This document shows, one piece after another, positions 1-64,000 of a DNA stretch of 64,000 nucleotides (its first letter is position 1; every line of letters begins with the position of its first letter). The notes under the pieces are model-generated. The model was not told the DNA's origin. It saw only the letters and a program-made list of their open reading frames with translations, and made no database searches. Origin of the DNA: Paraburkholderia sp. SOS3 (GTDB lineage Bacteria; Pseudomonadota; Gammaproteobacteria; Burkholderiales; Burkholderiaceae); the NCBI RefSeq assembly GCF_001922345.1, contig NZ_CP018811.1, positions 1,178,001 to 1,242,000 of the forward strand. Reading direction: 5' to 3'. Both the position numbers and the translations under genes were made by a program.

Positions 1-1
1 A

Positions 2-58
2 TGGCATATCGTGCCGCTCCCCGAGAAGGCCCGGGCATTCTACGATTCGATGCGCTAG
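2..58 (+). CDS. C-terminal end of an unidentified protein (partial)
   Basis: Frame 2 reads WHIVPLPEKARAFYDSMR and then TAG. The composition looks like a genuine protein tail and better than the alternative frame 1 reading, which runs to a stop at 118-120. The rest of the gene lies before the window. The piece is too short to assign a family; a regulator or reductase tail is possible. This is a guess from residue pattern only. Confidence 0.3.
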   Translation, partial: WHIVPLPEKARAFYDSMR

Positions 59-263
59 AGCTGATCGCCGCCAACGACGCATCCTTCGCTATCCGGCCTT
101 GCCGCCGCCCGATGCAATAGGACTTCATACGCAGCAGCAAGCTAAATGAAATGCAGCACGACTTCGGGCGTTGTCGTACTCTTGTCGCCTTGTTGGTCTC
201 ATTCCCGCAATGAGCGCACTGCAAATCGGCGCTCATGCAATTCGAATAACCCAAGGAGAACAC

Positions 264-1295
264 ATGGAATTCCGATATCTAGGCGCGTCAGGCTTCAAGG
301 TCCCCGTGCTGAGCTTCGGCGCAGGGACCTTCGGCGGCAAGGGCGAATTCTTCAAGGCGTGGGGCGAAATCGATGTTGCCGAGGCACGCAGGATGGTCGA
401 CATCTGCCTTGAAGCCGGCGTCACGATGTTCGACACGGCAGACGTCTACTCGAGCGGCGCATCGGAGTCGATCCTTGGCGAAGCGCTCAAGGGTCGCCGC
501 GACCAGGCCATCATCTCGACCAAAGTAACCTTCAGAGCCGACGGAGACGACGGCCCGAATCACGTCGGTTCGTCGCGCTTTCATCTGATCAGAAGCATCG
601 ACGCAGCGCTCAAGCGCTTGCAAACCGATTACATCGACCTGTTCCAGCTGCATGGCTTCGACGCGATGACGCCGGTCGAGGAAACGCTGTCGACGCTCGA
701 CGATCTCGTCAGGGCGGGCAAGATCCGATACACGGGCGTCTCGAACTTTTCGGGCTGGCATCTGCAGAAGTCGCTCGACGTGGCAGACCGTTATGGCTAT
801 CCGCGCTATGTCGCGAACCAGGCGTATTACTCGCTGATCGGTCGCGACTACGAATGGGAACTGATGCCGCTCGGTCTCGATCAGGGCGTGGGCGCGGTGG
901 TGTGGAGCCCGCTCGGCTGGGGTCGCCTGACGGGCAAGATCCGTCGCGGTCAGCCGCTGCCCGCGACAAGCCGCCTGCATGCCACAGCGGATTCGGGGCC
1001 GCCGGTGCCGGACGAATATCTGTATCGCGTCGTCGATGCGCTCGATGCGATCGCGGAGGAAACCGGCAAGTCGGTGCCGCAAATCGCACTGAACTGGCTG
1101 CTGCAACGGCCTACCGTATCGACCGTGCTGATCGGTGCGCGCAACGAAGAGCAACTGCGCCAGAACCTGGGCGCAGTGGGCTGGAATCTGAGCGCGGAAC
1201 AGATCAAACGGCTAAACGACGCAAGCAGCGTGAGGCCGTGTTACCCCTATTGGCACCAGGAAGGTTTCGCGGAACGTAACCCGGCGCCGGTATAA
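264..1295 (+). CDS. Aldo/keto reductase
   Basis: A 343-residue NAD(P)H-dependent oxidoreductase of the aldo/keto reductase superfamily, cytoplasmic, reducing or oxidising a carbonyl substrate that cannot be named from sequence. The catalytic tetrad is visible: Asp57 and Tyr62 in FDTADVYSSG, Lys87 in STKVTF and His130 in LFQLHGFD. The C-terminal IGARNEEQLRQNLGAV stretch is the usual NADP-binding end. The ATG at 264 is chosen because AAGGAGAA lies just upstream; an in-frame start at 171 would add an extension without family resemblance. It stands alone, convergent with the LysR gene downstream, so no operon context helps to name the substrate. Confidence 0.85.
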   Translation: MEFRYLGASGFKVPVLSFGAGTFGGKGEFFKAWGEIDVAEARRMVDICLEAGVTMFDTADVYSSGASESILGEALKGRRDQAIISTKVTFRADGDDGPNHVGSSRFHLIRSIDAALKRLQTDYIDLFQLHGFDAMTPVEETLSTLDDLVRAGKIRYTGVSNFSGWHLQKSLDVADRYGYPRYVANQAYYSLIGRDYEWELMPLGLDQGVGAVVWSPLGWGRLTGKIRRGQPLPATSRLHATADSGPPVPDEYLYRVVDALDAIAEETGKSVPQIALNWLLQRPTVSTVLIGARNEEQLRQNLGAVGWNLSAEQIKRLNDASSVRPCYPYWHQEGFAERNPAPV

Positions 1296-1433
1296 CGGAA
1301 CGCGCGCAGCGGAGGCCTTCTTAGGCGGAAGACGACAAGCGCGAGGAGACGACGAGCGGAGCCCTATCTCCGGCTATGCTCATCGTCTCCATAGATGGCG
1401 TACAAGACGCTAAACGCGCGTGCGCCTAAGCGC

Positions 1434-2309
1434 TCACCAGGCGAGATTTTCAGAAGGCGCCGCCGACATCGATTCGCGCACGCAGCGCGCGAACTCCAGT
1501 GCGGCCGGCTGCACCGTCGCGGGCAGTTGCAGACAGATGGCGAACGGCGGCAGAGCGGGCAAGCCGGACCCTTGCGGCGCAAGCGTTTGCAGGTCGGCTG
1601 GAACCGTCGAGGCTAGACAGGTGGTAATCGCGAGGCCCGCGCGCACGGTTGCGGCAGTCGCTTCGATGTTGCCGCTCTCGAATACCGTGTGCCACGGAAT
1701 GTTCTTGCCCGCGAGCGCACCGAGCACTACTGGACGGAATGCACAGTGTTCGTCCACCATCGAGAGCGGCACAGGCCGCTTCTGCCAGGCATCGCTGCCT
1801 CGGCCGCTCACCCATACCAACGGCTCGATGCGGACCACTTCTCCTTCGGCTTCACTCGCAACATATTCAACCAACGACACGTCCACGCGGCCGGTATGCA
1901 CGGCCTCGCACAAATCCGACGACGCCGCGCACACTAGCGATATCTTCACATGCGGGTGCATTTCGGCGAACGCTCTCATTGCCGAGGCAAGCGGTGAGAC
2001 GAGATCGTAGGGCACGCCGACGCGCAGACCGCCGCGAAGCGACTCGCTTGTCATGTCTGACCAGATTTCGTCGTTCAACTGCAGTAATTGGCGCGCTTTG
2101 GCGAGAAACTGCTCGCCCTCGCGTGTCAATTCCAGCTTGCGCGCGTTGCGCACGAACAGCCGGTGGCCCAGCAAGTCTTCGAGGCGTCTCACCTGCTGGC
2201 TGATGGCGCCTTGCGTCATGTGAAGCAGTCTCGCGGCGACCGTCATGCTGCCGCTATCGGCGACCGTGACAAAGGTGCGGACCAGATTGAGATCGAGATT
2301 TCGGATCAT
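1434..2309 (-). CDS. LysR-family transcriptional regulator
   Basis: A 291-residue LysR regulator. The N-terminal winged helix-turn-helix (LDLNLVRTFVTVADSGSMTVAARLLHMTQGAISQQVRRLE) covers about residues 3-60 and a periplasmic-binding-like effector domain follows. The ATG at 2309 begins MIRNLDLNLV, the normal LysR N-terminus; the longer frame upstream would run through the operator. It is divergent from a LysE-type exporter 101 bp away, the standard layout for a LysR activator of an amino-acid exporter (ArgP/LysG with ArgO/LysE), so its ligand is probably the exported compound. A 25-bp palindrome lies at its own start. Confidence 0.9.
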   Translation of the reverse strand: MIRNLDLNLVRTFVTVADSGSMTVAARLLHMTQGAISQQVRRLEDLLGHRLFVRNARKLELTREGEQFLAKARQLLQLNDEIWSDMTSESLRGGLRVGVPYDLVSPLASAMRAFAEMHPHVKISLVCAASSDLCEAVHTGRVDVSLVEYVASEAEGEVVRIEPLVWVSGRGSDAWQKRPVPLSMVDEHCAFRPVVLGALAGKNIPWHTVFESGNIEATAATVRAGLAITTCLASTVPADLQTLAPQGSGLPALPPFAICLQLPATVQPAALEFARCVRESMSAAPSENLAW

Positions 2310-2310
2310 C

Positions 2311-2335
2311 GATGCATTATGCCGCGTAATGCATC
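2311..2335. promoter_or_regulatory. Palindromic LysR operator candidate
   Basis: GATGCATTA at 2311-2319 and TAATGCATC at 2327-2335 are perfect 9-bp inverted repeats around a 7-bp spacer. The core ATTA-N7-TAAT contains the T-N11-A pattern of LysR-family sites. It abuts the LysR start codon and lies about 75 bp before the LysE gene, fitting autoregulation plus divergent activation. Confidence 0.6.
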
Positions 2336-2410
2336 GGATTAACATTGATCGCTTTTCTGATCCATGCGTGATCCGTACAGTGCAAGTCCCGACCATCCGG
2401 ACATGTGCTT

Positions 2411-3004
2411 ATGACTTCCTCGGTCTTGCCGCTTCTCCTGTTCGTCGCCGTTGCGACGGTGACGCCCGGTGGCGCAACGATGCTGGCCACCGCGTCGGGA
2501 GCACGCTTCGGCTTTACGCGCTCGATTCCGCTCATGCTCGGCATCGCCCTGGGTCTCGCCTTGCTGGCCGCCGTTGCCGCGCTCGGGCTTGGCAGTCTGT
2601 TGCTCGCAATGCCTGCGTTGCAAACGGGCGTCAAGGCGCTCGGCTCCGCGTATCTGCTATGGCTTGCGTGGCGCATCGCGCGAAGCGGGCCGCCGAACGC
2701 AGGCACCGGCCCTGCGCGGCCGGTTACGCTCGTCAACGGCCTGCTGCTGCTGTGGCTCAATCCAAAGAGCTGGGCGATGACAGTCGGTGCGGCAGCGTCC
2801 TTCGCATTGCTGGCAAACAATCCGAATCGACTCGCGATGCTGCTCGGCGTCGCGTTCGGCCTGGCCGCCTGCGTGTCGCTGGTACTGTGGTGCGTGCTCG
2901 GCATGCTGCTTGCACGGCTGTTCCGGACGCCGCTTCACTGGCGTGTCCTTAATATCGCGTTGGGCGTGCTGCTTGCCGCATCGATCATTCCGACGTGGCG
3001 ATAA
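2411..3004 (+). CDS. LysE/RhtB-family exporter
   Basis: A 197-residue inner-membrane protein of the LysE family, which exports amino acids or related small molecules. It begins MTSSVLPLLLFVAVATVTPGGATMLATASGARFG; the P-G-x-x-x pattern in helix 1 and the following G-rich stretch are family hallmarks, and five to six hydrophobic helices can be traced. A GTG at 2405 two codons upstream is an alternative start. It is divergent from the LysR gene, which probably controls it. Substrate unknown. Confidence 0.85.
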   Translation: MTSSVLPLLLFVAVATVTPGGATMLATASGARFGFTRSIPLMLGIALGLALLAAVAALGLGSLLLAMPALQTGVKALGSAYLLWLAWRIARSGPPNAGTGPARPVTLVNGLLLLWLNPKSWAMTVGAAASFALLANNPNRLAMLLGVAFGLAACVSLVLWCVLGMLLARLFRTPLHWRVLNIALGVLLAASIIPTWR

Positions 3005-3061
3005 ACTGTTCGCGCTCGAGTGCCTGTCGGCACACCTACCGTCGAATCCATCCCACGACGA

Positions 3062-3952
3062 TCAATTGTCCAACCTCGCTCTCGCCTGGTTCATGTCGCG
3101 CTTGGGTGGCGCACCGAACATGCGTGCGTATTCGCGGCTGAATTGCGACGCGCTCTCATAGCCCACCGCAAATGCGGCCGCTTCGGCCGCAAGCGACTGA
3201 GACAACATCAACCGCCGAGCTTCAAGCAGACGAAGCTGCTTCTGATACTGAACCGGCGTAAGCGAAGTCAGTGCCTTGAACTGACGGTGGAACGCGGAAC
3301 GGCTAAGCTGCGCGACCGACGCGAGCTCGTCGATGTGAACACGGTCGGCATAGCGCCGCCGCAAGGACTGGACGGCTTGCAACACTCGATGGGAGGGGCC
3401 ATCCATAAGGGCGAATCGCGCCATTTCGCCGCCGTGAGCACCCGCGAGAAGCCAGTAGCACATCTCGCGAATGATCAACGGGGCAATGGTCCGAACTGCA
3501 TCGGGTGTGTCGAGCAAACGGACGAGTCGTAAAGCGCAGTCGGCGAGCGCGCCGCCGAAATCGGTCACGAGAACACCCGGGCTATTCCCTGCAACGGGTT
3601 TCGGCGGATTCTCCATCTGTTCGGCGACACTGCGCATCATGCCTGGATCGAACTCGACAATCAGCACGAGGCAGGGCTTGTCAGGCCGCGCTTCGAAGAC
3701 GCGCCCAAGCGAAGGCGTCTGCACACCGACGACTAGCGCCTGACCTGCCCGGTATTCAAGCCGGCTTCCGCCGAATGTCGCCCACTTTGCGCCTTGAGCA
3801 ACGATACACAACGCGGGGTTCGCGAGCCGGTAGGACGGCGGCTTGGGATTGTCGGCACGAAGAATGTAGACGCCGTCGATCGCCGTCTCGTAGGGGCTCG
3901 TTCCCGGCTGACGTTTCGTATAGCGCAGAATCGCTTTGGCCAGATCCGACAT
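3062..3952 (-). CDS. AraC-family transcriptional regulator
   Basis: A 296-residue regulator with an N-terminal cupin-like sensing domain (about residues 1-180; ALCIVAQGAKWATFGGSRLEYRAGQALVV) and a C-terminal pair of AraC helix-turn-helices (about 190-290; IDELASVAQLSRSAFHRQFK, then YESASQFSREYARMFGAPP). The ATG at 3952 gives MSDLAKAILRYT; an in-frame start 51 bp further upstream has no family support. It is divergent from an SDR oxidoreductase gene, a very common pairing of this AraC subgroup, in which the regulator activates the neighbouring reductase in response to an aldehyde or quinone-like signal. Confidence 0.88.
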   Translation of the reverse strand: MSDLAKAILRYTKRQPGTSPYETAIDGVYILRADNPKPPSYRLANPALCIVAQGAKWATFGGSRLEYRAGQALVVGVQTPSLGRVFEARPDKPCLVLIVEFDPGMMRSVAEQMENPPKPVAGNSPGVLVTDFGGALADCALRLVRLLDTPDAVRTIAPLIIREMCYWLLAGAHGGEMARFALMDGPSHRVLQAVQSLRRRYADRVHIDELASVAQLSRSAFHRQFKALTSLTPVQYQKQLRLLEARRLMLSQSLAAEAAAFAVGYESASQFSREYARMFGAPPKRDMNQARARLDN

Positions 3953-4093
3953 AGATTGACGACTCCAGAATGGACTCGGCGAGCATACTCCGTCGGAGCA
4001 CAATTAGGCAAAAAACACGCAAGTTTAGGCATTCAATGCGGCTACCTCGTCTCGCTACAATCGCCTCACACTCAAGTTGCGAGAGAGGAAAAC

Positions 4094-4870
4094 ATGTCAC
4101 ACACCACAAAGAACGCTGCCGGCAAGGTAGCGATTGTCACGGGCGGCAGTCGAGGTATTGGTCGCGATACCGTGTTGAGACTGGCCGCGCGAGGCGTGCG
4201 CACGATCTTCACTTTTCGATCGAACCGCGCGGAAGCGGATGCGGTTGTTGCCCTGACGCGCGAGGCCGGTGCGCCCGGCATCGCGCTTGCACTCGACACC
4301 GGCGTAGCGAGTTCGTTCGACGGGTTCGTTGCGCGTGCAAGCGAAGCACTTGCGACAATGGGCGCCGATCGTTTCGACTTTCTGGTCAACAACGCAGGCA
4401 TCTCGTCCACCGCCAGCTTCACCGAGGGTACGGAGCACGAACTCGACGCCCAGTTCGCCGTGCATTTCAAGGGCATCTTTCTGCTGACGCAAAAACTGCT
4501 TCCTCTTATCCGCGATGGCGGACGCATTGTGAATATCTCGTCCGGGCTTGCCCGCTTTGCTTTCCCGAACAGAGCCGTCTACGGTTCCATGAAGGCCGCC
4601 GTCGAAGCGCTTACGCGCTATATGGCGCTCGAGTTGGGACCGCGCCGCATCTCGGTCAATGTCGTCGCTCCGGGTCCGATCGCCACGGATTTCAGCGGCG
4701 GTATTGTCCGCGACAATCCACAGGTCAACAAGGCGGTCGCCGATCAGACGGCGCTCGGTCGTGTCGGCCTCGCGGAAGATGTGGGTCCGGTCATCGCAGG
4801 ACTTCTGTCGGACGAGTTCGGATGGGTCAATGCTCAGCGTATCGAGGTGGCAGGGGGCATTCACATCTGA
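4094..4870 (+). CDS. Short-chain dehydrogenase/reductase
   Basis: A 258-residue classical SDR. The cofactor motif TGGSRGIG is at residues 16-23, NNAG at 99-102, the catalytic Ser at about 149 and the YxxxK pair Tyr163-Lys167 in AVYGSMKAAVE; PGPIATDF follows as expected. Arg residues after the first strand (FRSNRAEAD) suggest NADPH preference. The start is fixed by GAGAGAGGAA eight bases before ATG 4094. It probably reduces a carbonyl or quinone and is likely controlled by the divergent AraC protein. The exact substrate cannot be told. Confidence 0.88.
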   Translation: MSHTTKNAAGKVAIVTGGSRGIGRDTVLRLAARGVRTIFTFRSNRAEADAVVALTREAGAPGIALALDTGVASSFDGFVARASEALATMGADRFDFLVNNAGISSTASFTEGTEHELDAQFAVHFKGIFLLTQKLLPLIRDGGRIVNISSGLARFAFPNRAVYGSMKAAVEALTRYMALELGPRRISVNVVAPGPIATDFSGGIVRDNPQVNKAVADQTALGRVGLAEDVGPVIAGLLSDEFGWVNAQRIEVAGGIHI

Positions 4871-4875
4871 ATCGC

Positions 4876-5499
4876 TTATCGCGTGGCGCCCGCGGTGCGC
4901 AGCGCGTTCGCTGCGTCGTCGCTGTCGTGCGACAGCGCGATCTGCAGCAGCGACTGGCCGCGTCCGTCGACGTGATTCGGATCCGCGCCGGCGCTCACGA
5001 GTAGCGGAATCATGTCGAGCCGGTTAAACAGCGTCGCGAAACCTAGCGCGGTTTCGCCCGCGCCGTTGGTCTGATCGATCGGGCAGTGCGCGTTCAGCAA
5101 CCGGCGCGCAATGGCAGTCTCGCCTTTGAATAGCGCGCCCATCAGCGCCGTGTTGCCATGACGATCGCCTATGCATGCGTTCGCGCCCGACGACAGCAAA
5201 AAATCGAGCGCCGCCGGCTGGTGGTCGTAGGCCGCGAGAATCACCGCCGTGTAGCCGTGGCTATCGGCCGCATCGATCGGATAACCGGCATCGAGCAAGC
5301 CTTTCAGAAGATCGATGCGGCCGACGCGCGCTGCGTCGAACCAGTCGCCATCGTATTGCCGCAAGGCAACGGGATCCGCTTTGGTATAGGCCGGTTTGTC
5401 GGGCAAATGTACGCAGCCAGCCGTCGTCGCGATCGCCGCGGCAAGCATAACGCCGGCCACGGCCGAACGTGTCGCGCGAAAAGAGTATCGGGAGAACAT
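4876..5499 (-). CDS. Ankyrin-repeat putative lipoprotein, catalase partner
   Basis: A 207-residue protein with an N-terminal export signal (FRATRSAVAGVMLAAAIATTAGC) ending in a lipobox-like TAGC, then about four ankyrin repeats (DAARVGRIDLLKGLLDAGYPIDAADSHGYTAVILAA is the clearest start). The ATG at 5499 puts the signal peptide at the N-terminus. It lies 84 bp downstream of the periplasmic catalase gene on the same strand. A catalase-ankyrin pair is known in Pseudomonas (katB-ankB), where the ankyrin protein is needed for full catalase activity. The same job is inferred here. The -3 residue Thr is unusual for a lipobox, so the lipid anchor is less certain than export. Confidence 0.82.
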   Translation of the reverse strand: MFSRYSFRATRSAVAGVMLAAAIATTAGCVHLPDKPAYTKADPVALRQYDGDWFDAARVGRIDLLKGLLDAGYPIDAADSHGYTAVILAAYDHQPAALDFLLSSGANACIGDRHGNTALMGALFKGETAIARRLLNAHCPIDQTNGAGETALGFATLFNRLDMIPLLVSAGADPNHVDGRGQSLLQIALSHDSDDAANALRTAGATR

Positions 5500-5583
5500 C
5501 GTTGTCTTCTTCGGGTGCGGGCACGCACGCATGACACGTGCGAGGACAGCAGCGGGCGGCAGGCGCGCCGCCCGCACGCTGGA

Positions 5584-7185
5584 TCAGTTGTCGCTGAGCT
5601 TCGAGGCAAGCGACTGCACTTGCTGCAGGTTCGCGTGCAGCGCATTCGCAAGACGAGTGCCGTAGTCGGCATCGGCCTTGTAGAAGTACGACAGCATCGT
5701 GTATTCGTTGTGCTCGTTCGTCACGCGGCCAAGGTCACCCGACAACGCGGTAATCAGATCGGCCTTGTCCTGCGCCGACAGGCTGCGGTAGTACTCGCCC
5801 GCCTGACCGAACATCATCTTCTTGTGAATCGCTTCCTGCTGCGTCGTGCCGCTCAGTCGCGTCCTCGTCGACTTGTATTGCGAGTCTTGCGCGATTTCGT
5901 TCATCGTCGACGGCTCATAGTTGACCTCGCCCTTGCGGTCCCCCATGTTCATCTTGCCGTCCTGGTTGTTGTTCGTGACAGGAACGATCGGACGGTTGAT
6001 CGGCAAGTCCATGTAGTTCGCGCCAAGCCGGTACATCTGCGTATCGGCATATGCAAACAGACGGTCCTGCAACATGCGGTCTTCCGACGGCTCGATGCCG
6101 GGAACGAGACGCGACGGCGCGAAGGCCGATTCCTCGGTCGATTCGAAGTAGTTGTCCGGTATACGGTTCAATGTCATCGTGCCGATCTTGCGTTCGGGCA
6201 CGCCATCCCAGACCTTCGTATCGTCGAGTGCGTCGTACGCGAACTTGTTCAGGTCTTCCGGTTTCAATACCTGAATGTAGAGATCCCACTTCGGATCGTT
6301 GCCGGCCTTCAAGGCGGCGTAGAGATCATCGGTATTCAGGTTCCAGTCATGCCCGATCGATGCTGCAATGTCTTGCGGGCGAATGCCGTGAACGCCCTGC
6401 AGGCTTTTCCAGTGGAATTTCACGTAATGCACTTCGCCCTTTGCATTGACGAACTTGAACGCATGAACGCCAAAGCCGTCCATATGGCGATAAGAATCGG
6501 GCATGCCCTCGTCGGTATAGAGTCGCGTCAACATGTGCGTTGCTTCGGGCGTATTGGCGAAGAAATCGAACGCAAGATTCGGATCGGCCACACCGGTTAC
6601 CGCGCTCGGCTTGTTCGCATGAACGAAGTCGGGGAACTTGATGCCGTCGCGGATAAAGAACACGGGCCAGTTGATGCCGACCATGTCCCAGTTGCCTTGC
6701 TGCGTGTAGAACTTCACCGCAAAGCCGCGCGGGTCGCGCGCCTGCTCGGGCGAGCCGCGGTAGCCCATCACGGTCGAGAAGCGCACGAACACGGGTGTCT
6801 TCGTGCCCGGCGCGAAGACCACCGCTTTGGTCAGGTCGGAGATGTCGGCGGTCGGAACGAATTCGCCGAATGCGCCCGTGCCGCGCGCATGCACCACGCG
6901 TTCGGGAATGCGCTCGCGATCGAAGCGCTGCAGCTTCTCGATCAGCGCGGAGTCTTGCAGCAGCACCGGACCCTCAGGACCGGCCGTTTGCGAATTCTCG
7001 TTGTCGCCGACCGGTGCGCCCGTATCGCGCGTGAGCGTCGCCGCGTAAAGCGGTGAAGTGGCGACCAACGACATGACGACCGATACGGTGACGCGTTTGA
7101 GCGATACGAAACCACGCTTGCCGAGCGCTGCTCTATCGTTGCGTTCACGATGATTTGCTTTCAATTTTTCACCTGTCTGTTTCAT
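5584..7185 (-). CDS. katB: Periplasmic monofunctional haem catalase
   Basis: A 533-residue catalase that converts hydrogen peroxide to water and oxygen. Key residues are kept: distal His99 in VVHARGTGAFGEF, distal Asn172 in MVGINWPVFFIRD, and proximal haem ligand Tyr379 with Arg375 in RLFAYADTQ. An internal hydrophobic segment at about residues 31-49 (RVTVSVVMSLVATSPLYAA) is a signal peptide behind a long basic n-region, so the enzyme should be periplasmic like KatB. Compared with common catalases, the usual GNNTP reads GINWP. The ATG at 7185 is the only good start before the signal. The ankyrin gene follows; a short membrane frame overlaps its start, and an OxyR-like site lies upstream. Confidence 0.93.
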   Translation of the reverse strand: MKQTGEKLKANHRERNDRAALGKRGFVSLKRVTVSVVMSLVATSPLYAATLTRDTGAPVGDNENSQTAGPEGPVLLQDSALIEKLQRFDRERIPERVVHARGTGAFGEFVPTADISDLTKAVVFAPGTKTPVFVRFSTVMGYRGSPEQARDPRGFAVKFYTQQGNWDMVGINWPVFFIRDGIKFPDFVHANKPSAVTGVADPNLAFDFFANTPEATHMLTRLYTDEGMPDSYRHMDGFGVHAFKFVNAKGEVHYVKFHWKSLQGVHGIRPQDIAASIGHDWNLNTDDLYAALKAGNDPKWDLYIQVLKPEDLNKFAYDALDDTKVWDGVPERKIGTMTLNRIPDNYFESTEESAFAPSRLVPGIEPSEDRMLQDRLFAYADTQMYRLGANYMDLPINRPIVPVTNNNQDGKMNMGDRKGEVNYEPSTMNEIAQDSQYKSTRTRLSGTTQQEAIHKKMMFGQAGEYYRSLSAQDKADLITALSGDLGRVTNEHNEYTMLSYFYKADADYGTRLANALHANLQQVQSLASKLSDN

Positions 7186-7468
7186 GGTTGAACTCGCTTC
7201 GATCACACGGAGCGGTGTTGATATCGCGCGCAACGCGCACGGTCGATCTGCCGAACCCTGCCGCACGCTTGCGGGCAAGGACGAAGCAAACCAGATACAG
7301 CAACGCGATGCCGCGAAAGGAAGCCGTATCGAACACGGTTTGCGGAACCCGGAAAATGAAAACGAGCACTAGCACCGGCAATTGCAGCGTCAGGCACCCC
7401 GTTGCGAGAAGGGGGAGATGCGCGCGAATGCTTTGCGGCATTCTCGTACTGATTCCGGCAAAGCGCAT
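7169..7468 (-). CDS. Possible small membrane protein ahead of the catalase gene
   Basis: A 99-residue open frame whose stop overlaps the first bases of the catalase gene by 17 bp. It has two hydrophobic stretches (about residues 15-40, LPLLATGCLTLQLPVLVLVFIF, and 50-66, GIALLYLVCFVLA) followed by a basic, polar tail. No strong ribosome binding site was found before the ATG at 7468; the Met ten residues in is an alternative. I do not recognise a family. The overlap with katB and the OxyR-like element directly upstream fit a first gene of the catalase operon, but the frame could also be just a leader region. Confidence 0.35.
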   Translation of the reverse strand: MRFAGISTRMPQSIRAHLPLLATGCLTLQLPVLVLVFIFRVPQTVFDTASFRGIALLYLVCFVLARKRAAGFGRSTVRVARDINTAPCDRSEFNHETDR

Positions 7469-7479
7469 GTTGAAAGTGT

Positions 7480-7494
7480 CTATGGGATTGATAG
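7480..7494. promoter_or_regulatory. OxyR-like half-site core upstream of the catalase operon
   Basis: CTATGGGATTGATAG is a CTAT-N7-ATAG arrangement, the central two tetramers of the OxyR consensus (ATAG-N7-CTAT-N7-ATAG-N7-CTAT). The outer tetramers are poorly matched. It lies 295 bp before the catalase start and 12 bp before the small membrane frame, so it would sit near that transcript's promoter. Confidence 0.4.
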
Positions 7495-7687
7495 GGGGGA
7501 AGTTGCGATGAGCAGGCTAGAATCGCGAAGCTGACAAGCCAATGACGGCATGCCATCTCGCATCGAAGAAAATATTCTGTAGACCGTGCTAATTGCTTAT
7601 CGGTCGATGCACTCGAGATCGAGTGCCGGCTTCGTCGAACCTGCGTCGCTGATTCTGGACGGCGGTAACTGATCGGAAGATGGCTGG

Positions 7688-7709
7688 AAAATGTCTTTTT
7701 TGACATCTT
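7688..7709 (+). promoter_or_regulatory. CusR/CopR-type operator candidate
   Basis: AAAATG at 7688-7693, ten bases, then CATCTT at 7704-7709. Inside, ATGTC and GACAT flank six T residues as a perfect inverted repeat. The AAAATG-N10-CATTTT form is the known CusR box of Escherichia coli; this site differs in one outer base. It lies 123 bp before the response-regulator start and would suit autoregulation. Confidence 0.45.
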
Positions 7710-7831
7710 CGTCAAGGCGGCCATTCGTTTCGATCTGCGCTGCATAGGCAATGTTCGCGATCGCAAGCAGCATCTGTCAGCGTCGGTTATCATGGCCTCC
7801 GTCCGTGGTTTGTCGAAGGTTGCCTCTCAGC

Positions 7832-8503
7832 ATGCGAATCCTGATTGTCGAAGACGAGCCGAAGATGGCTTCGTACCTCCGCAAGGGATTGATGGAGGCA
7901 AGCTATCGCGTCGATATGGCGGCCGACGGCAAAGACGGCCTGTTTCTCGCGCTCCACGAGAATTACGACGCGATCGTGCTCGACCTCATGCTTCCGGAGC
8001 TCGATGGGCTTGAGGTGCTCAAGCGCCTGCGCGAGCAGAAGGGCACACCTGTCCTGTTGCTAACCGCGCGCGACTCCGTCGAAGACAAAGTGGTCGGTCT
8101 CGAGTCCGGAGCAGACGACTACCTTTCGAAGCCTTTCGCCTATGCCGAATTTCTTGCGCGCATTCGCGCGCTGTTGCGCAGGCCCGCGCATTCGGTCGAC
8201 ACGCTTCTTACCGTCGGCGATCTGGAAATCGATCTCCTCAAACGCCGCGTGCGTCGCGCCAATGCGCGCATCGAATTGACGGCTCAGGAATTCTCGCTTC
8301 TGAAGTTGTTCGCGGAGCGTCAAGGCGAAGTGCTTACGCGTGCATTTGTGACCTCGCAAGTGTGGGACATGAATTTCGACAGCGACACCAATGTCGTCGA
8401 AGTGGCCGTCAAGCGCTTGCGCGCGAAGATCGACAATCCATTCGGAAAGAAGCTGCTGCATACGGTGCGCGGCATGGGGTATGTGATGGAGGAACGGTCG
8501 TGA
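7832..8503 (+). CDS. OmpR-type response regulator, heavy-metal (CusR/CopR/IrlR) subgroup
   Basis: A 223-residue response regulator. The receiver domain (about 1-115) has the acidic pocket EDE at 7-9, phospho-acceptor Asp51 in [13 protein letters not shown], Thr in LLLTARD and Lys in YLSKPF. The C-terminal OmpR winged helix (about 125-222) contains [23 protein letters not shown] and the closing VRGMGYVME. The start [20 protein letters not shown] is that of CusR/CopR/IrlR proteins. It overlaps the sensor gene by 4 bp. No metal efflux genes adjoin; the divergent catalase operon is the nearest possible target. Confidence 0.92.
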
Positions 8504-9984
8504 GGGCGGCGAATGAAAGCTATTCGTTGCTCAGGCGCCTGACCGTCGCCTTTACGATCGTAGCGAGCGTGGTGTTGTCGCTCGCCGGAGGGCTGCTGTA
8601 CCACGCGCTTTCGCGCCAGTTGAGGCAGCGCGACGATAGCGAGATCTCGGTGAAGCTCGGCGAATTCCGCCGCGAAGCGCGCAGCTTTGGCTCGACGCAG
8701 GGCGTAGCCCGGAACGGCACGTTGTTTCAGGAAGAGCTGCTTACGCATCCCGCCATCAAGTTCGCGATTCTCGATGCGGGCGGCAACGTATTGGCCGAAT
8801 CCGCGGGGTCGCGACAGCACTTCACCTCGGTGGGTCCCGACAATCCAGCCGCAAACCAGCCCTATTCGTGCGATCCGCCAACGGTCGGGCCGGCGCGCTG
8901 CGTGTTCGGTGACGAGACGCTGCCGTCTAACGAAAAAATTCGCGTTCTGCTCGCGCACGAAGCCGCCGCGCGATATGCGGTGTTGAACGAGTATCGCGGC
9001 GACGTATGGATGGTGTTGCTCGGCGGCTCGATCCTGATGGGGCTGCTCGGCTATGCGATCGCAAGACGAGGCTTGACGCCCGTCAAATCGATCGGCCAGC
9101 ATATTTCGCGAATCGAGGCACATAACCTCGGTGAGCGACTCGAGATCGGCGGCGGCCCGGTCGAGCTCCACGATATCGCGGTGCCGGTTAACCGCATGCT
9201 GGACAGGCTCGAGCGCGCCTTCGCTCGCCTCTCGCAGTTCTCATCGGACCTTGCGCACGACATGCGCACGCCGCTTGCCAACATCATCAGCTCGTCGCAG
9301 ATCACGCTATCGCGCGAGCGCAGCACTGAAGAATACGAAGCGCTGATCGATTCGAATATCGAAGAGTGCGAACGGCTGCAGCGCATGATCGAAACGATGC
9401 TGTTCCTTGCGCGAGTCGATCATGCGGAAGAGCCGTTGAAGCCCGTTGAGCTCGATTGCGCGAGCGAATTCGCGCGGCTTATGTCTTACTTCGAAGCGAT
9501 TGCCGATAACAAGGGAATCCGCTTTGTCGTTAAAGGCGCGGCGCGTGTCCACGCCGATCCGACCATGTTCCGCCGCGCCGTCAGCAATCTCGTATCGAAC
9601 GCGCTCGAGTACGGCAACGCCGAATCGTACATCGTGCTATGCGCGTGCCGGGCCGGTGACCATACGGCCGTGTCCGTGACGAACGATGGCCCGATCATCG
9701 CCCCCGAGCATATCGGCAAGATCTTCGATCGCTTTTACCGCGTCAATGCCGCGCGGCAGGGATCGGCAAGGAATATGGGCCTTGGCCTTGCGATCGTGAA
9801 GTCGATCATGGAATTGCACCGGGGAAAGGTCGACGTCGTAAGCGCCGCTGGCGCGACGACGTTTACGCTGTATTTTCCGTCTGCAGCCGTCGAAACGCCG
9901 CGCAAGAGCCGTCGCGGCGCGGTTACTGGATCTCGCGCAGCGGTGCCTCTGTCTGCGGCTCGCGTGCGGAATCGCAAAGTCTGA
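8500..9984 (+). CDS. Heavy-metal-type sensor histidine kinase
   Basis: A 494-residue inner-membrane kinase translated from a GTG that overlaps the regulator stop (GTGA). One transmembrane helix at about residues 15-35 and a second at about 165-190 flank a periplasmic sensor domain. HAMP follows ([26 protein letters not shown]), then the H-box with phospho-acceptor His253 in [14 protein letters not shown], and the ATPase domain with N-box [12 protein letters not shown] and G-box [11 protein letters not shown]. CusS-like kinases sense copper, silver or related ions, and some members sense oxidants; the ligand here is unknown. The periplasmic loop has a Cys pair ([13 protein letters not shown]) that could be relevant to metal or redox sensing. 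Confidence 0.92.
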
Positions 9985-10135
9985 ATCGCACCGTAACATG
10001 ACGATTGCGTCAGCTGTGCATACGCGCTGCTTCAAACACGATTGCCGCGAGCGTTGCCCCAAGCCGCCGTCGCGCAAGGACATCGGCCTCGAGCCGTCAC
10101 CATCGCCCGAGTGGCCGACGTCCTTAAACCCGTCT

Positions 10136-11326
10136 TCAGAACTTGTGGCGCAACGCAAGACGCAGCACAGCCTGACGGTCGTTCGACGAATCGCCGAGAC
10201 CGCCGATATTCGCCGCCGCCGCGCCGCCCGTCGAACTGACGCCCGAGGCCAGCTGGATGGCCCCGGTGAAATACACGTCAGTCCGCTTCGAGATGAAGTA
10301 GTCCGCGAGCACGGCCACCTGATGATAGTGCTGGTCGCCAAGCGAGACGCCGTGAGCTTCGACGCCCGTGCTGCTCGTGTAGTTATACGCAATGCCGGTG
10401 AAGAACGACGGCGCGAACTGCCAGCGCAAGCCTGCTTCGAGGTCGTTGAATTTCGGCGACACGCCGCCGAGCGACGCAACGTTCCCGTACTGCGTGTTCG
10501 AATACGTCAACCCGATGATCGCCGGCCCGATCGCATAGGTGGCGCCAATCGCCGCGACCTGGTACGAGCTCGCGGTGACGTAATTGCTGTTCATCGTGCC
10601 GCTCAACGAGTTCGCGCCGTTCACGTTGTCGGTGAACAGGCCCGTGCCTGCCGTGCTGCCCGTCGGATTCTTGAAGAAGTTGAAGCCCGCGCCGACCGTC
10701 AGGGGGCCGTTCGAATACGATGCACCGAACGAATAGCCGCTGCCGCCGGTCACGTTGCCCGGCTGCCCGCCAAGACTCGCTTCCGCGCCGAAGATGAAGC
10801 CGTGCAGATTCGGGCTCACATACTTGATGCTGTTATTCACGCGCAGCGTGTTGACCAGATTGTCGAGGTCGACTGGATGGCCGAAGGTGGTCGATCCGCC
10901 GATATAACCGGTGCTCGTCACCGGCTGGACAAAACCGACGACGAGGTCGTACTGCCGCCCCAGCGTGACGGCGCCGTAGTCGAGGCTGTTCAGGCCGACA
11001 TACGTGGTGCGCCCGAACGGTGTGCCGCCCTGCGCGAATGCGCCGGTGTTCGCGTTGATGCCGCCCTGGATGTCGAAGATCGCAGCGAGATGTCCGCCCA
11101 GGTCTTCGGCGCCGCGAATGCCCCAGCGGCTGCCGTTCAGACCGTTGATCGAATCGAGCGTGAGCTGTCGGCCGCCAACGTTGACGCCGTTCACGACGTT
11201 CTTCGCGTTGGTATTGAACTGCACCCCTTCGTCGATAATGCCGTATAGCGTGACGCTGCTCTGTGCATGGGCCGTCACCGATCCTGCGGCCATCAGCGCC
11301 GCCAACCACCTTTTCTTCATTTTCAT
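10136..11326 (-). CDS. Gram-negative trimeric porin (OmpC-like, Burkholderia type)
   Basis: A 396-residue outer-membrane porin. The signal peptide MKMKKRWLAALMAAGSVTAHA ends at AHA, and the mature protein starts QSSVTLYGIIDEGVQF, the usual start of Burkholderia porins. The GSRWGIRGAEDLGGHLAAIFDIQ block and terminal Phe (ALRHKF) for outer-membrane insertion are present. The MKKRW Met two codons in is an alternative start. It lies directly downstream of the exported lyase gene on the same strand with 206 bp between, so it may feed the same catabolic system, although porins of this family are often independent. Confidence 0.93.
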   Translation of the reverse strand: MKMKKRWLAALMAAGSVTAHAQSSVTLYGIIDEGVQFNTNAKNVVNGVNVGGRQLTLDSINGLNGSRWGIRGAEDLGGHLAAIFDIQGGINANTGAFAQGGTPFGRTTYVGLNSLDYGAVTLGRQYDLVVGFVQPVTSTGYIGGSTTFGHPVDLDNLVNTLRVNNSIKYVSPNLHGFIFGAEASLGGQPGNVTGGSGYSFGASYSNGPLTVGAGFNFFKNPTGSTAGTGLFTDNVNGANSLSGTMNSNYVTASSYQVAAIGATYAIGPAIIGLTYSNTQYGNVASLGGVSPKFNDLEAGLRWQFAPSFFTGIAYNYTSSTGVEAHGVSLGDQHYHQVAVLADYFISKRTDVYFTGAIQLASGVSSTGGAAAANIGGLGDSSNDRQAVLRLALRHKF

Positions 11327-11532
11327 TCCCTTCGTCGTGTGTCGTCGTTAAAAGACGTGCGGCAGCGACGGCGTGACGACAGTCACCGCCGTTGTGATCC
11401 AGATTGCGGATTTCAGATTCGGAATTCCAGTTGGGATACCGAATCAATCAGTGCGAACCGGCAGACGGAATTTCCATCCATCACCGTGTTCGACGCGCGG
11501 CCAGACAACATATGCCGCGCGTCTCGCGCCAA

Positions 11533-13176
11533 TCAATTGCGGTACTGCATCAGCAGCTGCGCGGCTGCCTGGAACTCTGGGGTAAAGGGGCGATCGTCGT
11601 CGCGAAACGGCACGACCTGGCGCAATGCATCAAAGAGCTTCTGCGTGTCAGGCGCAAGCGTGTATCCGCCGGCCGACTTCTGGCGCAACTCGACCGCCTG
11701 CGCCGACGAAATCAACTCGATGCCGAGCAACTGGAACGAGTTGTCGATCTGCTTGCGCACACGCTCGATCACGACCGGCGCGTTGGTCGCGATGTCCTCG
11801 ATGTCGCCCGCGGCGGGCAAATAGTCCATCGAAACGGGCATCGCCAGCGCCTTGTTCGCCTCGGCGAGCGCAAGAGGCGGTTTCTCCATCGCGCCGAAGG
11901 CATGCAACGTGTGATCGGTGCCGAGGAAGCGGCTCAGATGCGTGAAGCGCGGATCGTTGAGCTTGATCACGCGCTGCGCCGACGCGAGCGACGCATGAGC
12001 CAGTGCAAGCCCCGTTTCCTCGAACGACAGCACGAAGGGCAGCGGTTCGAAGTTCGCGTTGGGCAGAATCGCGCCGTAGAGCTTGCCGGCCTTCAGGTAG
12101 CTGCGTTTCGCCTGATACAGGTCGCTGTGAGGCTTTACGCCCAACGCGACACCGGGGTTGTCGTCCGACGAGTTCAACTGGATCTCGATCAGACGCCGGT
12201 CTTCGTCGTAGCTGCGATCGATTTCGGCCAGCAGATACGGCGCATCGCGAAAGCTGAGCGGATCTTGCAACGCGCGCGCGTCATCGCGCTGCCAAAGGCT
12301 GCTGCCGGCCAGCATGCCGCGCAATTCGGCGCCGACTTTCTCGACATGCGGATACGGATGCAGCGCGAGCGAGTCTTCGAGGAACGGAGACACGTTGCCG
12401 TTCAACCCTTGCAGGCTGACCGCGTACACGAGCTTTTCGACGCGCTGCAATTGATGCAGATCGACGAGCGCGAGCGACGCCATGCCCGTTGCGTACGCAT
12501 TCGAGCTCAGGATGCCGAGCGCGTCTTTTCCCCACGGACGGATCGGCGCGATGCCTGCTGCTTGCAGCGCCGCCGCGGCCGGCATCTTTTGCCCGTGGTA
12601 ATAGACATCGCCTTCACCCATCATCGTGAGACCGATGTGGGCGAGGATCGTGATATCCGCTTCGCCGACCGAGCCGACGGTGGGCATTACCGGCGTGATA
12701 CCCGCATTGAGAAACTGCTCGTACTTCTGTGCAACCGATAACTGCACGCCCGACCCGCCCACGAGCATCTGGTTGAGCCGCGTGGCCATCGCCGCGCGCG
12801 CGGTCCGCACATCCATGTCCGGGCCGACGCCGGCCGAATGCGCATGCAGCAGCGCCGCATTGAAGACCTTCGACGCCTCGATCACTTCCGGCGTCAGCTT
12901 GCCCTGCGCGTCGACCATTTGCCGGTCCTTGTTGAGACCGACGCCTACCGTGAGTCCGTAAATGCGTTGCCCCTGCACGGCCGCCTGAAGCAGCAGTTCG
13001 TGGCTTGCATCGACGCGCTTCGCCGCTTCCGGCGTGATTTCGACGTTCTCGCCCGCTGCGATGCTGGCGATGATTTCCGGCGTGGCTGATTTGCCGTCCA
13101 GCGCCACGGTCGCATGCGCCTGCAGCGCAGCAAGTATCAGCGCCGCACCAACCCCGCGGCGAATTGAGGTGAACAT
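11533..13176 (-). CDS. Exported HAL/PAL-family lyase lacking the MIO-forming Ala-Ser-Gly
   Basis: A 547-residue aromatic amino acid ammonia-lyase homologue. It starts with a Sec signal peptide (residues 1-22, cleavage near AHA). Family landmarks: Tyr73 in IYGLTVGVG, His113 in LLHAHSAGVG, Arg310 in LQDPLSFR, the LNSSDDNPG block at about 334-342 and Glu460 in AGDIED. However, GSVGASGDLAPL of normal enzymes reads GSVGEADITIL, with Glu172-Ala173-Asp174 in place of Ala-Ser-Gly and one residue deleted. The MIO electrophile therefore cannot form. MIO-free members exist: ergothionases eliminate trimethylamine from ergothioneine. That makes a betaine-type or other good-leaving-group lyase the best guess, not an ordinary ammonia-lyase. 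Export is unusual for this family. HutC-like operator sites lie upstream. Confidence 0.85.
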   Translation of the reverse strand: MFTSIRRGVGAALILAALQAHATVALDGKSATPEIIASIAAGENVEITPEAAKRVDASHELLLQAAVQGQRIYGLTVGVGLNKDRQMVDAQGKLTPEVIEASKVFNAALLHAHSAGVGPDMDVRTARAAMATRLNQMLVGGSGVQLSVAQKYEQFLNAGITPVMPTVGSVGEADITILAHIGLTMMGEGDVYYHGQKMPAAAALQAAGIAPIRPWGKDALGILSSNAYATGMASLALVDLHQLQRVEKLVYAVSLQGLNGNVSPFLEDSLALHPYPHVEKVGAELRGMLAGSSLWQRDDARALQDPLSFRDAPYLLAEIDRSYDEDRRLIEIQLNSSDDNPGVALGVKPHSDLYQAKRSYLKAGKLYGAILPNANFEPLPFVLSFEETGLALAHASLASAQRVIKLNDPRFTHLSRFLGTDHTLHAFGAMEKPPLALAEANKALAMPVSMDYLPAAGDIEDIATNAPVVIERVRKQIDNSFQLLGIELISSAQAVELRQKSAGGYTLAPDTQKLFDALRQVVPFRDDDRPFTPEFQAAAQLLMQYRN

Positions 13177-13266
13177 GATTAACCCTTGGTCAGCTTATCG
13201 GTGGTCTTTTGTTTTCGCCGGCGCGCTTGCGGCTTCGTCAATCACATCGGCAGGACTAAAGGTATA

Positions 13267-13276
13267 TGTATATACA
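13267..13276. promoter_or_regulatory. HutC-type operator, lyase promoter
   Basis: TGTATATACA, a perfect 10-bp palindrome matching the TGTA-N2-TACA motif known for HutC, lies 91 bp before the lyase start codon. Confidence 0.6.
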
Positions 13277-13437
13277 AAGCTAAGCAACCCTGTCAAAAAT
13301 AAAAATCGCACGTCGTGCGTTCGGTACGGAGACCGATGCGATTCAGAATTGATCCAGATTACAAGGCGTTTTCGTGCGTCGCATGCGAGGTTGCGCGCAC
13401 TGCGCAAACGTGGAGAGGTCGAACCGGCCGTTTGTGT

Positions 13438-13447
13438 TGTTTATACA
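13438..13447. promoter_or_regulatory. Second HutC-type operator, imperfect
   Basis: TGTTTATACA differs by one base from the perfect site at 13267 and lies about 170 bp further from the lyase gene, 150 bp after the GntR stop codon. With flanking bases it reads TTGTTTATACAA. Confidence 0.4.
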
Positions 13448-13596
13448 AATCGAGGCCGGTGAAGCGCGACGGACGGACGTCAAGCGTCCGGTAAGGTGGC
13501 TGGGCTGACAGCGGCCTGGGCGGGATGTGTTGATCTGACAGCTTGCGTGAGCAGGAAGAACGCGCGGCCCGCGTTGCACGGCGCCGCGCGAAGCGG

Positions 13597-14319
13597 CTAG
13601 AACTTGCCGCTGAGCTGATAGCGGCTGGCGGGATGCCAGAGCACGACGTCCGTGGCGATCTTGCCGCGCACGCGCGTGCGCCGATGCAGCACGAGGCACG
13701 GTTCGCCGATTGCCATCTTCAACGCCTGCCTCACGAACGCGGGCGCCTGGCGCGCCGTCACCCAGTACTCGACGCCTTGTGCGGGGGCGATGCCGGTCAT
13801 GTACTCGTTCGGTGTTTCACGATCGAACTTCTGGTCGATGTATTCGGGGAACACGAGGCCGTTCACATGGCGGTCTTCAAGCTGAATCGGCACATCGTTC
13901 TCGAAATGCACAATGCGGGAATGATAGGCGGGGCCATCGGGCGGCAGTTCGAGCGCCTGCAGCACGGCGGGGTCGTCGGTTTGCTGCAGCATCAGCAGCT
14001 TGCTCGAGTACTTGTCGCCGCGGCTCTTGATCTCTTCGGCGATGCTGCGCACTTCGATCAGCGTGGACTGGTAACGCGTATCGGCCACATAGGTGCCGCT
14101 GCCGCGAATGCGCATCAGCACGCGCTCCGTCACGAGCTCGCGCATCGCGCGGTTGACCGTCATGCGGGAGAGCCCGAATTCTTTTGCCAGTTGCTCTTCC
14201 GGGGGAATCATATCGCCGCCGCGCCACTTCTCCGCTTCGATCATATGGAGCACATGCTCCTTCAGTTGCTGGTAAGCGGGCGTGGACGTGTGGGACTTCT
14301 TGGTCATGGTGTGTGGCAT
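13597..14319 (-). CDS. GntR-family regulator, HutC subfamily
   Basis: A 240-residue repressor. The N-terminal GntR winged helix (about residues 14-78) contains GGDMIPPEEQLAKEFGLSRMTVNRAMRELVTERVLMRIRGSGTYVA, and a UTRA-type ligand domain (about 95-235) follows, ending ASRYQLSGKF as HutC proteins do. HutC represses histidine use and responds to urocanate. Here the neighbours are a HAL-like lyase, a cyclodeaminase-like protein and a transporter, so a urocanate-like or related acid is a reasonable inducer. Start at 14319 or at the Met four codons later; neither has a clear ribosome site. Its probable operators are the TGTATATACA palindromes at 13267 and 17020. Confidence 0.9.
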   Translation of the reverse strand: MPHTMTKKSHTSTPAYQQLKEHVLHMIEAEKWRGGDMIPPEEQLAKEFGLSRMTVNRAMRELVTERVLMRIRGSGTYVADTRYQSTLIEVRSIAEEIKSRGDKYSSKLLMLQQTDDPAVLQALELPPDGPAYHSRIVHFENDVPIQLEDRHVNGLVFPEYIDQKFDRETPNEYMTGIAPAQGVEYWVTARQAPAFVRQALKMAIGEPCLVLHRRTRVRGKIATDVVLWHPASRYQLSGKF

Positions 14320-14440
14320 TCGCGATGCACGGGATCACGATTGTATAGCGTTGATTCGATACTTCGGCGAGGCGGGCGTTATCGCGCCCACCGTAAAAAA
14401 AGCGTGCGCCCGCGCGGCGCACGGTTTTCCAGCAGAACGC

Positions 14441-15445
14441 TCAGGCGAACTTCAAGGTCTGGCCGATGTCGAGCCGTTTTGCCTTTTCGAGCATCGCGTG
14501 ACCTAGCCCGATATCGCTAAGGCTCAGGCCGCGATGCCAGAACAGGATGGTTTCGTCGTCGTTTTCGCGGCCGGGTTTTTTGCCCGCCACGATTTCGCCG
14601 AGTTCCGCATGCAGCGTTTCTTCCGAGAGCCGGCCGCTGTCGACGTGTTCGCGCAGCGCGCCGAAGGGGAGGCCTTTGCGGCATTGGCCCCAATCGTCGA
14701 CGACCATCTTGCTCATGATGTCGGTCAGCGAGAGCTCGACCGCGCTCATCGTGCCGTACGGCACGACGAACGCGCCGCGCTTGATCCATTCGGTTTTCAG
14801 CATCGGTTGCGGCTTGGGCAGACGCGACGCTTCGACGACGATATCGGCATCGCGCACGCACGATTCCCAGTCGGCGGTGACCTTGACGGGCTTGCCGAGG
14901 TCGCGCGACAGACGCTCTGCAAATGCGGTGCGGCTTTCTTCGCGGCGCGAGTGAACGCGGATTTCGTCGAAGTCGTACAGATGGTCGAGCAGGCGTACGT
15001 TCCAGTACGACGTGCCGCGCGCACCGATATGAGCGAGCACCTTGCTGTCCGCGCGCGCGAGATGTTTTGCGCCGAGCGCCGTCATCGCGCCGGTGCGCAT
15101 GTCGGTAATCGAGGTCGCGTCGAGGATCGCTTTCGGCACGCCGGTTTGCGGATCGAACAGGTTCAACACCGCGAGTTCGGACGGCAGATCGTGTTTGTAG
15201 TTGTCGACGAAGTCGCCGACCACCTTTACGCCGGCAAGGCCGAGCGGATGAATCACGCCGCGCAGCACATTGAAGTGGCCTTCCGCGGAGTCGCGCGGAA
15301 TCAGGTGCATGCGCGGTTCGATCACCGTTTGCCGGTTGCCCTGCGCGTGGAGCGCGGACTCGACGGCGGCGAGAATTTCGTCATTGGTCAGCGCGAGCTG
15401 TTCGACGTCCTGCCGATTCAGATAGGTCAGGTTGATGGATTGCAT
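14441..15445 (-). CDS. Ornithine cyclodeaminase/mu-crystallin family protein
   Basis: A 334-residue NAD(P)-dependent enzyme of the OCD/mu-crystallin family, which includes ornithine cyclodeaminase, alanine dehydrogenase, ketimine reductase and opine-type enzymes. It starts MQSINLTYLNRQDVEQL, has the substrate Arg in RMHLIPRDS, the IGARGTSYWNVRLL dinucleotide-binding turn and DATSITDMRTGAMTALGAKHLA, all typical. The ATG at 15445 has GGAGA upstream. It lies 87 bp downstream of the MFS transporter on the same strand and 121 bp upstream of the regulator, so the three are probably one transcript. It may process the keto or imino product of the imported compound; which one is not visible. Confidence 0.87.
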   Translation of the reverse strand: MQSINLTYLNRQDVEQLALTNDEILAAVESALHAQGNRQTVIEPRMHLIPRDSAEGHFNVLRGVIHPLGLAGVKVVGDFVDNYKHDLPSELAVLNLFDPQTGVPKAILDATSITDMRTGAMTALGAKHLARADSKVLAHIGARGTSYWNVRLLDHLYDFDEIRVHSRREESRTAFAERLSRDLGKPVKVTADWESCVRDADIVVEASRLPKPQPMLKTEWIKRGAFVVPYGTMSAVELSLTDIMSKMVVDDWGQCRKGLPFGALREHVDSGRLSEETLHAELGEIVAGKKPGRENDDETILFWHRGLSLSDIGLGHAMLEKAKRLDIGQTLKFA

Positions 15446-15532
15446 GAAGAAGTGTCTCCGGTTGAATCGTTCCGCCCGGCCGGCGGTTGAAATGCGGTAG
15501 CGGACAGGCGCCACGCGCGTGTTTGTGTCGGT

Positions 15533-16831
15533 TTATCTCGCAGTCGATGTGTTCGCTGCGTCGGGCACGTTCCCGGTGGCCGATGCCTTGAAGCGCGCGA
15601 GGTCGGCCTCCGGATGGATCAGGGCGAGCGCGGCGAGTCCCAATACCGCGACGAGCGCGCCGGCGTAGAGGTAGCCCGTGCGGAATCCGTCGACGGGATC
15701 GGCTCCGACGTCGACGATCATGCCCATCGCAAGCGGCGCGACGAGACCCGCGAGCGTGTGGATCGAATTCGTGATGCCGAGCATCGCGCCGCGCTGCGAG
15801 GCCGGCGAGATCTCGCCGATCAGCGTCGAACCGAGCGTGAAAATCACGCTGCCTGTTGAAAACGCGAGGCCGATCAGCAGGATCTTCGCGATGCCGGGCG
15901 GCACGATCGCGAAGCTTATGGCGGCAATGCCCGCGATCGCGACGCACGCGCAGCCGGGGGCCGCGCGCGACACGCGGCTCGAATAGCCGGCTTTCGACAG
16001 CGTTTGCGAAACATAGGCGAGGCAGGGTGCAAGCGCCATCTGCATGATGGAGGGCAGGGTGATGATCCACGCCGCGGACGATGGCTCGAGGCGAACCGCC
16101 TTGATCAGATAGTTGGCGAGCCACACGATGTTCAGCGCGATCATCCAGTAGGCGGCAAAGCCTGCGATAAATACGCCGATCGCGGTGCGGCTAAGAATGA
16201 GCTGGCGGTACGGCACTCGCGCGGGCGCATCGGGCTGGCCGGCGGGCGCGTCGAGCGGGCCGTCCTCGCCGAGCAGCGCCCAGGCGAGCGCCCATACCGC
16301 GCCGACGGCGGCCAACGTGCCGAAAGCCGCATGCCAACTGTAATGTTCGATGATCCATGTGATGAGCGGCGCGACGACGCCGGTGCCGAATGCGGCGCCG
16401 CATGCGACGACGCTGGTCGGCACGGCTCGGCGCTTGTCGCCGAACCACTTGTAGACGGCGTGCAGCGCAACGGGGAATGCGGGGCCTTCCGCGGCGCCCA
16501 GGATGACGCGGCTGCCGAGCATGACGGCGTAGCTGACGGTGCCGGCCATCGGCAGCAGCGCGAGCGCCCAGATGATGCTCATGCACAGCATGATGCTGCG
16601 CGTGGTGACGCGATTGGCGAGAAAGCCGACGACGACGCCCGAAATGGAAAACAGCAGGAAAAAGGCGCTGCCGAGCGCGCCGAACTGCGCGTGCGTGAGA
16701 TGCAGTTCCTTGATGATGGCGGTGCTTGACAACCCTACCACTGCCTTGTCGGCAAAATTGACAAGCATGAACAGGAAGACGAGCACGACGATCATCCATG
16801 CCCGCCTGCTGCTCACTGATGAATGGACCAT
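15533..16831 (-). CDS. MFS transporter, anion:cation symporter (ACS) type
   Basis: A 432-residue inner-membrane transporter with twelve predicted helices. MIVVLVFLFMLVNFADKAVVGLSSTAIIKEL and the LGAAEGPAFPVALHAVYKWFGDKRR block (motif of ACS symporters that carry organic anions) are the best markers. The ATG at 16831 starts MVHSSVSSRRAWM; earlier codons look non-coding. It is the first gene of the leftward run transporter, cyclodeaminase-like, GntR. Two HutC-type sites lie 115-200 bp upstream, so uptake is probably induced together with the lyase. The likely cargo is a carboxylate related to the lyase substrate or product. Confidence 0.88.
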   Translation of the reverse strand: MVHSSVSSRRAWMIVVLVFLFMLVNFADKAVVGLSSTAIIKELHLTHAQFGALGSAFFLLFSISGVVVGFLANRVTTRSIMLCMSIIWALALLPMAGTVSYAVMLGSRVILGAAEGPAFPVALHAVYKWFGDKRRAVPTSVVACGAAFGTGVVAPLITWIIEHYSWHAAFGTLAAVGAVWALAWALLGEDGPLDAPAGQPDAPARVPYRQLILSRTAIGVFIAGFAAYWMIALNIVWLANYLIKAVRLEPSSAAWIITLPSIMQMALAPCLAYVSQTLSKAGYSSRVSRAAPGCACVAIAGIAAISFAIVPPGIAKILLIGLAFSTGSVIFTLGSTLIGEISPASQRGAMLGITNSIHTLAGLVAPLAMGMIVDVGADPVDGFRTGYLYAGALVAVLGLAALALIHPEADLARFKASATGNVPDAANTSTAR

Positions 16832-16945
16832 TCCCGGCCGCTCCGTTGTGTCGAGGGATTCGATGGCAAAGCCGTCGAGAAGGGCAACGTGGCCTGATGC
16901 CCTGCCGCCGATCAGCAGACGCAAGGTAGCAGCTTCAAAAAAATG

Positions 16946-16955
16946 TGTCTATACA
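16946..16955. promoter_or_regulatory. HutC-type operator, imperfect, MFS promoter
   Basis: TGTCTATACA, one base away from TGTATATACA, about 115 bp before the MFS start codon. Confidence 0.4.
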
Positions 16956-17017
16956 TATGATGCGGTTTGCGAGGAAGTGTGTCGCCGGAGGGTGGCGTCA
17001 CGATTGGTTCGCTGCGC

Positions 17018-17031
17018 AATGTATATACATT
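17018..17031. promoter_or_regulatory. HutC-type operator, MFS promoter
   Basis: AATGTATATACATT is a perfect 14-bp palindrome containing TGTATATACA, the same core found before the lyase gene, 187 bp before the MFS start codon. Confidence 0.6.
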
Positions 17032-17282
17032 GTCAGTCGCGTCAACCACATGTTCGACGAAATTCTTGACTTGGCTTAGAGAAGCTAAGAATCGTCCAAT
17101 AGACGTCACGCATCCCATCGGTTAGTTTGTCGCGCGTATCTCGTTGATTCGCCTGGCGCATCGCAAGTTTTTGCGCGCCAAAGGCGGTATTGCTGCTGCT
17201 ATCACTTTTCTCGCCGAAACGGCGTAGCGTCTTTTTAGTCGACCATGTTGAACTTGCTCACTATTGCCCGCGGTACAACCGT

Positions 17283-18071
17283 ATGCTGAACCTGTACAAG
17301 GTGGCCCTCGGCCCCATTCTACTGATGCAGGCTCGCTGGTTGCGACGGACAGCATTGCGCTTGCCTGAAGCTTCTGGCCCGCGCAGCGGCATCGAGACGG
17401 GACGCGATTGCGTCACAGAGCCGCTACGCATCCTGGTTGTCGGTGACTCGTCGGCGGCGGGTGTCGGAGTGACCAACCAGGCTGAAGCATTGGCACAGCC
17501 CGTAGCAAAGCTTCTGGCGTCGATGACGGGAAGATCGGTGGCCTGGCAATTGGTCGCCAGGTCCGGCGTCAACACTAGCGAGGCGCTAGAACTACTGGCG
17601 CATAGCGATCTCGATGCGGCTGACTACCTGGTCACAGCGCTCGGCACGAATGACGTCACGTCGCAGCGCAATTCAATTCAGTTCTTGCGCGACTACGTTC
17701 TGCTCGTGGATACGCTGCGCAGACGCACTGGCGCACTCGGCCTCGTGGTGACGGGCCTGCCGCCGCTGAGAATCCTTCCTGCTGCACCTCATCCGCTGCG
17801 CTGGTATTTGGGCCGCTGTGCGATCCGGTTAGATCGGGCGTTGCGCGATTGGACCGAACGAGATCGAATGGCGCGCTATGTCTCGCTCGAGTGGGCCGCG
17901 CGCCCCGAAGACATGGCGCAGGATGGATTCCACCCGGGACCCGCACAGTATCGTCACTGGGCGGGACTCGTAGCCGAGCAGATTCACGCATTGCTCGCAA
18001 GCACGGCGCGTAATGAGGCCAACCATAGGTCAACGCCCGCTTCGACCGCAAGCGATGGGCTGGCGGTGTGA
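17283..18071 (+). CDS. SGNH/GDSL-family hydrolase
   Basis: A 262-residue esterase/lipase-like enzyme. Block I GDSSAAG at residues 54-60 gives nucleophile Ser56, block II Gly lies in SGVNTSE, block III GTND at 121-124 gives the oxyanion Asn, and block V DGFHPG gives Asp214 and His217. The N-terminus MLNLYKVALGPILLMQARWLRRTALRLPE is that of a widespread Burkholderiaceae SGNH protein with a hydrophobic, basic leader that may associate with the membrane. The ATG at 17283 is chosen for that match; an in-frame ATG at 17190 is possible. No operon partner. Substrate unknown. Confidence 0.87.
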   Translation: MLNLYKVALGPILLMQARWLRRTALRLPEASGPRSGIETGRDCVTEPLRILVVGDSSAAGVGVTNQAEALAQPVAKLLASMTGRSVAWQLVARSGVNTSEALELLAHSDLDAADYLVTALGTNDVTSQRNSIQFLRDYVLLVDTLRRRTGALGLVVTGLPPLRILPAAPHPLRWYLGRCAIRLDRALRDWTERDRMARYVSLEWAARPEDMAQDGFHPGPAQYRHWAGLVAEQIHALLASTARNEANHRSTPASTASDGLAV

Positions 18072-18093
18072 TATCCGCTGGCAACCAGTCGTC

Positions 18094-18513
18094 TTAAACA
18101 GCGTCGTCAACGACAACCGTATTAGCCAGCCGGTCATGCAAGGCCTGCTTCCTCGCATTGAACAGTACCCAGAGAAAGCCCGCCCCACACAGGGCGAACG
18201 TCAGCAGATAGCCGAGCGTGCGCAACGTGGCTTGCTTCACCGTCATGGGCCGCCCCGTGTCGGCGTCGACAATGCGTAGCCGCGTCGCGCGCTTTCCCGG
18301 CGACGTGCCCCATACCGCCCAAAGAACGCCGGTCACGAGTATCGGAATGCATTGGCCCACTAGCATCCATATGAGCAGAGACGCGCCGGGATTACTCGTG
18401 GCCATCAGGTCGTCGAGCGAAGGTCCGAGGGGGACGAACAGGGCAATGACTGTCCACCATATTGAATCGATGAATAGCGCGCGAGCGCGCTTCGTCCAGG
18501 TCGCGTAATGCAT
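18094..18513 (-). CDS. RDD-family membrane protein
   Basis: A 139-residue protein with an RDD domain. Arg and Asp of helix 1 are in RARALFIDSIWWTVIALF, and later GTSPGKRATRLRIVDADTGRPMTVKQATLRTLGYLL is the hallmark middle segment. Three membrane helices are predicted. The ATG at 18513 begins MHYATWTKRARALF. RDD proteins are poorly defined; some act in ion transport. It is convergent with the SGNH hydrolase (22 bp between stops) and sits last on the leftward strand after the TSUP gene. Confidence 0.87.
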   Translation of the reverse strand: MHYATWTKRARALFIDSIWWTVIALFVPLGPSLDDLMATSNPGASLLIWMLVGQCIPILVTGVLWAVWGTSPGKRATRLRIVDADTGRPMTVKQATLRTLGYLLTFALCGAGFLWVLFNARKQALHDRLANTVVVDDAV

Positions 18514-18721
18514 CGGCGGTCGGCCCAAGCAGCGTTTTTAGAGAGGGAGACACGAATCGTCGGCAATTGTGCCTGTATTTGTGTGAACGTATGCGGTCGC
18601 GCGACCGATCAGGGCGTTCGACGTTGCGCATCTCCCACCGCTACCGGTTCGTCGCATCTCGCACGACAACGCGATTTCAGGCCGGTCTGCGTGGAAGTTT
18701 TAAGGAAGGGCCCTTTGCGAA

Positions 18722-19543
18722 TCAACGTGTCCAGCATTGACCGCAGTAGGCGTCGATGGCGGGCACGACCCGTTTATCGAGCCAGCGAATCGGCACGATC
18801 AGATGGAGCAACTCGCATACGATCACGACGACCAGCAGGATGACGATCCAGCGTCGCGCCTGCCGGGAAATCGCCAGGCGCGCGCCTAACGCGCCACCGA
18901 CGAGGCTGCCGAATGCCATCAAGCCGCCAACCGTCCAGTCGATGCTTTGGTGCCCGGCGAACACGAGCGTCGCGGCCAGAGCCGCCATCAGTGTGGCGAA
19001 GTTTCTGATGGCATTCGCTTCGACGAGATCGAATCCGCACGAGAGTACGAGCACGAGCAAGATGTATGTGCCGGAGTCGAGCACGATCAAACCCGCCCAG
19101 ATTCCGACGACGAACAGCAGAAAGATCGGCTTGTAGTCGAGTCTGACCTCGCGCGTGCCGCCTGCGTTGAGCAGATTCTTGAGCTTCGTCAGGATCAGGA
19201 TCAGCGCGGCGATCACCGCGCCCACAATGACCTTGCGCAGGTCGTGACCAGGCAGATATTCGCTTGCGAGAGCGCCGAGCACCGAGCCCAATGTCAGCGG
19301 AGCGGCGGCGATCAGCGCGGGACGCCACGGTATGGCGCCGCTGCGCGCGAGCCCCACCGTTGCGGCAAGCGATCCGACCAGAACCGGTATGCGATTGGTT
19401 GCATTGGCAACGGTGGCATGCAGACCAATCGTCAGAAGTACAGGCAGCGATACAGCGGAGCCTGAGGAGGCGACTGCATTGAGAAAGCCGCAAAACAGAC
19501 CGGCAGCGATTACGACGACGACAATTTCCGCGTTGAAGGCCAT
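18722..19543 (-). CDS. TSUP-family permease (TauE/SafE type)
   Basis: A 273-residue inner-membrane protein with eight predicted helices. AGLFCGFLNAVASSGSAVSLPVLLTIGLHATVANATNRIPV is the N-terminal TSUP repeat, and VGIWAGLIVLDSGTYILLVLVLSCGFDLVEANAIRNF the second. TSUP proteins move sulfite, sulfonates or organic acids. AAGGGAGA precedes the ATG. It follows the KDG kinase by 173 bp on the same strand, so it could be the last gene of the sugar operon or an independent unit; substrate unknown. Confidence 0.87.
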   Translation of the reverse strand: MAFNAEIVVVVIAAGLFCGFLNAVASSGSAVSLPVLLTIGLHATVANATNRIPVLVGSLAATVGLARSGAIPWRPALIAAAPLTLGSVLGALASEYLPGHDLRKVIVGAVIAALILILTKLKNLLNAGGTREVRLDYKPIFLLFVVGIWAGLIVLDSGTYILLVLVLSCGFDLVEANAIRNFATLMAALAATLVFAGHQSIDWTVGGLMAFGSLVGGALGARLAISRQARRWIVILLVVVIVCELLHLIVPIRWLDKRVVPAIDAYCGQCWTR

Positions 19544-19716
19544 GACGACGTCTCCCTTGGTTCACTGCGTGACGATCAAGGTGATTTCGGGTTCGAGCCT
19601 GCTCCATGAGATGGGGGCGGTGCGCTATGCGTCGGTTTATGTCGCTCGCATAGGAGGGCGGTGGCCGGCAAACGCACCGCCTGCAGATTACATCGAATGT
19701 TCGCGAATCCGATAAC

Positions 19717-20685
19717 TCACGCGTGCGAGCCGATGCCGGCCGCCGATGTCTCGCCGAGCATCCGCTCGACAACAGCACGAGTAGGGATCGGCGCAACGGC
19801 TCCAAAGCCGAGCGTGGACAGCGCAGCGGCCACATTCGCGTAACGCGCCGCGGAAAACGGGTCGTCCCCGGCGCAGAGCCGCGCGACGAACGCTCCGCCG
19901 AAGCAGTCGCCGGCGCCGGTCGCGTCGATTGCGCTGACCGGATGCGCGGGCACCCGTTGCCGATGGTTTGGCGTGGCGACATAGGCGCCTTCGCTGCCGA
20001 GCTTGAGTGCGACGATCCGCGGCCCACGTGCCAGCAGGAAGTCGACGATTGCATCGCGATTGGCGAGCCCCGTCAGCGCCGTGACATCGTCCCAGCTCGG
20101 CAGACAGATGTCGGTCTGACCGATGACGTCGAGCATCGTCGCGCGTGCGCGTGCAAGCGGCCAAAGCTTGAGCCGCAGGTTCGTGTCGAACGACACCTGC
20201 ACGCCATGTTTGCGCGCATGCGCCATCGCATCGAATGCCGCATCGCAGGCCGCGGTTCCGATCGCGAGGCTCACGCCCGAGAGATGCAACACCTTGGCGT
20301 CGGCCAGCATATCGAGCGGAAGATCGTGTGCGGCATAGCGGCTCGCGGCGGAACCGGCGCGCAAATACTCGAAGTGATGTCCGTCCGGTCCGTGCGAAAC
20401 GAAATACACGCCCGTGTGCGCCGATTCGTCGATCCGCACCGCGGAGGTATCGACGTTCTCCTGTTGCCAGAGCTCGAGCAGAAGGCGCCCGAAGCGGTCG
20501 CCGCCCACTGCGGAGATAAAGCCGGTGTTCGCACCCTGGCGCGCGGCGGCGATACAGAAATTCGACGTGTCGCCGCCGTAGCCCTGAAGATAGTCCGTGC
20601 CGCCCGCGCATCGCTGGCTGAACTCGACCATCGCTTCGCCGAATGCCACGATCTCGGGCTGCTGTTTATGCGTTGCCTTTACCAT
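19717..20685 (-). CDS. kdgK: 2-dehydro-3-deoxygluconate kinase (PfkB family)
   Basis: A 322-residue sugar kinase that would phosphorylate KDG to KDPG. PfkB features: YGGDTSNFCIAAARQGANTGFISAVGGDRFGRLLL near the N-terminus and the C-terminal signature DATGAGDCFGGAF with the catalytic Asp. Arg in the YLRAGSAASR segment matches KDG kinases. The ATG at 20685 begins MVKATHKQQPEIVAFGEAM. It lies 29 bp downstream of altronate dehydratase, whose product is KDG, which supports the substrate assignment. KDPG aldolase is not in the window. Confidence 0.85.
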   Translation of the reverse strand: MVKATHKQQPEIVAFGEAMVEFSQRCAGGTDYLQGYGGDTSNFCIAAARQGANTGFISAVGGDRFGRLLLELWQQENVDTSAVRIDESAHTGVYFVSHGPDGHHFEYLRAGSAASRYAAHDLPLDMLADAKVLHLSGVSLAIGTAACDAAFDAMAHARKHGVQVSFDTNLRLKLWPLARARATMLDVIGQTDICLPSWDDVTALTGLANRDAIVDFLLARGPRIVALKLGSEGAYVATPNHRQRVPAHPVSAIDATGAGDCFGGAFVARLCAGDDPFSAARYANVAAALSTLGFGAVAPIPTRAVVERMLGETSAAGIGSHA

Positions 20686-20714
20686 CTGTCGACCCCGTAC
20701 ACGGCACGTTTGCG

Positions 20715-22241
20715 TCACATGACCGCGCCGCGCAACCACGGCACGAATTCGCGGTCGCCGAGGCCGTTTTCCTCGCTGCAGCTTTTGCGGCCCGACGCGA
20801 CCTCGAGTATCAGTTCGTACAGACGCGCGCCCGCTTCCTCGACGCTTGACGAGCCATCGACAATCACGCCGCTGTTGAAATCCATGTCGGACCGCATCCG
20901 CTCGAACAGGGCGGTTGTCGTCGCGATCTTGATCGTCGGCACGGGTTTCGAGCCGAAGACCGAACCGCGTCCGGTCGTGAAGCAGACGAGGTTCGCGCCG
21001 CCCGCGATCTGACCGGTCGCCGAGACCGGATCGTAGCCAGGCGTGTCCATGAACACGAGGCCGTCTTCACGTACCGGCTCCGCGTAATCGTAGACGGCCT
21101 TGAGCGCCGAACTGCCCGCCTTCGACACCGCACCGAGCGATTTCTCGAGAATGGTCGTGATGCCGCCGGCCTTGTTTCCCGGAGACGGATTGTTGTTCAT
21201 CTCGCCGCCGTTCTGCTCCGTATACCCTTCCCACCAGTGCAGTTTGTCCATCAGGCGCTGCGCGACTTCCGCCGACGCGGCGCGCGCGGTCAACAGATGT
21301 TCGGCGCCGTAAACCTCCGGTGTTTCCGACAATATCGCGGTGCCGCCGCTGCGGACGAGCAGATCGACCGCCACGCCGAGTGCCGGATTCGCGGTAATGC
21401 CAGAGTATCCGTCGGAGCCGCCGCATTGCAGCCCGAGCTTCAGCTGCGAAGCGGGCACGGCCGTGCGCGTCGCGCGATTCGCCGCGTCGAGTTCCTCCCG
21501 AACGATGGCGACGCCGCGCGCCACGGCTTCACGCGTGCCGCCCTCGTCCTGGATAACGAGCGTGCGCACCGGCCGCGACGAAGACGTGTCGAGCAATTCG
21601 ACGAGTCCCTCGATCTGGTTCACTTCGCAGCCGAGTCCGACGAACAGCACGCCGGCGAAGTTCGGATTGCGCGCGTAACCGGTCAGCGTGCGGCGCAACA
21701 AAGCCATGCCGTCGCCGGACGAGGACATTCCGCATCCGCTCTGATGCGTGATCGCAACCACGCCGTCGACGTTTTCGAATGCCTCGAGTGCGTCGCCGCG
21801 GAATGCATCGGCGATTGCGTGGCAAACGGTGGCGGAACAGTTCACGCTGGCGATCACGCCGATATAGTTGCGCGTGCCTGCCTGGCCATCCGCGCGCACG
21901 TATCCAAGGAACGTATCGGCGCGATCGGCCGGCGCGGCACGCGTACCGGTCGCATTCGCGTGCGCCGCGCTGTCGTGTTGCGACGGCATGCCGACGTTGT
22001 CGACATGAACATGCGCGCCGGCGGGAATGTCGCGCAGCGCAACGCCGATCGTCTGACGGTATTTCGTGATCTGAGCGCCTTGCGCGATGTCGCGCAAGGC
22101 CAGCTTGTGTCCGGCCGGTATCGGCGACAGAACCTGCAGGCGCTGTCCATGCACGTCCACGATCTCGTCGGCTTCGAGCGCCCGCAATGCGACGGCAACG
22201 TTGTCGTCATCGTGAAGAACGATGAGGTGCTGATCTTTCAC
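20715..22241 (-). CDS. uxaA: Altronate dehydratase
   Basis: A 508-residue dehydratase converting D-altronate to 2-keto-3-deoxygluconate. The N-terminal SAF domain (about 1-95) is fused to the large UxaA/GarD C-terminal domain; GCGMSSSGDGM, GLQCGGSDGYSGITANPALGVAVD and ETPEVYGAEHLL are recognisable, with Cys residues suited to iron binding. Length matches UxaA. Translation starts at GTG 22241, with GGAAGGAG eight bases upstream and a GTGA overlap with the stop of the preceding gene, so the two are translationally coupled. Galactarate dehydratase is the nearest alternative, but the neighbouring reductase and KDG kinase favour altronate. Confidence 0.87.
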   Translation of the reverse strand: MKDQHLIVLHDDDNVAVALRALEADEIVDVHGQRLQVLSPIPAGHKLALRDIAQGAQITKYRQTIGVALRDIPAGAHVHVDNVGMPSQHDSAAHANATGTRAAPADRADTFLGYVRADGQAGTRNYIGVIASVNCSATVCHAIADAFRGDALEAFENVDGVVAITHQSGCGMSSSGDGMALLRRTLTGYARNPNFAGVLFVGLGCEVNQIEGLVELLDTSSSRPVRTLVIQDEGGTREAVARGVAIVREELDAANRATRTAVPASQLKLGLQCGGSDGYSGITANPALGVAVDLLVRSGGTAILSETPEVYGAEHLLTARAASAEVAQRLMDKLHWWEGYTEQNGGEMNNNPSPGNKAGGITTILEKSLGAVSKAGSSALKAVYDYAEPVREDGLVFMDTPGYDPVSATGQIAGGANLVCFTTGRGSVFGSKPVPTIKIATTTALFERMRSDMDFNSGVIVDGSSSVEEAGARLYELILEVASGRKSCSEENGLGDREFVPWLRGAVM

Positions 22242-23398
22242 GACGCTGCTCCTTCCGTGCCGGACAAAGGCAGCGCGTGCGCGGCCAGCAATGCGCGCAA
22301 GCGCGGTTGTGCGACCGGCAACGACAGCGAACCGGCCAGCTCGACGAGCGGCTGTATCCGGCGCCTGATCTTCTCGCGATGATTGGCGGCAATATCCGAA
22401 ATGCGGTGAGCGAGAAACGGATTGAGGAATCGCTCGCGCACGCTGTCGATGTACGCATGCGCCTCGCTCTGCAAACCCATCGCGTCGAACACGGGCAGCA
22501 CCTCGTCGTGCCATACCGTTTCGAGTGCGTCGCGCACGCGCGGCGTGCTCATCGCCTCCAGCACGGTTTCCTGCTGCGCGCGGCTTTCGCTGAGCCACTG
22601 ATCGGCCAGCCACGTATGACCGAGATTGAGAAAGAACAGCTTGAGCTGCGCATACCGGCGCAGTTCATCGGTGAGCACGATCTGCTCGTGTGTGCACGGA
22701 AGTTCCATGCCTTCACGCCGCTCGATCGCCCACAGCGCATACGGTTCCGCGACCGCGCCCACCGGATCGATCGGCGCGGACACGATACGGTCGACGAGCG
22801 AATTCACCCAGACGCACCGTTCCTGCAAATAGCCGATAAAAGGCTCGGGCAGCGACCATTGCCGCGCCATGCCAAGCACGATATCGCGCAAGGTATCGCC
22901 GTTTCTGTCGACGAGTTCGCACGGATAGACCGATACGCCGTGCTGCGGGCGCTCGCGCCAGCGTGCATGCAGCAATACGAGCAGCTTCGCCGGATAGCTG
23001 TGCGGCACGAGCGCGTCGTTCGCAAGCAGATCGGCGCAATCGCGTTCGTCGAGTTGGTAACCGGCATCGCTGGTGTTCGAGACGATGACGCGCACTTCCT
23101 CGATCGCCGCGCGACGGATCGCGGCCCAGTCCGTATCGGTTGACCACGCATGGCGGACCGCGCGGCATTCGACCACCCGGTCCACCACGCCGCCGCCTTC
23201 GCGACCCCGTATCTGCACAGGGTAGTGATCGGCGTGGCGCAGCGCGGCGATGCGCGCGCGGCTCGCCTCGTTCGCGGTCGTCTGCACGACGCTGATGCCG
23301 CCGATCGCATCGCCGCGTTCCAGCGCCTCGGAAACAAACAGCGCGACGTGCGCCAGAAGGAAGCGGCTCGTGCCGAACTGAAGTATCGGTGTGCTCAT
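22238..23398 (-). CDS. uxaB: Tagaturonate/fructuronate reductase-like protein (mannitol dehydrogenase family)
   Basis: A 386-residue member of the long-chain mannitol dehydrogenase family. ILQFGTSRFLLAHVALFVSEAL is the N-terminal nucleotide-binding segment, and LKLFFLNLGHTWLADQ contains the conserved Lys and Asn-x-x-His region near the active site. It is shorter than Escherichia coli UxaB (about 480 residues). The product of tagaturonate reduction, altronate, is the substrate of the coupled next gene, so tagaturonate reductase is the favoured role over mannonate or mannitol oxidation. It lies 31 bp downstream of the zinc dehydrogenase gene. Confidence 0.75.
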   Translation of the reverse strand: MSTPILQFGTSRFLLAHVALFVSEALERGDAIGGISVVQTTANEASRARIAALRHADHYPVQIRGREGGGVVDRVVECRAVRHAWSTDTDWAAIRRAAIEEVRVIVSNTSDAGYQLDERDCADLLANDALVPHSYPAKLLVLLHARWRERPQHGVSVYPCELVDRNGDTLRDIVLGMARQWSLPEPFIGYLQERCVWVNSLVDRIVSAPIDPVGAVAEPYALWAIERREGMELPCTHEQIVLTDELRRYAQLKLFFLNLGHTWLADQWLSESRAQQETVLEAMSTPRVRDALETVWHDEVLPVFDAMGLQSEAHAYIDSVRERFLNPFLAHRISDIAANHREKIRRRIQPLVELAGSLSLPVAQPRLRALLAAHALPLSGTEGAAS

Positions 23399-23429
23399 AA
23401 GTGCGATCCTGATGGCCCGGTGCCTTGCC

Positions 23430-24440
23430 TCAGCATTCGACCAGCGCTTTCACGACCGTCTGCCCCGGCTCCAGCAGGCGCGGAAACGCGTCCGGCACGT
23501 CGGCAAGGCGCATGCGATGCGTATTGAGCGCCTGGTCCGGAATCTGGCCGCTGCGCATCGCCTCGAGCACCGTTTCGAAATCGGCGGCTGTCGCGTTGCG
23601 GCTCGCGAGCAAGGTCGTCTCCCGCTTATGGAACTCGGGGTCCGAAAACGTGACCTGGCCGGGCACGATCGAAATCAGCGTATAGGTGCCGCCATGCGCG
23701 ACAAAGCCGAAACCGCGGTTCATCGCATCGATGTTGCCGGTCGCGTCGAACACGACATCGAAAAATTCGCCGTTCGTCAGCGACGAGAGTTGCGCCGTAT
23801 CGTCGGGGCCGACCGGCACCGCGGCGTCGACGTGCAGTTGCGAACTGCAGAACGCGAGCCGGTCGGCGCGCGTGTCGAGACACACGACGCTGCCGCCGCG
23901 CAGCTTCGCGAAGATCATGGCCGCCATGCCGATCGGACCGGCGCCGACGACGAGCACGCGTTGCCCCGCCTGCACGTTCGCGCGCCGAACCGCGTGCGCG
24001 CCGATCGCGAGGAATTCGAGCATGGCCGCCTGGTCGAGCGACACGCCTTCGGCCTTGTGGACGAACTGGGCCGGCACGCTCAGATACTCGGTCATCGCGC
24101 CGTCGCGGTGCACGCCGAGCACCTTGATGTTCACGCAACAGTTGGTCTTGCCCTGGCGGCACGCAACGCAGGTTCCGCACGATAGATACGGCATGACATA
24201 CACGCCGTCGCCGGCGGCCAGTCCCGAATCGCCATCGGCTTCGACGACGACGCCGGACAGCTCGTGGCCCATCACGCGCGGATATTGAAGGTACGGCTGG
24301 TTGCCGGTGAAGATGTGCAGATCGGTGCCGCAGATGCCGACGCGGCTCACGCGCAACAAGACCTCTCCAGTCTTGCGCTCGGGCACGTCGGATTGTTGCG
24401 CGCGAAGCACGCCGGGAGATTCGCAAATTACGCTAAGCAT
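23430..24440 (-). CDS. Zinc alcohol dehydrogenase, L-galactonate 5-dehydrogenase (LgoD)-like
   Basis: A 336-residue medium-chain dehydrogenase. Catalytic-zinc residues lie in VGICGTDLH and GHE, the four structural-zinc Cys in CGTCVACRQGKTNCC, and the Rossmann turn in VLVVGAGPIGMAA. By recall, RVGICGTDLHIFTGNQPYLQYPRVMGHE, the VLGVHRDG and SDPEFHKRETTLLASRNAT stretches closely resemble E. coli LgoD (YjjN), which oxidises L-galactonate to D-tagaturonate. The next genes would reduce tagaturonate and dehydrate altronate, so the assignment fits. GAGGA precedes ATG 24440. L-gulonate or another aldonate remains possible. Confidence 0.8.
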   Translation of the reverse strand: MLSVICESPGVLRAQQSDVPERKTGEVLLRVSRVGICGTDLHIFTGNQPYLQYPRVMGHELSGVVVEADGDSGLAAGDGVYVMPYLSCGTCVACRQGKTNCCVNIKVLGVHRDGAMTEYLSVPAQFVHKAEGVSLDQAAMLEFLAIGAHAVRRANVQAGQRVLVVGAGPIGMAAMIFAKLRGGSVVCLDTRADRLAFCSSQLHVDAAVPVGPDDTAQLSSLTNGEFFDVVFDATGNIDAMNRGFGFVAHGGTYTLISIVPGQVTFSDPEFHKRETTLLASRNATAADFETVLEAMRSGQIPDQALNTHRMRLADVPDAFPRLLEPGQTVVKALVEC

Positions 24441-24507
24441 AGGGATATCCTCATGAGCGACGCTGGCATGGCATGCGCCGCGCCAACGCAAAAGACAGTC
24501 AGACGCG

Positions 24508-25524
24508 TCATGCCCGCCCGTCCGGCAGCGGCACCTGGGCGTCTATCAGGTGTGCGGCACGCAGCGCGGTCCAGAAGTCCGCGGGTATCGTCTGCTCGAG
24601 CCACGCAATGTTCTGCTGAAGCTGCGACACACTGCGCGCACCGACGACGCACGACACGACCGCCGGATGCGCGAACGGAAACTGCAGCGCGGCGGCCGGC
24701 AGCGGCACCTCGAAGCGCGCGCACAAGGCCGACAGTTGGCTCACCCTGTCGACCACTTCGGCAGGCGCATCCGCGTAGTTGAATTTGCCGTTGCCGGCCA
24801 GCACGCCCGAGTTGAATACGCCGCCGACCACGATCGCGGTTTCGCGGCGCACGCAGACATCGAGCAACGGTTCCAGCGCGGTCTGCTCCAGCAGCGTGTA
24901 GCGGCCCGCAAGCAGAATCGCGTCGAGTTCGACTTCGTTCAACGCATCGGCAGCGACTTCCCACTCGTTGACGCCCAAGCCGATGCCGCCGATCTCGCCG
25001 CTGGAACGCAGCGCGAGCAGCGCGCGAAAGCCGCCGCCGTCGGTCAGTTGCGTCCAGTAGTGCGCATGCTGTTCGCCGTGCGTCATGCGGCCGATGTCGT
25101 GCACGTAGAGCACGTCGATTCGCGCGAGCCCGAGACGCTGCCGGCTGTCTTCATACGAACGCATGATGCCGTCGTAGCTGTAGTCGTACACCGGACGGAA
25201 CGGTAGCGGCTCGGCCCAGTTGTCGTCGCCCGGTTTGACGCTTGCGTCGGGGCGCATGAGCCGGCCGACCTTCGTGCTCAGCGTGTAGGCGCTGCGCTCG
25301 CGTGCGCCGAGCGCCTGGCCGACGCGCCGCTCGGAAAGCGTGTAGCCGTAGTACGGCGCCGTGTCGAAGTAACGCAGCCCGGCGGACCAGGCCGCATCGG
25401 CAAGCGCGGCGGCTTCGGCGGCTGCCATCGGCCGGTAGAGTCCGCCGAACTGGGAACAGCCGAGGCCGAGCGCGGTCATCGACAGGCCGCTGCGCGGCAG
25501 GGTGCGGGTTGCGCTTGCCTTCAT
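24508..25524 (-). CDS. Aldose 1-dehydrogenase-like aldo/keto reductase (L-fucose/L-galactose dehydrogenase type)
   Basis: A 338-residue aldo/keto reductase with Asp54 and Tyr59 in RYFDTAPYYGYTLSE, Lys85 in STKVGR and His142 in LYVHDIGR. The LGLGCSQFGGLYRPM start and DTAPYYGYTLSERRVG resemble D-threo-aldose 1-dehydrogenases, which oxidise L-galactose, L-fucose or D-arabinose to the lactone; pyridoxal 4-dehydrogenases are close relatives. In this operon it would supply the lactone of L-galactonate to the LgoD-like enzyme 67 bp downstream. No lactonase gene is seen; such lactones can open spontaneously or by an enzyme encoded elsewhere. Confidence 0.8.
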   Translation of the reverse strand: MKASATRTLPRSGLSMTALGLGCSQFGGLYRPMAAAEAAALADAAWSAGLRYFDTAPYYGYTLSERRVGQALGARERSAYTLSTKVGRLMRPDASVKPGDDNWAEPLPFRPVYDYSYDGIMRSYEDSRQRLGLARIDVLYVHDIGRMTHGEQHAHYWTQLTDGGGFRALLALRSSGEIGGIGLGVNEWEVAADALNEVELDAILLAGRYTLLEQTALEPLLDVCVRRETAIVVGGVFNSGVLAGNGKFNYADAPAEVVDRVSQLSALCARFEVPLPAAALQFPFAHPAVVSCVVGARSVSQLQQNIAWLEQTIPADFWTALRAAHLIDAQVPLPDGRA

Positions 25525-25627
25525 GAAAGAGTAGGGAGCCCTAAGTTCGTTGCGTCGAGCCGTCGACCGGACCCGCACGCGTCGCGCGTGCGACGCTGCG
25601 GGACGGCTACGGTTCGTTGCGTTGCTG

Positions 25628-26575
25628 TCAGTAGAGGACGTTCTTTGCCTGCTGCGAATCGAGGTTCTGCTTGTCGACCATCACCACGCCCGTATCGATC
25701 TGCTTCGGCACGGGCTTGTGTTCGATCACGCCGACGACGGTCTCGATGCCCTTGTGTCCCATCTGCCACGAGCCCTGCACCGCAATCGCCTGCACCGTGC
25801 CGTCGCGCACGAAGCCTTGCAGATCTTCGTTGCCGTCGAAACCGATTGCGACGAGCTTGCCGGCCTTGCCCGACTGTTTGAGCGCGCGGCCCACGCCGAC
25901 GGCGGTCGGTTCGTTCGCGCCGAAAATGCCCTTGAGGTCGGGATTGGCAGACAGCACGTCGGTCGTCTGATTCAAGGCCATCGCCATCTGCGATTGCGAG
26001 TAGTACGGTCCGACGATCTGCAGTTTCGAATGGCTGGCAATGTACTTGCGGAAGCCGCCGACGCGGCTCACTTCGGAGCCGGCGCCCGGCACGTACGACA
26101 TGATCGCGATCTTGCCGGTCTGTCCGACGCGATCGATCAGCGCCTGCGCGCAGAGCTCGCCGGCCTTCTCGTTGTCGGTCGACAGGAACGACTGGTAATA
26201 CGGCTTGCCCGAAGCGGAGATAGCGGAATCGATAAGCACGACCGGGATATGTGCGTTCCACGCCTGCTTGATCGCGGGCACGAGCGCATCAGGATCGGAC
26301 GGCGCGAGCACGATGCCGGCGACATGGCGATTGACCGCGTTCACGACCATATTGACCTCGTCGGTGATATCCGATTCGGCAGCGGGGCCCTGAAACGTCA
26401 TCGTGTAGCCCTTCTCCTTCGCAAGCGCTGCGTTCGCGCCTTTCTGCACGTTTTGCCAGTAGTTCGAATTGACCGTCTTGACGATCACGGCGATCTCGCC
26501 GCCGGCCGCGTACGCGCCTGTACTGAACGCCGCGCACAGCAGTGCGGAAAGTGCCAGCATCGGGAATTTCTTCAT
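25628..26575 (-). CDS. Sugar ABC transporter substrate-binding protein (RbsB type)
   Basis: A 315-residue periplasmic sugar-binding protein of the ribose/galactose cluster. Signal peptide residues 1-23 (MKKFPMLALSALLCAAFSTGAYA), then EIAVIVKTVNSNYWQNVQKGANAALAKEKG, DAIVLAPSD-like VAGIVLAPSDPDAL, and IFGANEPTAVGVGRAL, the usual two-lobe pattern. AGGAG precedes the ATG. It is encoded after the ATPase and permease genes and before the dehydrogenases, so it should select the sugar they consume; L-galactose is the inferred ligand. Confidence 0.9.
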   Translation of the reverse strand: MKKFPMLALSALLCAAFSTGAYAAGGEIAVIVKTVNSNYWQNVQKGANAALAKEKGYTMTFQGPAAESDITDEVNMVVNAVNRHVAGIVLAPSDPDALVPAIKQAWNAHIPVVLIDSAISASGKPYYQSFLSTDNEKAGELCAQALIDRVGQTGKIAIMSYVPGAGSEVSRVGGFRKYIASHSKLQIVGPYYSQSQMAMALNQTTDVLSANPDLKGIFGANEPTAVGVGRALKQSGKAGKLVAIGFDGNEDLQGFVRDGTVQAIAVQGSWQMGHKGIETVVGVIEHKPVPKQIDTGVVMVDKQNLDSQQAKNVLY

Positions 26576-26634
26576 GTCTCGCTCCTGTTTTGGTGGTTAA
26601 ACTTCTTTTGACTGCTTTGAATGCCTGCGCGGAT

Positions 26635-26660
26635 CGCTTACCGCTTACCGCTTACCGCTT
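26635..26660. repeat. Short tandem repeat over the permease stop codon
   Basis: Three exact head-to-tail copies of CGCTTAC (26635-26655) plus a partial CGCTT copy. The permease stop codon (complement of 26652-26654) lies inside the array, so copy-number change would alter the protein end or the spacing to the next gene. Confidence 0.85.
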
Positions 26661-27683
26661 GCGGTTGCGAAGCTGATCGATCCACACGGTGCCGAGAATC
26701 ACGACACCGATGATGATCTGCTGGATAAAGCTCGAAACGCCGTTCATGTTGAGCCCGTTGCGCAGCACGCCGATCACGAATGCGCCGATGGCCGTGCCCG
26801 AAATCGTGCCGACGCCGCCCATCAACGAGGTTCCGCCGATCACCGAACTCGCGATCGCGTCGAGCTCGTACATCACGCCTTCGTTCGGCTGCCCCGTTAC
26901 GAGCCGCGACATCAGCACGCATCCGGTTACGCCGGCAAGCGCGCCGGACAGCACATACGTGAAGAGCTTCACGCCCTGAACATTGACGCCGGACAGCCGA
27001 GCCGCTTCGGCGTTCGAACCGACCGCGTAGATGTGACGGCCCAGCGAGGTCCTCGAAAGCAGAACGGAGACGACGACGAACAGCGCGACCATGATGACGA
27101 CCGGGTACGGTATGCCCGGAAACGTCGTGTCCGGAAAACCGTCTGCGCCGATGTGCGAGATGCGGAACAGGGCGCCGTTGCCGAGCGCGCCGAACGCGTC
27201 GCCAAGGTCGGACACGGGGCGTGCGCCCGTGATCTGCAGCGCCATGCCGCGCGCGACGAGCATCATGCCGAGTGTCGCGATAAACGGCGGCAGGCCCATG
27301 CGCGTCACGCAGATACCGTTGATGAAACCGCAAAGCGCGCCGACCAGAATGCCGCCCAGCATCGCGACTGGAATCGGCACGCCGGTCTTGGCGAGCAGCG
27401 CGGCGCACACGCCGGCGAGCGCCAGTACCGAGCCGACCGACAGATCGATGCCGCCCGTGATGATGACGCAGGTCGCGGCCACGCCCAGATAGGCGATCGA
27501 CGTCACCTGCAGGCCGACCGTCATCAGATTGTCGACCGAGAAGAACGCGGAGCTCGCCACCGAAAAGGCGATGACGAGCACGACAAGGCTGCCCAATGCC
27601 GCGAATTTCTGGATGAGTTCGCGCCGCCGCTGCTGTGCGGACCGATTGGCGGCCTGAGTGCGATCCGATGTCATTTCAAGCAT
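26652..27683 (-). CDS. Sugar ABC transporter permease (RbsC type)
   Basis: A 343-residue inner-membrane permease with eight to ten helices. Family markers are GGIDLSVGSVLALAG, TRMGLPPFIATLGMMLVARG and GRHIYAVGSNAEAARLSGVNV, followed by GGTSLMGGVGTISGTAIGAF. The start codon overlaps the ATPase stop by 8 bp (a Met three codons in is an alternative), so the two are translated together. Substrate follows the binding protein downstream. Confidence 0.92.
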   Translation of the reverse strand: MLEMTSDRTQAANRSAQQRRRELIQKFAALGSLVVLVIAFSVASSAFFSVDNLMTVGLQVTSIAYLGVAATCVIITGGIDLSVGSVLALAGVCAALLAKTGVPIPVAMLGGILVGALCGFINGICVTRMGLPPFIATLGMMLVARGMALQITGARPVSDLGDAFGALGNGALFRISHIGADGFPDTTFPGIPYPVVIMVALFVVVSVLLSRTSLGRHIYAVGSNAEAARLSGVNVQGVKLFTYVLSGALAGVTGCVLMSRLVTGQPNEGVMYELDAIASSVIGGTSLMGGVGTISGTAIGAFVIGVLRNGLNMNGVSSFIQQIIIGVVILGTVWIDQLRNRKR

Positions 27684-29229
27684 GGGTGCGCCCCGAAGCG
27701 TAGTGCATGATCTCCTCCTGGCTGGTGTGTTTGGTTTCGAGCACCTTCGCGATGCGGCCTTCGTGAAATACCGCGATCCGGTCTGTCATGCCGAGCAATT
27801 CGGGCAGTTCCGAGCTGATCAGCACGACGCCGACGCCATCGGCCGCGAGCCGGTCCATCAGGCCGTAAATGGCGAATTTCGCGCCGACGTCGATACCGCG
27901 CGTCGGTTCGTCGAAGAACAGAATGTTCGATCCGCGATAGAGCCACTTGCCGATCACGACTTTTTGCTGGTTACCGCCGGAAAGGTTGCGTGCGATCTGA
28001 TGGACCGAAGGCGTGCGAATCGCAAGCTCCTGGACGTAGCGGGCAGCAATGCGCGCTTCCTCGTTGAATCGCAGGAAGCCCGCACGCGACGAGATGCCGC
28101 GAACATTGGCAAGCGTGACGTTCGCGGCGACCGGCATGCTGAGCGCGAGGCCTTCTTTCTTGCGATCTTCCGAAAGATAGGCAATGCCGTGGCGAATCGC
28201 CTCGCGCGGCGAACGTATCGTGACGGGCTCGCCGCGCAGCGAAACCGTGCCGCCGTCGAGCGGATCGGCGCCGAAAATCGCGCGTGCGACCTCGGTGCGG
28301 CCCGCGCCCATCAGGCCGGCGAAGCCGAGAATCTCGCCCTTGCGCAGTTCGAACGAGAGCGGCCCGAACACGGTTTCACGGTGCAGGTCCTTGACGCTGA
28401 GCAGCACTTCGCCGGTCGGCACCGACTGACGCTGCGGATAGGCATCGTCGAGCGAGCGGCCGACCATGCGCGCAACGACGTCGTTCACGGTCAGTGCCGC
28501 GAACGGATCGGTCGAGATATAGCGGCCGTCGCGCAATACCGTTACGCGGTCGACGATCTCCGCCATCTCGTCGAGGCGGTGCGAAATGTAGAGGATCGCC
28601 ACGCCTTCGGCGCGCAGTTCCTTGATGATGCGAAAGAGGTGGACGGTTTCGGACTCGGTCAGCGACGAAGTCGGCTCGTCCATGATCAGCACCTGTGCGT
28701 CGAGCGACAGGGCCTTCGCGATTTCCACCATCTGCTGCTGGGCGATGGAGAGCGCGCCGACTTTGGTGGTCGGTGCGAGGGTGAGCCCGATGCGCGCGAG
28801 ACACGCTTTCGCGTCGGCGTTGAGCTTGCGCCGGTCGACGAAGGGGCCGCGCTTCGGTTCGCGCGCGAGATAGAGGTTTTCCGCAATGGAAAGATCGGGA
28901 ACGAGGTTCAGTTCCTGGTGAATGATCGCAATGCCGGCCGCCTGGGCGTCCGATGTCGACCGGAAATTCACCGGCTCGCCGCGGTAGACGATGGTTCCTT
29001 CGTCGGGACGGTACTGGCCGCTGATGATCTTCATCAGCGTCGATTTGCCCGCGCCGTTTTCGCCGCAGATCGCATGGACTTCGCCGCACTGCAGGTCGAG
29101 GTTGATGCCGTCGAGCGCAATGACGCCCGGAAACTGCTTGCGAATGCCTTCGAGCCGCAGAATCTCTCCCTCCCAGGTGCGGCTGTTCGGCTTGCCGACG
29201 AAGTCGGGCAGGCTGCGCGGCGTGCTCAT
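27676..29229 (-). CDS. Sugar ABC transporter ATP-binding protein, two ABC domains (RbsA/AraG type)
   Basis: A 517-residue fused ATPase. Domain 1 has Walker A GENGAGKST, the Q-loop in IIHQELNLVPDLSI, signature-like LSIAQQQM and Walker B VLIMDEPTSSL. Domain 2 has a degenerate Walker A (GLMGAGRTE), signature LSGGNQQK and FFDEPTRGIDVG. This asymmetry is normal for carbohydrate importers of this class. It is the first gene of the leftward operon, followed by permease, binding protein, two dehydrogenases, reductase, dehydratase and kinase. The control region with repeated motifs lies just upstream. Confidence 0.93.
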   Translation of the reverse strand: MSTPRSLPDFVGKPNSRTWEGEILRLEGIRKQFPGVIALDGINLDLQCGEVHAICGENGAGKSTLMKIISGQYRPDEGTIVYRGEPVNFRSTSDAQAAGIAIIHQELNLVPDLSIAENLYLAREPKRGPFVDRRKLNADAKACLARIGLTLAPTTKVGALSIAQQQMVEIAKALSLDAQVLIMDEPTSSLTESETVHLFRIIKELRAEGVAILYISHRLDEMAEIVDRVTVLRDGRYISTDPFAALTVNDVVARMVGRSLDDAYPQRQSVPTGEVLLSVKDLHRETVFGPLSFELRKGEILGFAGLMGAGRTEVARAIFGADPLDGGTVSLRGEPVTIRSPREAIRHGIAYLSEDRKKEGLALSMPVAANVTLANVRGISSRAGFLRFNEEARIAARYVQELAIRTPSVHQIARNLSGGNQQKVVIGKWLYRGSNILFFDEPTRGIDVGAKFAIYGLMDRLAADGVGVVLISSELPELLGMTDRIAVFHEGRIAKVLETKHTSQEEIMHYASGRTHA

Positions 29230-29271
29230 TCTGTCTCCTATGGCGGCTGACCGGTTGGCGCCAATTGGCGC

Positions 29272-29368
29272 TGGTCAGTCCAGTTGCGACACATTAGAGC
29301 GCAATATCGCCGCTTGGTCAATCCAGTTGAAAATTTACGAATTGACCTTACCAATGCTGACAGTCCAG
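29272..29368. promoter_or_regulatory. Repeated operator candidate for the FadR-type regulator
   Basis: TGGTCAGTCCAGTTG at 29272-29286 recurs as TGGTCAATCCAGTTG at 29315-29329 and partly as TGACAGTCCAG at 29358-29368. The shared CARTCCAG core is spaced 43 and 42 bp, close to four helical turns. TTGGCGCCAA, a perfect palindrome, lies at 29255-29264, and CTGACC (29247-29252) faces GGTCAG (29273-29278). The copies lie between the divergent ABC and GntR genes. Confidence 0.5.
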
Positions 29369-29472
29369 GGTAAACGAGGTCATTTGCGGGCCCGCATCGG
29401 CCGCTGCTAGACTTCGCCACGACGCTGTTTCAAGTTTCAGGCGTCTTTTGTGTACCCGATGCTGTTCAATTT

Positions 29473-30174
29473 ATGAAATCACAAGAGCCCAAGCGGCTTT
29501 ACCAATCCGTCGCTGCAGAGATTCTTACGCTGATCCGCGAGGGCGAATTTCCCGCTGGCGAGCGTTTGCCGGCCGAGCGCGAACTCGCGCTCAGACTCGG
29601 CGTCTCCCGTCCTTCGTTGCGCGAAGCATTGATTGCGCTCGAGATTGGCGGTCGCGTCGAAATCCGCATGGGTTCGGGTGTCTACGTGCGCGATACGGGC
29701 GCCGACGATGAAAACGCGGTGGGCGCGTTGGGCGAGAGCCCATCGGAACTGATGCAGGCGCGCGCGGCCATCGAGGGCAGTGTCGCGGCGCTTGCCGCTG
29801 CGCATATGACGGCCGCCATGATCGACCGGTTGAAACGAAGCGTCGATCGGATGCGCCGGCTCGCCGCGGCCGGCAAGACACCGGTGGACGCCGACCGGCA
29901 GTTCCATATGCTGATCGCGGAGGCAGCCGGCAATTCGGTGCTGGCGCGCTTTGTCGGCGAATTGTTCGATAGCCGCCACGATCCGATTGCGGCGGCGATG
30001 CGCGGTCATACGGAGAGTGTCGAGACGTGGTCCGATGCCGTCAGGGAGCATCAGGATATCTTGCGGGCATTGCAGGCGGGCGACCCGATCGCGGCGCAGA
30101 CCGCGATGCGCGCGCATCTGATGGCATCGGAAGAGCGTTGGGTCGGCGGCGTGCTCAAGCGCGATACCGATTGA
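29473..30174 (+). CDS. GntR-family regulator, FadR/FCD subfamily
   Basis: A 233-residue regulator. Winged helix at about residues 8-75 (YQSVAAEILTLIREGEFPAGERLPAERELALRLGVSRPSLREALIALEIGG) and an all-helical FCD ligand domain at about 90-225 with metal-type residues in DRQFHMLIAEAAGN and REHQDILRAL. UxuR, ExuR and many sugar-acid repressors belong here. It is divergent from the sugar operon by 243 bp and most likely represses it, with an operon intermediate such as tagaturonate or altronate as inducer (inferred). Confidence 0.9.
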   Translation: MKSQEPKRLYQSVAAEILTLIREGEFPAGERLPAERELALRLGVSRPSLREALIALEIGGRVEIRMGSGVYVRDTGADDENAVGALGESPSELMQARAAIEGSVAALAAAHMTAAMIDRLKRSVDRMRRLAAAGKTPVDADRQFHMLIAEAAGNSVLARFVGELFDSRHDPIAAAMRGHTESVETWSDAVREHQDILRALQAGDPIAAQTAMRAHLMASEERWVGGVLKRDTD

Positions 30175-30208
30175 GACACGCTTGAGCCGGCAGTGGTCGG
30201 TGCCGACC

Positions 30209-31180
30209 TCAATCGCCTGTTTTAGCGTACGTGTCAGCGCAGATCTGCCGCAACGATTCGACGAACAGCTTCTGTGCGGCCGAGTGCGAACCTTCTGCGC
30301 GCGTGAATAGCGCAATGGGCGGCAGCGTCCATTCGAACGAGTAAGGCACGATTGCGACGCCGGCAATTCGCACGAGTTCTTCGGCGATATCGGCGGGCAC
30401 GATGGACACCGCTTCTTCACTGGAAGCGATCATTTCGCCGATGAGCTTGGACGAATAACTCTCGACCACCGGCACGGGCGGCGCGGTTCCCGCAGCCAGA
30501 AACAGATCGGCCACCTGTTCTCTTATCGGCGTGTGCGGGGCGCCGAGAATCCAGTCCAGCGTCAGCAGTTTGCGCCAGTCCAGATTCGTGCGCGCCAGTT
30601 TTGCCGCGAGGCGCCGGTTCGCGATCAACCGTGGCCGCTGCCGGAACAGCACCTCAAAGCTCGTCCTGCTCAGGTCCACCGACGACGACGCCCGCCCGAT
30701 CACCACGTCGACGACGTGGTCCCGCAATTGCGGCAACAGCTGATCGCTGGTTCCCTCGTGGATGGTGACCGTTACGCGCCGTGCCATGCTGGAATGCACC
30801 TGCTTCAAGGCTGCCGCCAGCAACTGGCCGGAGATGAACGGAATCACGCCAATGTGCAGGTGCGCCGCGTGCCCGACCGCAACTGCGGTCATGTCGCGAG
30901 CGAGATGGTCGAGATCGTGGATCATCGCCCGCGCCCGCTCGAGCACCACGGAGCCGAGCGCGGTGGGCAACATGCCGCGCGACGAGCGCTCGAAGAGCGG
31001 CATGCCGAACATGCTCTCGAGTTCCGCCAACGCATTCGTGACGGCCGGCTGACTACTGGCCATATGTTGCGCGACACGCGTTAGCGAGCCGTGCTGCTCG
31101 ATCTGCAGCAACAGCACGAGGTGCCGCATTTTCAGACGTGCGCTCAGCCGCCTGACCATGTCGTTCGACTCGAGCGTCAT
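30209..31180 (-). CDS. LysR-family transcriptional regulator
   Basis: A 323-residue LysR protein with the helix-turn-helix at about residues 17-75 (MRHLVLLLQIEQHGSLTRVAQHMASSQPAVTNALAELESMFG) and effector domain after residue 95. The N-terminal SARLKMRHL spelling resembles the PcaQ/GbpR branch. It is divergent from the malic enzyme gene with 135 bp between, so it probably controls that gene. Start 31180, or the Met seven codons in. Ligand unknown. Confidence 0.88.
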   Translation of the reverse strand: MTLESNDMVRRLSARLKMRHLVLLLQIEQHGSLTRVAQHMASSQPAVTNALAELESMFGMPLFERSSRGMLPTALGSVVLERARAMIHDLDHLARDMTAVAVGHAAHLHIGVIPFISGQLLAAALKQVHSSMARRVTVTIHEGTSDQLLPQLRDHVVDVVIGRASSSVDLSRTSFEVLFRQRPRLIANRRLAAKLARTNLDWRKLLTLDWILGAPHTPIREQVADLFLAAGTAPPVPVVESYSSKLIGEMIASSEEAVSIVPADIAEELVRIAGVAIVPYSFEWTLPPIALFTRAEGSHSAAQKLFVESLRQICADTYAKTGD

Positions 31181-31315
31181 TGACGTTCAGCGACCATTAC
31201 CAAAAAGTGATGGGGTGATACTAAAACAAAATAGTCCGCTTATGTCGGTTGTCTAGAATCGTCTCGACGGATCGCGCCGGGACGGGCCCGGCGCCTATGA
31301 CACAAGGCACAGGAC

Positions 31316-33619
31316 ATGAGGCAGACAGATACCGACCAGCAAGCCGCTTTCGATTACCACGCGTACCCCACGCCGGGGAAGATCTCCGTGGTCGCCAGCA
31401 AGCCCCTCGTCACGCAACGTGATTTGTCGCTCGCTTACACGCCGGGCGTGGCCAGCGTGTGCGAGGCGATTGCAACGGACCCGATGCAGGCGCATCGGTT
31501 CACCGGGCGCGGCAACCTCGTCGGCGTCATCACCAACGGCACGTCCGTGCTGGGTCTCGGGAATATCGGCCCGCTCGCCTCGAAGCCCGTGATGGAAGGC
31601 AAAGCCGTGCTGTTCAAGAAGTTCGCCGGCATCGACGTATTCGACATCGAGATCAACGAAACCGATCCGGACAAGCTCGTTGAAATCATCGCGGGTCTCG
31701 AACCCACTTTCGGCGGCATCAATCTCGAAGATATCAAGGCGCCGGAATGCTTTATCGTCGAGCGTAAATTGCGCGAGCGAATGAAGATTCCGGTCTTCCA
31801 CGACGATCAGCACGGCACGGCGATCACGGTGGCCGCCGCCTTTATCAATGGCCTGAAAGTGGTGGGCAAAGCGATCAGCGAGGTCAAGGTGGTGACCTCG
31901 GGAGCGGGCGCGGCGGCTTTGGCCTGTCTCGACTTGCTCGTCGATCTGGGTCTGCCAGTGCAAAACATCTGGGCGACCGACATCGAAGGCGTGGTTTACC
32001 GCGGCCGGACCGCGTTAATGGATCCGGACAAGGCACGCTTCGCGCAGGAAACCGGCGCACGCACGCTGGCCGAAGTGATCGAAGACGCGGATGTGTTCCT
32101 CGGGTTGTCGGTAGGCGGCATTCTCAGCGCCGGGATGCTGAAGACGATGGCGCCGCGTCCGCTGATTCTGGCGCTCGCCAATCCGACGCCGGAAATTTTT
32201 CCGGAACTCGCGCATGCGACGCGCGACGACGTCGTCATCGCTACGGGGCGCTCGGACTATCCGAACCAGGTCAACAACGTGCTGTGCTTTCCGTATATTT
32301 TCCGCGGCGCACTGGACGTCGGCGCGACGACGATCACGCGTGAAATGGAAATTGCCGCCGTGCATGCGATCGCCGGTCTCGCGGAAGAAGAGCAAAGCGA
32401 AGTGGTCGCGGCCGCATACGGTGTCTACGACGTGAAATTCGGCCCGCAGTACCTGATACCCAAGCCCTTCGATCCGCGTCTGATCGCCCGCATCGCGCCG
32501 GCGGTGGCGAAGGCGGCAATAGACGGCGGCGTGGCGACGCGCCCGTTGCCTGACCTCGCCGCTTATGTCGAGCAGTTGCAGCAGTTCGTCTATCACTCCG
32601 GCGCCTTCATGAAGCCGCTGTTTTCGACTGCGAAGCGACTCGTGCGCGATGGCGGCAAGGCTCGCATCGTCTTCACCGAGGGCGAAGACGAGCGCGTGCT
32701 GCGCGCCGTGCAAGTGCTCGTCGACGAAAAACTCGCGCGGCCGATTCTGGTCGGACGCCCCGAAGTGCTGCTCGCACGCATCGAGCGATTCGGCTTGCGC
32801 CTGAAGCTCGGGCAGGACGTGGAAGTGACCAACCCCGAGTATGACGAACGCTTCCCGCAGTACTGGACGACCTATTGGGAACTGATGTGCCGCGACGGCA
32901 TTTCGAAGGAGATGGCGCGTGTCGAGATGCGCCGCCGGTTGACCTTGATCGGCGCGATGATGGTGAGGCTCGGCGATGCCGACGGCATGATCTGCGGCAC
33001 GGTTGGCGCTTATCACGACCATCTGCGATTCGTCGATCAGGTGATCGGCAAGAAGAGCGGCGCGAACACCTATGCCGCGATGAATATTCTGCTGCTCGAC
33101 GAGCGTACCGTGGCGCTCGTCGATACTCACATCAACGATGATCCGAGCGCCGAGCAGATCGCCGAATTTACGATCAGCGCAGCGAGGCAAATGAAATGGC
33201 TGAACCTGACGCCGAAGGCCGCCTTGCTTTCGCGCTCGAACTTCGGCTCGGGTAGCGCGGCATCGGGCGCGAAAATGCGTCATGCGCTGAAGCTCGTCAG
33301 GGAGCAGGCGCCGGAGCTCGAAGTCGACGGCGAAATGCATGGCGACTGCGCGCTCGATGAATCGCTGCGTGCTCGCGTGCTGCCGACTTCGCCGCTCAAA
33401 GGCGACGCCAACCTGCTCGTCTGTCCGAACGTGGACTCGGGCAATATCGCCTACAACCTGCTGAAGACCGGTGCAGGCAGTAACGTCGCAGTGGGGCCGT
33501 TCCTGCTCGGCGTCAATGCGCCGGTGAACATCCTGACGTCGAGCTCGACGGTGCGACGGATCATCAATATGGCGGCGTTGACGGTGATCGAAGCAAATCG
33601 CAATGCATCGCTGCCCTAA
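31316..33619 (+). CDS. maeB: NADP-dependent malic enzyme with C-terminal phosphotransacetylase-like domain
   Basis: A 767-residue MaeB-type enzyme that decarboxylates malate to pyruvate with NADP. Residues 1 to about 430 are the malic domain: [50 protein letters not shown] with metal-binding Asp residues, and [13 protein letters not shown] for the nucleotide. Residues about 440-767 form a phosphate acetyltransferase-like domain ([35 protein letters not shown]) that is regulatory in MaeB proteins. Start ATG 31316 with CAGGA just upstream. It feeds pyruvate and NADPH production when organic acids are used. A strong hairpin follows the stop. Confidence 0.93.
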
Positions 33620-33636
33620 AGATCGATTTTTTCCGT

Positions 33637-33665
33637 GGCGGCGGCAGGCAGGCTCTGCCGCCGCC
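33637..33665. terminator. Strong GC hairpin after the malic enzyme gene
   Basis: GGCGGCGGCAG (33637-33647) and CTGCCGCCGCC (33655-33665) are perfect 11-bp arms with a 7-base loop, 18 bp after the stop. No T-run follows on the plus strand; the run of T lies before the stem. It may end transcription without the classic tail or just stabilise the messenger end. Confidence 0.45.
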
Positions 33666-33681
33666 ACTGGAAGTCGATGAG

Positions 33682-33830
33682 GGCAGGCGGGACTGGCGGA
33701 CCGCAACTGCAATTCCCCCGTGATAGGCACCACCGGCGCCTATCGGCAATATGACGGCGTGCTGCTCACCGAACCGCTCGGGGACGGCACGTTCAGTCAG
33801 ATGGTCACGTTGCGCCGCATCGCGAAGTAA
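33682..33830 (+). pseudogene. Remnant of an allene-oxide-cyclase-barrel/dirigent-like protein
   Basis: Two adjacent frames together read RRDWRTATAIP and then VIGTTGAYRQYDGVLLTEP, continuing LGDGTFSQMVTLRRIAK before TAA at 33828-33830. The GTGAY-like turn, the GDGTF strand and the DWRTATA lead-in resemble the C-terminal half of small AOC-barrel/dirigent-like proteins. The frame changes at the run of five C at 33715-33719, where frame 1 meets TGA. No N-terminal part or start is visible upstream, where the malic-enzyme hairpin lies. I take it as a decayed gene end; family assignment is by residue pattern only. Confidence 0.5.
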
Positions 33831-33902
33831 CCGCGCTAACAGGAACGTTAGCCAAAACGTTAAGATGCGGTCGTCTGTCATGAGGCGCTGTCGCCTCGCG
33901 AC

Positions 33903-35153
33903 CTACTTGCGCCGACTGAGCCGTACGGCCGCGAAGAACGCCACCGCCGTGACTACGGAGACCAGCAGCACCGCCCACTCGACCGTGACATAGTTGTGTG
34001 CCACGCTCCATATGCCGGCTGCTGCAATCGGCGCGACACCCTTGGCAATATTCGAAGGCAACGACAACATGCCGCTCACCGCGCCGTAGCCCTCTGTCCA
34101 CAACATGTCCTGGACCACCGTGCCGCGCAGGATGGTCATCATTCCATTGCCGGCGCCGTAGCACAGCGCGAATACCCACAGGAGCCAGGCCGAGTTTCCC
34201 GCGCCGATCAGAATGGCCGCCGATACGGGAAAGAGTATGACGACGATGACGCCTACGATACTGGCGTGAAGATGCCGGCCGAAAGCGAACAGGAGGGCGC
34301 GTGCAGCCACCTGTGCGGGTCCGATAAGGGCCATGGTCGTCACCAGAACAGCATTTGCGACGTGCCGCTCGACCATCAAGGGCACGAGGTGGAACGTCAG
34401 TGCGGCAAACGTCGCATAGTACGCGGTGAAACACACGGCGAGCGCCCAGAAGGTCGGCGTGCGCAGCGCGCGGCGCGTGGCTGCGTCGTGCACATCCTTG
34501 ACCGATGCCTTCGGCAACTTCACACCTTCGTCGGAGCGCGACGAGCGAATTGCCACGATATGGATCGGAAGGCAGATAACAAGGTTGACGACCGCGAGTA
34601 CCTCGAGGGATTCGCGCCACCCAATGGTCCCGACGAGGAACTGCGTCAACGGGATGAAGGCGGTGCTGGCAAATCCGCCGACGAGCGTGATGAGCGTAAT
34701 CCTGGTCCTGAAGCTATCGGGGTACTGGTGCGTAATGACCGCGAATACCGGGTCGTACAGCGTGGCCGCCATCGCGATGCCGAGACCGATCCAGGCGACG
34801 AATAGCAAGGGCAGCCACTGAGCGTGGGCCCACAGCAGCAGCATGGCGGCCGCGACGACCGAGCCCGTGGACATGACCCTGCGCCCGAGCCCATGGTCTA
34901 TCCAGCGGCCGATCGGATACGCGGCCAATCCGGAGATCAGCAGCCCGACCGACAGCGCCGCGTTCGTGGCCGTTCTGCTCCATCCCATCGACTGCTCCAT
35001 CGGCACCACGAGAAGCGAGAACGGATAGTAGATCGAGCCCCAGGACATCAGTTGTGCGAGCGCCAGGGCCCACGTTGCAAGCGCGCTTTGCCTTCCGGGC
35101 GGCGTGGTCTTTTCAGTGGCGTTTTTGTTCTGGTACGACACGGGGCTCATCAA
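33903..35153 (-). CDS. MFS transporter next to the arsenic genes
   Basis: A 416-residue transporter with twelve predicted helices (WALALAQLMSWGSIYYPFSLLVVPMEQSMGW, then AAYPIGRWIDHGLGRRVMSTG, the A-motif between helices 2 and 3). It is divergent from arsH with 170 bp between and an inverted repeat in that gap. MFS proteins found in ars clusters include ArsJ (paired with a GAPDH, absent here) and ArsK-type effluxers of arsenite and organoarsenicals; the latter kind of role is plausible but unproven. A Met one codon into the frame is an alternative start. Confidence 0.85.
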   Translation of the reverse strand: MMSPVSYQNKNATEKTTPPGRQSALATWALALAQLMSWGSIYYPFSLLVVPMEQSMGWSRTATNAALSVGLLISGLAAYPIGRWIDHGLGRRVMSTGSVVAAAMLLLWAHAQWLPLLFVAWIGLGIAMAATLYDPVFAVITHQYPDSFRTRITLITLVGGFASTAFIPLTQFLVGTIGWRESLEVLAVVNLVICLPIHIVAIRSSRSDEGVKLPKASVKDVHDAATRRALRTPTFWALAVCFTAYYATFAALTFHLVPLMVERHVANAVLVTTMALIGPAQVAARALLFAFGRHLHASIVGVIVVILFPVSAAILIGAGNSAWLLWVFALCYGAGNGMMTILRGTVVQDMLWTEGYGAVSGMLSLPSNIAKGVAPIAAAGIWSVAHNYVTVEWAVLLVSVVTAVAFFAAVRLSRRK

Positions 35154-35187
35154 TTTGGCTTTTCTGGCGGCAAGGCACCCAGGCTCG

Positions 35188-35221
35188 GATAATTCTACAT
35201 TTCCAGAATACCGGAATTATC
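35188..35221. promoter_or_regulatory. Inverted repeat between the MFS and arsH genes
   Basis: GATAATTC (35188-35195) and GAATTATC (35214-35221) are perfect 8-bp arms over an 18-bp spacer; inside, TTCC and GGAA face each other. AT-rich dyads of this type are bound by ArsR repressors, and two arsR genes lie nearby. Confidence 0.5.
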
Positions 35222-35323
35222 GTAGACTGCAAGTCAGGAAGCTGGGAGCGCGGTCGTTCATAAGCGGTTAGGGCGATCGCATATCTCCATGAAACGGGCA
35301 ATATCAGATTGCGAGACATCACA

Positions 35324-36100
35324 ATGACAATGCATTCCGTCACCGGTGACCATGCCCTTCCGGCCGCCAAGCCAGAGTTTCTCGACACGGACATTGCCGC
35401 CCGTCTGGGCATGGACGGGCAGCCGCCTGTGCGGATTCTGCTGCTTTACGGGTCTTTGCGCGAGCGTTCGTATTCGCGTCTGCTCGTCGAGGAAGCCGCA
35501 CGTCTGCTCGAGCGGTTCGGTGCGCAGACCCGGATTTTCGACCCGCGAGGACTGCCGCACGCCGACGATGTCGAAGCAAAGAGTCATCCCAAAGTGAAGG
35601 AGTTGCTCGAGCTGTCGTTGTGGTCCGAAGGCCACGTGTGGTGCAGCCCCGAACGCCACGGCACGATCACCGGCCTCATCAAAACCCAGATCGACCATCT
35701 GCCGCTCGTGAGCGGCGGCATTCGCCCGACGCAGGGGCGCACGCTCGCCGTCATGCAGGTGAGCGGAGGCTCGCAGTCGTTCAATTCGGTCAATCAGTTG
35801 CGGCAGCTGGGGCGCTGGATGCGCATGTTCACCATCCCCAATCAGAGTTCGGTCGCCAAGGCGTTCGAGGAGTTCGACGAGAGCGGGCGCATGAAGCCGT
35901 CGCCGTACTACGATCGCGTCGTCGACGTGATGGAAGAGCTGGTGAAGTTCACGCTGCTGCTGCGGGGCCGCGCGGATTATCTCGTCGATCGGTATAGCGA
36001 GCGCGTCAAGCAGGAGCGTCGATTGGACCCGGCAACCGACCTGGCCAGCAGGGCTATCGCGCAGCATCCCGGTGCGCCGGCGCTGGCGGGCAACCCGTAG
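35324..36100 (+). CDS. arsH: ArsH organoarsenical-resistance flavoprotein
   Basis: A 258-residue NADPH-dependent FMN oxidoreductase. [17 protein letters not shown] is the flavodoxin-like phosphate loop, [21 protein letters not shown] and [20 protein letters not shown] are ArsH-specific blocks, with an extended C-terminus. ArsH oxidises toxic trivalent methyl- and aryl-arsenicals to the pentavalent form. ATG 35324 and a second ATG at 35330 are possible starts; a TTG at 35309 is less likely. The arsR gene follows 9 bp downstream, so the two form an operon divergent from the MFS gene. Confidence 0.92.
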
Positions 36101-36109
36101 AGGCTAGCC

Positions 36110-36439
36110 ATGGCAACGTTGGACTCGAAGCAGGCGGTGGAAGCGCTGGCTGCCTTGGCGCACGACACTCGACTCGCGATTTTCCGCCTGTTGGTCACGG
36201 CCGGTCGAACCGGCATGAGCCCTGGTGCGATGGCCGAGAAGCTCGGGTTGCCGGGGCCGACCCTGTCCTTCCATCTGAAAGAGCTCTCGCATGCAGGGCT
36301 CATCGAAGGGAAGAACCAGGGCCGTTTTATTTTCTACTGTGCCTGCTACGAGCATATGCAGACGTTGATGGATTTTCTGATGGAGAACTGCTGCGCGGCT
36401 GAACAATGCGGCTGCGAGCCTGACCAGACGGAGGCCTGA
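36110..36439 (+). CDS. arsR: ArsR-family arsenic-responsive repressor (first copy)
   Basis: A 109-residue winged-helix repressor. LAALAHDTRLAIFRLLVTAGRTGMSPGAMAEKLGLPGPTLSFHLKELSHAGLIEG is the ArsR DNA-binding core. There is no Cys in the recognition helix; instead Cys94, Cys95, Cys100 and Cys102 cluster at the C-terminus (ENCCAAEQCGC). A C-terminal Cys-Cys plus Cys site is the arsenite-sensing type known from Acidithiobacillus ferrooxidans ArsR. It is co-transcribed with arsH and convergent with the second arsR copy. Confidence 0.92.
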   Translation: MATLDSKQAVEALAALAHDTRLAIFRLLVTAGRTGMSPGAMAEKLGLPGPTLSFHLKELSHAGLIEGKNQGRFIFYCACYEHMQTLMDFLMENCCAAEQCGCEPDQTEA

Positions 36440-36489
36440 AATGAAGCGCTTTCACGTGCTGTCGTCCCGAAGCTCGACGGGAATGGTGC

Positions 36490-36816
36490 CTAGCACTTGA
36501 CCTTCTTGCGCGGCTTGCAGTTGGCTGAGTCCACACCCTGACAGCAGTTCTCGGTGAGAAAGTCCACGAGCCCGTTCATCTGGTCTATCTCGGGAGCGTA
36601 GTAAATGAATCGCCCTTCCTGGCGCGACGATACGAGTCCCGCGTGTGTGAGTTCCTTGAGGTGGAACGACAGCGTGGCACTCGCGAGGTCCAGATGCTCC
36701 TGGATGACTCCAACGCTGAGGCCATCGGGGCCGGCAGATACCAGGAGCCGGAAAATGCTGAGCCTCGTCGGCTGGGCCAACGCTGCCAGAGCCTTGATTG
36801 CGTCTTTTTCCTTCAT
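36490..36816 (-). CDS. arsR: ArsR-family arsenic-responsive repressor (second copy)
   Basis: A 108-residue paralogue of the preceding repressor (IKALAALAQPTRLSIFRLLVSAGPDGLSVGVIQEHLDLASATLSFHLKELTHAGLV). Sensor Cys are again C-terminal: Cys91, Cys92, Cys100 and Cys108 (ENCCQGVDSANC, then KVKC). The ATG at 36816 gives MKEKDAIKALAALAQ. It is divergent from arsC-ACR3 with an 86-bp control region holding the palindrome ATCGATCGAT at 36857-36866, and tail-to-tail with the first copy, so each repressor probably serves its own operon. Confidence 0.92.
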   Translation of the reverse strand: MKEKDAIKALAALAQPTRLSIFRLLVSAGPDGLSVGVIQEHLDLASATLSFHLKELTHAGLVSSRQEGRFIYYAPEIDQMNGLVDFLTENCCQGVDSANCKPRKKVKC

Positions 36817-36902
36817 GGTGCCTGAGCGGTCGGGATAGACCGATGATTCTAATCCCATCGATCGATTCACTACTTTCACAGGCTTTGAGCCGGGAGAACC
36901 TC

Positions 36903-37418
36903 GTGTCCGAACACCGCAAGTACAACGTTCTGTTCCTCTGTACGCACAACTCCGCGCGCTCGATTCTCGCGGAAGCGGCCCTGAACCAGCTCGCGGGCGA
37001 TCGTTTCGTCGGGTACAGCGCCGGTAGTCATCCGGGGACTGCTCCCAATCCGTTTGCACTGGACCTCCTTCGCACGCAGGGCATTCCGACAGAGGGACTC
37101 GGCAGCAAGAGCTGGGATGTATTCGCGCAGGACGGTGCGCCGAAAATGGATTTCATCTTCACCGTCTGCGACGACGCCGCGGGCGAAGTCTGTCCGATCT
37201 GGCCAGGTCATCCGGCGAAGGCGCACTGGGGTGTGGCCGACCCTTCGAAGGCAGAGGGCTCCGACGACGACAAACGCAGAGCGTTCCTGCAGGCATTCGT
37301 CCAGATGAAAAAGCGCATCGAGCTCTTCACGAATCTGCCGTTCGGCAAGCTCGACCGCATTGCCATTCAGCAGGAGATGCAGAGCATCGGCACGACGTTG
37401 CGCGCAAAGGGAGAGTGA
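36903..37418 (+). CDS. arsC: Arsenate reductase, low-molecular-weight phosphatase type
   Basis: A 171-residue cytoplasmic enzyme reducing arsenate to arsenite. The P-loop CTHNSARS puts catalytic Cys13 and Arg19 in a C-x5-R motif; Cys89 and Cys97 in FTVCDDAAGEVCPIW are the relay thiols used with thioredoxin or glutaredoxin. A DP pair (VADPSKAEG) gives the general acid. It starts at GTG 36903, with GGGAGA just upstream; ATG codons further up have no good site and would add unrelated residues. The ACR3 gene follows after 2 bp. Confidence 0.92.
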   Translation: MSEHRKYNVLFLCTHNSARSILAEAALNQLAGDRFVGYSAGSHPGTAPNPFALDLLRTQGIPTEGLGSKSWDVFAQDGAPKMDFIFTVCDDAAGEVCPIWPGHPAKAHWGVADPSKAEGSDDDKRRAFLQAFVQMKKRIELFTNLPFGKLDRIAIQQEMQSIGTTLRAKGE

Positions 37419-37420
37419 GG

Positions 37421-38494
37421 ATGGCAGGCAGTCAGACCGCGGCAAAGGCCACCCCAAAAGTGGCTGGCGGTATCGGCTTCTTCGAGCGGTATCTGTCGGT
37501 GTGGGTCGCGTTATGCATTGTCGCTGGCATTGTGCTGGGCAAGCTTCTGCCCGGCACGGTTCACGTGGTGTCCAGCCTCGAAATCGCACACGTCAATATC
37601 CCGGTCGGCATTCTGATCTGGGTGATGATTATTCCGATGCTGCTGCGTATCGATTTTGCCTCGCCAGGCAAGGTGCGCAGCCAGATGAAGGGCATTGGCG
37701 TGACGCTCGTCGTCAATTGGGCGGTCAAGCCGTTCACCATGGCGTTTCTCGCGTGGGTCTTCGTGCGGCATGCGTTCGCGTCGATGCTGCCTGCGGACCA
37801 GCTCGACAGCTACGTCGCCGGACTGATTCTGCTCGCGGCGGCGCCATGTACGGCGATGGTTTTCGTCTGGAGTCAGTTGACGAAAGGGGACCCGTATTTC
37901 ACGCTTTCGCAGGTCGCACTGAACGACCTGATCATGGTCTTCGCGTTCGCCCCTGTCGTGGGCCTGCTGCTCGGCATCTCGAACATAACCGTGCCGTGGG
38001 ACACGCTGCTGACGTCTGTCGTACTTTATATCGTTGTTCCCGTCGTCATTGCGCAAGTGCTGCGCAAAATCCTTCTTGACAAAGGCGAGCCGTATTTCCA
38101 GCGCGCGCTGGCGCGGATTGGTCCGTTCTCCATTTCTGCGCTGCTGCTCACGCTGATTCTGCTGTTCGCCTTTCAGGGCGAGCAGATCATCGCGCAGCCG
38201 GTGGTCATTGTGCTGCTCGCCGTGCCTATCCTGATTCAGGTCGTGATCAATGCGTCGCTCGCGTACCTGGCAAACCGCCGGCTAGGCGTTGCACACGACG
38301 TCGCCGCGCCGTCGTGCCTGATTGGTGCGTCCAACTTCTTCGAGCTGGCGGTGGCGACGGCAATCAGCCTGTTCGGGCTCAAATCCGGCGCGGCACTTGC
38401 AACCGTTGTTGGCGTCCTCATCGAGGTGCCCGTCATGCTTGCGGTCGTTAAGGTGGTCAATGCGTCCCGGCAGTGGTATCAACGCGCGTCGTGA
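37421..38494 (+). CDS. acr3: ACR3-family arsenite efflux permease
   Basis: A 357-residue inner-membrane carrier with ten predicted helices that expels arsenite made by ArsC. The essential Cys143 lies in LLAAAPCTAMVFVWS, and the Glu in ASNFFELAVATAIS is the second essential residue region. IPVGILIWVMIIPMLLRIDF is the typical early segment. ATG 37421 follows GAGAGTGAGG; a GTG six bases upstream is an alternative. Co-transcribed with arsC and controlled by the divergent second ArsR. Confidence 0.93.
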   Translation: MAGSQTAAKATPKVAGGIGFFERYLSVWVALCIVAGIVLGKLLPGTVHVVSSLEIAHVNIPVGILIWVMIIPMLLRIDFASPGKVRSQMKGIGVTLVVNWAVKPFTMAFLAWVFVRHAFASMLPADQLDSYVAGLILLAAAPCTAMVFVWSQLTKGDPYFTLSQVALNDLIMVFAFAPVVGLLLGISNITVPWDTLLTSVVLYIVVPVVIAQVLRKILLDKGEPYFQRALARIGPFSISALLLTLILLFAFQGEQIIAQPVVIVLLAVPILIQVVINASLAYLANRRLGVAHDVAAPSCLIGASNFFELAVATAISLFGLKSGAALATVVGVLIEVPVMLAVVKVVNASRQWYQRAS

Positions 38495-38537
38495 CTTCCG
38501 GGCGCCCGAATCGTACATTCGGTGCCGCAGACCGAGA

Positions 38538-38978
38538 TCACGCGCGTTGCAGGGTCGACCTTGCCCGTTCGACGACTTCGAACGCGACCATGCCCGCGAC
38601 CATCGCCGCGACGAAGCCGAAAGCCTTCGGATAACCCGCGCCGAGCGCAACCAGCGCAGGACCCGGACAGAACCCGGCCAGTCCCCAGCCGACGCCAAAT
38701 GCGGCGCTACCGAGCACCAGTCTCGGCGTAATGGCCGTGCTGGCCGGAAGCTGGACAGCCAATCCGAGATACGAGCGGTCGCGGCGCTTCGCCACGGAAA
38801 ACGCGAGCGATCCGATGGTGATGGCGCCAATCATGACCAGCGCCAGCGAGGGATCCCACTGACCGGCGACGTCGAGGAAGCCCAGCACCTTGGCCGGGTT
38901 CGCCATGCCCGACACCATGAGACCCAGGCCGAACAGCAAGCCTGCGAAGAGTGCCGTAACGGGTGCAAGTATCGCCAT
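38538..38978 (-). CDS. YeeE/YedE-family transporter half (C-terminal type)
   Basis: A 146-residue membrane protein with four helices: [35 protein letters not shown] and [23 protein letters not shown], the latter with the conserved Cys-Pro-Gly-Pro. Two such small proteins usually work as a pair that imports thiosulfate or another sulfur compound. It begins one base after the stop of the partner gene and belongs to the BigR-controlled operon. Confidence 0.9.
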
Positions 38979-38979
38979 G

Positions 38980-39414
38980 TCAGCCTCCGATCAGGTGTCG
39001 TTGCACGAAAACAGTGAGGAATCCTGCGGCCATGAAGGTTGCGGTGGCAACGAGTGAACGGATCGAGCCGCGCGAGAGGCCGCACACGCCGTGGCCGCTC
39101 GTGCAGCCGCTGGCATAGCGGGTACCGACGCCCACGAGGAAACCGGCAACGACGATGTCACCCCAGGTGGACTGGATATCCAGATGCGCCGGCTTGCCCA
39201 GCAGCCCCGCTGCGATCGCGGAGCCGACCAGACCCGCGAGGAAGGCAAGCCGCCAGACCACGTCGTTGCGCGGCCAGCTCAGGAGCCCGCCGACGATGCC
39301 GCTGATGCCGGCAATGCGGCCGTTGAACAGCACCAGCACGGCGGCCGCAAGTCCGATCACAAGCCCGCCTGCCAGCGAGAGGCCGGGAGTGAAATGAGCG
39401 AAGTCGATCAGCAT
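38980..39414 (-). CDS. YeeE/YedE-family transporter half (N-terminal type)
   Basis: A 144-residue membrane protein with four helices and the signature [34 protein letters not shown], whose Cys-x-x-Gly-His-x-x-Cys-Gly is the YeeE/YedE sulfur-handling motif. The ATG at 39414 starts [17 protein letters not shown]; the frame remains open further upstream but overlaps the repressor gene. It lies 11 bp after the repressor stop. Together with the next gene it probably moves thiosulfate or persulfide-related sulfur. Confidence 0.9.
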
Positions 39415-39425
39415 GACGGATCCCC

Positions 39426-39746
39426 TTAACGCGTAGCGCAGAACTGCTCGTAAAGCACGGCCATGACGGCAAGCGCCTGCGGACTTGCCACCGAATAAAA
39501 GATGTTCTTCCCCTCGCGACGCGTCGCCACCAGGCCGTTTTCCCGCAGCACGCCGAGCTGCTGAGAAAGCGTGGGCTGATGGATGCCGAGCAGTTCCTCG
39601 AGCTGGCCGACCGACAGCTCCTCCTGAGAAAGCTGGCACATCAGCAGCAGGCGGTCCGGGTTTGCCAGCACCTTCAGCAGCGCACACGCATTCGCCGCGG
39701 CTGTCTGCATCATGTCGAGGTCGATAGTCGGGCCGGTGGATTTCAT
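39426..39746 (-). CDS. bigR: BigR/SqrR-type persulfide-sensing ArsR-family repressor
   Basis: A 106-residue ArsR-fold repressor. The winged helix reads LLKVLANPDRLLLMCQLSQEELSVGQLEELLGIHQPTLSQQLGVLRENGLVATRREGKNIFYSV. Cys37 (LMCQL) and Cys103 (EQFC) have the position and 66-residue spacing of the two Cys that form the sensing tetrasulfide or disulfide in BigR and SqrR. It heads the leftward operon with the two YeeE/YedE genes and is divergent from the ETHE1-like gene. A perfect dyad lies 16 bp before its start. Confidence 0.9.
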   Translation of the reverse strand: MKSTGPTIDLDMMQTAAANACALLKVLANPDRLLLMCQLSQEELSVGQLEELLGIHQPTLSQQLGVLRENGLVATRREGKNIFYSVASPQALAVMAVLYEQFCATR

Positions 39747-39761
39747 AGCTCGCTTGCAATG

Positions 39762-39788
39762 TATTTTTCTATAGTATATTGAAAAATA
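39762..39788. promoter_or_regulatory. BigR operator candidate
   Basis: TATTTTTC (39762-39769) and GAAAAATA (39781-39788) are perfect 8-bp arms; the spacer contains the smaller palindrome TATAGTATA. TATAAT at 39787-39792 overlaps the right arm and would serve as the -10 of the ETHE1-like gene, so binding here could block both divergent promoters. Confidence 0.65.
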
Positions 39789-39829
39789 TAATATCTGTGA
39801 ATAGAATTTGATCGACCAAAGGAGGCAGC

Positions 39830-40690
39830 ATGAACCCGACCATTCACCCGTTCTTCGATCCCGTCACCGGCACGGTGACCTACGTTGTCTATCAGGATGG
39901 GCGTCCCGAATGCGCAATCATCGATTCGGTGCTGGACTACGACCCGAAGTCGGGCCGCACGTCGAAGGCGAGTGCGGACAAGGTCATCGCCTTCGTGCGA
40001 AAGCACGCGCTGCGCGTCGACTGGATTCTGGAAACGCACGCGCATGCCGATCATCTCTCTGCGGCCGCGTACCTGAAGCGCGAGCTGGGCGGGCGCATCG
40101 CGATCGGCGAAAACATTCGCCGCGTGCAGCGTGTGTTCGGAAAGCTGTTCAACCTCGAACCGGAGTTCCATCCCGATGGCTCGCAGTTCGACCACCTGTT
40201 CGAAGATGGCGAGACATTCGCTATCGGCGGGCTGACCGGAAAGGCGCTGCATGTGCCGGGGCACACGCCGGCCGACATGGCTTATCAGATTGGGGATGCC
40301 GTTTTTGTCGGCGATACGCTTTTCATGCCGGACGTCGGCACGGCGCGTTGCGACTTTCCCGGAGGCGATGCGCACGAACTGTATCGCTCGATTCGCAAGC
40401 TGCTCGATATGCGGCCCGATACACGGCTCTTCATGTGCCACGACTATCCACCGGACGGCCGCGGGCCCGCATGGGAGACGACGGTGCGGGCCCAGCGCGA
40501 AGGCAACGTTCACGTCCACGACGGAGTCGGCGAAGCCCAGTTCGTGGCTATGAGGCAGGCCCGCGATGCAACGCTCGCCATGCCGACGCTGATCCTTCCG
40601 TCGGTCCAGGTCAACGTGCGCGCCGGCGAGCTTCCGCCCGCGGAACCCAACGGCGTGCAATATCTGAAGATTCCGCTCAATGCGATATGA
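39830..40690 (+). CDS. blh: ETHE1/Blh-like persulfide dioxygenase (metallo-beta-lactamase fold)
   Basis: A 286-residue non-haem iron hydrolase-fold enzyme. HAHADH at residues 70-75, HVPGHTPADM and FVGDTLFMPDVGTARCDFPGG with CHDYPP are the metal-site motifs of the ETHE1/Blh group, which oxidises glutathione persulfide to sulfite. AAAGGAGGCAGC before ATG 39830 is a very strong ribosome site. It is divergent from bigR and the YeeE/YedE pair, as in known bigR clusters of plant-associated bacteria, so its job is sulfide and persulfide detoxification. Confidence 0.92.
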   Translation: MNPTIHPFFDPVTGTVTYVVYQDGRPECAIIDSVLDYDPKSGRTSKASADKVIAFVRKHALRVDWILETHAHADHLSAAAYLKRELGGRIAIGENIRRVQRVFGKLFNLEPEFHPDGSQFDHLFEDGETFAIGGLTGKALHVPGHTPADMAYQIGDAVFVGDTLFMPDVGTARCDFPGGDAHELYRSIRKLLDMRPDTRLFMCHDYPPDGRGPAWETTVRAQREGNVHVHDGVGEAQFVAMRQARDATLAMPTLILPSVQVNVRAGELPPAEPNGVQYLKIPLNAI

Positions 40691-40808
40691 CGAGCGGCAT
40701 TGCCGGATTTGCTCCGGTATCCTCACGTTCCACGTCGACGCGCTCGCCGGGTTGCGATGCGAGCTCGAACGCCGCTGCCGATGAACGCACCGATGAACGC
40801 GCCCACAA

Positions 40809-40844
40809 GCGCGCCCAGGGGCGCGCCCAGGGGCGCGCCTAGGA
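40809..40844. repeat. 12-bp GC-rich tandem repeat over the activator stop codon
   Basis: GCGCGCCCAGGG occurs at 40809-40820 and 40821-40832, and as GCGCGCCTAGGA at 40833-40844. The stop codon of the leftward sigma-54 activator (complement of 40839-40841) lies in the third copy. The preceding bases also repeat CGATGAACGC. Confidence 0.85.
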
Positions 40845-42491
40845 GCCGCGTCGCAGCTTGCGCACGACGCTCGATTGTCCGAGGCCCAGCAAACGTGCCG
40901 CCTCGCGCGTATTGCCGGCCTTGCGCATCGCGTCTTCGATAAGGCGTCGCTCGAAGCGTTCGACACGCTGCCGGAACGAGTTTGGTTTCGCTTCCAGCAC
41001 TTCGGCCGGTAACACGCCGTCGAGAAAGTCGGTGTCGATCACATCGCTTTCGCACGTTACGACCAGACGCTCGATCACATTGCGCAACTCGCGCACATTG
41101 CCTGGCCAATCGTGCGACAACAGCAACGCCATCGCCTGCTCGGAGACGGTGCGCCGGCAGCCGTAGCGTTCGTTGAATTCAGCCATGAAATGCAGCACGA
41201 GCGGTGCGATATCGTCCTTGCGATCGACAAGCGGCGGAACCGTAATGGGCACGACGTTGAGCCGGTAGAACAGGTCGTCGCGGAACGTGCGCGCTTCGAC
41301 CATCTGCTTGAGGTCGCGATTGGTCGCCGCGATCACGCGGACGTCGACGGGAATCGTTCGCGTCCCCCCCAATCTGACGATGGTGCGGTCTTGCAGCACC
41401 TGCAGCAGCTTCACTTGCAGGTTGAGCGGCATGTCGCCGATTTCATCGAGAAAAAGCGTGCCGCGATCGGCGAGTTCGATCAGGCCGCTCTTGCCGCCGC
41501 GCTGCGCGCCCGTGAACGCACCGGCCTCGTAGCCGAATAGCTCCGACTCGAGCAGATCGTGTGGCAGCGCGCCGCAATTGATCTTGATGAAGGGTCCGGC
41601 CGCGCGCTGGCTGCGCCGGTGTATCAGATTCGTTATCACATCCTTGCCGACACCCGATTGTCCGGTGATCAGCACGGTCGCATCGACATTCGCCACGCGC
41701 GCCGCGAGCTCGGCGACGCGCTTCATGGGCTCGCTGCTCAGCACGGCGTCGGGCACCTGCAGGTTCTGCAGCCGCAGTGCCTCGTTTTCCTCGTCGGCCC
41801 GGCGCAGCTTCTCGCGCGTTTGCGCGAGCGCATCCTGCAGCTGCAATAGTTCGGTCGTGTCCCGCGAATTGATGATGACCTTGCGCACCTTGCCCGCGGC
41901 GTCGACAAGCGGAATGCCCGTCACCAGTATCGTCTTGCCGGTACGCGTGTGCTGCGTCGTCGAAATGCGCTGACCCGTGCGGGCGACCTGCGCGGCGACC
42001 ACGGGCCGGATCCAGCCCGCTTTCTCGAATTCCGACACGTGGCGGCCGATCATCTCCGCGGCCGTGAGGTCGTAATTGCGTTCGCAGCCTTCATTGACCA
42101 TCAGCGTATACCCGGCGCCGTCGGCGACGAAGATACCGTCGAACGAATGGCGGAAAATTTCTTCGAAATCGAGCGCGGACTGCTGCAGCCGGTCGATGCC
42201 CGGAAACACGCCTGTCTCGTTGCCAAGCGGCACCAGCATCATGACGAGGTCTGCACCGGTGCGCCAGGTGCCGAGCGCGTAGCTTTGGCCGGCGACGCTC
42301 AGCGTTTCCGCATCGCGCGGCACGTTAGGCTCGCGCGCGGCATCTTCGACAGACCTGCGCAACGTGCCGTGCGCATCGGCTTCCCAGATTCGCCGGGCGA
42401 CTGCGTTCATCCATCGCGTTTCGCCGTTTGTGCACCACACCAAACCAACCGGATGGGCTTCAAGCACGGTCCTCAATACGTCGTCCGTCAT
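40839..42491 (-). CDS. Sigma-54-dependent PAS-domain transcriptional activator
   Basis: A 550-residue enhancer-binding protein. Two PAS-like segments occupy about residues 1-95 and 107-215 ([27 protein letters not shown]). The AAA+ domain has Walker A GQSGVGKD at 277-284, the sigma-54 contact loop GAFTGA at 324-329, Walker [13 protein letters not shown] and the [10 protein letters not shown] sensor II. A Fis-type helix-turn-helix ends the protein ([29 protein letters not shown]). GAGGAGG precedes the ATG at 42491. It is divergent from a transporter-dehalogenase operon that has a matching -24/-12 promoter, much as DehR-type activators control haloacid dehalogenases. Confidence 0.93.
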
Positions 42492-42576
42492 GTCCACTGC
42501 CTCCTCGCTGCCAACGAGCATACACCGCCGATGGTTGAACACGCGGCGAGAATCGCGGGCGGCCGGCGTTGATCCA

Positions 42577-42633
42577 GAAACGGTTCAACACGATCCGCAT
42601 GCGGTTCGCGAGGCGCGCCGCAGGCGCCGTTTC
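42577..42633. promoter_or_regulatory. Candidate upstream activator site
   Basis: GAAACGG (42577-42583) and CCGTTTC (42627-42633) are perfect inverted 7-mers 43 bp apart, upstream of the sigma-54 promoter at the distance usual for enhancer-binding proteins. Confidence 0.35.
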
Positions 42634-42740
42634 ACGTCCGCTAGCGTCCCGTCATGCAGGCCTGCGCATCGCAGCCGCATCGCCGGGAGGCGGGCCTGCT
42701 TCTGCTTGCCGCCGTTTTCCCGCGCTCGCGCGCGGACCGC

Positions 42741-42756
42741 TGGCCCGGACCTTGCC
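42741..42756 (+). promoter_or_regulatory. Sigma-54 (-24/-12) promoter
   Basis: TGGCCCGGACCTTGCC matches the TGGCAC-N5-TTGC pattern: the GG of -24 and the GC of -12 are exactly 12 bases apart and only the A of TGGCA differs. Transcription would begin near 42767, 70 bp before the DUF485 start codon. Confidence 0.7.
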
Positions 42757-42836
42757 TTTATGGCCGCGATGCCGGCGCGCAAGTGCGATGGCGTTCTGCG
42801 AGACCGGCTCGTCCACGAAAAAACATGGAGACAGAG

Positions 42837-43205
42837 ATGACCGAACTATCACGGCCGATGCTGCTCGACAGCACGGCGCCGCCGAGGGTGGTCGATGCAC
42901 CTGAAGCGCGTACGGTATTGCACTCGAATGCATTCCGCCTGTTGATGTCCGTCAAGCGTCGGACGGTCGTGCCTTTGCTGGGCGCGAGCCTCGCCTTCAC
43001 ATTTGGTGTCGCGCTGCTGTCCGGCTTTGCACCCGCGTTGCTGTCGACGAGGATAAGCGGATCGTTCACGCTCGGTTATCTGCTGGTTCTCGCGATTTAT
43101 CTGACGTGTTGGGTCGTATCGGTGGCCTATGTGAGCATCGCGAACCGTGCCTTCGATGCGCGGGCGGTGGACGTCGCAAACGACATACGCGGAGACAGAT
43201 CATGA
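42837..43205 (+). CDS. DUF485-family small membrane protein, symporter partner
   Basis: A 122-residue protein with two membrane helices (PLLGASLAFTFGVALLSGFAPALL and FTLGYLLVLAIYLTCWVVSVAYVSIANRAFD), the DUF485 pattern seen directly before acetate/ActP-like symporter genes. ATG 42837 has GGAGACAGAG upstream; ATG 42825 is an alternative. It ends in an ATGA overlap with the symporter gene. The partner role is known only by association; the mechanism is unclear. Confidence 0.85.
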   Translation: MTELSRPMLLDSTAPPRVVDAPEARTVLHSNAFRLLMSVKRRTVVPLLGASLAFTFGVALLSGFAPALLSTRISGSFTLGYLLVLAIYLTCWVVSVAYVSIANRAFDARAVDVANDIRGDRS

Positions 43206-44761
43206 GGCTCCTGACGCTCGCCATCTTTCTCGCGATTCTCGCCGTCACGCTGCTGATTACGTATTGGGCCGCGCGCAAGACGCGTACTACTTCCGAATTC
43301 TACGCGGCAGGCGGCAGCCTCAGCGCGCGCGCCAATGGCTTCGCGCTTGCGGGAGACTGGATGAGCGCGGCCGCGTTTCTCGGCTTTTCCGGCCTCGTAT
43401 CGTTGTATGGCATGGACGGATCGCTGTATGCGGTTGCCGCGCTCGCCGCGTTTCTCGTGGTTCTGATGGTCGTGGCCGAACCGGTGCGCAACACCGGGCG
43501 CTTCACGTTCGGCGACGTCATTGCCGAGCGCATGAAGCGTCCGAGCGCGCGGCTTGCGGCGATCATCGGCACGATCGTGGTCAACATCGCTTATATGGTG
43601 CCGCAGATGTCGGGCGCGGGCGCGCTGATCAAGCTGATGCTCGGTGTGCCGTACGACGTTGCGGTGACGCTGGTCGGCATTGGCATGATCGTCTATGTGC
43701 TGTTCGGCGGCATGATCGCGACCACGTGGGTGCAGATCGTCAAGGCGGTGCTGCTGCTCGCGGCCGCGGTGGTGCTCGTCCTGCTGCTGCTTGCCGCCGT
43801 GCACTTCGATCCGCTCGCGCTGTTTGCTGCCGTCGAAAAGACCTACGGTGCGAAGATGCTCGCCCCGGGCGGCTACTTCAAGCATCCGCTCGATACGCTG
43901 TCGCTGTTCATGTCGTTTATCTTCGGCGTAGCGGGTCTGCCGCACATCATGACGCGCTTCTACACGGTGCCCGATGCGAAGACCGCGCGAAACTCGGTGC
44001 TGTGGCTCATGTTTCTCGCCGGCAGCTTCTTCATGGTGACGACATTGATCGGCTTCGCGTCGGCCATTTTCGTCGGGCAGGACGTGATCCGCGCCGCTGA
44101 CAAGGGCGGCAACCTCGCGCTGCCGTTGCTTGCCCAGTATCTCGGCGGCGGCCCGGGGTCGCTTGCGGGACAGATTTTCCTCGCGTGCGTCTGCGCGATT
44201 GCGTTTGCCGCCATTCTCGCGGTGGTCGCGGGGCTCACGCTCGCTTCATCGGGCGCGATCGCTCACGACCTGTACGTGAATGTGATCCGGCGTGGCGCGG
44301 TCAGCGAAGCCGAGCAGGTACGCGTCGCACGCATCGCGACGCTGGCGGTCGGCGTGATCGCAGTCGCGCTCGGATTGCTCGCGCAAGGCATCAACGTCGG
44401 CGTGCTCGTGATTCTTGCGATCTCGGTGGCGGCATCGGCCAACTTTCCCATCATCGTGCTGTCGATTTTCTGGCGCCGCTTCAACTCCGCCGGCGTGATT
44501 GGCGGCATGGCGGCGGGGCTCATCTCGTCGGTGACGCTTGCCTTCGTCGGCCCGGCGTTCATGGGCTCGCACGCACTTTTCCCGATTGTGAATCCGGCCG
44601 TGGCCAGCATGCCGATCGGGTTCTTCGGCGCGTGGCTATGCACGATGCTCTCGCGCCGGTCTCCGACACACGATGACGACTTCGATGCATTTTTTGTCAG
44701 GGCTCAAACCGGTCTGGTTCGCGAGCGCGTGCAGCCGCCGACATTGCGCGACCACGCGTGA
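43202..44761 (+). CDS. Solute:sodium symporter, ActP-like monocarboxylate transporter
   Basis: A 519-residue transporter of the SSS family with about thirteen helices. TTSEFYAAGGSLSARANGFALAGDWMSAAAFLGFSGLVSLYGMDG and LPHIMTRFYTVPDAKTARNSV are ActP/acetate-permease hallmarks. It is coupled by ATGA overlap to the DUF485 gene and followed 59 bp later by a haloacid dehalogenase. It probably imports a short carboxylate such as a halogenated acetate or propionate (inferred from position). Confidence 0.9.
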   Translation: MRLLTLAIFLAILAVTLLITYWAARKTRTTSEFYAAGGSLSARANGFALAGDWMSAAAFLGFSGLVSLYGMDGSLYAVAALAAFLVVLMVVAEPVRNTGRFTFGDVIAERMKRPSARLAAIIGTIVVNIAYMVPQMSGAGALIKLMLGVPYDVAVTLVGIGMIVYVLFGGMIATTWVQIVKAVLLLAAAVVLVLLLLAAVHFDPLALFAAVEKTYGAKMLAPGGYFKHPLDTLSLFMSFIFGVAGLPHIMTRFYTVPDAKTARNSVLWLMFLAGSFFMVTTLIGFASAIFVGQDVIRAADKGGNLALPLLAQYLGGGPGSLAGQIFLACVCAIAFAAILAVVAGLTLASSGAIAHDLYVNVIRRGAVSEAEQVRVARIATLAVGVIAVALGLLAQGINVGVLVILAISVAASANFPIIVLSIFWRRFNSAGVIGGMAAGLISSVTLAFVGPAFMGSHALFPIVNPAVASMPIGFFGAWLCTMLSRRSPTHDDDFDAFFVRAQTGLVRERVQPPTLRDHA

Positions 44762-44820
44762 ACGCCAGGCTGCCTATTTTTACGTCCGTTGTTCAACTCA
44801 ACGAAAGGAAGGACACGCAA

Positions 44821-45510
44821 ATGAAAGCGGTGAAAGCAGTCGTCTTCGATCTTTATGGCACGCTCTACGATGTGCACTCGGTGGCGGGGCGGTGCGGCGA
44901 GCGGTTTCCCGGACGCGGCCTCGAAATAAGCCTGCTCTGGCGACAGAAGCAGCTCGAGTACACGTGGTTGCGTACGTTGATGGGCCAGTACATTCCGTTC
45001 GAGGAGGCAACCGAGCAGGCGCTCGATTACGTCGCTGCGCATCTGAAACTGAATCTTTCGTCCGAAGCGCACGCCGAACTGTGCAACGAATATCTGCGGC
45101 TGCGTCCGTATCCCGAGGCCGATGCGGCGCTCACGGCGTTGCGCGCACGCGGCTTGCCGCTTGCCATCCTGTCGAATGGATCGGTCTTCTCGATTCATTC
45201 GGTTGTCGAGCACTCGCGGCTCGAACATCAATTCGATCATCTGATCAGCGTCGAAGCCGTGAAGCTGTTCAAGCCGCATACCGCCGTCTATGAGCTTGCC
45301 GAAAAGACGCTCGGCTTCGCGCGCGATGAAATCCTGTTTGTTTCCTCAAATTCGTGGGACGCGAGCGGCGCCCGTCACTTCGGGTATCAGGTGTGCTGGG
45401 TGAATCGCGTCGGAAGCACATTCGACCGTCTCGGACAAACGCCGCACTACACCGTGGCGAGTCTCGACGAATTGCCGGAACGGATCCAGGCGGTAGCGGT
45501 GGCTTCGTAA
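44821..45510 (+). CDS. L-2-haloacid dehalogenase (HAD superfamily, type II)
   Basis: A 229-residue hydrolase that replaces the halogen of 2-haloacids to give 2-hydroxy acids. Catalytic residues fall at the same numbers as in characterised L-DEX-type enzymes: nucleophile Asp10, Thr14, Arg41, Ser118, Lys151, Tyr157, Ser175, Asn177 and Asp180 (FDLYGTLYD, LSNGS, KLFKPH, FVSSNSWD). GGAAGGA precedes ATG 44821. Being last in a sigma-54-controlled operon with a carboxylate transporter, it is likely a true catabolic dehalogenase. Confidence 0.93.
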   Translation: MKAVKAVVFDLYGTLYDVHSVAGRCGERFPGRGLEISLLWRQKQLEYTWLRTLMGQYIPFEEATEQALDYVAAHLKLNLSSEAHAELCNEYLRLRPYPEADAALTALRARGLPLAILSNGSVFSIHSVVEHSRLEHQFDHLISVEAVKLFKPHTAVYELAEKTLGFARDEILFVSSNSWDASGARHFGYQVCWVNRVGSTFDRLGQTPHYTVASLDELPERIQAVAVAS

Positions 45511-45615
45511 GCGCGGCGCAGCGCGCTACGGCGCGCGCCGCTGCCTGCACGTTCATGCGTCGGCGCCGGCGCGTCGCGCGGCTACGATAGATCGATGCGC
45601 GAGGCTCTATGGCGC

Positions 45616-45855
45616 TTACGAGCCGAAGTAAATGTTGCAGTAGCTCACCGGGCCCACGCACGAGCGGTCCGGATGTTGTGCCGCGTTAGACGCAGGCAGG
45701 GTCGTGCAGCCCGCGAACGCCGTCGATGCAACGGCGAGCGCGACCCATCTTTTCCAGCGAACACGCTGCGTTCTGAAATGCGTCCGATGGCCGGACATAG
45801 GCCCGTTGGGTTCGGGCGCGCCCGCGACCATTTGCTGTTGGCTCGGTTCGGTCAT
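45616..45855 (-). CDS. Small putative lipoprotein
   Basis: A 79-residue protein. After a polar, basic lead (RTHFRTQRVRWKRW) comes a hydrophobic segment and a lipobox-like FAGC (WVALAVASTAFAGC), leaving a short mature part that ends CVGPVSYCNIYFGS with two Cys. Similar short lipoproteins are common in Burkholderiaceae, function unknown. The signal suggests the true start is the Met at 45798 (MSGHRTHF), since an N-region of 40 residues is too long; neither start has a convincing ribosome site. Confidence 0.6.
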   Translation of the reverse strand: MTEPSQQQMVAGAPEPNGPMSGHRTHFRTQRVRWKRWVALAVASTAFAGCTTLPASNAAQHPDRSCVGPVSYCNIYFGS

Positions 45856-46194
45856 TATTGGTTATCCATATCGGTAACGGGTTGAATATCAACCTCTCTC
45901 CTCTCTTTTGTTGCTCCATGCGTAGCCGTCCGACACATCGATGTGCGGCTAACGGTGCGTAAACCGGCCGACGTATCCGGTTATTCCACGCGAGCCAGGA
46001 AAAAAACTTCATAGAGCCGCGCAGCGAAATTGTTTTGACGAGCAGGGAATACTTATCGCGCTCGCCGGTTTACACGCATAGAAATGTCCCGCTTCGCGGC
46101 TTTGGCGAGGCGCCGGAATTTCGCTCCGAGCCACTAAATACGGATATCTAATCAAGTGGCGAACATATCAACAAGTTGAAACAGAGACACTCCG
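45856..46194. other. Intergenic region upstream of the second porin
   Basis: No gene is seen in these 339 bp. It contains the divergent promoters of the small lipoprotein and porin; the last 60 bp before the porin are AT-rich (around 46134-46180). The octamer CCGGTTAT at 45977 recurs near the right end of the window. Confidence 0.5.
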
Positions 46195-47358
46195 ATGAAA
46201 AAGACATTGGTCGCGATCGCTACGACATCGACGTTTGCATCGATCGCACATGCGCAAAGCAGCGTGACGCTTTACGGCCTGATCGACGAAGGTTTCGAGG
46301 CTATCAGCAATGTCGCGACCTCCGGTGGTGGGGCGCGGCAGTACCGACTCGATTCCGCGAGCGGTCTGAACAGTTCGCGCTGGGGCTTGCGCGGGGCCGA
46401 AGATCTCGGTGGCGGCCTGAAAGCGATCTTCCAGCTCGAGAATGGCTTCGAACTGAATAACGGCCGGCTCAGCCAGGGCGGCGCCGAGTTCGGCCGGCAA
46501 GCGTTCGTCGGCATCAGCAGCAGCAAGTTCGGTACGGTCACGCTCGGGCGGCAGTACGACAGCGTCGTCGACTACGTCGGCACGTATGCGTTTGCCGATA
46601 CGAGCGTCGGCACGGCCCACTCGGCGCATCCGGCCGATCTCGACAACTTCAACAACAGCCGGCGCACGAACAATGCGGTCAAGTTCAAGAGCGCCGACTA
46701 TGCAGGACTGACCTTTGGCGGCGTCTACAGCTTCGGCGGGGTGCCGGGTTCGGTCGGCACCAATCAGATCTACTCGGTCGGCGTCGGCTACAAGCACGGT
46801 CCGCTCAATCTCGGCGCCGCGTACCTCGATGCGCGTAACCCGGCCTCGTCGCTATTCGGCAGTAACCCGAGCGACACGCCAACGTCGAACGGGCTTACCG
46901 GCTCGCCTGTGTTCAGCGGCTATGCGAGCGCGAGTTCGTACCATGTGGTCGCGGCGGCCGGCACGTATTCGATCGGGCCGGCGACGATCGGCGCAAACTG
47001 GTCGAATGTGCGCTTTGCCAATATCGCCTCGCTCAATCATGGCACGGCGGTGTTCAACGACGTCGAAGCGAGCGTTCAGTATCACATCACGCCGGCTTTG
47101 GCCGCCGGCGTTGCGTACAACTATCTTCACGGCAGCGCCGCGAATGGAACGGTCGGTGGTGCGAACTACAGCCAGTTCGGGGGCGGCGTTGAGTACGCAC
47201 TGTCGGTGCGCACCGACGTGTATGCGGCGGTCGACTATCAGGTGGCCAATGGACACGACTCGACCGGGCATGGCGCGACGGCGAACCTGGCCGGACTGTC
47301 GCCGTCTTCGAACCGTTATCAGACGGTTGGCCGCGTCGGTCTGCGCCACCGCTTCTGA
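46195..47358 (+). CDS. Gram-negative trimeric porin (Burkholderia type), second copy
   Basis: A 387-residue outer-membrane porin. Signal peptide MKKTLVAIATTSTFASIAHA, mature start QSSVTLYGLIDEGFEAIS, then SSRWGLRGAEDLGGGLKAIFQLENGFELNNG and terminal Phe in GLRHRF. It resembles the porin at 10136-11326 in architecture but differs over most loops. No operon partner: the haloacid operon ends 680 bp upstream and two hairpins follow its stop. Confidence 0.95.
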   Translation: MKKTLVAIATTSTFASIAHAQSSVTLYGLIDEGFEAISNVATSGGGARQYRLDSASGLNSSRWGLRGAEDLGGGLKAIFQLENGFELNNGRLSQGGAEFGRQAFVGISSSKFGTVTLGRQYDSVVDYVGTYAFADTSVGTAHSAHPADLDNFNNSRRTNNAVKFKSADYAGLTFGGVYSFGGVPGSVGTNQIYSVGVGYKHGPLNLGAAYLDARNPASSLFGSNPSDTPTSNGLTGSPVFSGYASASSYHVVAAAGTYSIGPATIGANWSNVRFANIASLNHGTAVFNDVEASVQYHITPALAAGVAYNYLHGSAANGTVGGANYSQFGGGVEYALSVRTDVYAAVDYQVANGHDSTGHGATANLAGLSPSSNRYQTVGRVGLRHRF

Positions 47359-47410
47359 TATGCACGGTTAAGCCGCTTCGTCCGTGACGCAATGCGGCAT
47401 CACGCCGCCG

Positions 47411-47431
47411 CGCCGGTGCTTTGCACCGGCG
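47411..47431 (+). terminator. Hairpin after the second porin
   Basis: CGCCGGTGC and GCACCGGCG form a perfect 9-bp stem with loop TTT, about 50 bp past the porin stop. The following AAATGG gives no T-run. Confidence 0.5.
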
Positions 47432-47436
47432 AAATG

Positions 47437-47478
47437 GAAACCCGTCGATCGAGGATCCGCACGCAGTCGACGGGTTTC
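47437..47478. terminator. Second hairpin after the porin, possibly bidirectional
   Basis: GAAACCCGTCGA (47437-47448) and TCGACGGGTTTC (47467-47478) are perfect 12-bp arms with an 18-base loop. The A and T ends of the arms give short tails in both directions. Confidence 0.5.
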
Positions 47479-47803
47479 AACTTTCCTCGCCCGATCAGAA
47501 GAAGCTTGCAGACCGCCTCGCTGCACATAAAAGGCCGCGGGCCGCGCGGTTGCGCTGTGGATACGCTTCCCCTTGCCGCGACGCAACGCAACGCAAAACT
47601 GAAACAAGGTCCTGCGAACGTTGTGTACCGCTAGAAGCACAAATCTTGCTTCTATTCCCTATTAGAGCGAGACTCAATATCTCCTTGCGGTGATGAACCG
47701 TTACCGGTAGGAACTGTAGCCCTCGCTGGGCCATCCTTCGACTTGTACGTTTGCTCATACCTCGCGAAAAAAATTTCAGGCGAAGCGGTGGCGTAATCGT
47801 CTG
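47479..47803. other. Intergenic region before the sensor kinase gene
   Basis: I see no supported gene in these 325 bp. It is AT-richer around 47630-47700 and 47760-47780 and probably holds the promoter of the sensor kinase. Confidence 0.5.
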
Positions 47804-49528
47804 ATGTGGCGTTCGCGTTCAAACGACCTGTTGCGTTTTATGGCTAGCTCACATCTGTCCTCCAGCCCAAAACGTCGGACTCGACCCTGCAGGTCGCTCG
47901 GCGCGGCCTGTCGTGCGATCGCGCGCGGGCAGACGCCCGTGGCTGTGGCCCGCCGGCTCCTTGCCGAGGTGCGCGAGCGGACCGGGGCGCTACATGGGTT
48001 CGTGAGGCTCGAGGCGCTCTCGCGGCAAGAACTGGAGGCATCCGCGGCGCCCGGCATTGCGCTGCCTGCCGGCGCACACTGGAACCATCTGTCGATGCCC
48101 AAGCCGCTCGCTTCGATCGATCCCAGCCTGCTTGAAGAAACCGAAATCAGTTTTGGCGTTCCGTTTGTCAGCGGCGGGCAGGCCGGCCGTTCTCATCCGA
48201 CCATCGTGAGCAGCGCCCTCGAGGCGTCGGGCCGGCGCATCGGCATGCTCTTCGTCGAGCTTGGTCGGGCGCGCGCCGGTGACCACAATACGCTGGAAGC
48301 CATCGAGATGCTGGCTGCGAGCGGCGCGCAGGCCATTGCCTATCGGAGGCTTGGCCAGCGACTCGAAACGCAGAGGTGCCTGCGTGCCACAGCGGAGGAG
48401 ACGCTTCGCGAAACGCACAACGCGATGATCAAGCATCAGCAGGTCGGCCGGATGGGTGACTTCCGCTACAACACGCGCACGGGGGAATCGTTTGGGTCGC
48501 TCGAATGCTACAAGCTCTTTGGGTATGACCCCACGCTCGCGGAAATCGACTTCGGGGAATGGACGTCAAAGATCGTCCCCGAAGACAGGCAGCGCATTAT
48601 CGATACGCTGGCGGACTGCGTGTCGAGGGGCGCACCGCTCAAGTTCGAATATCGCATCGAGCTTGACGGCCAGATCAAATATATCGCGTGCGAAGGGGCG
48701 CTCGATGTCGACCATGTGGGCGATCCCACATACTATGGCGTACTGACAGACGTCACCGAACGGCGGCGTTATGAGGAACGTCTCAGCGCGGCTCAACATG
48801 AGCTGGCCACGGCAGTGCGTCTCGCCTCGCTCGGCGAACTGGCGGCGTCGATCATTCACGAAGTCAGCCAGCCCATCACGGCGATCCGCCTCGGAGCGGC
48901 AAGCGCTCTTCGCTGGCTCGACGCACCGGGAGGCGAAAAGGAAGTCCGCGCTTCCTTGAAGCGGATGTCGGAGGAGACCGCCCGAGCCGCATCCGTGATC
49001 GGCGGTCTAAGAGCGCTCGCGCGCAGTTCGGTTACGCAATTGGCAGAAATCGATATCATCGAGGCCGTGCGTGAGGCGCTTACGCTCATAGAGGGGCGTG
49101 CCTCGCGCGAACGCGTCAGCGTTGCCACCTCCTTCGACAAAGCCGCGATCCCCGTTTGTGCCGATCGCGTTCAGATTCAACAGGTCGTGGTCAATCTCGC
49201 GAACAACGCACTGGATGCCATGTTGCGCAACGGCGAGCACGCCCGGCAGCTGCATATCGCCTGCTTCAAGCCTGACGCCAGTCATTTCGGTATGTCGTTT
49301 GCCGATACGGGGCCCGGATTCACCGTCGACAATCCAGAACGGCTGTTCGATCCGCTCTACAGCACGAAAGCCGAGGGCATGGGGCTCGGCCTCGCGATAT
49401 GCCGCAAGATTGTTCATGCACATCAAGGTGAGATCGTCGCGCGCGCCAATGAACCGCGCGGCGCGATTTTCGAGTTCACGATGCCGCTCATGGAGAATGC
49501 CGGAGTCGACCTGCCGCGCGTCCGATGA
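47804..49528 (+). CDS. PAS-domain sensor histidine kinase (soluble)
   Basis: A 574-residue kinase without membrane helices. An N-terminal GAF-like region (about 35-195) is followed by a PAS domain with PAC tail (about 220-320; FRYNTRTGESFGSLECYKLFGYDPTLAEIDFGEWTSKIVPEDR), the phospho-acceptor His352 in ASIIHEVSQPITAI, and the ATPase domain with NLANNALDAML, DTGPGF and GMGLGLAICRKI. An in-frame Met at 47840 is an alternative start. It is tail-to-tail with a FixJ-type regulator, its probable partner. The HEVSQP kinase core closely resembles that of the giant protein at 57308-62434. Confidence 0.88.
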   Translation: MWRSRSNDLLRFMASSHLSSSPKRRTRPCRSLGAACRAIARGQTPVAVARRLLAEVRERTGALHGFVRLEALSRQELEASAAPGIALPAGAHWNHLSMPKPLASIDPSLLEETEISFGVPFVSGGQAGRSHPTIVSSALEASGRRIGMLFVELGRARAGDHNTLEAIEMLAASGAQAIAYRRLGQRLETQRCLRATAEETLRETHNAMIKHQQVGRMGDFRYNTRTGESFGSLECYKLFGYDPTLAEIDFGEWTSKIVPEDRQRIIDTLADCVSRGAPLKFEYRIELDGQIKYIACEGALDVDHVGDPTYYGVLTDVTERRRYEERLSAAQHELATAVRLASLGELAASIIHEVSQPITAIRLGAASALRWLDAPGGEKEVRASLKRMSEETARAASVIGGLRALARSSVTQLAEIDIIEAVREALTLIEGRASRERVSVATSFDKAAIPVCADRVQIQQVVVNLANNALDAMLRNGEHARQLHIACFKPDASHFGMSFADTGPGFTVDNPERLFDPLYSTKAEGMGLGLAICRKIVHAHQGEIVARANEPRGAIFEFTMPLMENAGVDLPRVR

Positions 49529-49568
49529 CATGAGGTCGGGGCAGGAACCGCTCATTTTCGGATCAGCG

Positions 49569-50252
49569 CTAACGCAGCAGTTTCAGCGCGCGCGGGCCGA
49601 TGTCTTTCGAATCGACGTCAATGGCTTGCACCTTGAGGACGAATTCGGCAAGCGAGGTCGATCCCATTTTCTTCATTGCCTGATTGCGATGGGTTTTGAC
49701 GGTGGCCTCGCTCAGGCTCATTTGCGTGGCGATGTCCTTGTTGCGGTAGCCCCTGACGATAAGGTCGGTGACGTTGCGCTCGCGCTGCGTCAACGAGTCG
49801 TAGCAGCGCATCAGATCGTCGCGCGAGCGGACTTCTTCACGGCGCTTTCGATCGGTATCCAACGCTGCCATGACAGCATCGAGCAGGTCCTGATCGCGGA
49901 ACGGCTTGGTAAAGAAATCGGCGGCGCCTCGCTTCAGGGCCTTGACCGACATTTCGATGTCGCCGTGCGCGGTGATGAAAATGACAGGCAGGCTTATGTG
50001 ATTTTCGTTTAGACGCTCCTGCGCGTACAAGCCGCTTTGGCCTTTGAGTCGCACGTCGAGGACAACGCAAGCAACGGCGTCGGGCTTGTCGAATGCAAGA
50101 AAGTCTTCCGCGTTCGCAAAAGTCTCGACGCTAAAGCCGGCCGAGCGCAACAGATCGCGCAACGACTCGCGTACCGACTCGTCGTCGTCCACAACGTAGA
50201 CAATTGCGTTATCGGCCCCATCGGTCGATCGTTCCTCAACCCGGTTACTCAT
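49569..50252 (-). CDS. FixJ/NarL-type response regulator
   Basis: A 227-residue regulator. Receiver domain (about 15-130): acidic DDDE, phospho-acceptor Asp in VVLDVRLKGQSG, ITAHGD and Lys in FFTKPF. LuxR-type helix-turn-helix (about 150-215): LTQRERNVTDLIVRGYRNKDIATQMSLSEATVKTHRNQAMKKMG. It lies 52 bp after the flavoprotein gene on the same strand, so it may be co-transcribed with it, and is convergent with the sensor kinase at 47804. Confidence 0.92.
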   Translation of the reverse strand: MSNRVEERSTDGADNAIVYVVDDDESVRESLRDLLRSAGFSVETFANAEDFLAFDKPDAVACVVLDVRLKGQSGLYAQERLNENHISLPVIFITAHGDIEMSVKALKRGAADFFTKPFRDQDLLDAVMAALDTDRKRREEVRSRDDLMRCYDSLTQRERNVTDLIVRGYRNKDIATQMSLSEATVKTHRNQAMKKMGSTSLAEFVLKVQAIDVDSKDIGPRALKLLR

Positions 50253-50304
50253 CGGCGAACTCCTCCGAACTCCTCATCACCGCTTGTGCGGTTTGACGCA
50301 GCCG

Positions 50305-51471
50305 CTAGTCGGTAGAAGCCGGGTGGCGTTTCAATAGCAGGCTACCGCCGTTTATGAAGTTGCGCTTTTGCAGTGCCGCATGCTGCGCTGCGGCGTGCAG
50401 GTCGCGCATGCGCCGCTGCAGCGGCATGTTTTCATAAAGCATACTGCTACCGGCCAGTTCGAAGCAAACGTCGGTTGCGCGAGCACAGGTTGCCGCGATC
50501 CATGTCGTCGTTTGCGCGCCCAGAATCTGAAGGTCCTTGTCGTTCAGCTTTCCCGCGACGGCACGCTGCCAGTAGTTCGCGGTCTGATCGCGCAGGAACG
50601 CGCGCGCCGCTCGTACATCGGCATACGCGCGTCCGAGTTCGGCCTGGAAATACTCCGAGTCGCGCATCGGCGCCGAAGCCCGTTGCTGGCGATGACCGTT
50701 GGCGGCAAATGCGACAAGATCTTCCAGCGCGCCTTCGGCGATGCCTACGTTATTGGCGGCATGGAGCAGCGGGATAAACTGTTGTGCCGCGCCGTACAAG
50801 GGACCGGTCAACCACGGCTGCGCGCCGCTTGCGAAAAACTGGTCGTCGTCGACCCAGGCATCGCTCAACGAAATGTGGTGGCTGCCCGTGCCTCGAAGCC
50901 CCATGACGTGCCAGCTGTCTTCTACATGCCATTCGGTTGCCGGCGCGAGGAAGCCGCGCATGAGTGGCACACCGTCGGCCGGCCCCGGTAACGCAACGCC
51001 GTGTTCGCGCATCGTGCAGAGGCCTAGTATCCAGTCGGCGTGCAGGCATCCGCTGGCAAATGGCCAGCGGCCGGATACGCGCCAACCCTGTTCCGTTCGC
51101 TCGGCTGTGCCGCCCGGCAGAAACGAGCCGGCGAAGATCACATCCGGACCGTGCTCGTAGATACGCTCGTACGTGCCCTTAGGCAATTCGGGAATGACGA
51201 GTGCGGCGCCTGCGCCGATCATACCTATCCAGCCCAACGAGCCATCGATTTTGGCCAGCGTCGTCAAAATTTCTATCGCGCACGGCATGTCGAGTTCGAG
51301 GCCACCATAGCCGCGCGGAACGAACAGACGAAAAATTCCGATCGATCTAAGTGTTTCGACGAGATCGCGCGGAATCGTTCTGTGCGCGTCGAATTCCGCG
51401 GCGCGCTTCGCCACAGCGGGTGTCAGCGCTTCCAGGTCCTTTAGCATCTGTTCGATAACAGCTGTCTTCAA
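50305..51471 (-). CDS. Acyl-CoA dehydrogenase-fold flavoprotein (monooxygenase-like)
   Basis: A 388-residue protein with the acyl-CoA dehydrogenase fold: N-terminal helical domain (RDLVETLRSIGIFRLFVPRGYGGLELDM), middle domain (VSGRWPFASGCLHADWILGLC; WHVMGLRGTGSHHISLSDAWV) and C-terminal helices. The TGSHHISLSDAWVDDD pattern and lack of an obvious catalytic Glu point to the flavin-dependent monooxygenase/hydroxylase branch (HsaA, DszC, HpaH-like) rather than beta-oxidation. Divergent from the amidase gene by 278 bp; a regulator gene follows. Substrate unknown. Confidence 0.82.
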   Translation of the reverse strand: MKTAVIEQMLKDLEALTPAVAKRAAEFDAHRTIPRDLVETLRSIGIFRLFVPRGYGGLELDMPCAIEILTTLAKIDGSLGWIGMIGAGAALVIPELPKGTYERIYEHGPDVIFAGSFLPGGTAERTEQGWRVSGRWPFASGCLHADWILGLCTMREHGVALPGPADGVPLMRGFLAPATEWHVEDSWHVMGLRGTGSHHISLSDAWVDDDQFFASGAQPWLTGPLYGAAQQFIPLLHAANNVGIAEGALEDLVAFAANGHRQQRASAPMRDSEYFQAELGRAYADVRAARAFLRDQTANYWQRAVAGKLNDKDLQILGAQTTTWIAATCARATDVCFELAGSSMLYENMPLQRRMRDLHAAAQHAALQKRNFINGGSLLLKRHPASTD

Positions 51472-51639
51472 TGTCTTCTCCTGAACCCCAGGACTATATA
51501 GGAGCTTCGTACGGTTAGTGAATGCCGATACGGCTCAAAAAGTTGCCTGGTCGGGGCGCGACTATGCCGTCAGTGATGGCAAGCGCTTTCGAGTTATCGC
51601 TGATCTGTTGAATTCGACCGATCGCGAGTGATTCCAACA

Positions 51640-51655
51640 GAACGTGCAAACGTTC
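51640..51655. promoter_or_regulatory. Inverted repeat before the amidase gene
   Basis: GAACGT and ACGTTC flank GCAA as perfect 6-bp arms, 95 bp before the amidase start. CCTGCGCGCAGG at 51695-51706 is a second perfect palindrome. Either could be an operator; no known consensus was recognised. Confidence 0.3.
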
Positions 51656-51749
51656 GAGATCGTGTCTCTCCGTGAACTTATTCTTTGACTATTTCCTGCG
51701 CGCAGGCAAATCCGCAACGTCGGATGGTCGTTCACACGAGGAGACACTG

Positions 51750-52787
51750 ATGAGACACGGTGACATTTCAAGCAGTAAGGATTGCGTGGGCGTCGCGGTC
51801 GTGAACTACCGGATGCCGCGTTTGCACACGAAGGATGAAGTCATCGGGAACGCGAGGAAGATCGGCGAGATGGTAGTCGGGATGAAGCGCGGCTTGCCGG
51901 GCATGGACCTCGTCGTTTTCCCCGAATATTCGACGCACGGCATCATGTACGACGCGAAGGAAATGTATGAGACCGCTGCGACGATTCCCGGCGAGGAGAC
52001 TGAAATTTTTGCCGCGGCCTGTCGAAAAGCCGACGTCTGGGGCGTGTTTTCGCTTACCGGCGAGCGCCATGAAGCGCATCCGGACAAGGCGCCGTACAAC
52101 ACGCTGATCCTCATGAACAACAAAGGCGAGATCGTGCAGAAATATCGCAAGATCATGCCGTGGGTTCCGGTGGAGGGCTGGTATCCCGGTGACTGCACAT
52201 ACGTATCGGAAGGTCCGAAGGGCATCAAGATAAGCCTCATCATCTGCGACGACGGGAATTACCCGGAGATATGGCGCGATTGTGTGATGCGTGGAGCCGA
52301 ACTCGTGGTTCGCTGCCAGGGCTACATGTATCCGTCGAAAGAGCAGCAGATCATGGTGTCGAAAGCCATGGCCTGGATGAACAACACCTATGTCGCGGTG
52401 GCGAACGCATCGGGATTCGATGGCGTGTATTCGTATTTCGGGCATTCGGCCATCATCGGCTTCGATGGACGAACGCTTGGCGAATGCGGCGAGGAAGATA
52501 TGGGCGTGCAGTACGCGGAGCTCTCGATGGGCCTGATTCGCGACGCGCGGCGCAATATGCAGTCGCAGAATCATCTGTACAAGCTGCTGCATCGCGGTTA
52601 TACCGGCACGATCAATTCGGGCGATAGTGTCAATGGCGTGGCGGTGTGCCCATTTCGCTTCTATAGCGACTGGATCCAGGACCCGGAAGGAACGCGCAAG
52701 CAGGTCGAAGCATTGACGCGCTCGACGCCGGGCACACAGGAGTGTCCGATCGACGGTATTCCGAACGAGGTTCCGACGCATCGGTGA
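51750..52787 (+). CDS. amiE: Aliphatic amidase
   Basis: A 345-residue nitrilase-superfamily enzyme that hydrolyses short aliphatic amides (acetamide, propionamide) to acid and ammonia. The triad is at the AmiE positions: Glu59 (VVFPEY), Lys134 (QKYRKIMPW) and Cys166 ([11 protein letters not shown]). The MRHGDISSS start and PTHR-like end match Pseudomonas and Rhodococcus amidases. GAGGAGACACTG precedes ATG 51750. The MoxR-type ATPase gene begins 22 bp later, so the amidase is first in a three-gene run. The regulators AmiC and AmiR are not present. Confidence 0.95.
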
Positions 52788-52809
52788 ACGATATCCGCGA
52801 GCGCCGTTC

Positions 52810-53619
52810 ATGAAAGACACTCTCCAGCCGTATCTGATCGATTCGGAGCCGTACTATCGCGCGACAGGCCTCGAGGTGGACCTGTTCGAGAGCGCGTACG
52901 CGCGACGGCTGCCGATCATCCTCAAAGGCCCGACCGGTTGCGGTAAGACGCGATTTCTCGAACATATGGCCTGGCGTTTGCGCAAACCGCTGGTCACCGT
53001 CGCATGCAATGAAGATCTGAGTGCATCGGATCTGGTCGGCCGGTATCTGCTAGATCCGTCGGGAACCGTATGGCACGACGGACCGCTGACGCTCGCAGTC
53101 AGACACGGCGCGATCTGCTATCTCGATGAGGTGGTCGAAGCACGCGCCGATACGACCGTCGTCATTCACCCATTGGCCGACGACAGACGCATCCTGCCGA
53201 TCGATCGTCGGGCCGAGCGGGTCCGCGCCCATCGGGATTTTCAGTTGGTCATGTCCTACAACCCCGGCTATCAGCGCGCATCGAAAGACCTGAAGATCTC
53301 GACGCGGCAGCGCTTCGTGTCACTCGATTTCCACTATCCCGAGGCCACGATGGAAGCAGAAATCGTCATGCGCGAATCCGGCATCGACCGCGAAACGGCG
53401 CAAAAACTGGTGGGTATCGCACAACAGTCGCGGGCACTGCGCGGGCATGGCGTCGATGAAGGCATCTCGACACGGATGGTGGTCCGCGCCGCGATGCTGA
53501 TTGCTGACGGCATGGCTGCGCACGCGGCCTGCCGCATCGCGATGACGCGCCCCGTCAGCGACGATGCAGAAGTACTGAGCGCGCTGGATGGCTTTGTCGA
53601 TGCGTTCTTCGGACCCTGA
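52810..53619 (+). CDS. MoxR-class AAA+ ATPase (CbbQ/NorQ/NirQ family)
   Basis: A 269-residue ATPase: Walker A GPTGCGKT at 40-47, Walker B AICYLDEV at about 101-108, sensor 1 in VMSYNPGYQ and arginine-finger region TRQRFVSLDF. The spelling RRLPIILKGPTGCGKTRFLEHMAWRL is typical of CbbQ/NorQ, which with a VWA partner insert metal or remodel a client enzyme (Rubisco, NO reductase). It is encoded between the amidase and a VWA protein, overlapping the latter by 32 bp. No Rubisco or NO reductase is near, so the amidase or the adjacent flavoprotein is the possible client. Confidence 0.92.
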   Translation: MKDTLQPYLIDSEPYYRATGLEVDLFESAYARRLPIILKGPTGCGKTRFLEHMAWRLRKPLVTVACNEDLSASDLVGRYLLDPSGTVWHDGPLTLAVRHGAICYLDEVVEARADTTVVIHPLADDRRILPIDRRAERVRAHRDFQLVMSYNPGYQRASKDLKISTRQRFVSLDFHYPEATMEAEIVMRESGIDRETAQKLVGIAQQSRALRGHGVDEGISTRMVVRAAMLIADGMAAHAACRIAMTRPVSDDAEVLSALDGFVDAFFGP

Positions 53620-55192
53620 CGAGCGCGGGTCTTCGCTCTATGCGAGAGGCTTCGGGCAGCACGGCGTGCGGGTCGGAAGGCTTGCGGGTGTCGCGCCGCG
53701 TGTCGACGGCGCAGACGCTGCGGATGCTGTCGCCGACGCGCGTTGCGCCGTCACGGAGACGACGATCCTGCTGCCGGTGGCCGCGCTGTCAGCGGACCAC
53801 AGGCTCCTCGCGCATGCAACGATCGCACATGCAATCGGGCACCTCCGTTTCTCGCAGGCGGCACGGGACGCAGGCGGCCACGTCCCGATGATGATTGCCG
53901 TGCTTTCGATGCTCGAAGACGTCAGGGTCGAGCGTTTGATGGCGCGGCGATATCCGGGGCTTCGGTTGTTGTGGGGCCGCTTTCATCGACCCGCGCACGA
54001 GTTGCAGGCAATGGGGCTATCGTTCGCGACGTTGATGCAAAGGTTGAGTCTCGCATTGCACGACCCTGCATATCGCGACCCGCACCATTGGGTGCAGAAA
54101 GGCCAGGCTTTGCTCGAGGCCATTGGCGGTGACCTTCACGACGCTGCGCGTTTCGGTGAGGTGGGAGCCGTGCTCGCGAACGATCTTGGCCAGATGCGGG
54201 TGCGTTTCGATGCAGCGTCGTACCGGGTCGAACCGGCATACCGCGACGACAACACTTATCTGTGGCGTTTCGAGAACAGCGAACCGCAAGCCGCCATCGT
54301 ACAACCCGACGATACGGTGACGCAGTCGGCGGACGCTGGCGGCACCGACACGGCAACACCGGATCGGCAAACGGAAATCGCGCATGCCCCGGTGACGTAT
54401 CCCGAATGGGATTACAAGACGAACGTATTGCGCAGCGACTGGGTTGGCATCGTGGAGGGCGTACCGGTACGAACTGCCCGGCAACACGAGGTCGATTTAT
54501 GGCCGCTTGCGTCGCGTCCGGAAGTGCCCGCGTGCTGCTACCGGGTGCGATCGATTCACCGCTTGCGGCGCCAGCCCGATGGCGACGATCTCGACCTCGA
54601 TGCGGTGATCGAGCACGAAGTCATGCGGCGGGCCGGCCAGTCCGGAGATGGACGTGTGTTTACGAATCCCGCTCCGCGTGCGCGTGAGACGTCCGTATTG
54701 ATTTTGCTCGACCTGTCGGAGTCGACGGCGCGAGCAGCGACCGACTCCGGATCGACACTGCTGGATCTCGAACGGCAGGCGGCGGAATCGGCAATAGCGG
54801 CCTTCGATAGCGAACACGTGCGCGTGGCCGTCCACGGCTTCTCGTCTAACGGGCGAAGTGAAGTGCGGTACGTACGCTTCAAGGACTTCGGATCGCACTT
54901 TAGCGCCGGGCACCGAGCCGCGCTCGCAGCGGTACGCCCCGCATGGTCAACGCGTTTGGGCGCCGCGCTGCGTCACGCCGGCGCGTGCATCGAGCAGGAA
55001 TCGCACCGCTTGAAAAGCGTGATCGTGATGACCGATGGCCAGCCGTCGGACATCGATGTATTCGACTTGCGATATCTGATCGAAGACGCACGGCATGCAG
55101 TACGGACCTTGGCGCATCGCCGCGTACGGACCCACTGCATCGTCGTCGGCCTTCATGAGCGCCGTGTGGCTACCGAAATATTCGGATCGTGA
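53588..55192 (+). CDS. VWA-domain protein (NorD/CbbO family)
   Basis: A 534-residue partner of MoxR-type ATPases. An N-terminal helical region (about 60-180; ATIAHAIGHLRFSQAARDAGG, LSMLEDVRVERLMARRYPGLR) is followed by a variable linker and a C-terminal von Willebrand A domain (about 365-534) with the MIDAS motif LLDLSESTA (Asp375, Ser377, Ser379) and later VIVMTDGQPSDID. The start may be ATG 53588 or ATG 53600; both lie inside the ATPase gene, which implies coupled translation. CbbO/NorD proteins bind both the ATPase ring and the client. Confidence 0.9.
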   Translation: MALSMRSSDPDERGSSLYARGFGQHGVRVGRLAGVAPRVDGADAADAVADARCAVTETTILLPVAALSADHRLLAHATIAHAIGHLRFSQAARDAGGHVPMMIAVLSMLEDVRVERLMARRYPGLRLLWGRFHRPAHELQAMGLSFATLMQRLSLALHDPAYRDPHHWVQKGQALLEAIGGDLHDAARFGEVGAVLANDLGQMRVRFDAASYRVEPAYRDDNTYLWRFENSEPQAAIVQPDDTVTQSADAGGTDTATPDRQTEIAHAPVTYPEWDYKTNVLRSDWVGIVEGVPVRTARQHEVDLWPLASRPEVPACCYRVRSIHRLRRQPDGDDLDLDAVIEHEVMRRAGQSGDGRVFTNPAPRARETSVLILLDLSESTARAATDSGSTLLDLERQAAESAIAAFDSEHVRVAVHGFSSNGRSEVRYVRFKDFGSHFSAGHRAALAAVRPAWSTRLGAALRHAGACIEQESHRLKSVIVMTDGQPSDIDVFDLRYLIEDARHAVRTLAHRRVRTHCIVVGLHERRVATEIFGS

Positions 55193-55312
55193 AACGTTAT
55201 GGCAGCCGCGCGAAGTACGTGGCTGCCGAAGATTCTCTGGAATTTACTCGAGATGACCGCTGCGTGATGTCACCGGCACCCAGGTTTTAACCACACCAAA
55301 ATGGAGAGAAAC

Positions 55313-55843
55313 ATGAATTACCTCGTCAACATACTAGGCCGTTCGGGCCTTTTGAAGCACGACCTCGACTACCACCTGCTGCGCGCCGCGATGGTGGTGA
55401 TCTTCGCGTGGTTCGGCTACGACAAATGGTTCAACGCCGAAATCACGGGGCTGGTTCCACTGATCACGCACGGCCCCCTTATCTTCTGGATGATTCCGGT
55501 GCTGGGCATTAGCGGCACGAGCATTCTGCTCGGAACCGCAGAATGGACTTTCTGCTCGCTACTGTTCCTTGGGTTCTGGAACAAGAAACTGGGCGTGCTG
55601 GGAGCGCTAGGTTCCACGTTCAGCTTCATCGCCACGTTCTCGATCTTCCCGTTCGCTCCAGGCGCATGGGAACCCGCTGCGGGAGGGTTTCCTGCGATGA
55701 CCATCGTGTCAGCCTTCCTTTTGAAAGACCTTGTTTTGCTCGTCGTTTCCATCTACCTGCTCAAGCAGGACGTGTCCCGCGTGATCGAGGCGCGCGGCTC
55801 TGCCGATCAACGGAATCCCTCCCTCCACAAACTGGCCGCGTAA
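55313..55843 (+). CDS. DUF417/YkgB-family membrane protein
   Basis: A 176-residue protein with four to five membrane helices (LLRAAMVVIFAWFGYDKWFNAEITGLVPLITHGPLIFWM; WTFCSLLFLGFWNKKLGVLGALGSTFSFIATFSIFPFAPGAW). This matches the DUF417 family, whose E. coli member RclC is induced by reactive chlorine. GGAGAGAAAC precedes ATG 55313; an ATG four codons earlier is unlikely. An aldo/keto reductase follows 227 bp later. The role is not known; stress defence is a guess. Confidence 0.85.
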   Translation: MNYLVNILGRSGLLKHDLDYHLLRAAMVVIFAWFGYDKWFNAEITGLVPLITHGPLIFWMIPVLGISGTSILLGTAEWTFCSLLFLGFWNKKLGVLGALGSTFSFIATFSIFPFAPGAWEPAAGGFPAMTIVSAFLLKDLVLLVVSIYLLKQDVSRVIEARGSADQRNPSLHKLAA

Positions 55844-56070
55844 CTGCGTTCGGAACCCGCTCCCTACTCGTGATTCATGTGCTTGGGGGCGGGCGTGCGT
55901 TGCACTTGCAAGATCTCACTGTGCAACGGCAACCCCTGAATCGGAGAACATCAAGCCGTACGGGTAACATCTGAATTGACCTGAATTCACGGTCAACTTG
56001 CTTCAAGCGTCTGTGATAGGTTTTTGTCCTTCGTCGCCAAATCCGAACATTTTTGACAGGACGGACCAAA

Positions 56071-56949
56071 ATGCAAATCACTCCATCACGGACCATTCGA
56101 ATTGGACGATCGACGGTCGCGCGGCTCGGCTATGGTGCAATGCGCACGACAGGGCCACTAGCATTCGGCGAACCGGCAGACCGGGCCGCGATGCGCAACG
56201 TGCTACGGCGCGCCGTCGAGCTTGGCGTCAACTTTATCGATACCGCCGACATATATGGCCCGCAGATAAGCGAACAGCTTATTTCAGAGGCGCTGTCGCC
56301 CTACAGGGAGGACATCGTCATCGCAACGAAGGCCGGCTATGCCTATGGCGGACCTAACACGCCGCCGCCGTTGCGCGCTATCGGACGCCCTGAATACATA
56401 TTCCAGCAGGTGGAACTTAGCCTGCGCAATCTCAAGGTCGAAGCGTTAGACCTCTGGCAGCTTCACGACGTCGATCCGGCCATACCGATCGAAGAAACAC
56501 TCGGCGCAGCGGCAAGATTGCAGGAGCAGGGCAAGATCAAGGACATCGGCCTGAGCAACGTGACCTTGCAGCATATCGAGCGGGCACGCAAAGTCGTAGA
56601 CATCGTGAGCGTGCAACATCTGTTCAACATCGCATATCGTGAGCAGCAGCCGATCGTGGAATATTGCGAGGCGCACGACATGGCCTTCCTGCCTTATTTT
56701 CCGCTCGGCGGAGCGTTGATGCCGATGCCGGATGCTGCGCTTGCACGGGCTGCAGCGCGTCACGGCGCAACCGGTGCGCAGCTTTGCCTCGCCTGGCTCC
56801 TGCACTTCAGTCCCGCGATCCTGCCTATTCCGGGCACGTCGTCTATCCAGCACCTCGAAGAGAATATGAAAGCGGTCGACCTGATGTTGACGGGCGAACA
56901 ATGGGCCGCCGTGGAGCGCGACATCGCCGCGGAGCGCAAGGTTGGCTAG
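56071..56949 (+). CDS. Aldo/keto reductase
   Basis: A 292-residue NAD(P)H oxidoreductase with Asp57 and Tyr62 in FIDTADIYGPQISE, Lys87 in IATKAGY and His132 in WQLHDVDP, and the IPGTSSIQHLEENM cofactor segment near the end. The short length and STVARLGYGAMRTTG start resemble the YdbC/PdxI-like reductase branch. ATG 56071 follows AGGACGGACC. It is transcribed after the DUF417 gene but with a gap long enough for its own promoter. Substrate unknown; third aldo/keto reductase of the window. Confidence 0.87.
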   Translation: MQITPSRTIRIGRSTVARLGYGAMRTTGPLAFGEPADRAAMRNVLRRAVELGVNFIDTADIYGPQISEQLISEALSPYREDIVIATKAGYAYGGPNTPPPLRAIGRPEYIFQQVELSLRNLKVEALDLWQLHDVDPAIPIEETLGAAARLQEQGKIKDIGLSNVTLQHIERARKVVDIVSVQHLFNIAYREQQPIVEYCEAHDMAFLPYFPLGGALMPMPDAALARAAARHGATGAQLCLAWLLHFSPAILPIPGTSSIQHLEENMKAVDLMLTGEQWAAVERDIAAERKVG

Positions 56950-57307
56950 ACGTTGCGCCCCTTGGTTCGAATTCGTGGGGAGAATGTGCGCCGCATTTGC
57001 TGTCTCGTCTGACCGGCGTCAGGGAAGAAATATTCGTTGAGTGAAACCGGGAAAAATGTCTTTTAACGGTGGAGGAGTTTGGGCGGCAACACAACAGGTT
57101 CTCCCGACGCATGCCGAATCCGCATGTCGAGACGCATAATTTCTATTCATATCGGGTTAAAATCACCTTACGAGACCGGTTTTAGCGGTTAGCTGTCTGA
57201 AGCGACCGTATGTGCAAGCGCACGGTCAGGCAGGTGGCCATCGCAGTGAATCGATGCAGACGGCACAAGCCGTAGGAACGCCGGCTCGCATATGGGAGAT
57301 TTCACCG
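56950..57307. other. Intergenic region before the giant kinase gene
   Basis: No gene is supported in these 358 bp. An AT-rich stretch at about 57130-57165 (ending GGGTTAAAATCACC) is a likely promoter for the large gene. An in-frame GTG at 57212 and ATG at 57254 could extend that gene upstream. Confidence 0.5.
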
Positions 57308-60300
57308 ATGGCCGGCCCCACGGAGACTGACGAGCCACTTGTGCGCCGTGACGGCGCCGGACTGTATCGAGGAACGGTCGGCGAACGAAAAGGTACGCTC
57401 AGAGCGACGCCCGGCGCGGGCGCTTATCGAACGGCGCAGGTACTGGCGCTTGGCCGTGAATACGCGCTACGGTCGTGTCTCGATCGCGAATGGGCGGCGA
57501 TGCCCCTTGCGCAGACCTGCCATGACGATCAGACATCGCTGCTCCTGACAGACCCCGGCGGTCAGTTGCTGAGAGTCCGGTGCGGCTCGCCTTTACCGAT
57601 TGAGCAGTTTTTGCCCTTGGCGGGCGCTATCGTCTGCGCGGTATCGCAAATGCATGCAAGTGGTTTGGTCCATCTGCGGATCAACCCGGACAATCTGCTA
57701 GTCGAGGCTGGAAAAAGCGATACCTTCGGCGCAACGAAGTCGGGCAGTTGCCGTGCCTGGCTAACTGGCTTCGGCTACGCGCAGCGGATCCGCGACGGTA
57801 CGATTTCCGACTACGAGCAATCCGCTTCCGACACGACATCGTTCGCGTATCTGTCTCCCGAGCAGATGAGCGTCCCTCATCGCACCGTGGATGCCCGTGC
57901 AGACCTCTATGCGCTCGGCTGTGTGTTCTACGAACTGTTGACCGGCGTCCCGCCGTTTGCGGCGAGAGACGCGCTCGGATGGGCTCACGCGCACGCGGCA
58001 AGACGGCCGCTTGTGGTTCGTGCCCACCAGCCGGCGGTGCCGGAACAGGTCAGTGCGATCGTCATGAAGCTGCTGGAGAAAGAGCCCGACGAGCGATATT
58101 CCTCCGCGGTCAGTCTGCTGGCCGATATCGAGCGGTGCTCGCATGCATGGAAGCGGAACGGCACGCTTGAAGCGTTTCCGCTGAATCTGCACGACATTGC
58201 GCAGCGACTCGCCCGGTCCACGAGGCTATATGCGCGCGAATGCGACATCGAGCGGCTCGACACGGCGCTCGAGCAGGCGGCGCGGGGAGCCTCGCGTTGC
58301 CTTTTCGTGTGCGGTACCGCGGGCTCCGGCAAGTCGTCGCTCGTGCGCGAGCATCTTTCCAGACCGACCACGCGCGCGTGCTGGGCCGCCACATCGAAAT
58401 GCGAGCCGGCAATGCAACGGGTGCCCTACGGAAGTCTCGTGCAGGTGCTGCATGGTCTCGTGCGTCCACTGCTAGGCGAGGCGGGTCCCGAGTTCGATCG
58501 CTGGCGCTCCAGACTCCGGACGGCATTGGAAGGGCTGGGGCGCGCGTTGTTGCCGCTCGTGCCTGATCTCGAGCGCATCGCCGGAGCCCAGCCTGCGTTG
58601 CCCCCTTTGCCGCCGCAGGCAGAAAAGGACCGCCTCCTGCGCGTAGTGGCGAACCTGCTTGGCGCTTTCGCATCTGCCGGGCGTCCGGTGATGCTCTTTT
58701 TCGATGATCTCCAATGGAGCGACGACGGATCATTATCCGTACTCGATTATCTTGTGCTGCGTGCGCCGGTGCCGCATCTGATGATCGTCGGCAGCTTTCG
58801 CGACGACGAAATCGCCGCGTCGAATCCTCTCCATGCGCTCGCTCACGACGGGAACGTCGAACTCATCGCGATGCGGCCACTGGCGGCGGCCGACGTGGCG
58901 GCTTTGCTGTCGGATCTGCTGCATGACAGTTCCGGGTGCGTTCTGCCGCTTGCACGCCTCATCGTCGAGAAAACCTACGGCAACCCGTTCTTCACGATCC
59001 AGTTTGTTTCCGCGCTTGCGCAAGAAGGCCTTATCGGATTCCAGACCGACGGTAGCCTTGTCTGGGACGCGACGCGCATTCGGGCAAAGGGATATACGAA
59101 CAACGTAGTCGACCTGCTGCTGCAGCGGATCGAATTGCTTCCTGCCTCGACCAGAGAACTGCTGCACGTATTCTCGTGCCTTGGGCGACGCGCTGCCGAC
59201 GACACCATTGCACTCGTTGCCAACCTGTCGGTACAGATCGTTCACGAAAGGCTGGATGCCGCGGTCAATGCGAGGCTCGTGCAACGCGTCGGCGACGCAT
59301 ACGCATTCACCCATGATCGTATTCTCGAGACTTCATATCTGACGCTTTCCGATGAAAACAGGCGTATGGAACTGCATCTGCAGATCGGACGGCGTCTCGA
59401 TAGCCAGATCGCAGAGGCCCGCCCGGAGAACTCGCCTCTGGTCTATGAGGTCGTCAACCACCTGAACCGTGCCAGTCGCCTGGTCACGCTGCCCGGGGAG
59501 CGCGCCAGAATCGGCGCGTTAAATCTTCAGGCGGGCCTTCAGGCGAAAGCCACCATGGCCTATGCCGAAGCGCTGACCTATCTTGACGTCGCCGTGGCGG
59601 CGTTGTCGGGCGACTGCGATAAACGGATAGGGCAAACGGCCGCGTTTCATCTTGCCGAGTGCGAATTCATCACCGGCCATATGGACAAGGCGGAAGCACG
59701 GTTGTCGGAGCTTGCTCGCCGGAACGTGGATTTGCCGTTCGGTGCCGAAATCACCAGTCTTCGCGCAGCACTCTATACCGCACGAGACCGCTCGGATCTC
59801 GCCGTCCAGGTCGGGCTTCAGTATTTGCGCATGGTGGGAATCGACATGCCGGCCCGTCCTCGCGACGCCGACCTTGAAGCGGAATATGCGCGTTTCCGTG
59901 GCCGCTTGCACGATCGCACTTTCGACGACTGCCGAACGCAACCGGAGATGCTCGACCTCGTATGGCGCGGCGTGGTACAGGTGCTCGCCGATCTGATCCC
60001 GCCGGCGTTTTTCACGGCCGTGAATCTGTCGGACATGATCGCTCTGCATTCGGCGCGCATCAGCCTCGAACACGGTGTGACCGACGCGTCGTGTTACGGT
60101 TACATTTGCGCGAGCGAGGTTTTCCGGCGCTTCGACGACTACGACACGTGCTATGCGTTCGCTGAGCTCGCCATGCATCTGGTCGACGTACGCGGCTTCG
60201 ATCGATACAAGGCGCGCGTGCACATGTGTTTCGGTCTGCAGCAATCGTGGTCGCGTCCGGTGCGCAACGCGCTGCCGCACATCCGCGGCGCATTCGATGA

Positions 60301-62434
60301 AGCGATGCAAGCGGGTGATCTGACGTTTGCCGCCTACTGCCGCCGCAATCTGATCTCGCCGATGCTGGTCTACGGCGCCCCGCTTGTGGAAACGCAGCGC
60401 CTGGCGTACGAATCGCTCGCCTATGCGCGCGACACGAAATTCGATCTGGTTATCGATGCAATTCGTGCGCAGATCACTTATATCGACACACTCCGCGGTA
60501 CACCACCCAGTGCTGCCTGGTGGACGGATGACGAGGCAGATCGGCATACGAACCGGCCGATCTCGGTCTTCTCGTACTGGACTCACCGGATGCAGGCCCA
60601 TCTTCTATTCGGCGACATCGCCGCCGCGCTCGATGCGGATGCTCGCGTGTCCGGGCTGCTCTGGTCGTCGGGCGGTCATTTTGAAACTGCGATTTTCGTG
60701 CTGCATAGCGCGCTTGCGCATGCTGCCGCCTGCCGAACGAGCGTAGGGGAGGAGCGAACCCGCCACCTCGATACGCTCCACTCGCGCATGCGTCGGCTGT
60801 GCATCTGGGCGCGCAGTTCACCGAACAATTACCGCCACGGCGCAACGCTCGTGGCTGCCGAAATTGCGCGAATCGAACACCGTGCGGCCGATGCAGTACG
60901 TCTCTATGAGGAAGCGATCAGCGGGGCTCGCGAGGAGGGCTTTCTCAACGACGAAGCGCTCGCTAACGAACTGGCTGCCCGGTTTCACACGGAACTCGGC
61001 TCGAAAACGAGCGCGCGCACTTACCTGCGCAACGCCCGGTACTGCTACGCGGCATGGGGCGCCGATGCAAAGGTGGCACAGCTGGATGCGATCTCGCCCG
61101 ATCTCGCGGCATCGGACGGCGCCGGCATGTTCTCCGATCTGGTAAGCCAGCTCGATGTTGGCGCAGTCGTCAAGGCAACCCACGCGTTGTCGCGCGAAAT
61201 CGTATTGGCGCGCCTCGTAGAGACCTTGATGCGGTGTACCCTCGAGCACGCCGGAGGGCAGCGTTGCGTGCTGGTTGCCATGCAGGGCGACGTCTTGCAG
61301 ATCGAAGCCGAAGCCAGGGTACGCGACGAATCGGTCGAAGTCGTCATGCGATCCGGCGCCCCGACTCCGGCGGACGTGCCGCTGTCGCTCGTGCACGCTG
61401 TGATCCGCACGGGTGAAATGCTCGCGCTCGCGGACGCGCGAGACGCTCGCGAGTGGTCCGCAGACCCTTATATACGTGTGGCGCAACCGCGTTCAGTGCT
61501 GTGCCTGCCGCTGCTGAACCAGTCGCGCATCGTTGGCCTGCTGTACGTCGAGAACAACCTGGTCACGGGGGCATTCACGCCGAAACGGACTTCCGTACTT
61601 GGCGTGCTTTCGACGCACGCCGCGATTTCGCTCGAAAATGCCCGGTTATACGCGCAGCTGATCGAAGAAAGCGCGCGGCGCGAAGAGGTCTCCGAGCGCT
61701 TACGGCAAACGCAGACCGAACTCGCGCGCGTTGCGCGACTCACGACGATGGGCGAACTCGTCGGGTCGATCGTGCACGAGGTCAATCAGCCGCTTGGTTC
61801 CGCGCATACGAGCGCCCAGGCCGCGCTGCGCTGGCTGAATCGCGATGAGCCGGATGTCGGAGAAGCGCGTGTGTCACTGGAGCGGGTGGCTGCCGCTACA
61901 ACCCGCGCGGCAACGATCGTTCGCGGACTGCTTTCGCTTGCGAAGAAGTCGCCGCCCGAGATGAAGCAATTCGACCTCAATGAATCGATTCGCGAGGTGC
62001 TGCAGCTGCTGCGTCGCGAGATCTCGCATCACGGCGTCGATGTCGACGTTCGGTGCGTCGCAGGCGAACTGATCGCCTATGGCGATCGCGTTCAGCTGCA
62101 GCAAGTCGTGCTGAACCTCGTCGTCAACGCAATGGAGGCGATGTCCGATTCGCCGCCGACGATGCGCAAACTCCAGTTGGCTTCCAAAGCAAACGGTCAG
62201 GGCCGGATTCTCGTTTCCGTCTCCGATACCGGGCCCGGCGTCGATCAGGCCGTATCCGGTAGAGTGTTCGAGCCGTTCGTGACGACGAAGGGCACGGGGA
62301 TGGGCATGGGACTATCGATCTGCAGATCGATCGTCGAAGCACATGGCGGAGAATTGACGGTTTCGTCGAATACGCCACATGGCGCCCGCTTCGAGTTCAC
62401 GATCGGGGCCGCGCCTGATCGTGCTGCCGTGTGA
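57308..62434 (+). CDS. Giant pseudokinase-ATPase-GAF-histidine kinase sensor protein
   Basis: A 1708-residue cytoplasmic signalling protein. Residues about 30-280: Ser/Thr-kinase fold in which the HRD loop reads HLRINPDN (122-129) and DFG reads TGFG (153-156), so both catalytic Asp are missing; SPEQ (183-186) keeps the activation-segment end. About 300-600: AAA_16-type ATPase with Walker A GTAGSGKSS (336-344) and Walker B LFFDDLQWSDD (about 463). About 680-1280: helical TPR-like repeats. About 1295-1450: GAF domain. End: histidine kinase with His1490 in SIVHEVNQPLGSAH and DTGPGV, MGMGLSICRSI in the ATPase. ATG 57308 has GGGAGA eight bases upstream. No response regulator adjoins; the partner may be elsewhere. 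The domain order is known for PknB/kinase-ATPase-HK hybrids. Confidence 0.9.
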   Translation: MAGPTETDEPLVRRDGAGLYRGTVGERKGTLRATPGAGAYRTAQVLALGREYALRSCLDREWAAMPLAQTCHDDQTSLLLTDPGGQLLRVRCGSPLPIEQFLPLAGAIVCAVSQMHASGLVHLRINPDNLLVEAGKSDTFGATKSGSCRAWLTGFGYAQRIRDGTISDYEQSASDTTSFAYLSPEQMSVPHRTVDARADLYALGCVFYELLTGVPPFAARDALGWAHAHAARRPLVVRAHQPAVPEQVSAIVMKLLEKEPDERYSSAVSLLADIERCSHAWKRNGTLEAFPLNLHDIAQRLARSTRLYARECDIERLDTALEQAARGASRCLFVCGTAGSGKSSLVREHLSRPTTRACWAATSKCEPAMQRVPYGSLVQVLHGLVRPLLGEAGPEFDRWRSRLRTALEGLGRALLPLVPDLERIAGAQPALPPLPPQAEKDRLLRVVANLLGAFASAGRPVMLFFDDLQWSDDGSLSVLDYLVLRAPVPHLMIVGSFRDDEIAASNPLHALAHDGNVELIAMRPLAAADVAALLSDLLHDSSGCVLPLARLIVEKTYGNPFFTIQFVSALAQEGLIGFQTDGSLVWDATRIRAKGYTNNVVDLLLQRIELLPASTRELLHVFSCLGRRAADDTIALVANLSVQIVHERLDAAVNARLVQRVGDAYAFTHDRILETSYLTLSDENRRMELHLQIGRRLDSQIAEARPENSPLVYEVVNHLNRASRLVTLPGERARIGALNLQAGLQAKATMAYAEALTYLDVAVAALSGDCDKRIGQTAAFHLAECEFITGHMDKAEARLSELARRNVDLPFGAEITSLRAALYTARDRSDLAVQVGLQYLRMVGIDMPARPRDADLEAEYARFRGRLHDRTFDDCRTQPEMLDLVWRGVVQVLADLIPPAFFTAVNLSDMIALHSARISLEHGVTDASCYGYICASEVFRRFDDYDTCYAFAELAMHLVDVRGFDRYKARVHMCFGLQQSWSRPVRNALPHIRGAFDEAMQAGDLTFAAYCRRNLISPMLVYGAPLVETQRLAYESLAYARDTKFDLVIDAIRAQITYIDTLRGTPPSAAWWTDDEADRHTNRPISVFSYWTHRMQAHLLFGDIAAALDADARVSGLLWSSGGHFETAIFVLHSALAHAAACRTSVGEERTRHLDTLHSRMRRLCIWARSSPNNYRHGATLVAAEIARIEHRAADAVRLYEEAISGAREEGFLNDEALANELAARFHTELGSKTSARTYLRNARYCYAAWGADAKVAQLDAISPDLAASDGAGMFSDLVSQLDVGAVVKATHALSREIVLARLVETLMRCTLEHAGGQRCVLVAMQGDVLQIEAEARVRDESVEVVMRSGAPTPADVPLSLVHAVIRTGEMLALADARDAREWSADPYIRVAQPRSVLCLPLLNQSRIVGLLYVENNLVTGAFTPKRTSVLGVLSTHAAISLENARLYAQLIEESARREEVSERLRQTQTELARVARLTTMGELVGSIVHEVNQPLGSAHTSAQAALRWLNRDEPDVGEARVSLERVAAATTRAATIVRGLLSLAKKSPPEMKQFDLNESIREVLQLLRREISHHGVDVDVRCVAGELIAYGDRVQLQQVVLNLVVNAMEAMSDSPPTMRKLQLASKANGQGRILVSVSDTGPGVDQAVSGRVFEPFVTTKGTGMGMGLSICRSIVEAHGGELTVSSNTPHGARFEFTIGAAPDRAAV

Positions 62435-62594
62435 TTTTCGACGGCCGCCGTTGCCTCGTCGGGCCGCGTTTGCGGGCCGTCTCAGCATGAGGATGTACCG
62501 GCGGACGCCACTTTCCCGCGCTCGCGGCTGCGGGGTGCGGGCCAGTCGTGATTCGGCGCGCATCCCGCGTCAGGCATCGATTCGCAAGCGTTGT

Positions 62595-63524
62595 TCAATT
62601 CACCGTCGATTTGAACTGTTGCAGCAGCAATGTCGCGATGGCGGACGGATCTTCATCCATCAGCCAATGCGAACGCCCTGCCAGTTGAACGAACGTGTAG
62701 GGCCCGGTACAAAAAGTCGCAGTGGCGCTCGCCGCGATCTTGCCGAGGTAGGCGTCCGCGGAACCCCAGATATAGGTGGTCGGCACGGCAATATTGCCGA
62801 GCGGCACAGTCAGATTGTCGGCGCGATAGTAGTTCAAGGCGGCCGTCAGCGCGCCCGGTTGCTGCAATTGCTGCACATACGTCGCGGCGTTGGGCACCAG
62901 ACCGTTATACGAACCCGTCAGGTTCGCCGCATTATTGGCGAGCAGGAAGTTTTCACCGGCCGGGGCCGGCTGGTCGAATATCTGAATGTACGACGACATG
63001 GCCTGCTGCGATGCGTCGGTCGACAACGCGTAGGTGAAAGCGTCCTGGTGCGGCGTCGACAGGATCGATAGCGACAGCAGCACGCCGGGGTTGTTCTTTG
63101 CGAGCACCCAGGCGACGGATCCGCCGCGATCGTGTCCGACCAGATGGAACTGGCTTGCGCCGAGCGCTTGCGCAAAGCCCAGCACGTCCGCAACAAGATT
63201 CGCTGGCGAGTAGTCGCTCACGTTGGTCGGCCGCGCGTTCGGCGAATACCCGCGCTGATCGACGGCAACCGCGTGATAGCCGGCTGCGCCGAGTTGAAGA
63301 AGGATCGGGATCCACGACTCCTTGTACTCGGGAAAGCCGTGCAGACATAGCACGAGCTCGCCGTTGCCCGGTCCGGCCGATAAGGCGTCGAACTGAAGGT
63401 TTCCTACCGTGAGCCCGATCGACTGCAGAGTGCTGCTTTGCGCCGCGGCTGGTCTTGCCGCCCCGAACGATGTGGCTGCCATCAGAAGTCCGGTTTGGAC
63501 CATGAAGTCTCGTCTGCTTCCCAT
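62595..63524 (-). CDS. Tat-exported alpha/beta hydrolase, epoxide-hydrolase-like
   Basis: A 309-residue enzyme with a twin-arginine signal (MGSRRDFMVQTGLLMAATSFGAARPAAAQ), so it folds in the cytoplasm and is exported. Core motifs: oxyanion HGFPEY at 62-67, DQRGYSPNARP, nucleophile elbow VGHDRGGSV with Asp132 instead of Ser, and His in AGRSHWLMDEDP. An Asp nucleophile points to the epoxide hydrolase/haloalkane or haloacetate dehalogenase branch rather than esterases. The ATG at 63524 places the SRRDFM motif at residues 3-8. It is convergent with the giant kinase gene, no partner. Confidence 0.88.
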   Translation of the reverse strand: MGSRRDFMVQTGLLMAATSFGAARPAAAQSSTLQSIGLTVGNLQFDALSAGPGNGELVLCLHGFPEYKESWIPILLQLGAAGYHAVAVDQRGYSPNARPTNVSDYSPANLVADVLGFAQALGASQFHLVGHDRGGSVAWVLAKNNPGVLLSLSILSTPHQDAFTYALSTDASQQAMSSYIQIFDQPAPAGENFLLANNAANLTGSYNGLVPNAATYVQQLQQPGALTAALNYYRADNLTVPLGNIAVPTTYIWGSADAYLGKIAASATATFCTGPYTFVQLAGRSHWLMDEDPSAIATLLLQQFKSTVN

Positions 63525-63821
63525 GATTATCCTTATGCGATGGATTGATAGGGCGTCGCGCAAAAATGCGCGATGCGGGACGCCCGTGTACTCGACGTTC
63601 TTGTCGAGCCACGCATGAGACGCTTCGGAATGGGAAGTTATTCCTTCATTTCTGTCGAGCCAGCTAAAAATAAGGCGGAGTAACCTGTTATTTGCGGATT
63701 ACCGGTTATTCAGAGGCGATCCGGTTATGCGTCGATATTCAGCTTTGTTCCATTCAGCTGTGACCGAAGTTATCTAGCGGGGCTTGAAGATCTGGCGATG
63801 CCATTCGATACGTCGAAGAGT
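63525..63821. other. Intergenic region between hydrolase and reductase genes
   Basis: Nothing coding is supported. TCGAGCCA occurs twice, about 50 bp apart (near 63606 and 63657), and CCGGTTAT twice (near 63705 and 63722). The hydrolase promoter should lie here. Confidence 0.45.
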
Positions 63822-64000
63822 CTACGGGTCTGTCAAGAACGCATGTATTTCAGACACGACCGCAGCGCCCTCGCCGACCGCGGATGACACTCGTTTGATC
63901 GACGACGAACGTACGTCGCCGACCGCGAATACACCCGTCACGTTGGTCTGGAAGGCGAACCGGTGCCCGCGTGCATCCCGCCGATCGGTATTGCCGGTGA
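63822..64000 (-). CDS. Thioredoxin-reductase-like FAD protein, C-terminal end (partial)
   Basis: The complement reads TGNTDRRDARGHRF, then AFQTNVTGVFAVGDVRSSS, IKRVSSAVGEGAAVVSEIHAFLTDP and stop at 63822-63824. TNVTGVFAVGDVR is the FAD-binding signature at the end of thioredoxin-disulfide reductases, and RVSSAVGEGAAVVSEIH fits the final helix. The gene continues beyond the right edge. Many Burkholderiaceae copies carry an extra N-terminal cyclic-nucleotide-binding domain, which cannot be judged here. Confidence 0.88.
   Translation of the reverse strand, partial: TGNTDRRDARGHRFAFQTNVTGVFAVGDVRSSSIKRVSSAVGEGAAVVSEIHAFLTDP

Follow-up and report, generated by a model that had tools for sequence, protein, structure and literature searches.

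What does an enzyme of the histidine and phenylalanine ammonia-lyase (HAL/PAL) fold act upon when it lacks the residues that form the MIO cofactor and appears to be sent to the periplasm? The question is raised by a gene of Paraburkholderia sp. SOS3 that lies in a 64,000-nucleotide stretch of contig NZ_CP018811.1 (positions 1,178,001 to 1,242,000; hereafter the window). We prefer the view, with a probability of roughly 0.55, that the gene encodes a periplasmic MIO-free trimethylamine-lyase that was re-specialized from ergothioneine to hercynine and would yield urocanate. The features of the locus are collected in Table 1.

Table 1. The lyase locus and its HutC-type sites, in window coordinates.
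Feature	Position	Strand	Basis or remark
Gram-negative porin (PF13609)	10136..11326	-	downstream of lyase
MIO-free HAL/PAL-fold lyase, predicted periplasmic	11533..13176	-	ATG start, 547 aa, intact
HutC-type operator TGTATATACA	13267..13276	.	91 nt upstream of lyase start codon
HutC-like site, 1 mismatch, upstream of lyase	13438..13447	.	sequence scan
HutC-family GntR repressor, 240 aa	13597..14319	-	TIGR02018 256 bits, cut-off 220
Ornithine cyclodeaminase/mu-crystallin-family (OCD) enzyme	14441..15514	-	profile matches
MFS transporter	15533..16924	-	profile matches; start codon may be ATG at 16831
HutC-like site, 1 mismatch, upstream of MFS-OCD-HutC genes	16946..16955	.	sequence scan
HutC-type operator TGTATATACA, upstream of MFS-OCD-HutC genes	17020..17029	.	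exact word

The initial annotation had seen Glu172-Ala173-Asp174 where MIO enzymes have Ala-Ser-Gly, and codons 172-174 indeed read GAA-GCG-GAT (12655-12663). The description can be refined. In an alignment with the genome's own HutH, the window stretch GSVGEA-DITILAH is one residue shorter than GSVGASGDLAPLAH of the MIO enzyme, so that Asp174 pairs with the conserved Asp behind the triad. Ala-Ser-Gly is thus replaced by Glu-Ala together with a one-residue deletion. The HAL/PAL scaffold, also claimed at that stage, is confirmed by a PF00221 match (E 6e-117, Pfam), which places the protein in the aromatic amino acid lyase superfamily, and by the fold of an AlphaFold2 model. Without Ala-Ser-Gly the protein falls outside the MIO-dependent ammonia-lyases (HutH, PAL, TAL), and at 264 bits against the hutH model TIGR01225 (cut-off 539) it is no HutH equivalog.

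Relatives were sought by scanning one genome per species (84,980 species) for six exact short peptides, a scan that is by its nature incomplete. It returned 54 lyase loci, 12 of which (Psychrobacter) are ordinary HutH with Ala-Ser-Gly. Of the other 42, 39 cover the triad region, and Ala-Ser-Gly is absent from every one of them (39/39); three are fragments that do not extend to it. Glu172 itself is not universal, since some relatives have Met, Gln or Ala. Against five members of its clade the window gene has a dN/dS (NG86) of 0.10-0.13, with synonymous sites near saturation, and purifying selection acts on it. That the missing triad reflects an error of sequencing or decay of the gene is unlikely, because the relatives also lack it and dN/dS is so low. 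The six-peptide scan does not exhaust the family: further relatives occur on 34 plasmid records, and 20 of 299 genomes of the window's taxonomic family, its own included, match the lyase at E 1e-60 or better. A second group of PF00221 proteins without Ala-Ser-Gly was also encountered in relatives of the window genome, not in that genome itself (L139, L141, L142, L145:1582-3171 and L132), with the motif GSVGYL(T/S)HMAH or GSVGYLAPEAH. The Caballeronia member (L145) has an ABC transporter of amino-acid type on one side and a canonical HutU on the other, and the group may represent a second way to make urocanate without MIO, possibly in the cytoplasm.

The descent of the window lyase points to ergothionases, as had been suspected from the missing triad. 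The T. denticola ergothionase is its best PDB match by sequence (E 3.9e-80) and the best Foldseek match of the AlphaFold2 model (E 6.3e-32, TM 0.88 on target; the model, built from 22 sequences, has a mean pLDDT of 86.7 and a pTM of 0.87). The model also matches HAL, TAL and PAL structures. In a maximum-likelihood tree of 56 proteins, which carries a long-branch warning for distant rows, the lyase groups with the Treponema proteins L151/L152 and apart from the MIO enzymes, so the clustering inside the latter that would have contradicted the initial annotation is not seen. Six proteins (from the window, L004, L005, L006, L007 and L038) form one clade (100/100), nested among other exported lyases; the fork linking this window clade to most lyases of ergothioneine clusters is weak (84/85). 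A seventh member, L172 (Paraburkholderia PGU19, complete plasmid), was found after the tree had been made and was placed by its 71% identity and its clade-specific residues.

Tyr73, Lys83, Lys432 and Glu460 of the window lyase align with Treponema L152 and are invariant in all 22 sequences of our alignment A1. We take these positions to be the active-site lysine pair, tyrosine and glutamate of ergothionase, in which two lysines are reportedly among the catalytic residues. Lys83 and Lys432 are common to the Treponema and window proteins and missing from the genome's own HutH. Catalysis is nonetheless a prediction from sequence, which leaves some room for a catalytically dead relative that binds or senses a ligand in the periplasm; with dN/dS near 0.1 and four such residues unchanged throughout A1, we consider this very improbable. 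The lyase of S. meliloti 1021 pSymA (L173, 8929-10569; 55% identical, with a signal-like start and annotated as hutH in some strains) has Ala in place of the otherwise conserved Lys432. No ergothioneine or hut representatives were found within 9 kb of it, and it was set aside as evidence owing to the loss of this lysine.

The N-terminus of the window lyase scores as a cleavable Sec-type signal peptide of about residues 1-22 (AHA^TV) by our own simple score of hydrophobic core and positive n-region, in line with the initial annotation, and a periplasmic location is predicted. That such an exported lyase would be a new arrangement did not survive the comparison. Signal-like N-termini are present in 42 of 43 lyase-family proteins scored (the exception is cyanobacterial), those of ergothioneine clusters included, and export is therefore a branch-wide trait. 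Treponema L152 and five MIO controls stayed below the threshold of the same score. The exported arrangement being widespread, the novelty likely lies in a shift of substrate and regulon toward hercynine and urocanate. Elsewhere in the window, a catalase (PF00199, 5584-7278, minus strand) begins with a hydrophobic stretch whose last residues are LYAA and is possibly exported.

The substrate has to be sought in the company that these genes keep. Neighbors were located across loci by tblastn with annotated representatives. A thiourocanate hydratase gene adjoins 26 of the 43 signal-scored lyases and is present in 27 of the 42 non-Psychrobacter loci, but in none of the five of these that belong to the window clade. 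In Serratia (L026), ErtE, ErtD, thiohydantoin desulfurase and thiourocanate hydratase adjoin the lyase, all above the NCBIfam cut-offs. One Comamonas testosteroni ergothioneine cluster (L025; 5.6 kb, 10.0 kb) contains two distinct signal-bearing ergothionase-like lyases, whose identities with the window protein are 43% and 60%. The seven loci of the window clade, as far as their contigs reach, have instead the HutC repressor, the OCD enzyme and the MFS transporter, and tblastn revealed no Ert-type ergothioneine genes at six of them (window, L004, L005, L006, L007 and L038). A porin follows the lyase in four clade loci (window, L004, L005 and L038), as it does in many relatives; a second porin in the window (46195-47355, plus strand) is 48% identical to that of L038. 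The Cupriavidus loci have neither the ergothioneine nor the HutC context, and the porin is the sole neighbor common to L012, L015 and L019 (L022 stood outside that comparison).

The content of whole genomes gives a similar picture. Thiohydantoin desulfurase was sought in 21 lyase-bearing genomes, six of the window clade and 15 others, and was found in seven of the 21, all among the 15; the 21 stood behind 23 entries, two genomes having been entered twice to judge by their identical coordinates. The same seven have a thiourocanate hydratase above cut-off (G311 has a contig-cut match below it), so that neither the desulfurase nor an above-cut-off hydratase was detected in the six clade genomes (0/6 for both) and the clade does not belong with the ergothioneine-catabolic clusters as judged by this pair. 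It should be noted that the desulfurase is also missing from eight of the 15 other genomes: four are Cupriavidus with neither context, three are metagenome or draft contigs, and in one the cluster is cut by a contig end. Its absence alone is thus no proof of a new substrate. The lyase could be a plain exported ergothionase, converting ergothioneine to thiourocanate and trimethylamine, with regulation alone changed. Its position among lyases many of which belong to ergothioneine clusters and its retained ergothionase-type residues would suit that explanation, and in the four Cupriavidus, for example, an exported lyase has been retained although the ergothioneine genes sought are absent. We think it unlikely, since in the clade genomes thiourocanate would be a dead end, unless trimethylamine alone brings a benefit, and since the HutC-type operators and the canonical HutU in the operons of some relatives, both described below, also count against it.

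HutC is described as binding TGTA-N2-TACA in Pseudomonas (PMC12977541). Four sites in the window match TGTATATACA with at most one mismatch, and every one of them is upstream of the lyase or of the MFS-OCD-HutC genes. The exact word is present at three places in the 7.5-Mb genome, namely the lyase promoter, the promoter of the MFS operon, and 58 nt upstream of hutH, and the reversed control word at one. By a simple post hoc estimate, the chance that at least two of three random sites would fall into the two 350-nt stretches of this locus is about 3e-8. Together with a HutC above its cut-off, the operators at 13267 and 17020 support membership of the lyase in a HutC regulon, the binding itself being predicted. 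A TTGACA starts 20 nt upstream of the 13267 operator; as the promoter scan gave no sigma-70 match at the lyase, we limit the claim to this hexamer. Four of six clade loci (window, L004, L005 and L038) have sites in the 350 nt that precede the lyase. In L007, and in the later-found L172, OCD precedes the lyase and the sites lie upstream of OCD; L006 is cut. The same 350-nt interval is free of such sites in all 33 non-clade loci examined, out of 37 (L036, L040, L043 and L044, fragments or loci with little upstream sequence, were left out). The hut genes of Serratia bear TGTATATACA too, as expected for a HutC operator.

In some relatives the link to histidine catabolism is physical. The order in L038 is MFS-OCD-HutU-HutI-HutF-HutC-lyase-porin, and its four Hut proteins are above the NCBIfam cut-offs; HutU scores 940 bits (cut-off 375) and only 671 with the thiourocanate hydratase model (cut-off 930), HutI 477 (cut-off 298) and HutF 596 (cut-off 413). 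L172 has the order OCD-HutU-lyase-MFS with HutC adjoining, and in L006 a HutU upstream of the lyase is truncated by the contig end. A linked urocanate hydratase is thus seen in three of seven clade loci; none was found at the window, L004 or L007, and L005 is cut by its contig. The urocanases of L038, L026 and the window genome were identified by their NCBIfam scores, and those of L172 and L006 by a tblastn match that is closer to HutU of L038 than to thiourocanate hydratase of Serratia, with Pfam in addition for L172. The only urocanase of the window genome is a canonical HutU, whose hut operon also encodes HutH, HutC and HutI. The HutC-type operators would also suit an MIO-free histidine ammonia-lyase that makes urocanate from histidine in the periplasm, a notion to which we give hardly any credence: MIO is missing, the hutH model score is far under its cut-off, and a normal hutH already stands behind the same operator word.

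Since the locus is HutC-linked, some relatives have HutU in their operons and the ergothioneine genes sought are absent, the context favors hercynine over ergothioneine. An MIO-free lyase should require a good leaving group, and ergothionase is reported to expel trimethylamine (PMC13405746). The product should enter the hut pathway, given the HutU genes of some relatives and the HutC-type sites of the locus. Hercynine (N-alpha-trimethylhistidine) meets both demands. Of the earlier suggestion, action on a betaine is probable, with hercynine a likelier substrate than ergothioneine. We propose that the Sec system exports this 1,2-elimination enzyme of the ergothionase lineage, that hercynine enters through the adjacent porin, and that the lyase strips trimethylamine from it in the periplasm to leave urocanate. 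Urocanate would then be taken up, probably by the MFS transporter, for which we infer an inward direction, and would follow the normal hut pathway; it would also lift the repression by HutC of both the lyase locus and the hut operon. Hercynine is made by fungi, actinobacteria and cyanobacteria. One study reports that nine out of ten strains of cyanobacteria contain it (PMC3826126). It is also described as the precursor of ergothioneine (PMC7653990). Export would shield the cell's own hercynine pool from the lyase, the window genome having an EgtD homologue (296 bits, cut-off 290.9). We considered EgtD as a correlate of the clade and rejected it: it is present in 6/6 clade genomes but exceeds the cut-off in 229 of 299 family genomes as well, and is mere background that gives only a possible reason for export.

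Several observations count against hercynine. A linked HutU is present in merely three of the seven clade loci. OCD, which lies beside the lyase in all clade loci but the truncated L006 (six of seven), has no place in the conversion of hercynine to urocanate. The association extends to Polaromonas JS666 plasmid 1 (L174:8974-12703), where a lyase only 42% identical to the window protein is adjoined by two substrate-binding proteins and by an OCD enzyme that shares 74% identity with its L038 counterpart; read from its annotated start, this lyase shows no obvious signal peptide. The substrate may therefore be some other histidine substituted at N-alpha, opine-like or partly methylated, from which a different amine would be eliminated to leave urocanate and OCD would process the amine. 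Among the PDB matches of the OCD enzyme is 4m54, a deposit named as a putative ornithine cyclodeaminase; we take it to be SbnB, which acts on an opine-like compound. No annotated neighbor in the window points to an opine, however, and many close relatives belong to clusters for a trimethyl betaine, ergothioneine, so that we find this alternative quite unlikely.

Does the protein itself bear marks of a change to hercynine? Two clade-specific residues near the expected pocket are suggestive only. Ala115 is Gly, and Pro313 is Val, in 26/26 ergothioneine-cluster rows. Residue 115 is two after the histidine that presumably binds imidazole in HutH, and Pro313 recurs in HutH and in the S. meliloti lyase. 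The Treponema protein has Leu at position 115, and the Comamonas ergothioneine-cluster lyase L025b has Ala; Gly115 is thus not needed for ergothioneine. Treponema ergothionase is said to favor the thio-substrate, a further point against hercynine. Clade-specific residues are in any case expected between any two clades, which lessens the weight of both.

No enzyme that degrades hercynine is known to us, and none turned up in the open-access literature as far as our search reached. The chances seem even that the window encodes the first hercynine (histidine-betaine) trimethylamine-lyase, exported, MIO-free, derived from ergothionases and captured by the HutC regulon. If so, it would fill a gap in betaine catabolism, and a betaine of fungi, actinobacteria and cyanobacteria would enter the histidine pathway through a reaction outside the inner membrane. 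Ergothioneine and hercynine lyases, at 56-67% identity, would be a natural pair for studying MIO-free activation with and without sulfur.

Ergothionase is also known from Burkholderia sp. HME13, and its substrate is the mushroom antioxidant. The T. denticola enzyme (6s7j/6s7q) resembles the window lyase in fold, absence of MIO, the GE(A/G)DIT motif and the equivalents of Lys83 and Lys432; the window lyase has a signal peptide, whereas Treponema L152 has none by the simple score. One review infers that cells bearing ergothionase must import ergothioneine (PMC7653990); an exported first step would need no such importer. The lyases of ergothioneine clusters (Serratia, Pseudomonas gingeri, Burkholderia and Caballeronia; 56-67% identical to the window protein in A1) share with it the signal-like N-terminus, the absence of MIO and, often, an adjacent porin. 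They differ in being linked to the genes for ErtD, ErtE, thiohydantoin desulfurase and thiourocanate hydratase, and their clusters have a LysR-like gene (named by eye), while the 350 nt preceding the lyase contain no HutC-type operator. The window genome, in contrast, lacks the ergothioneine genes sought and has HutC-type operators at the locus. With HutH the lyase shares the PF00221 fold and, within the window genome, the operator word, but HutH has the MIO triad, lacks a signal peptide by the simple score and is only 26% identical. In sum, the system has the TGTA-N2-TACA operator and the HutC family in common with the ordinary hut pathway, and in L038 HutU, HutI and HutF adjoin the lyase itself; the entry step would be a predicted periplasmic betaine lyase here, and is HutH there.
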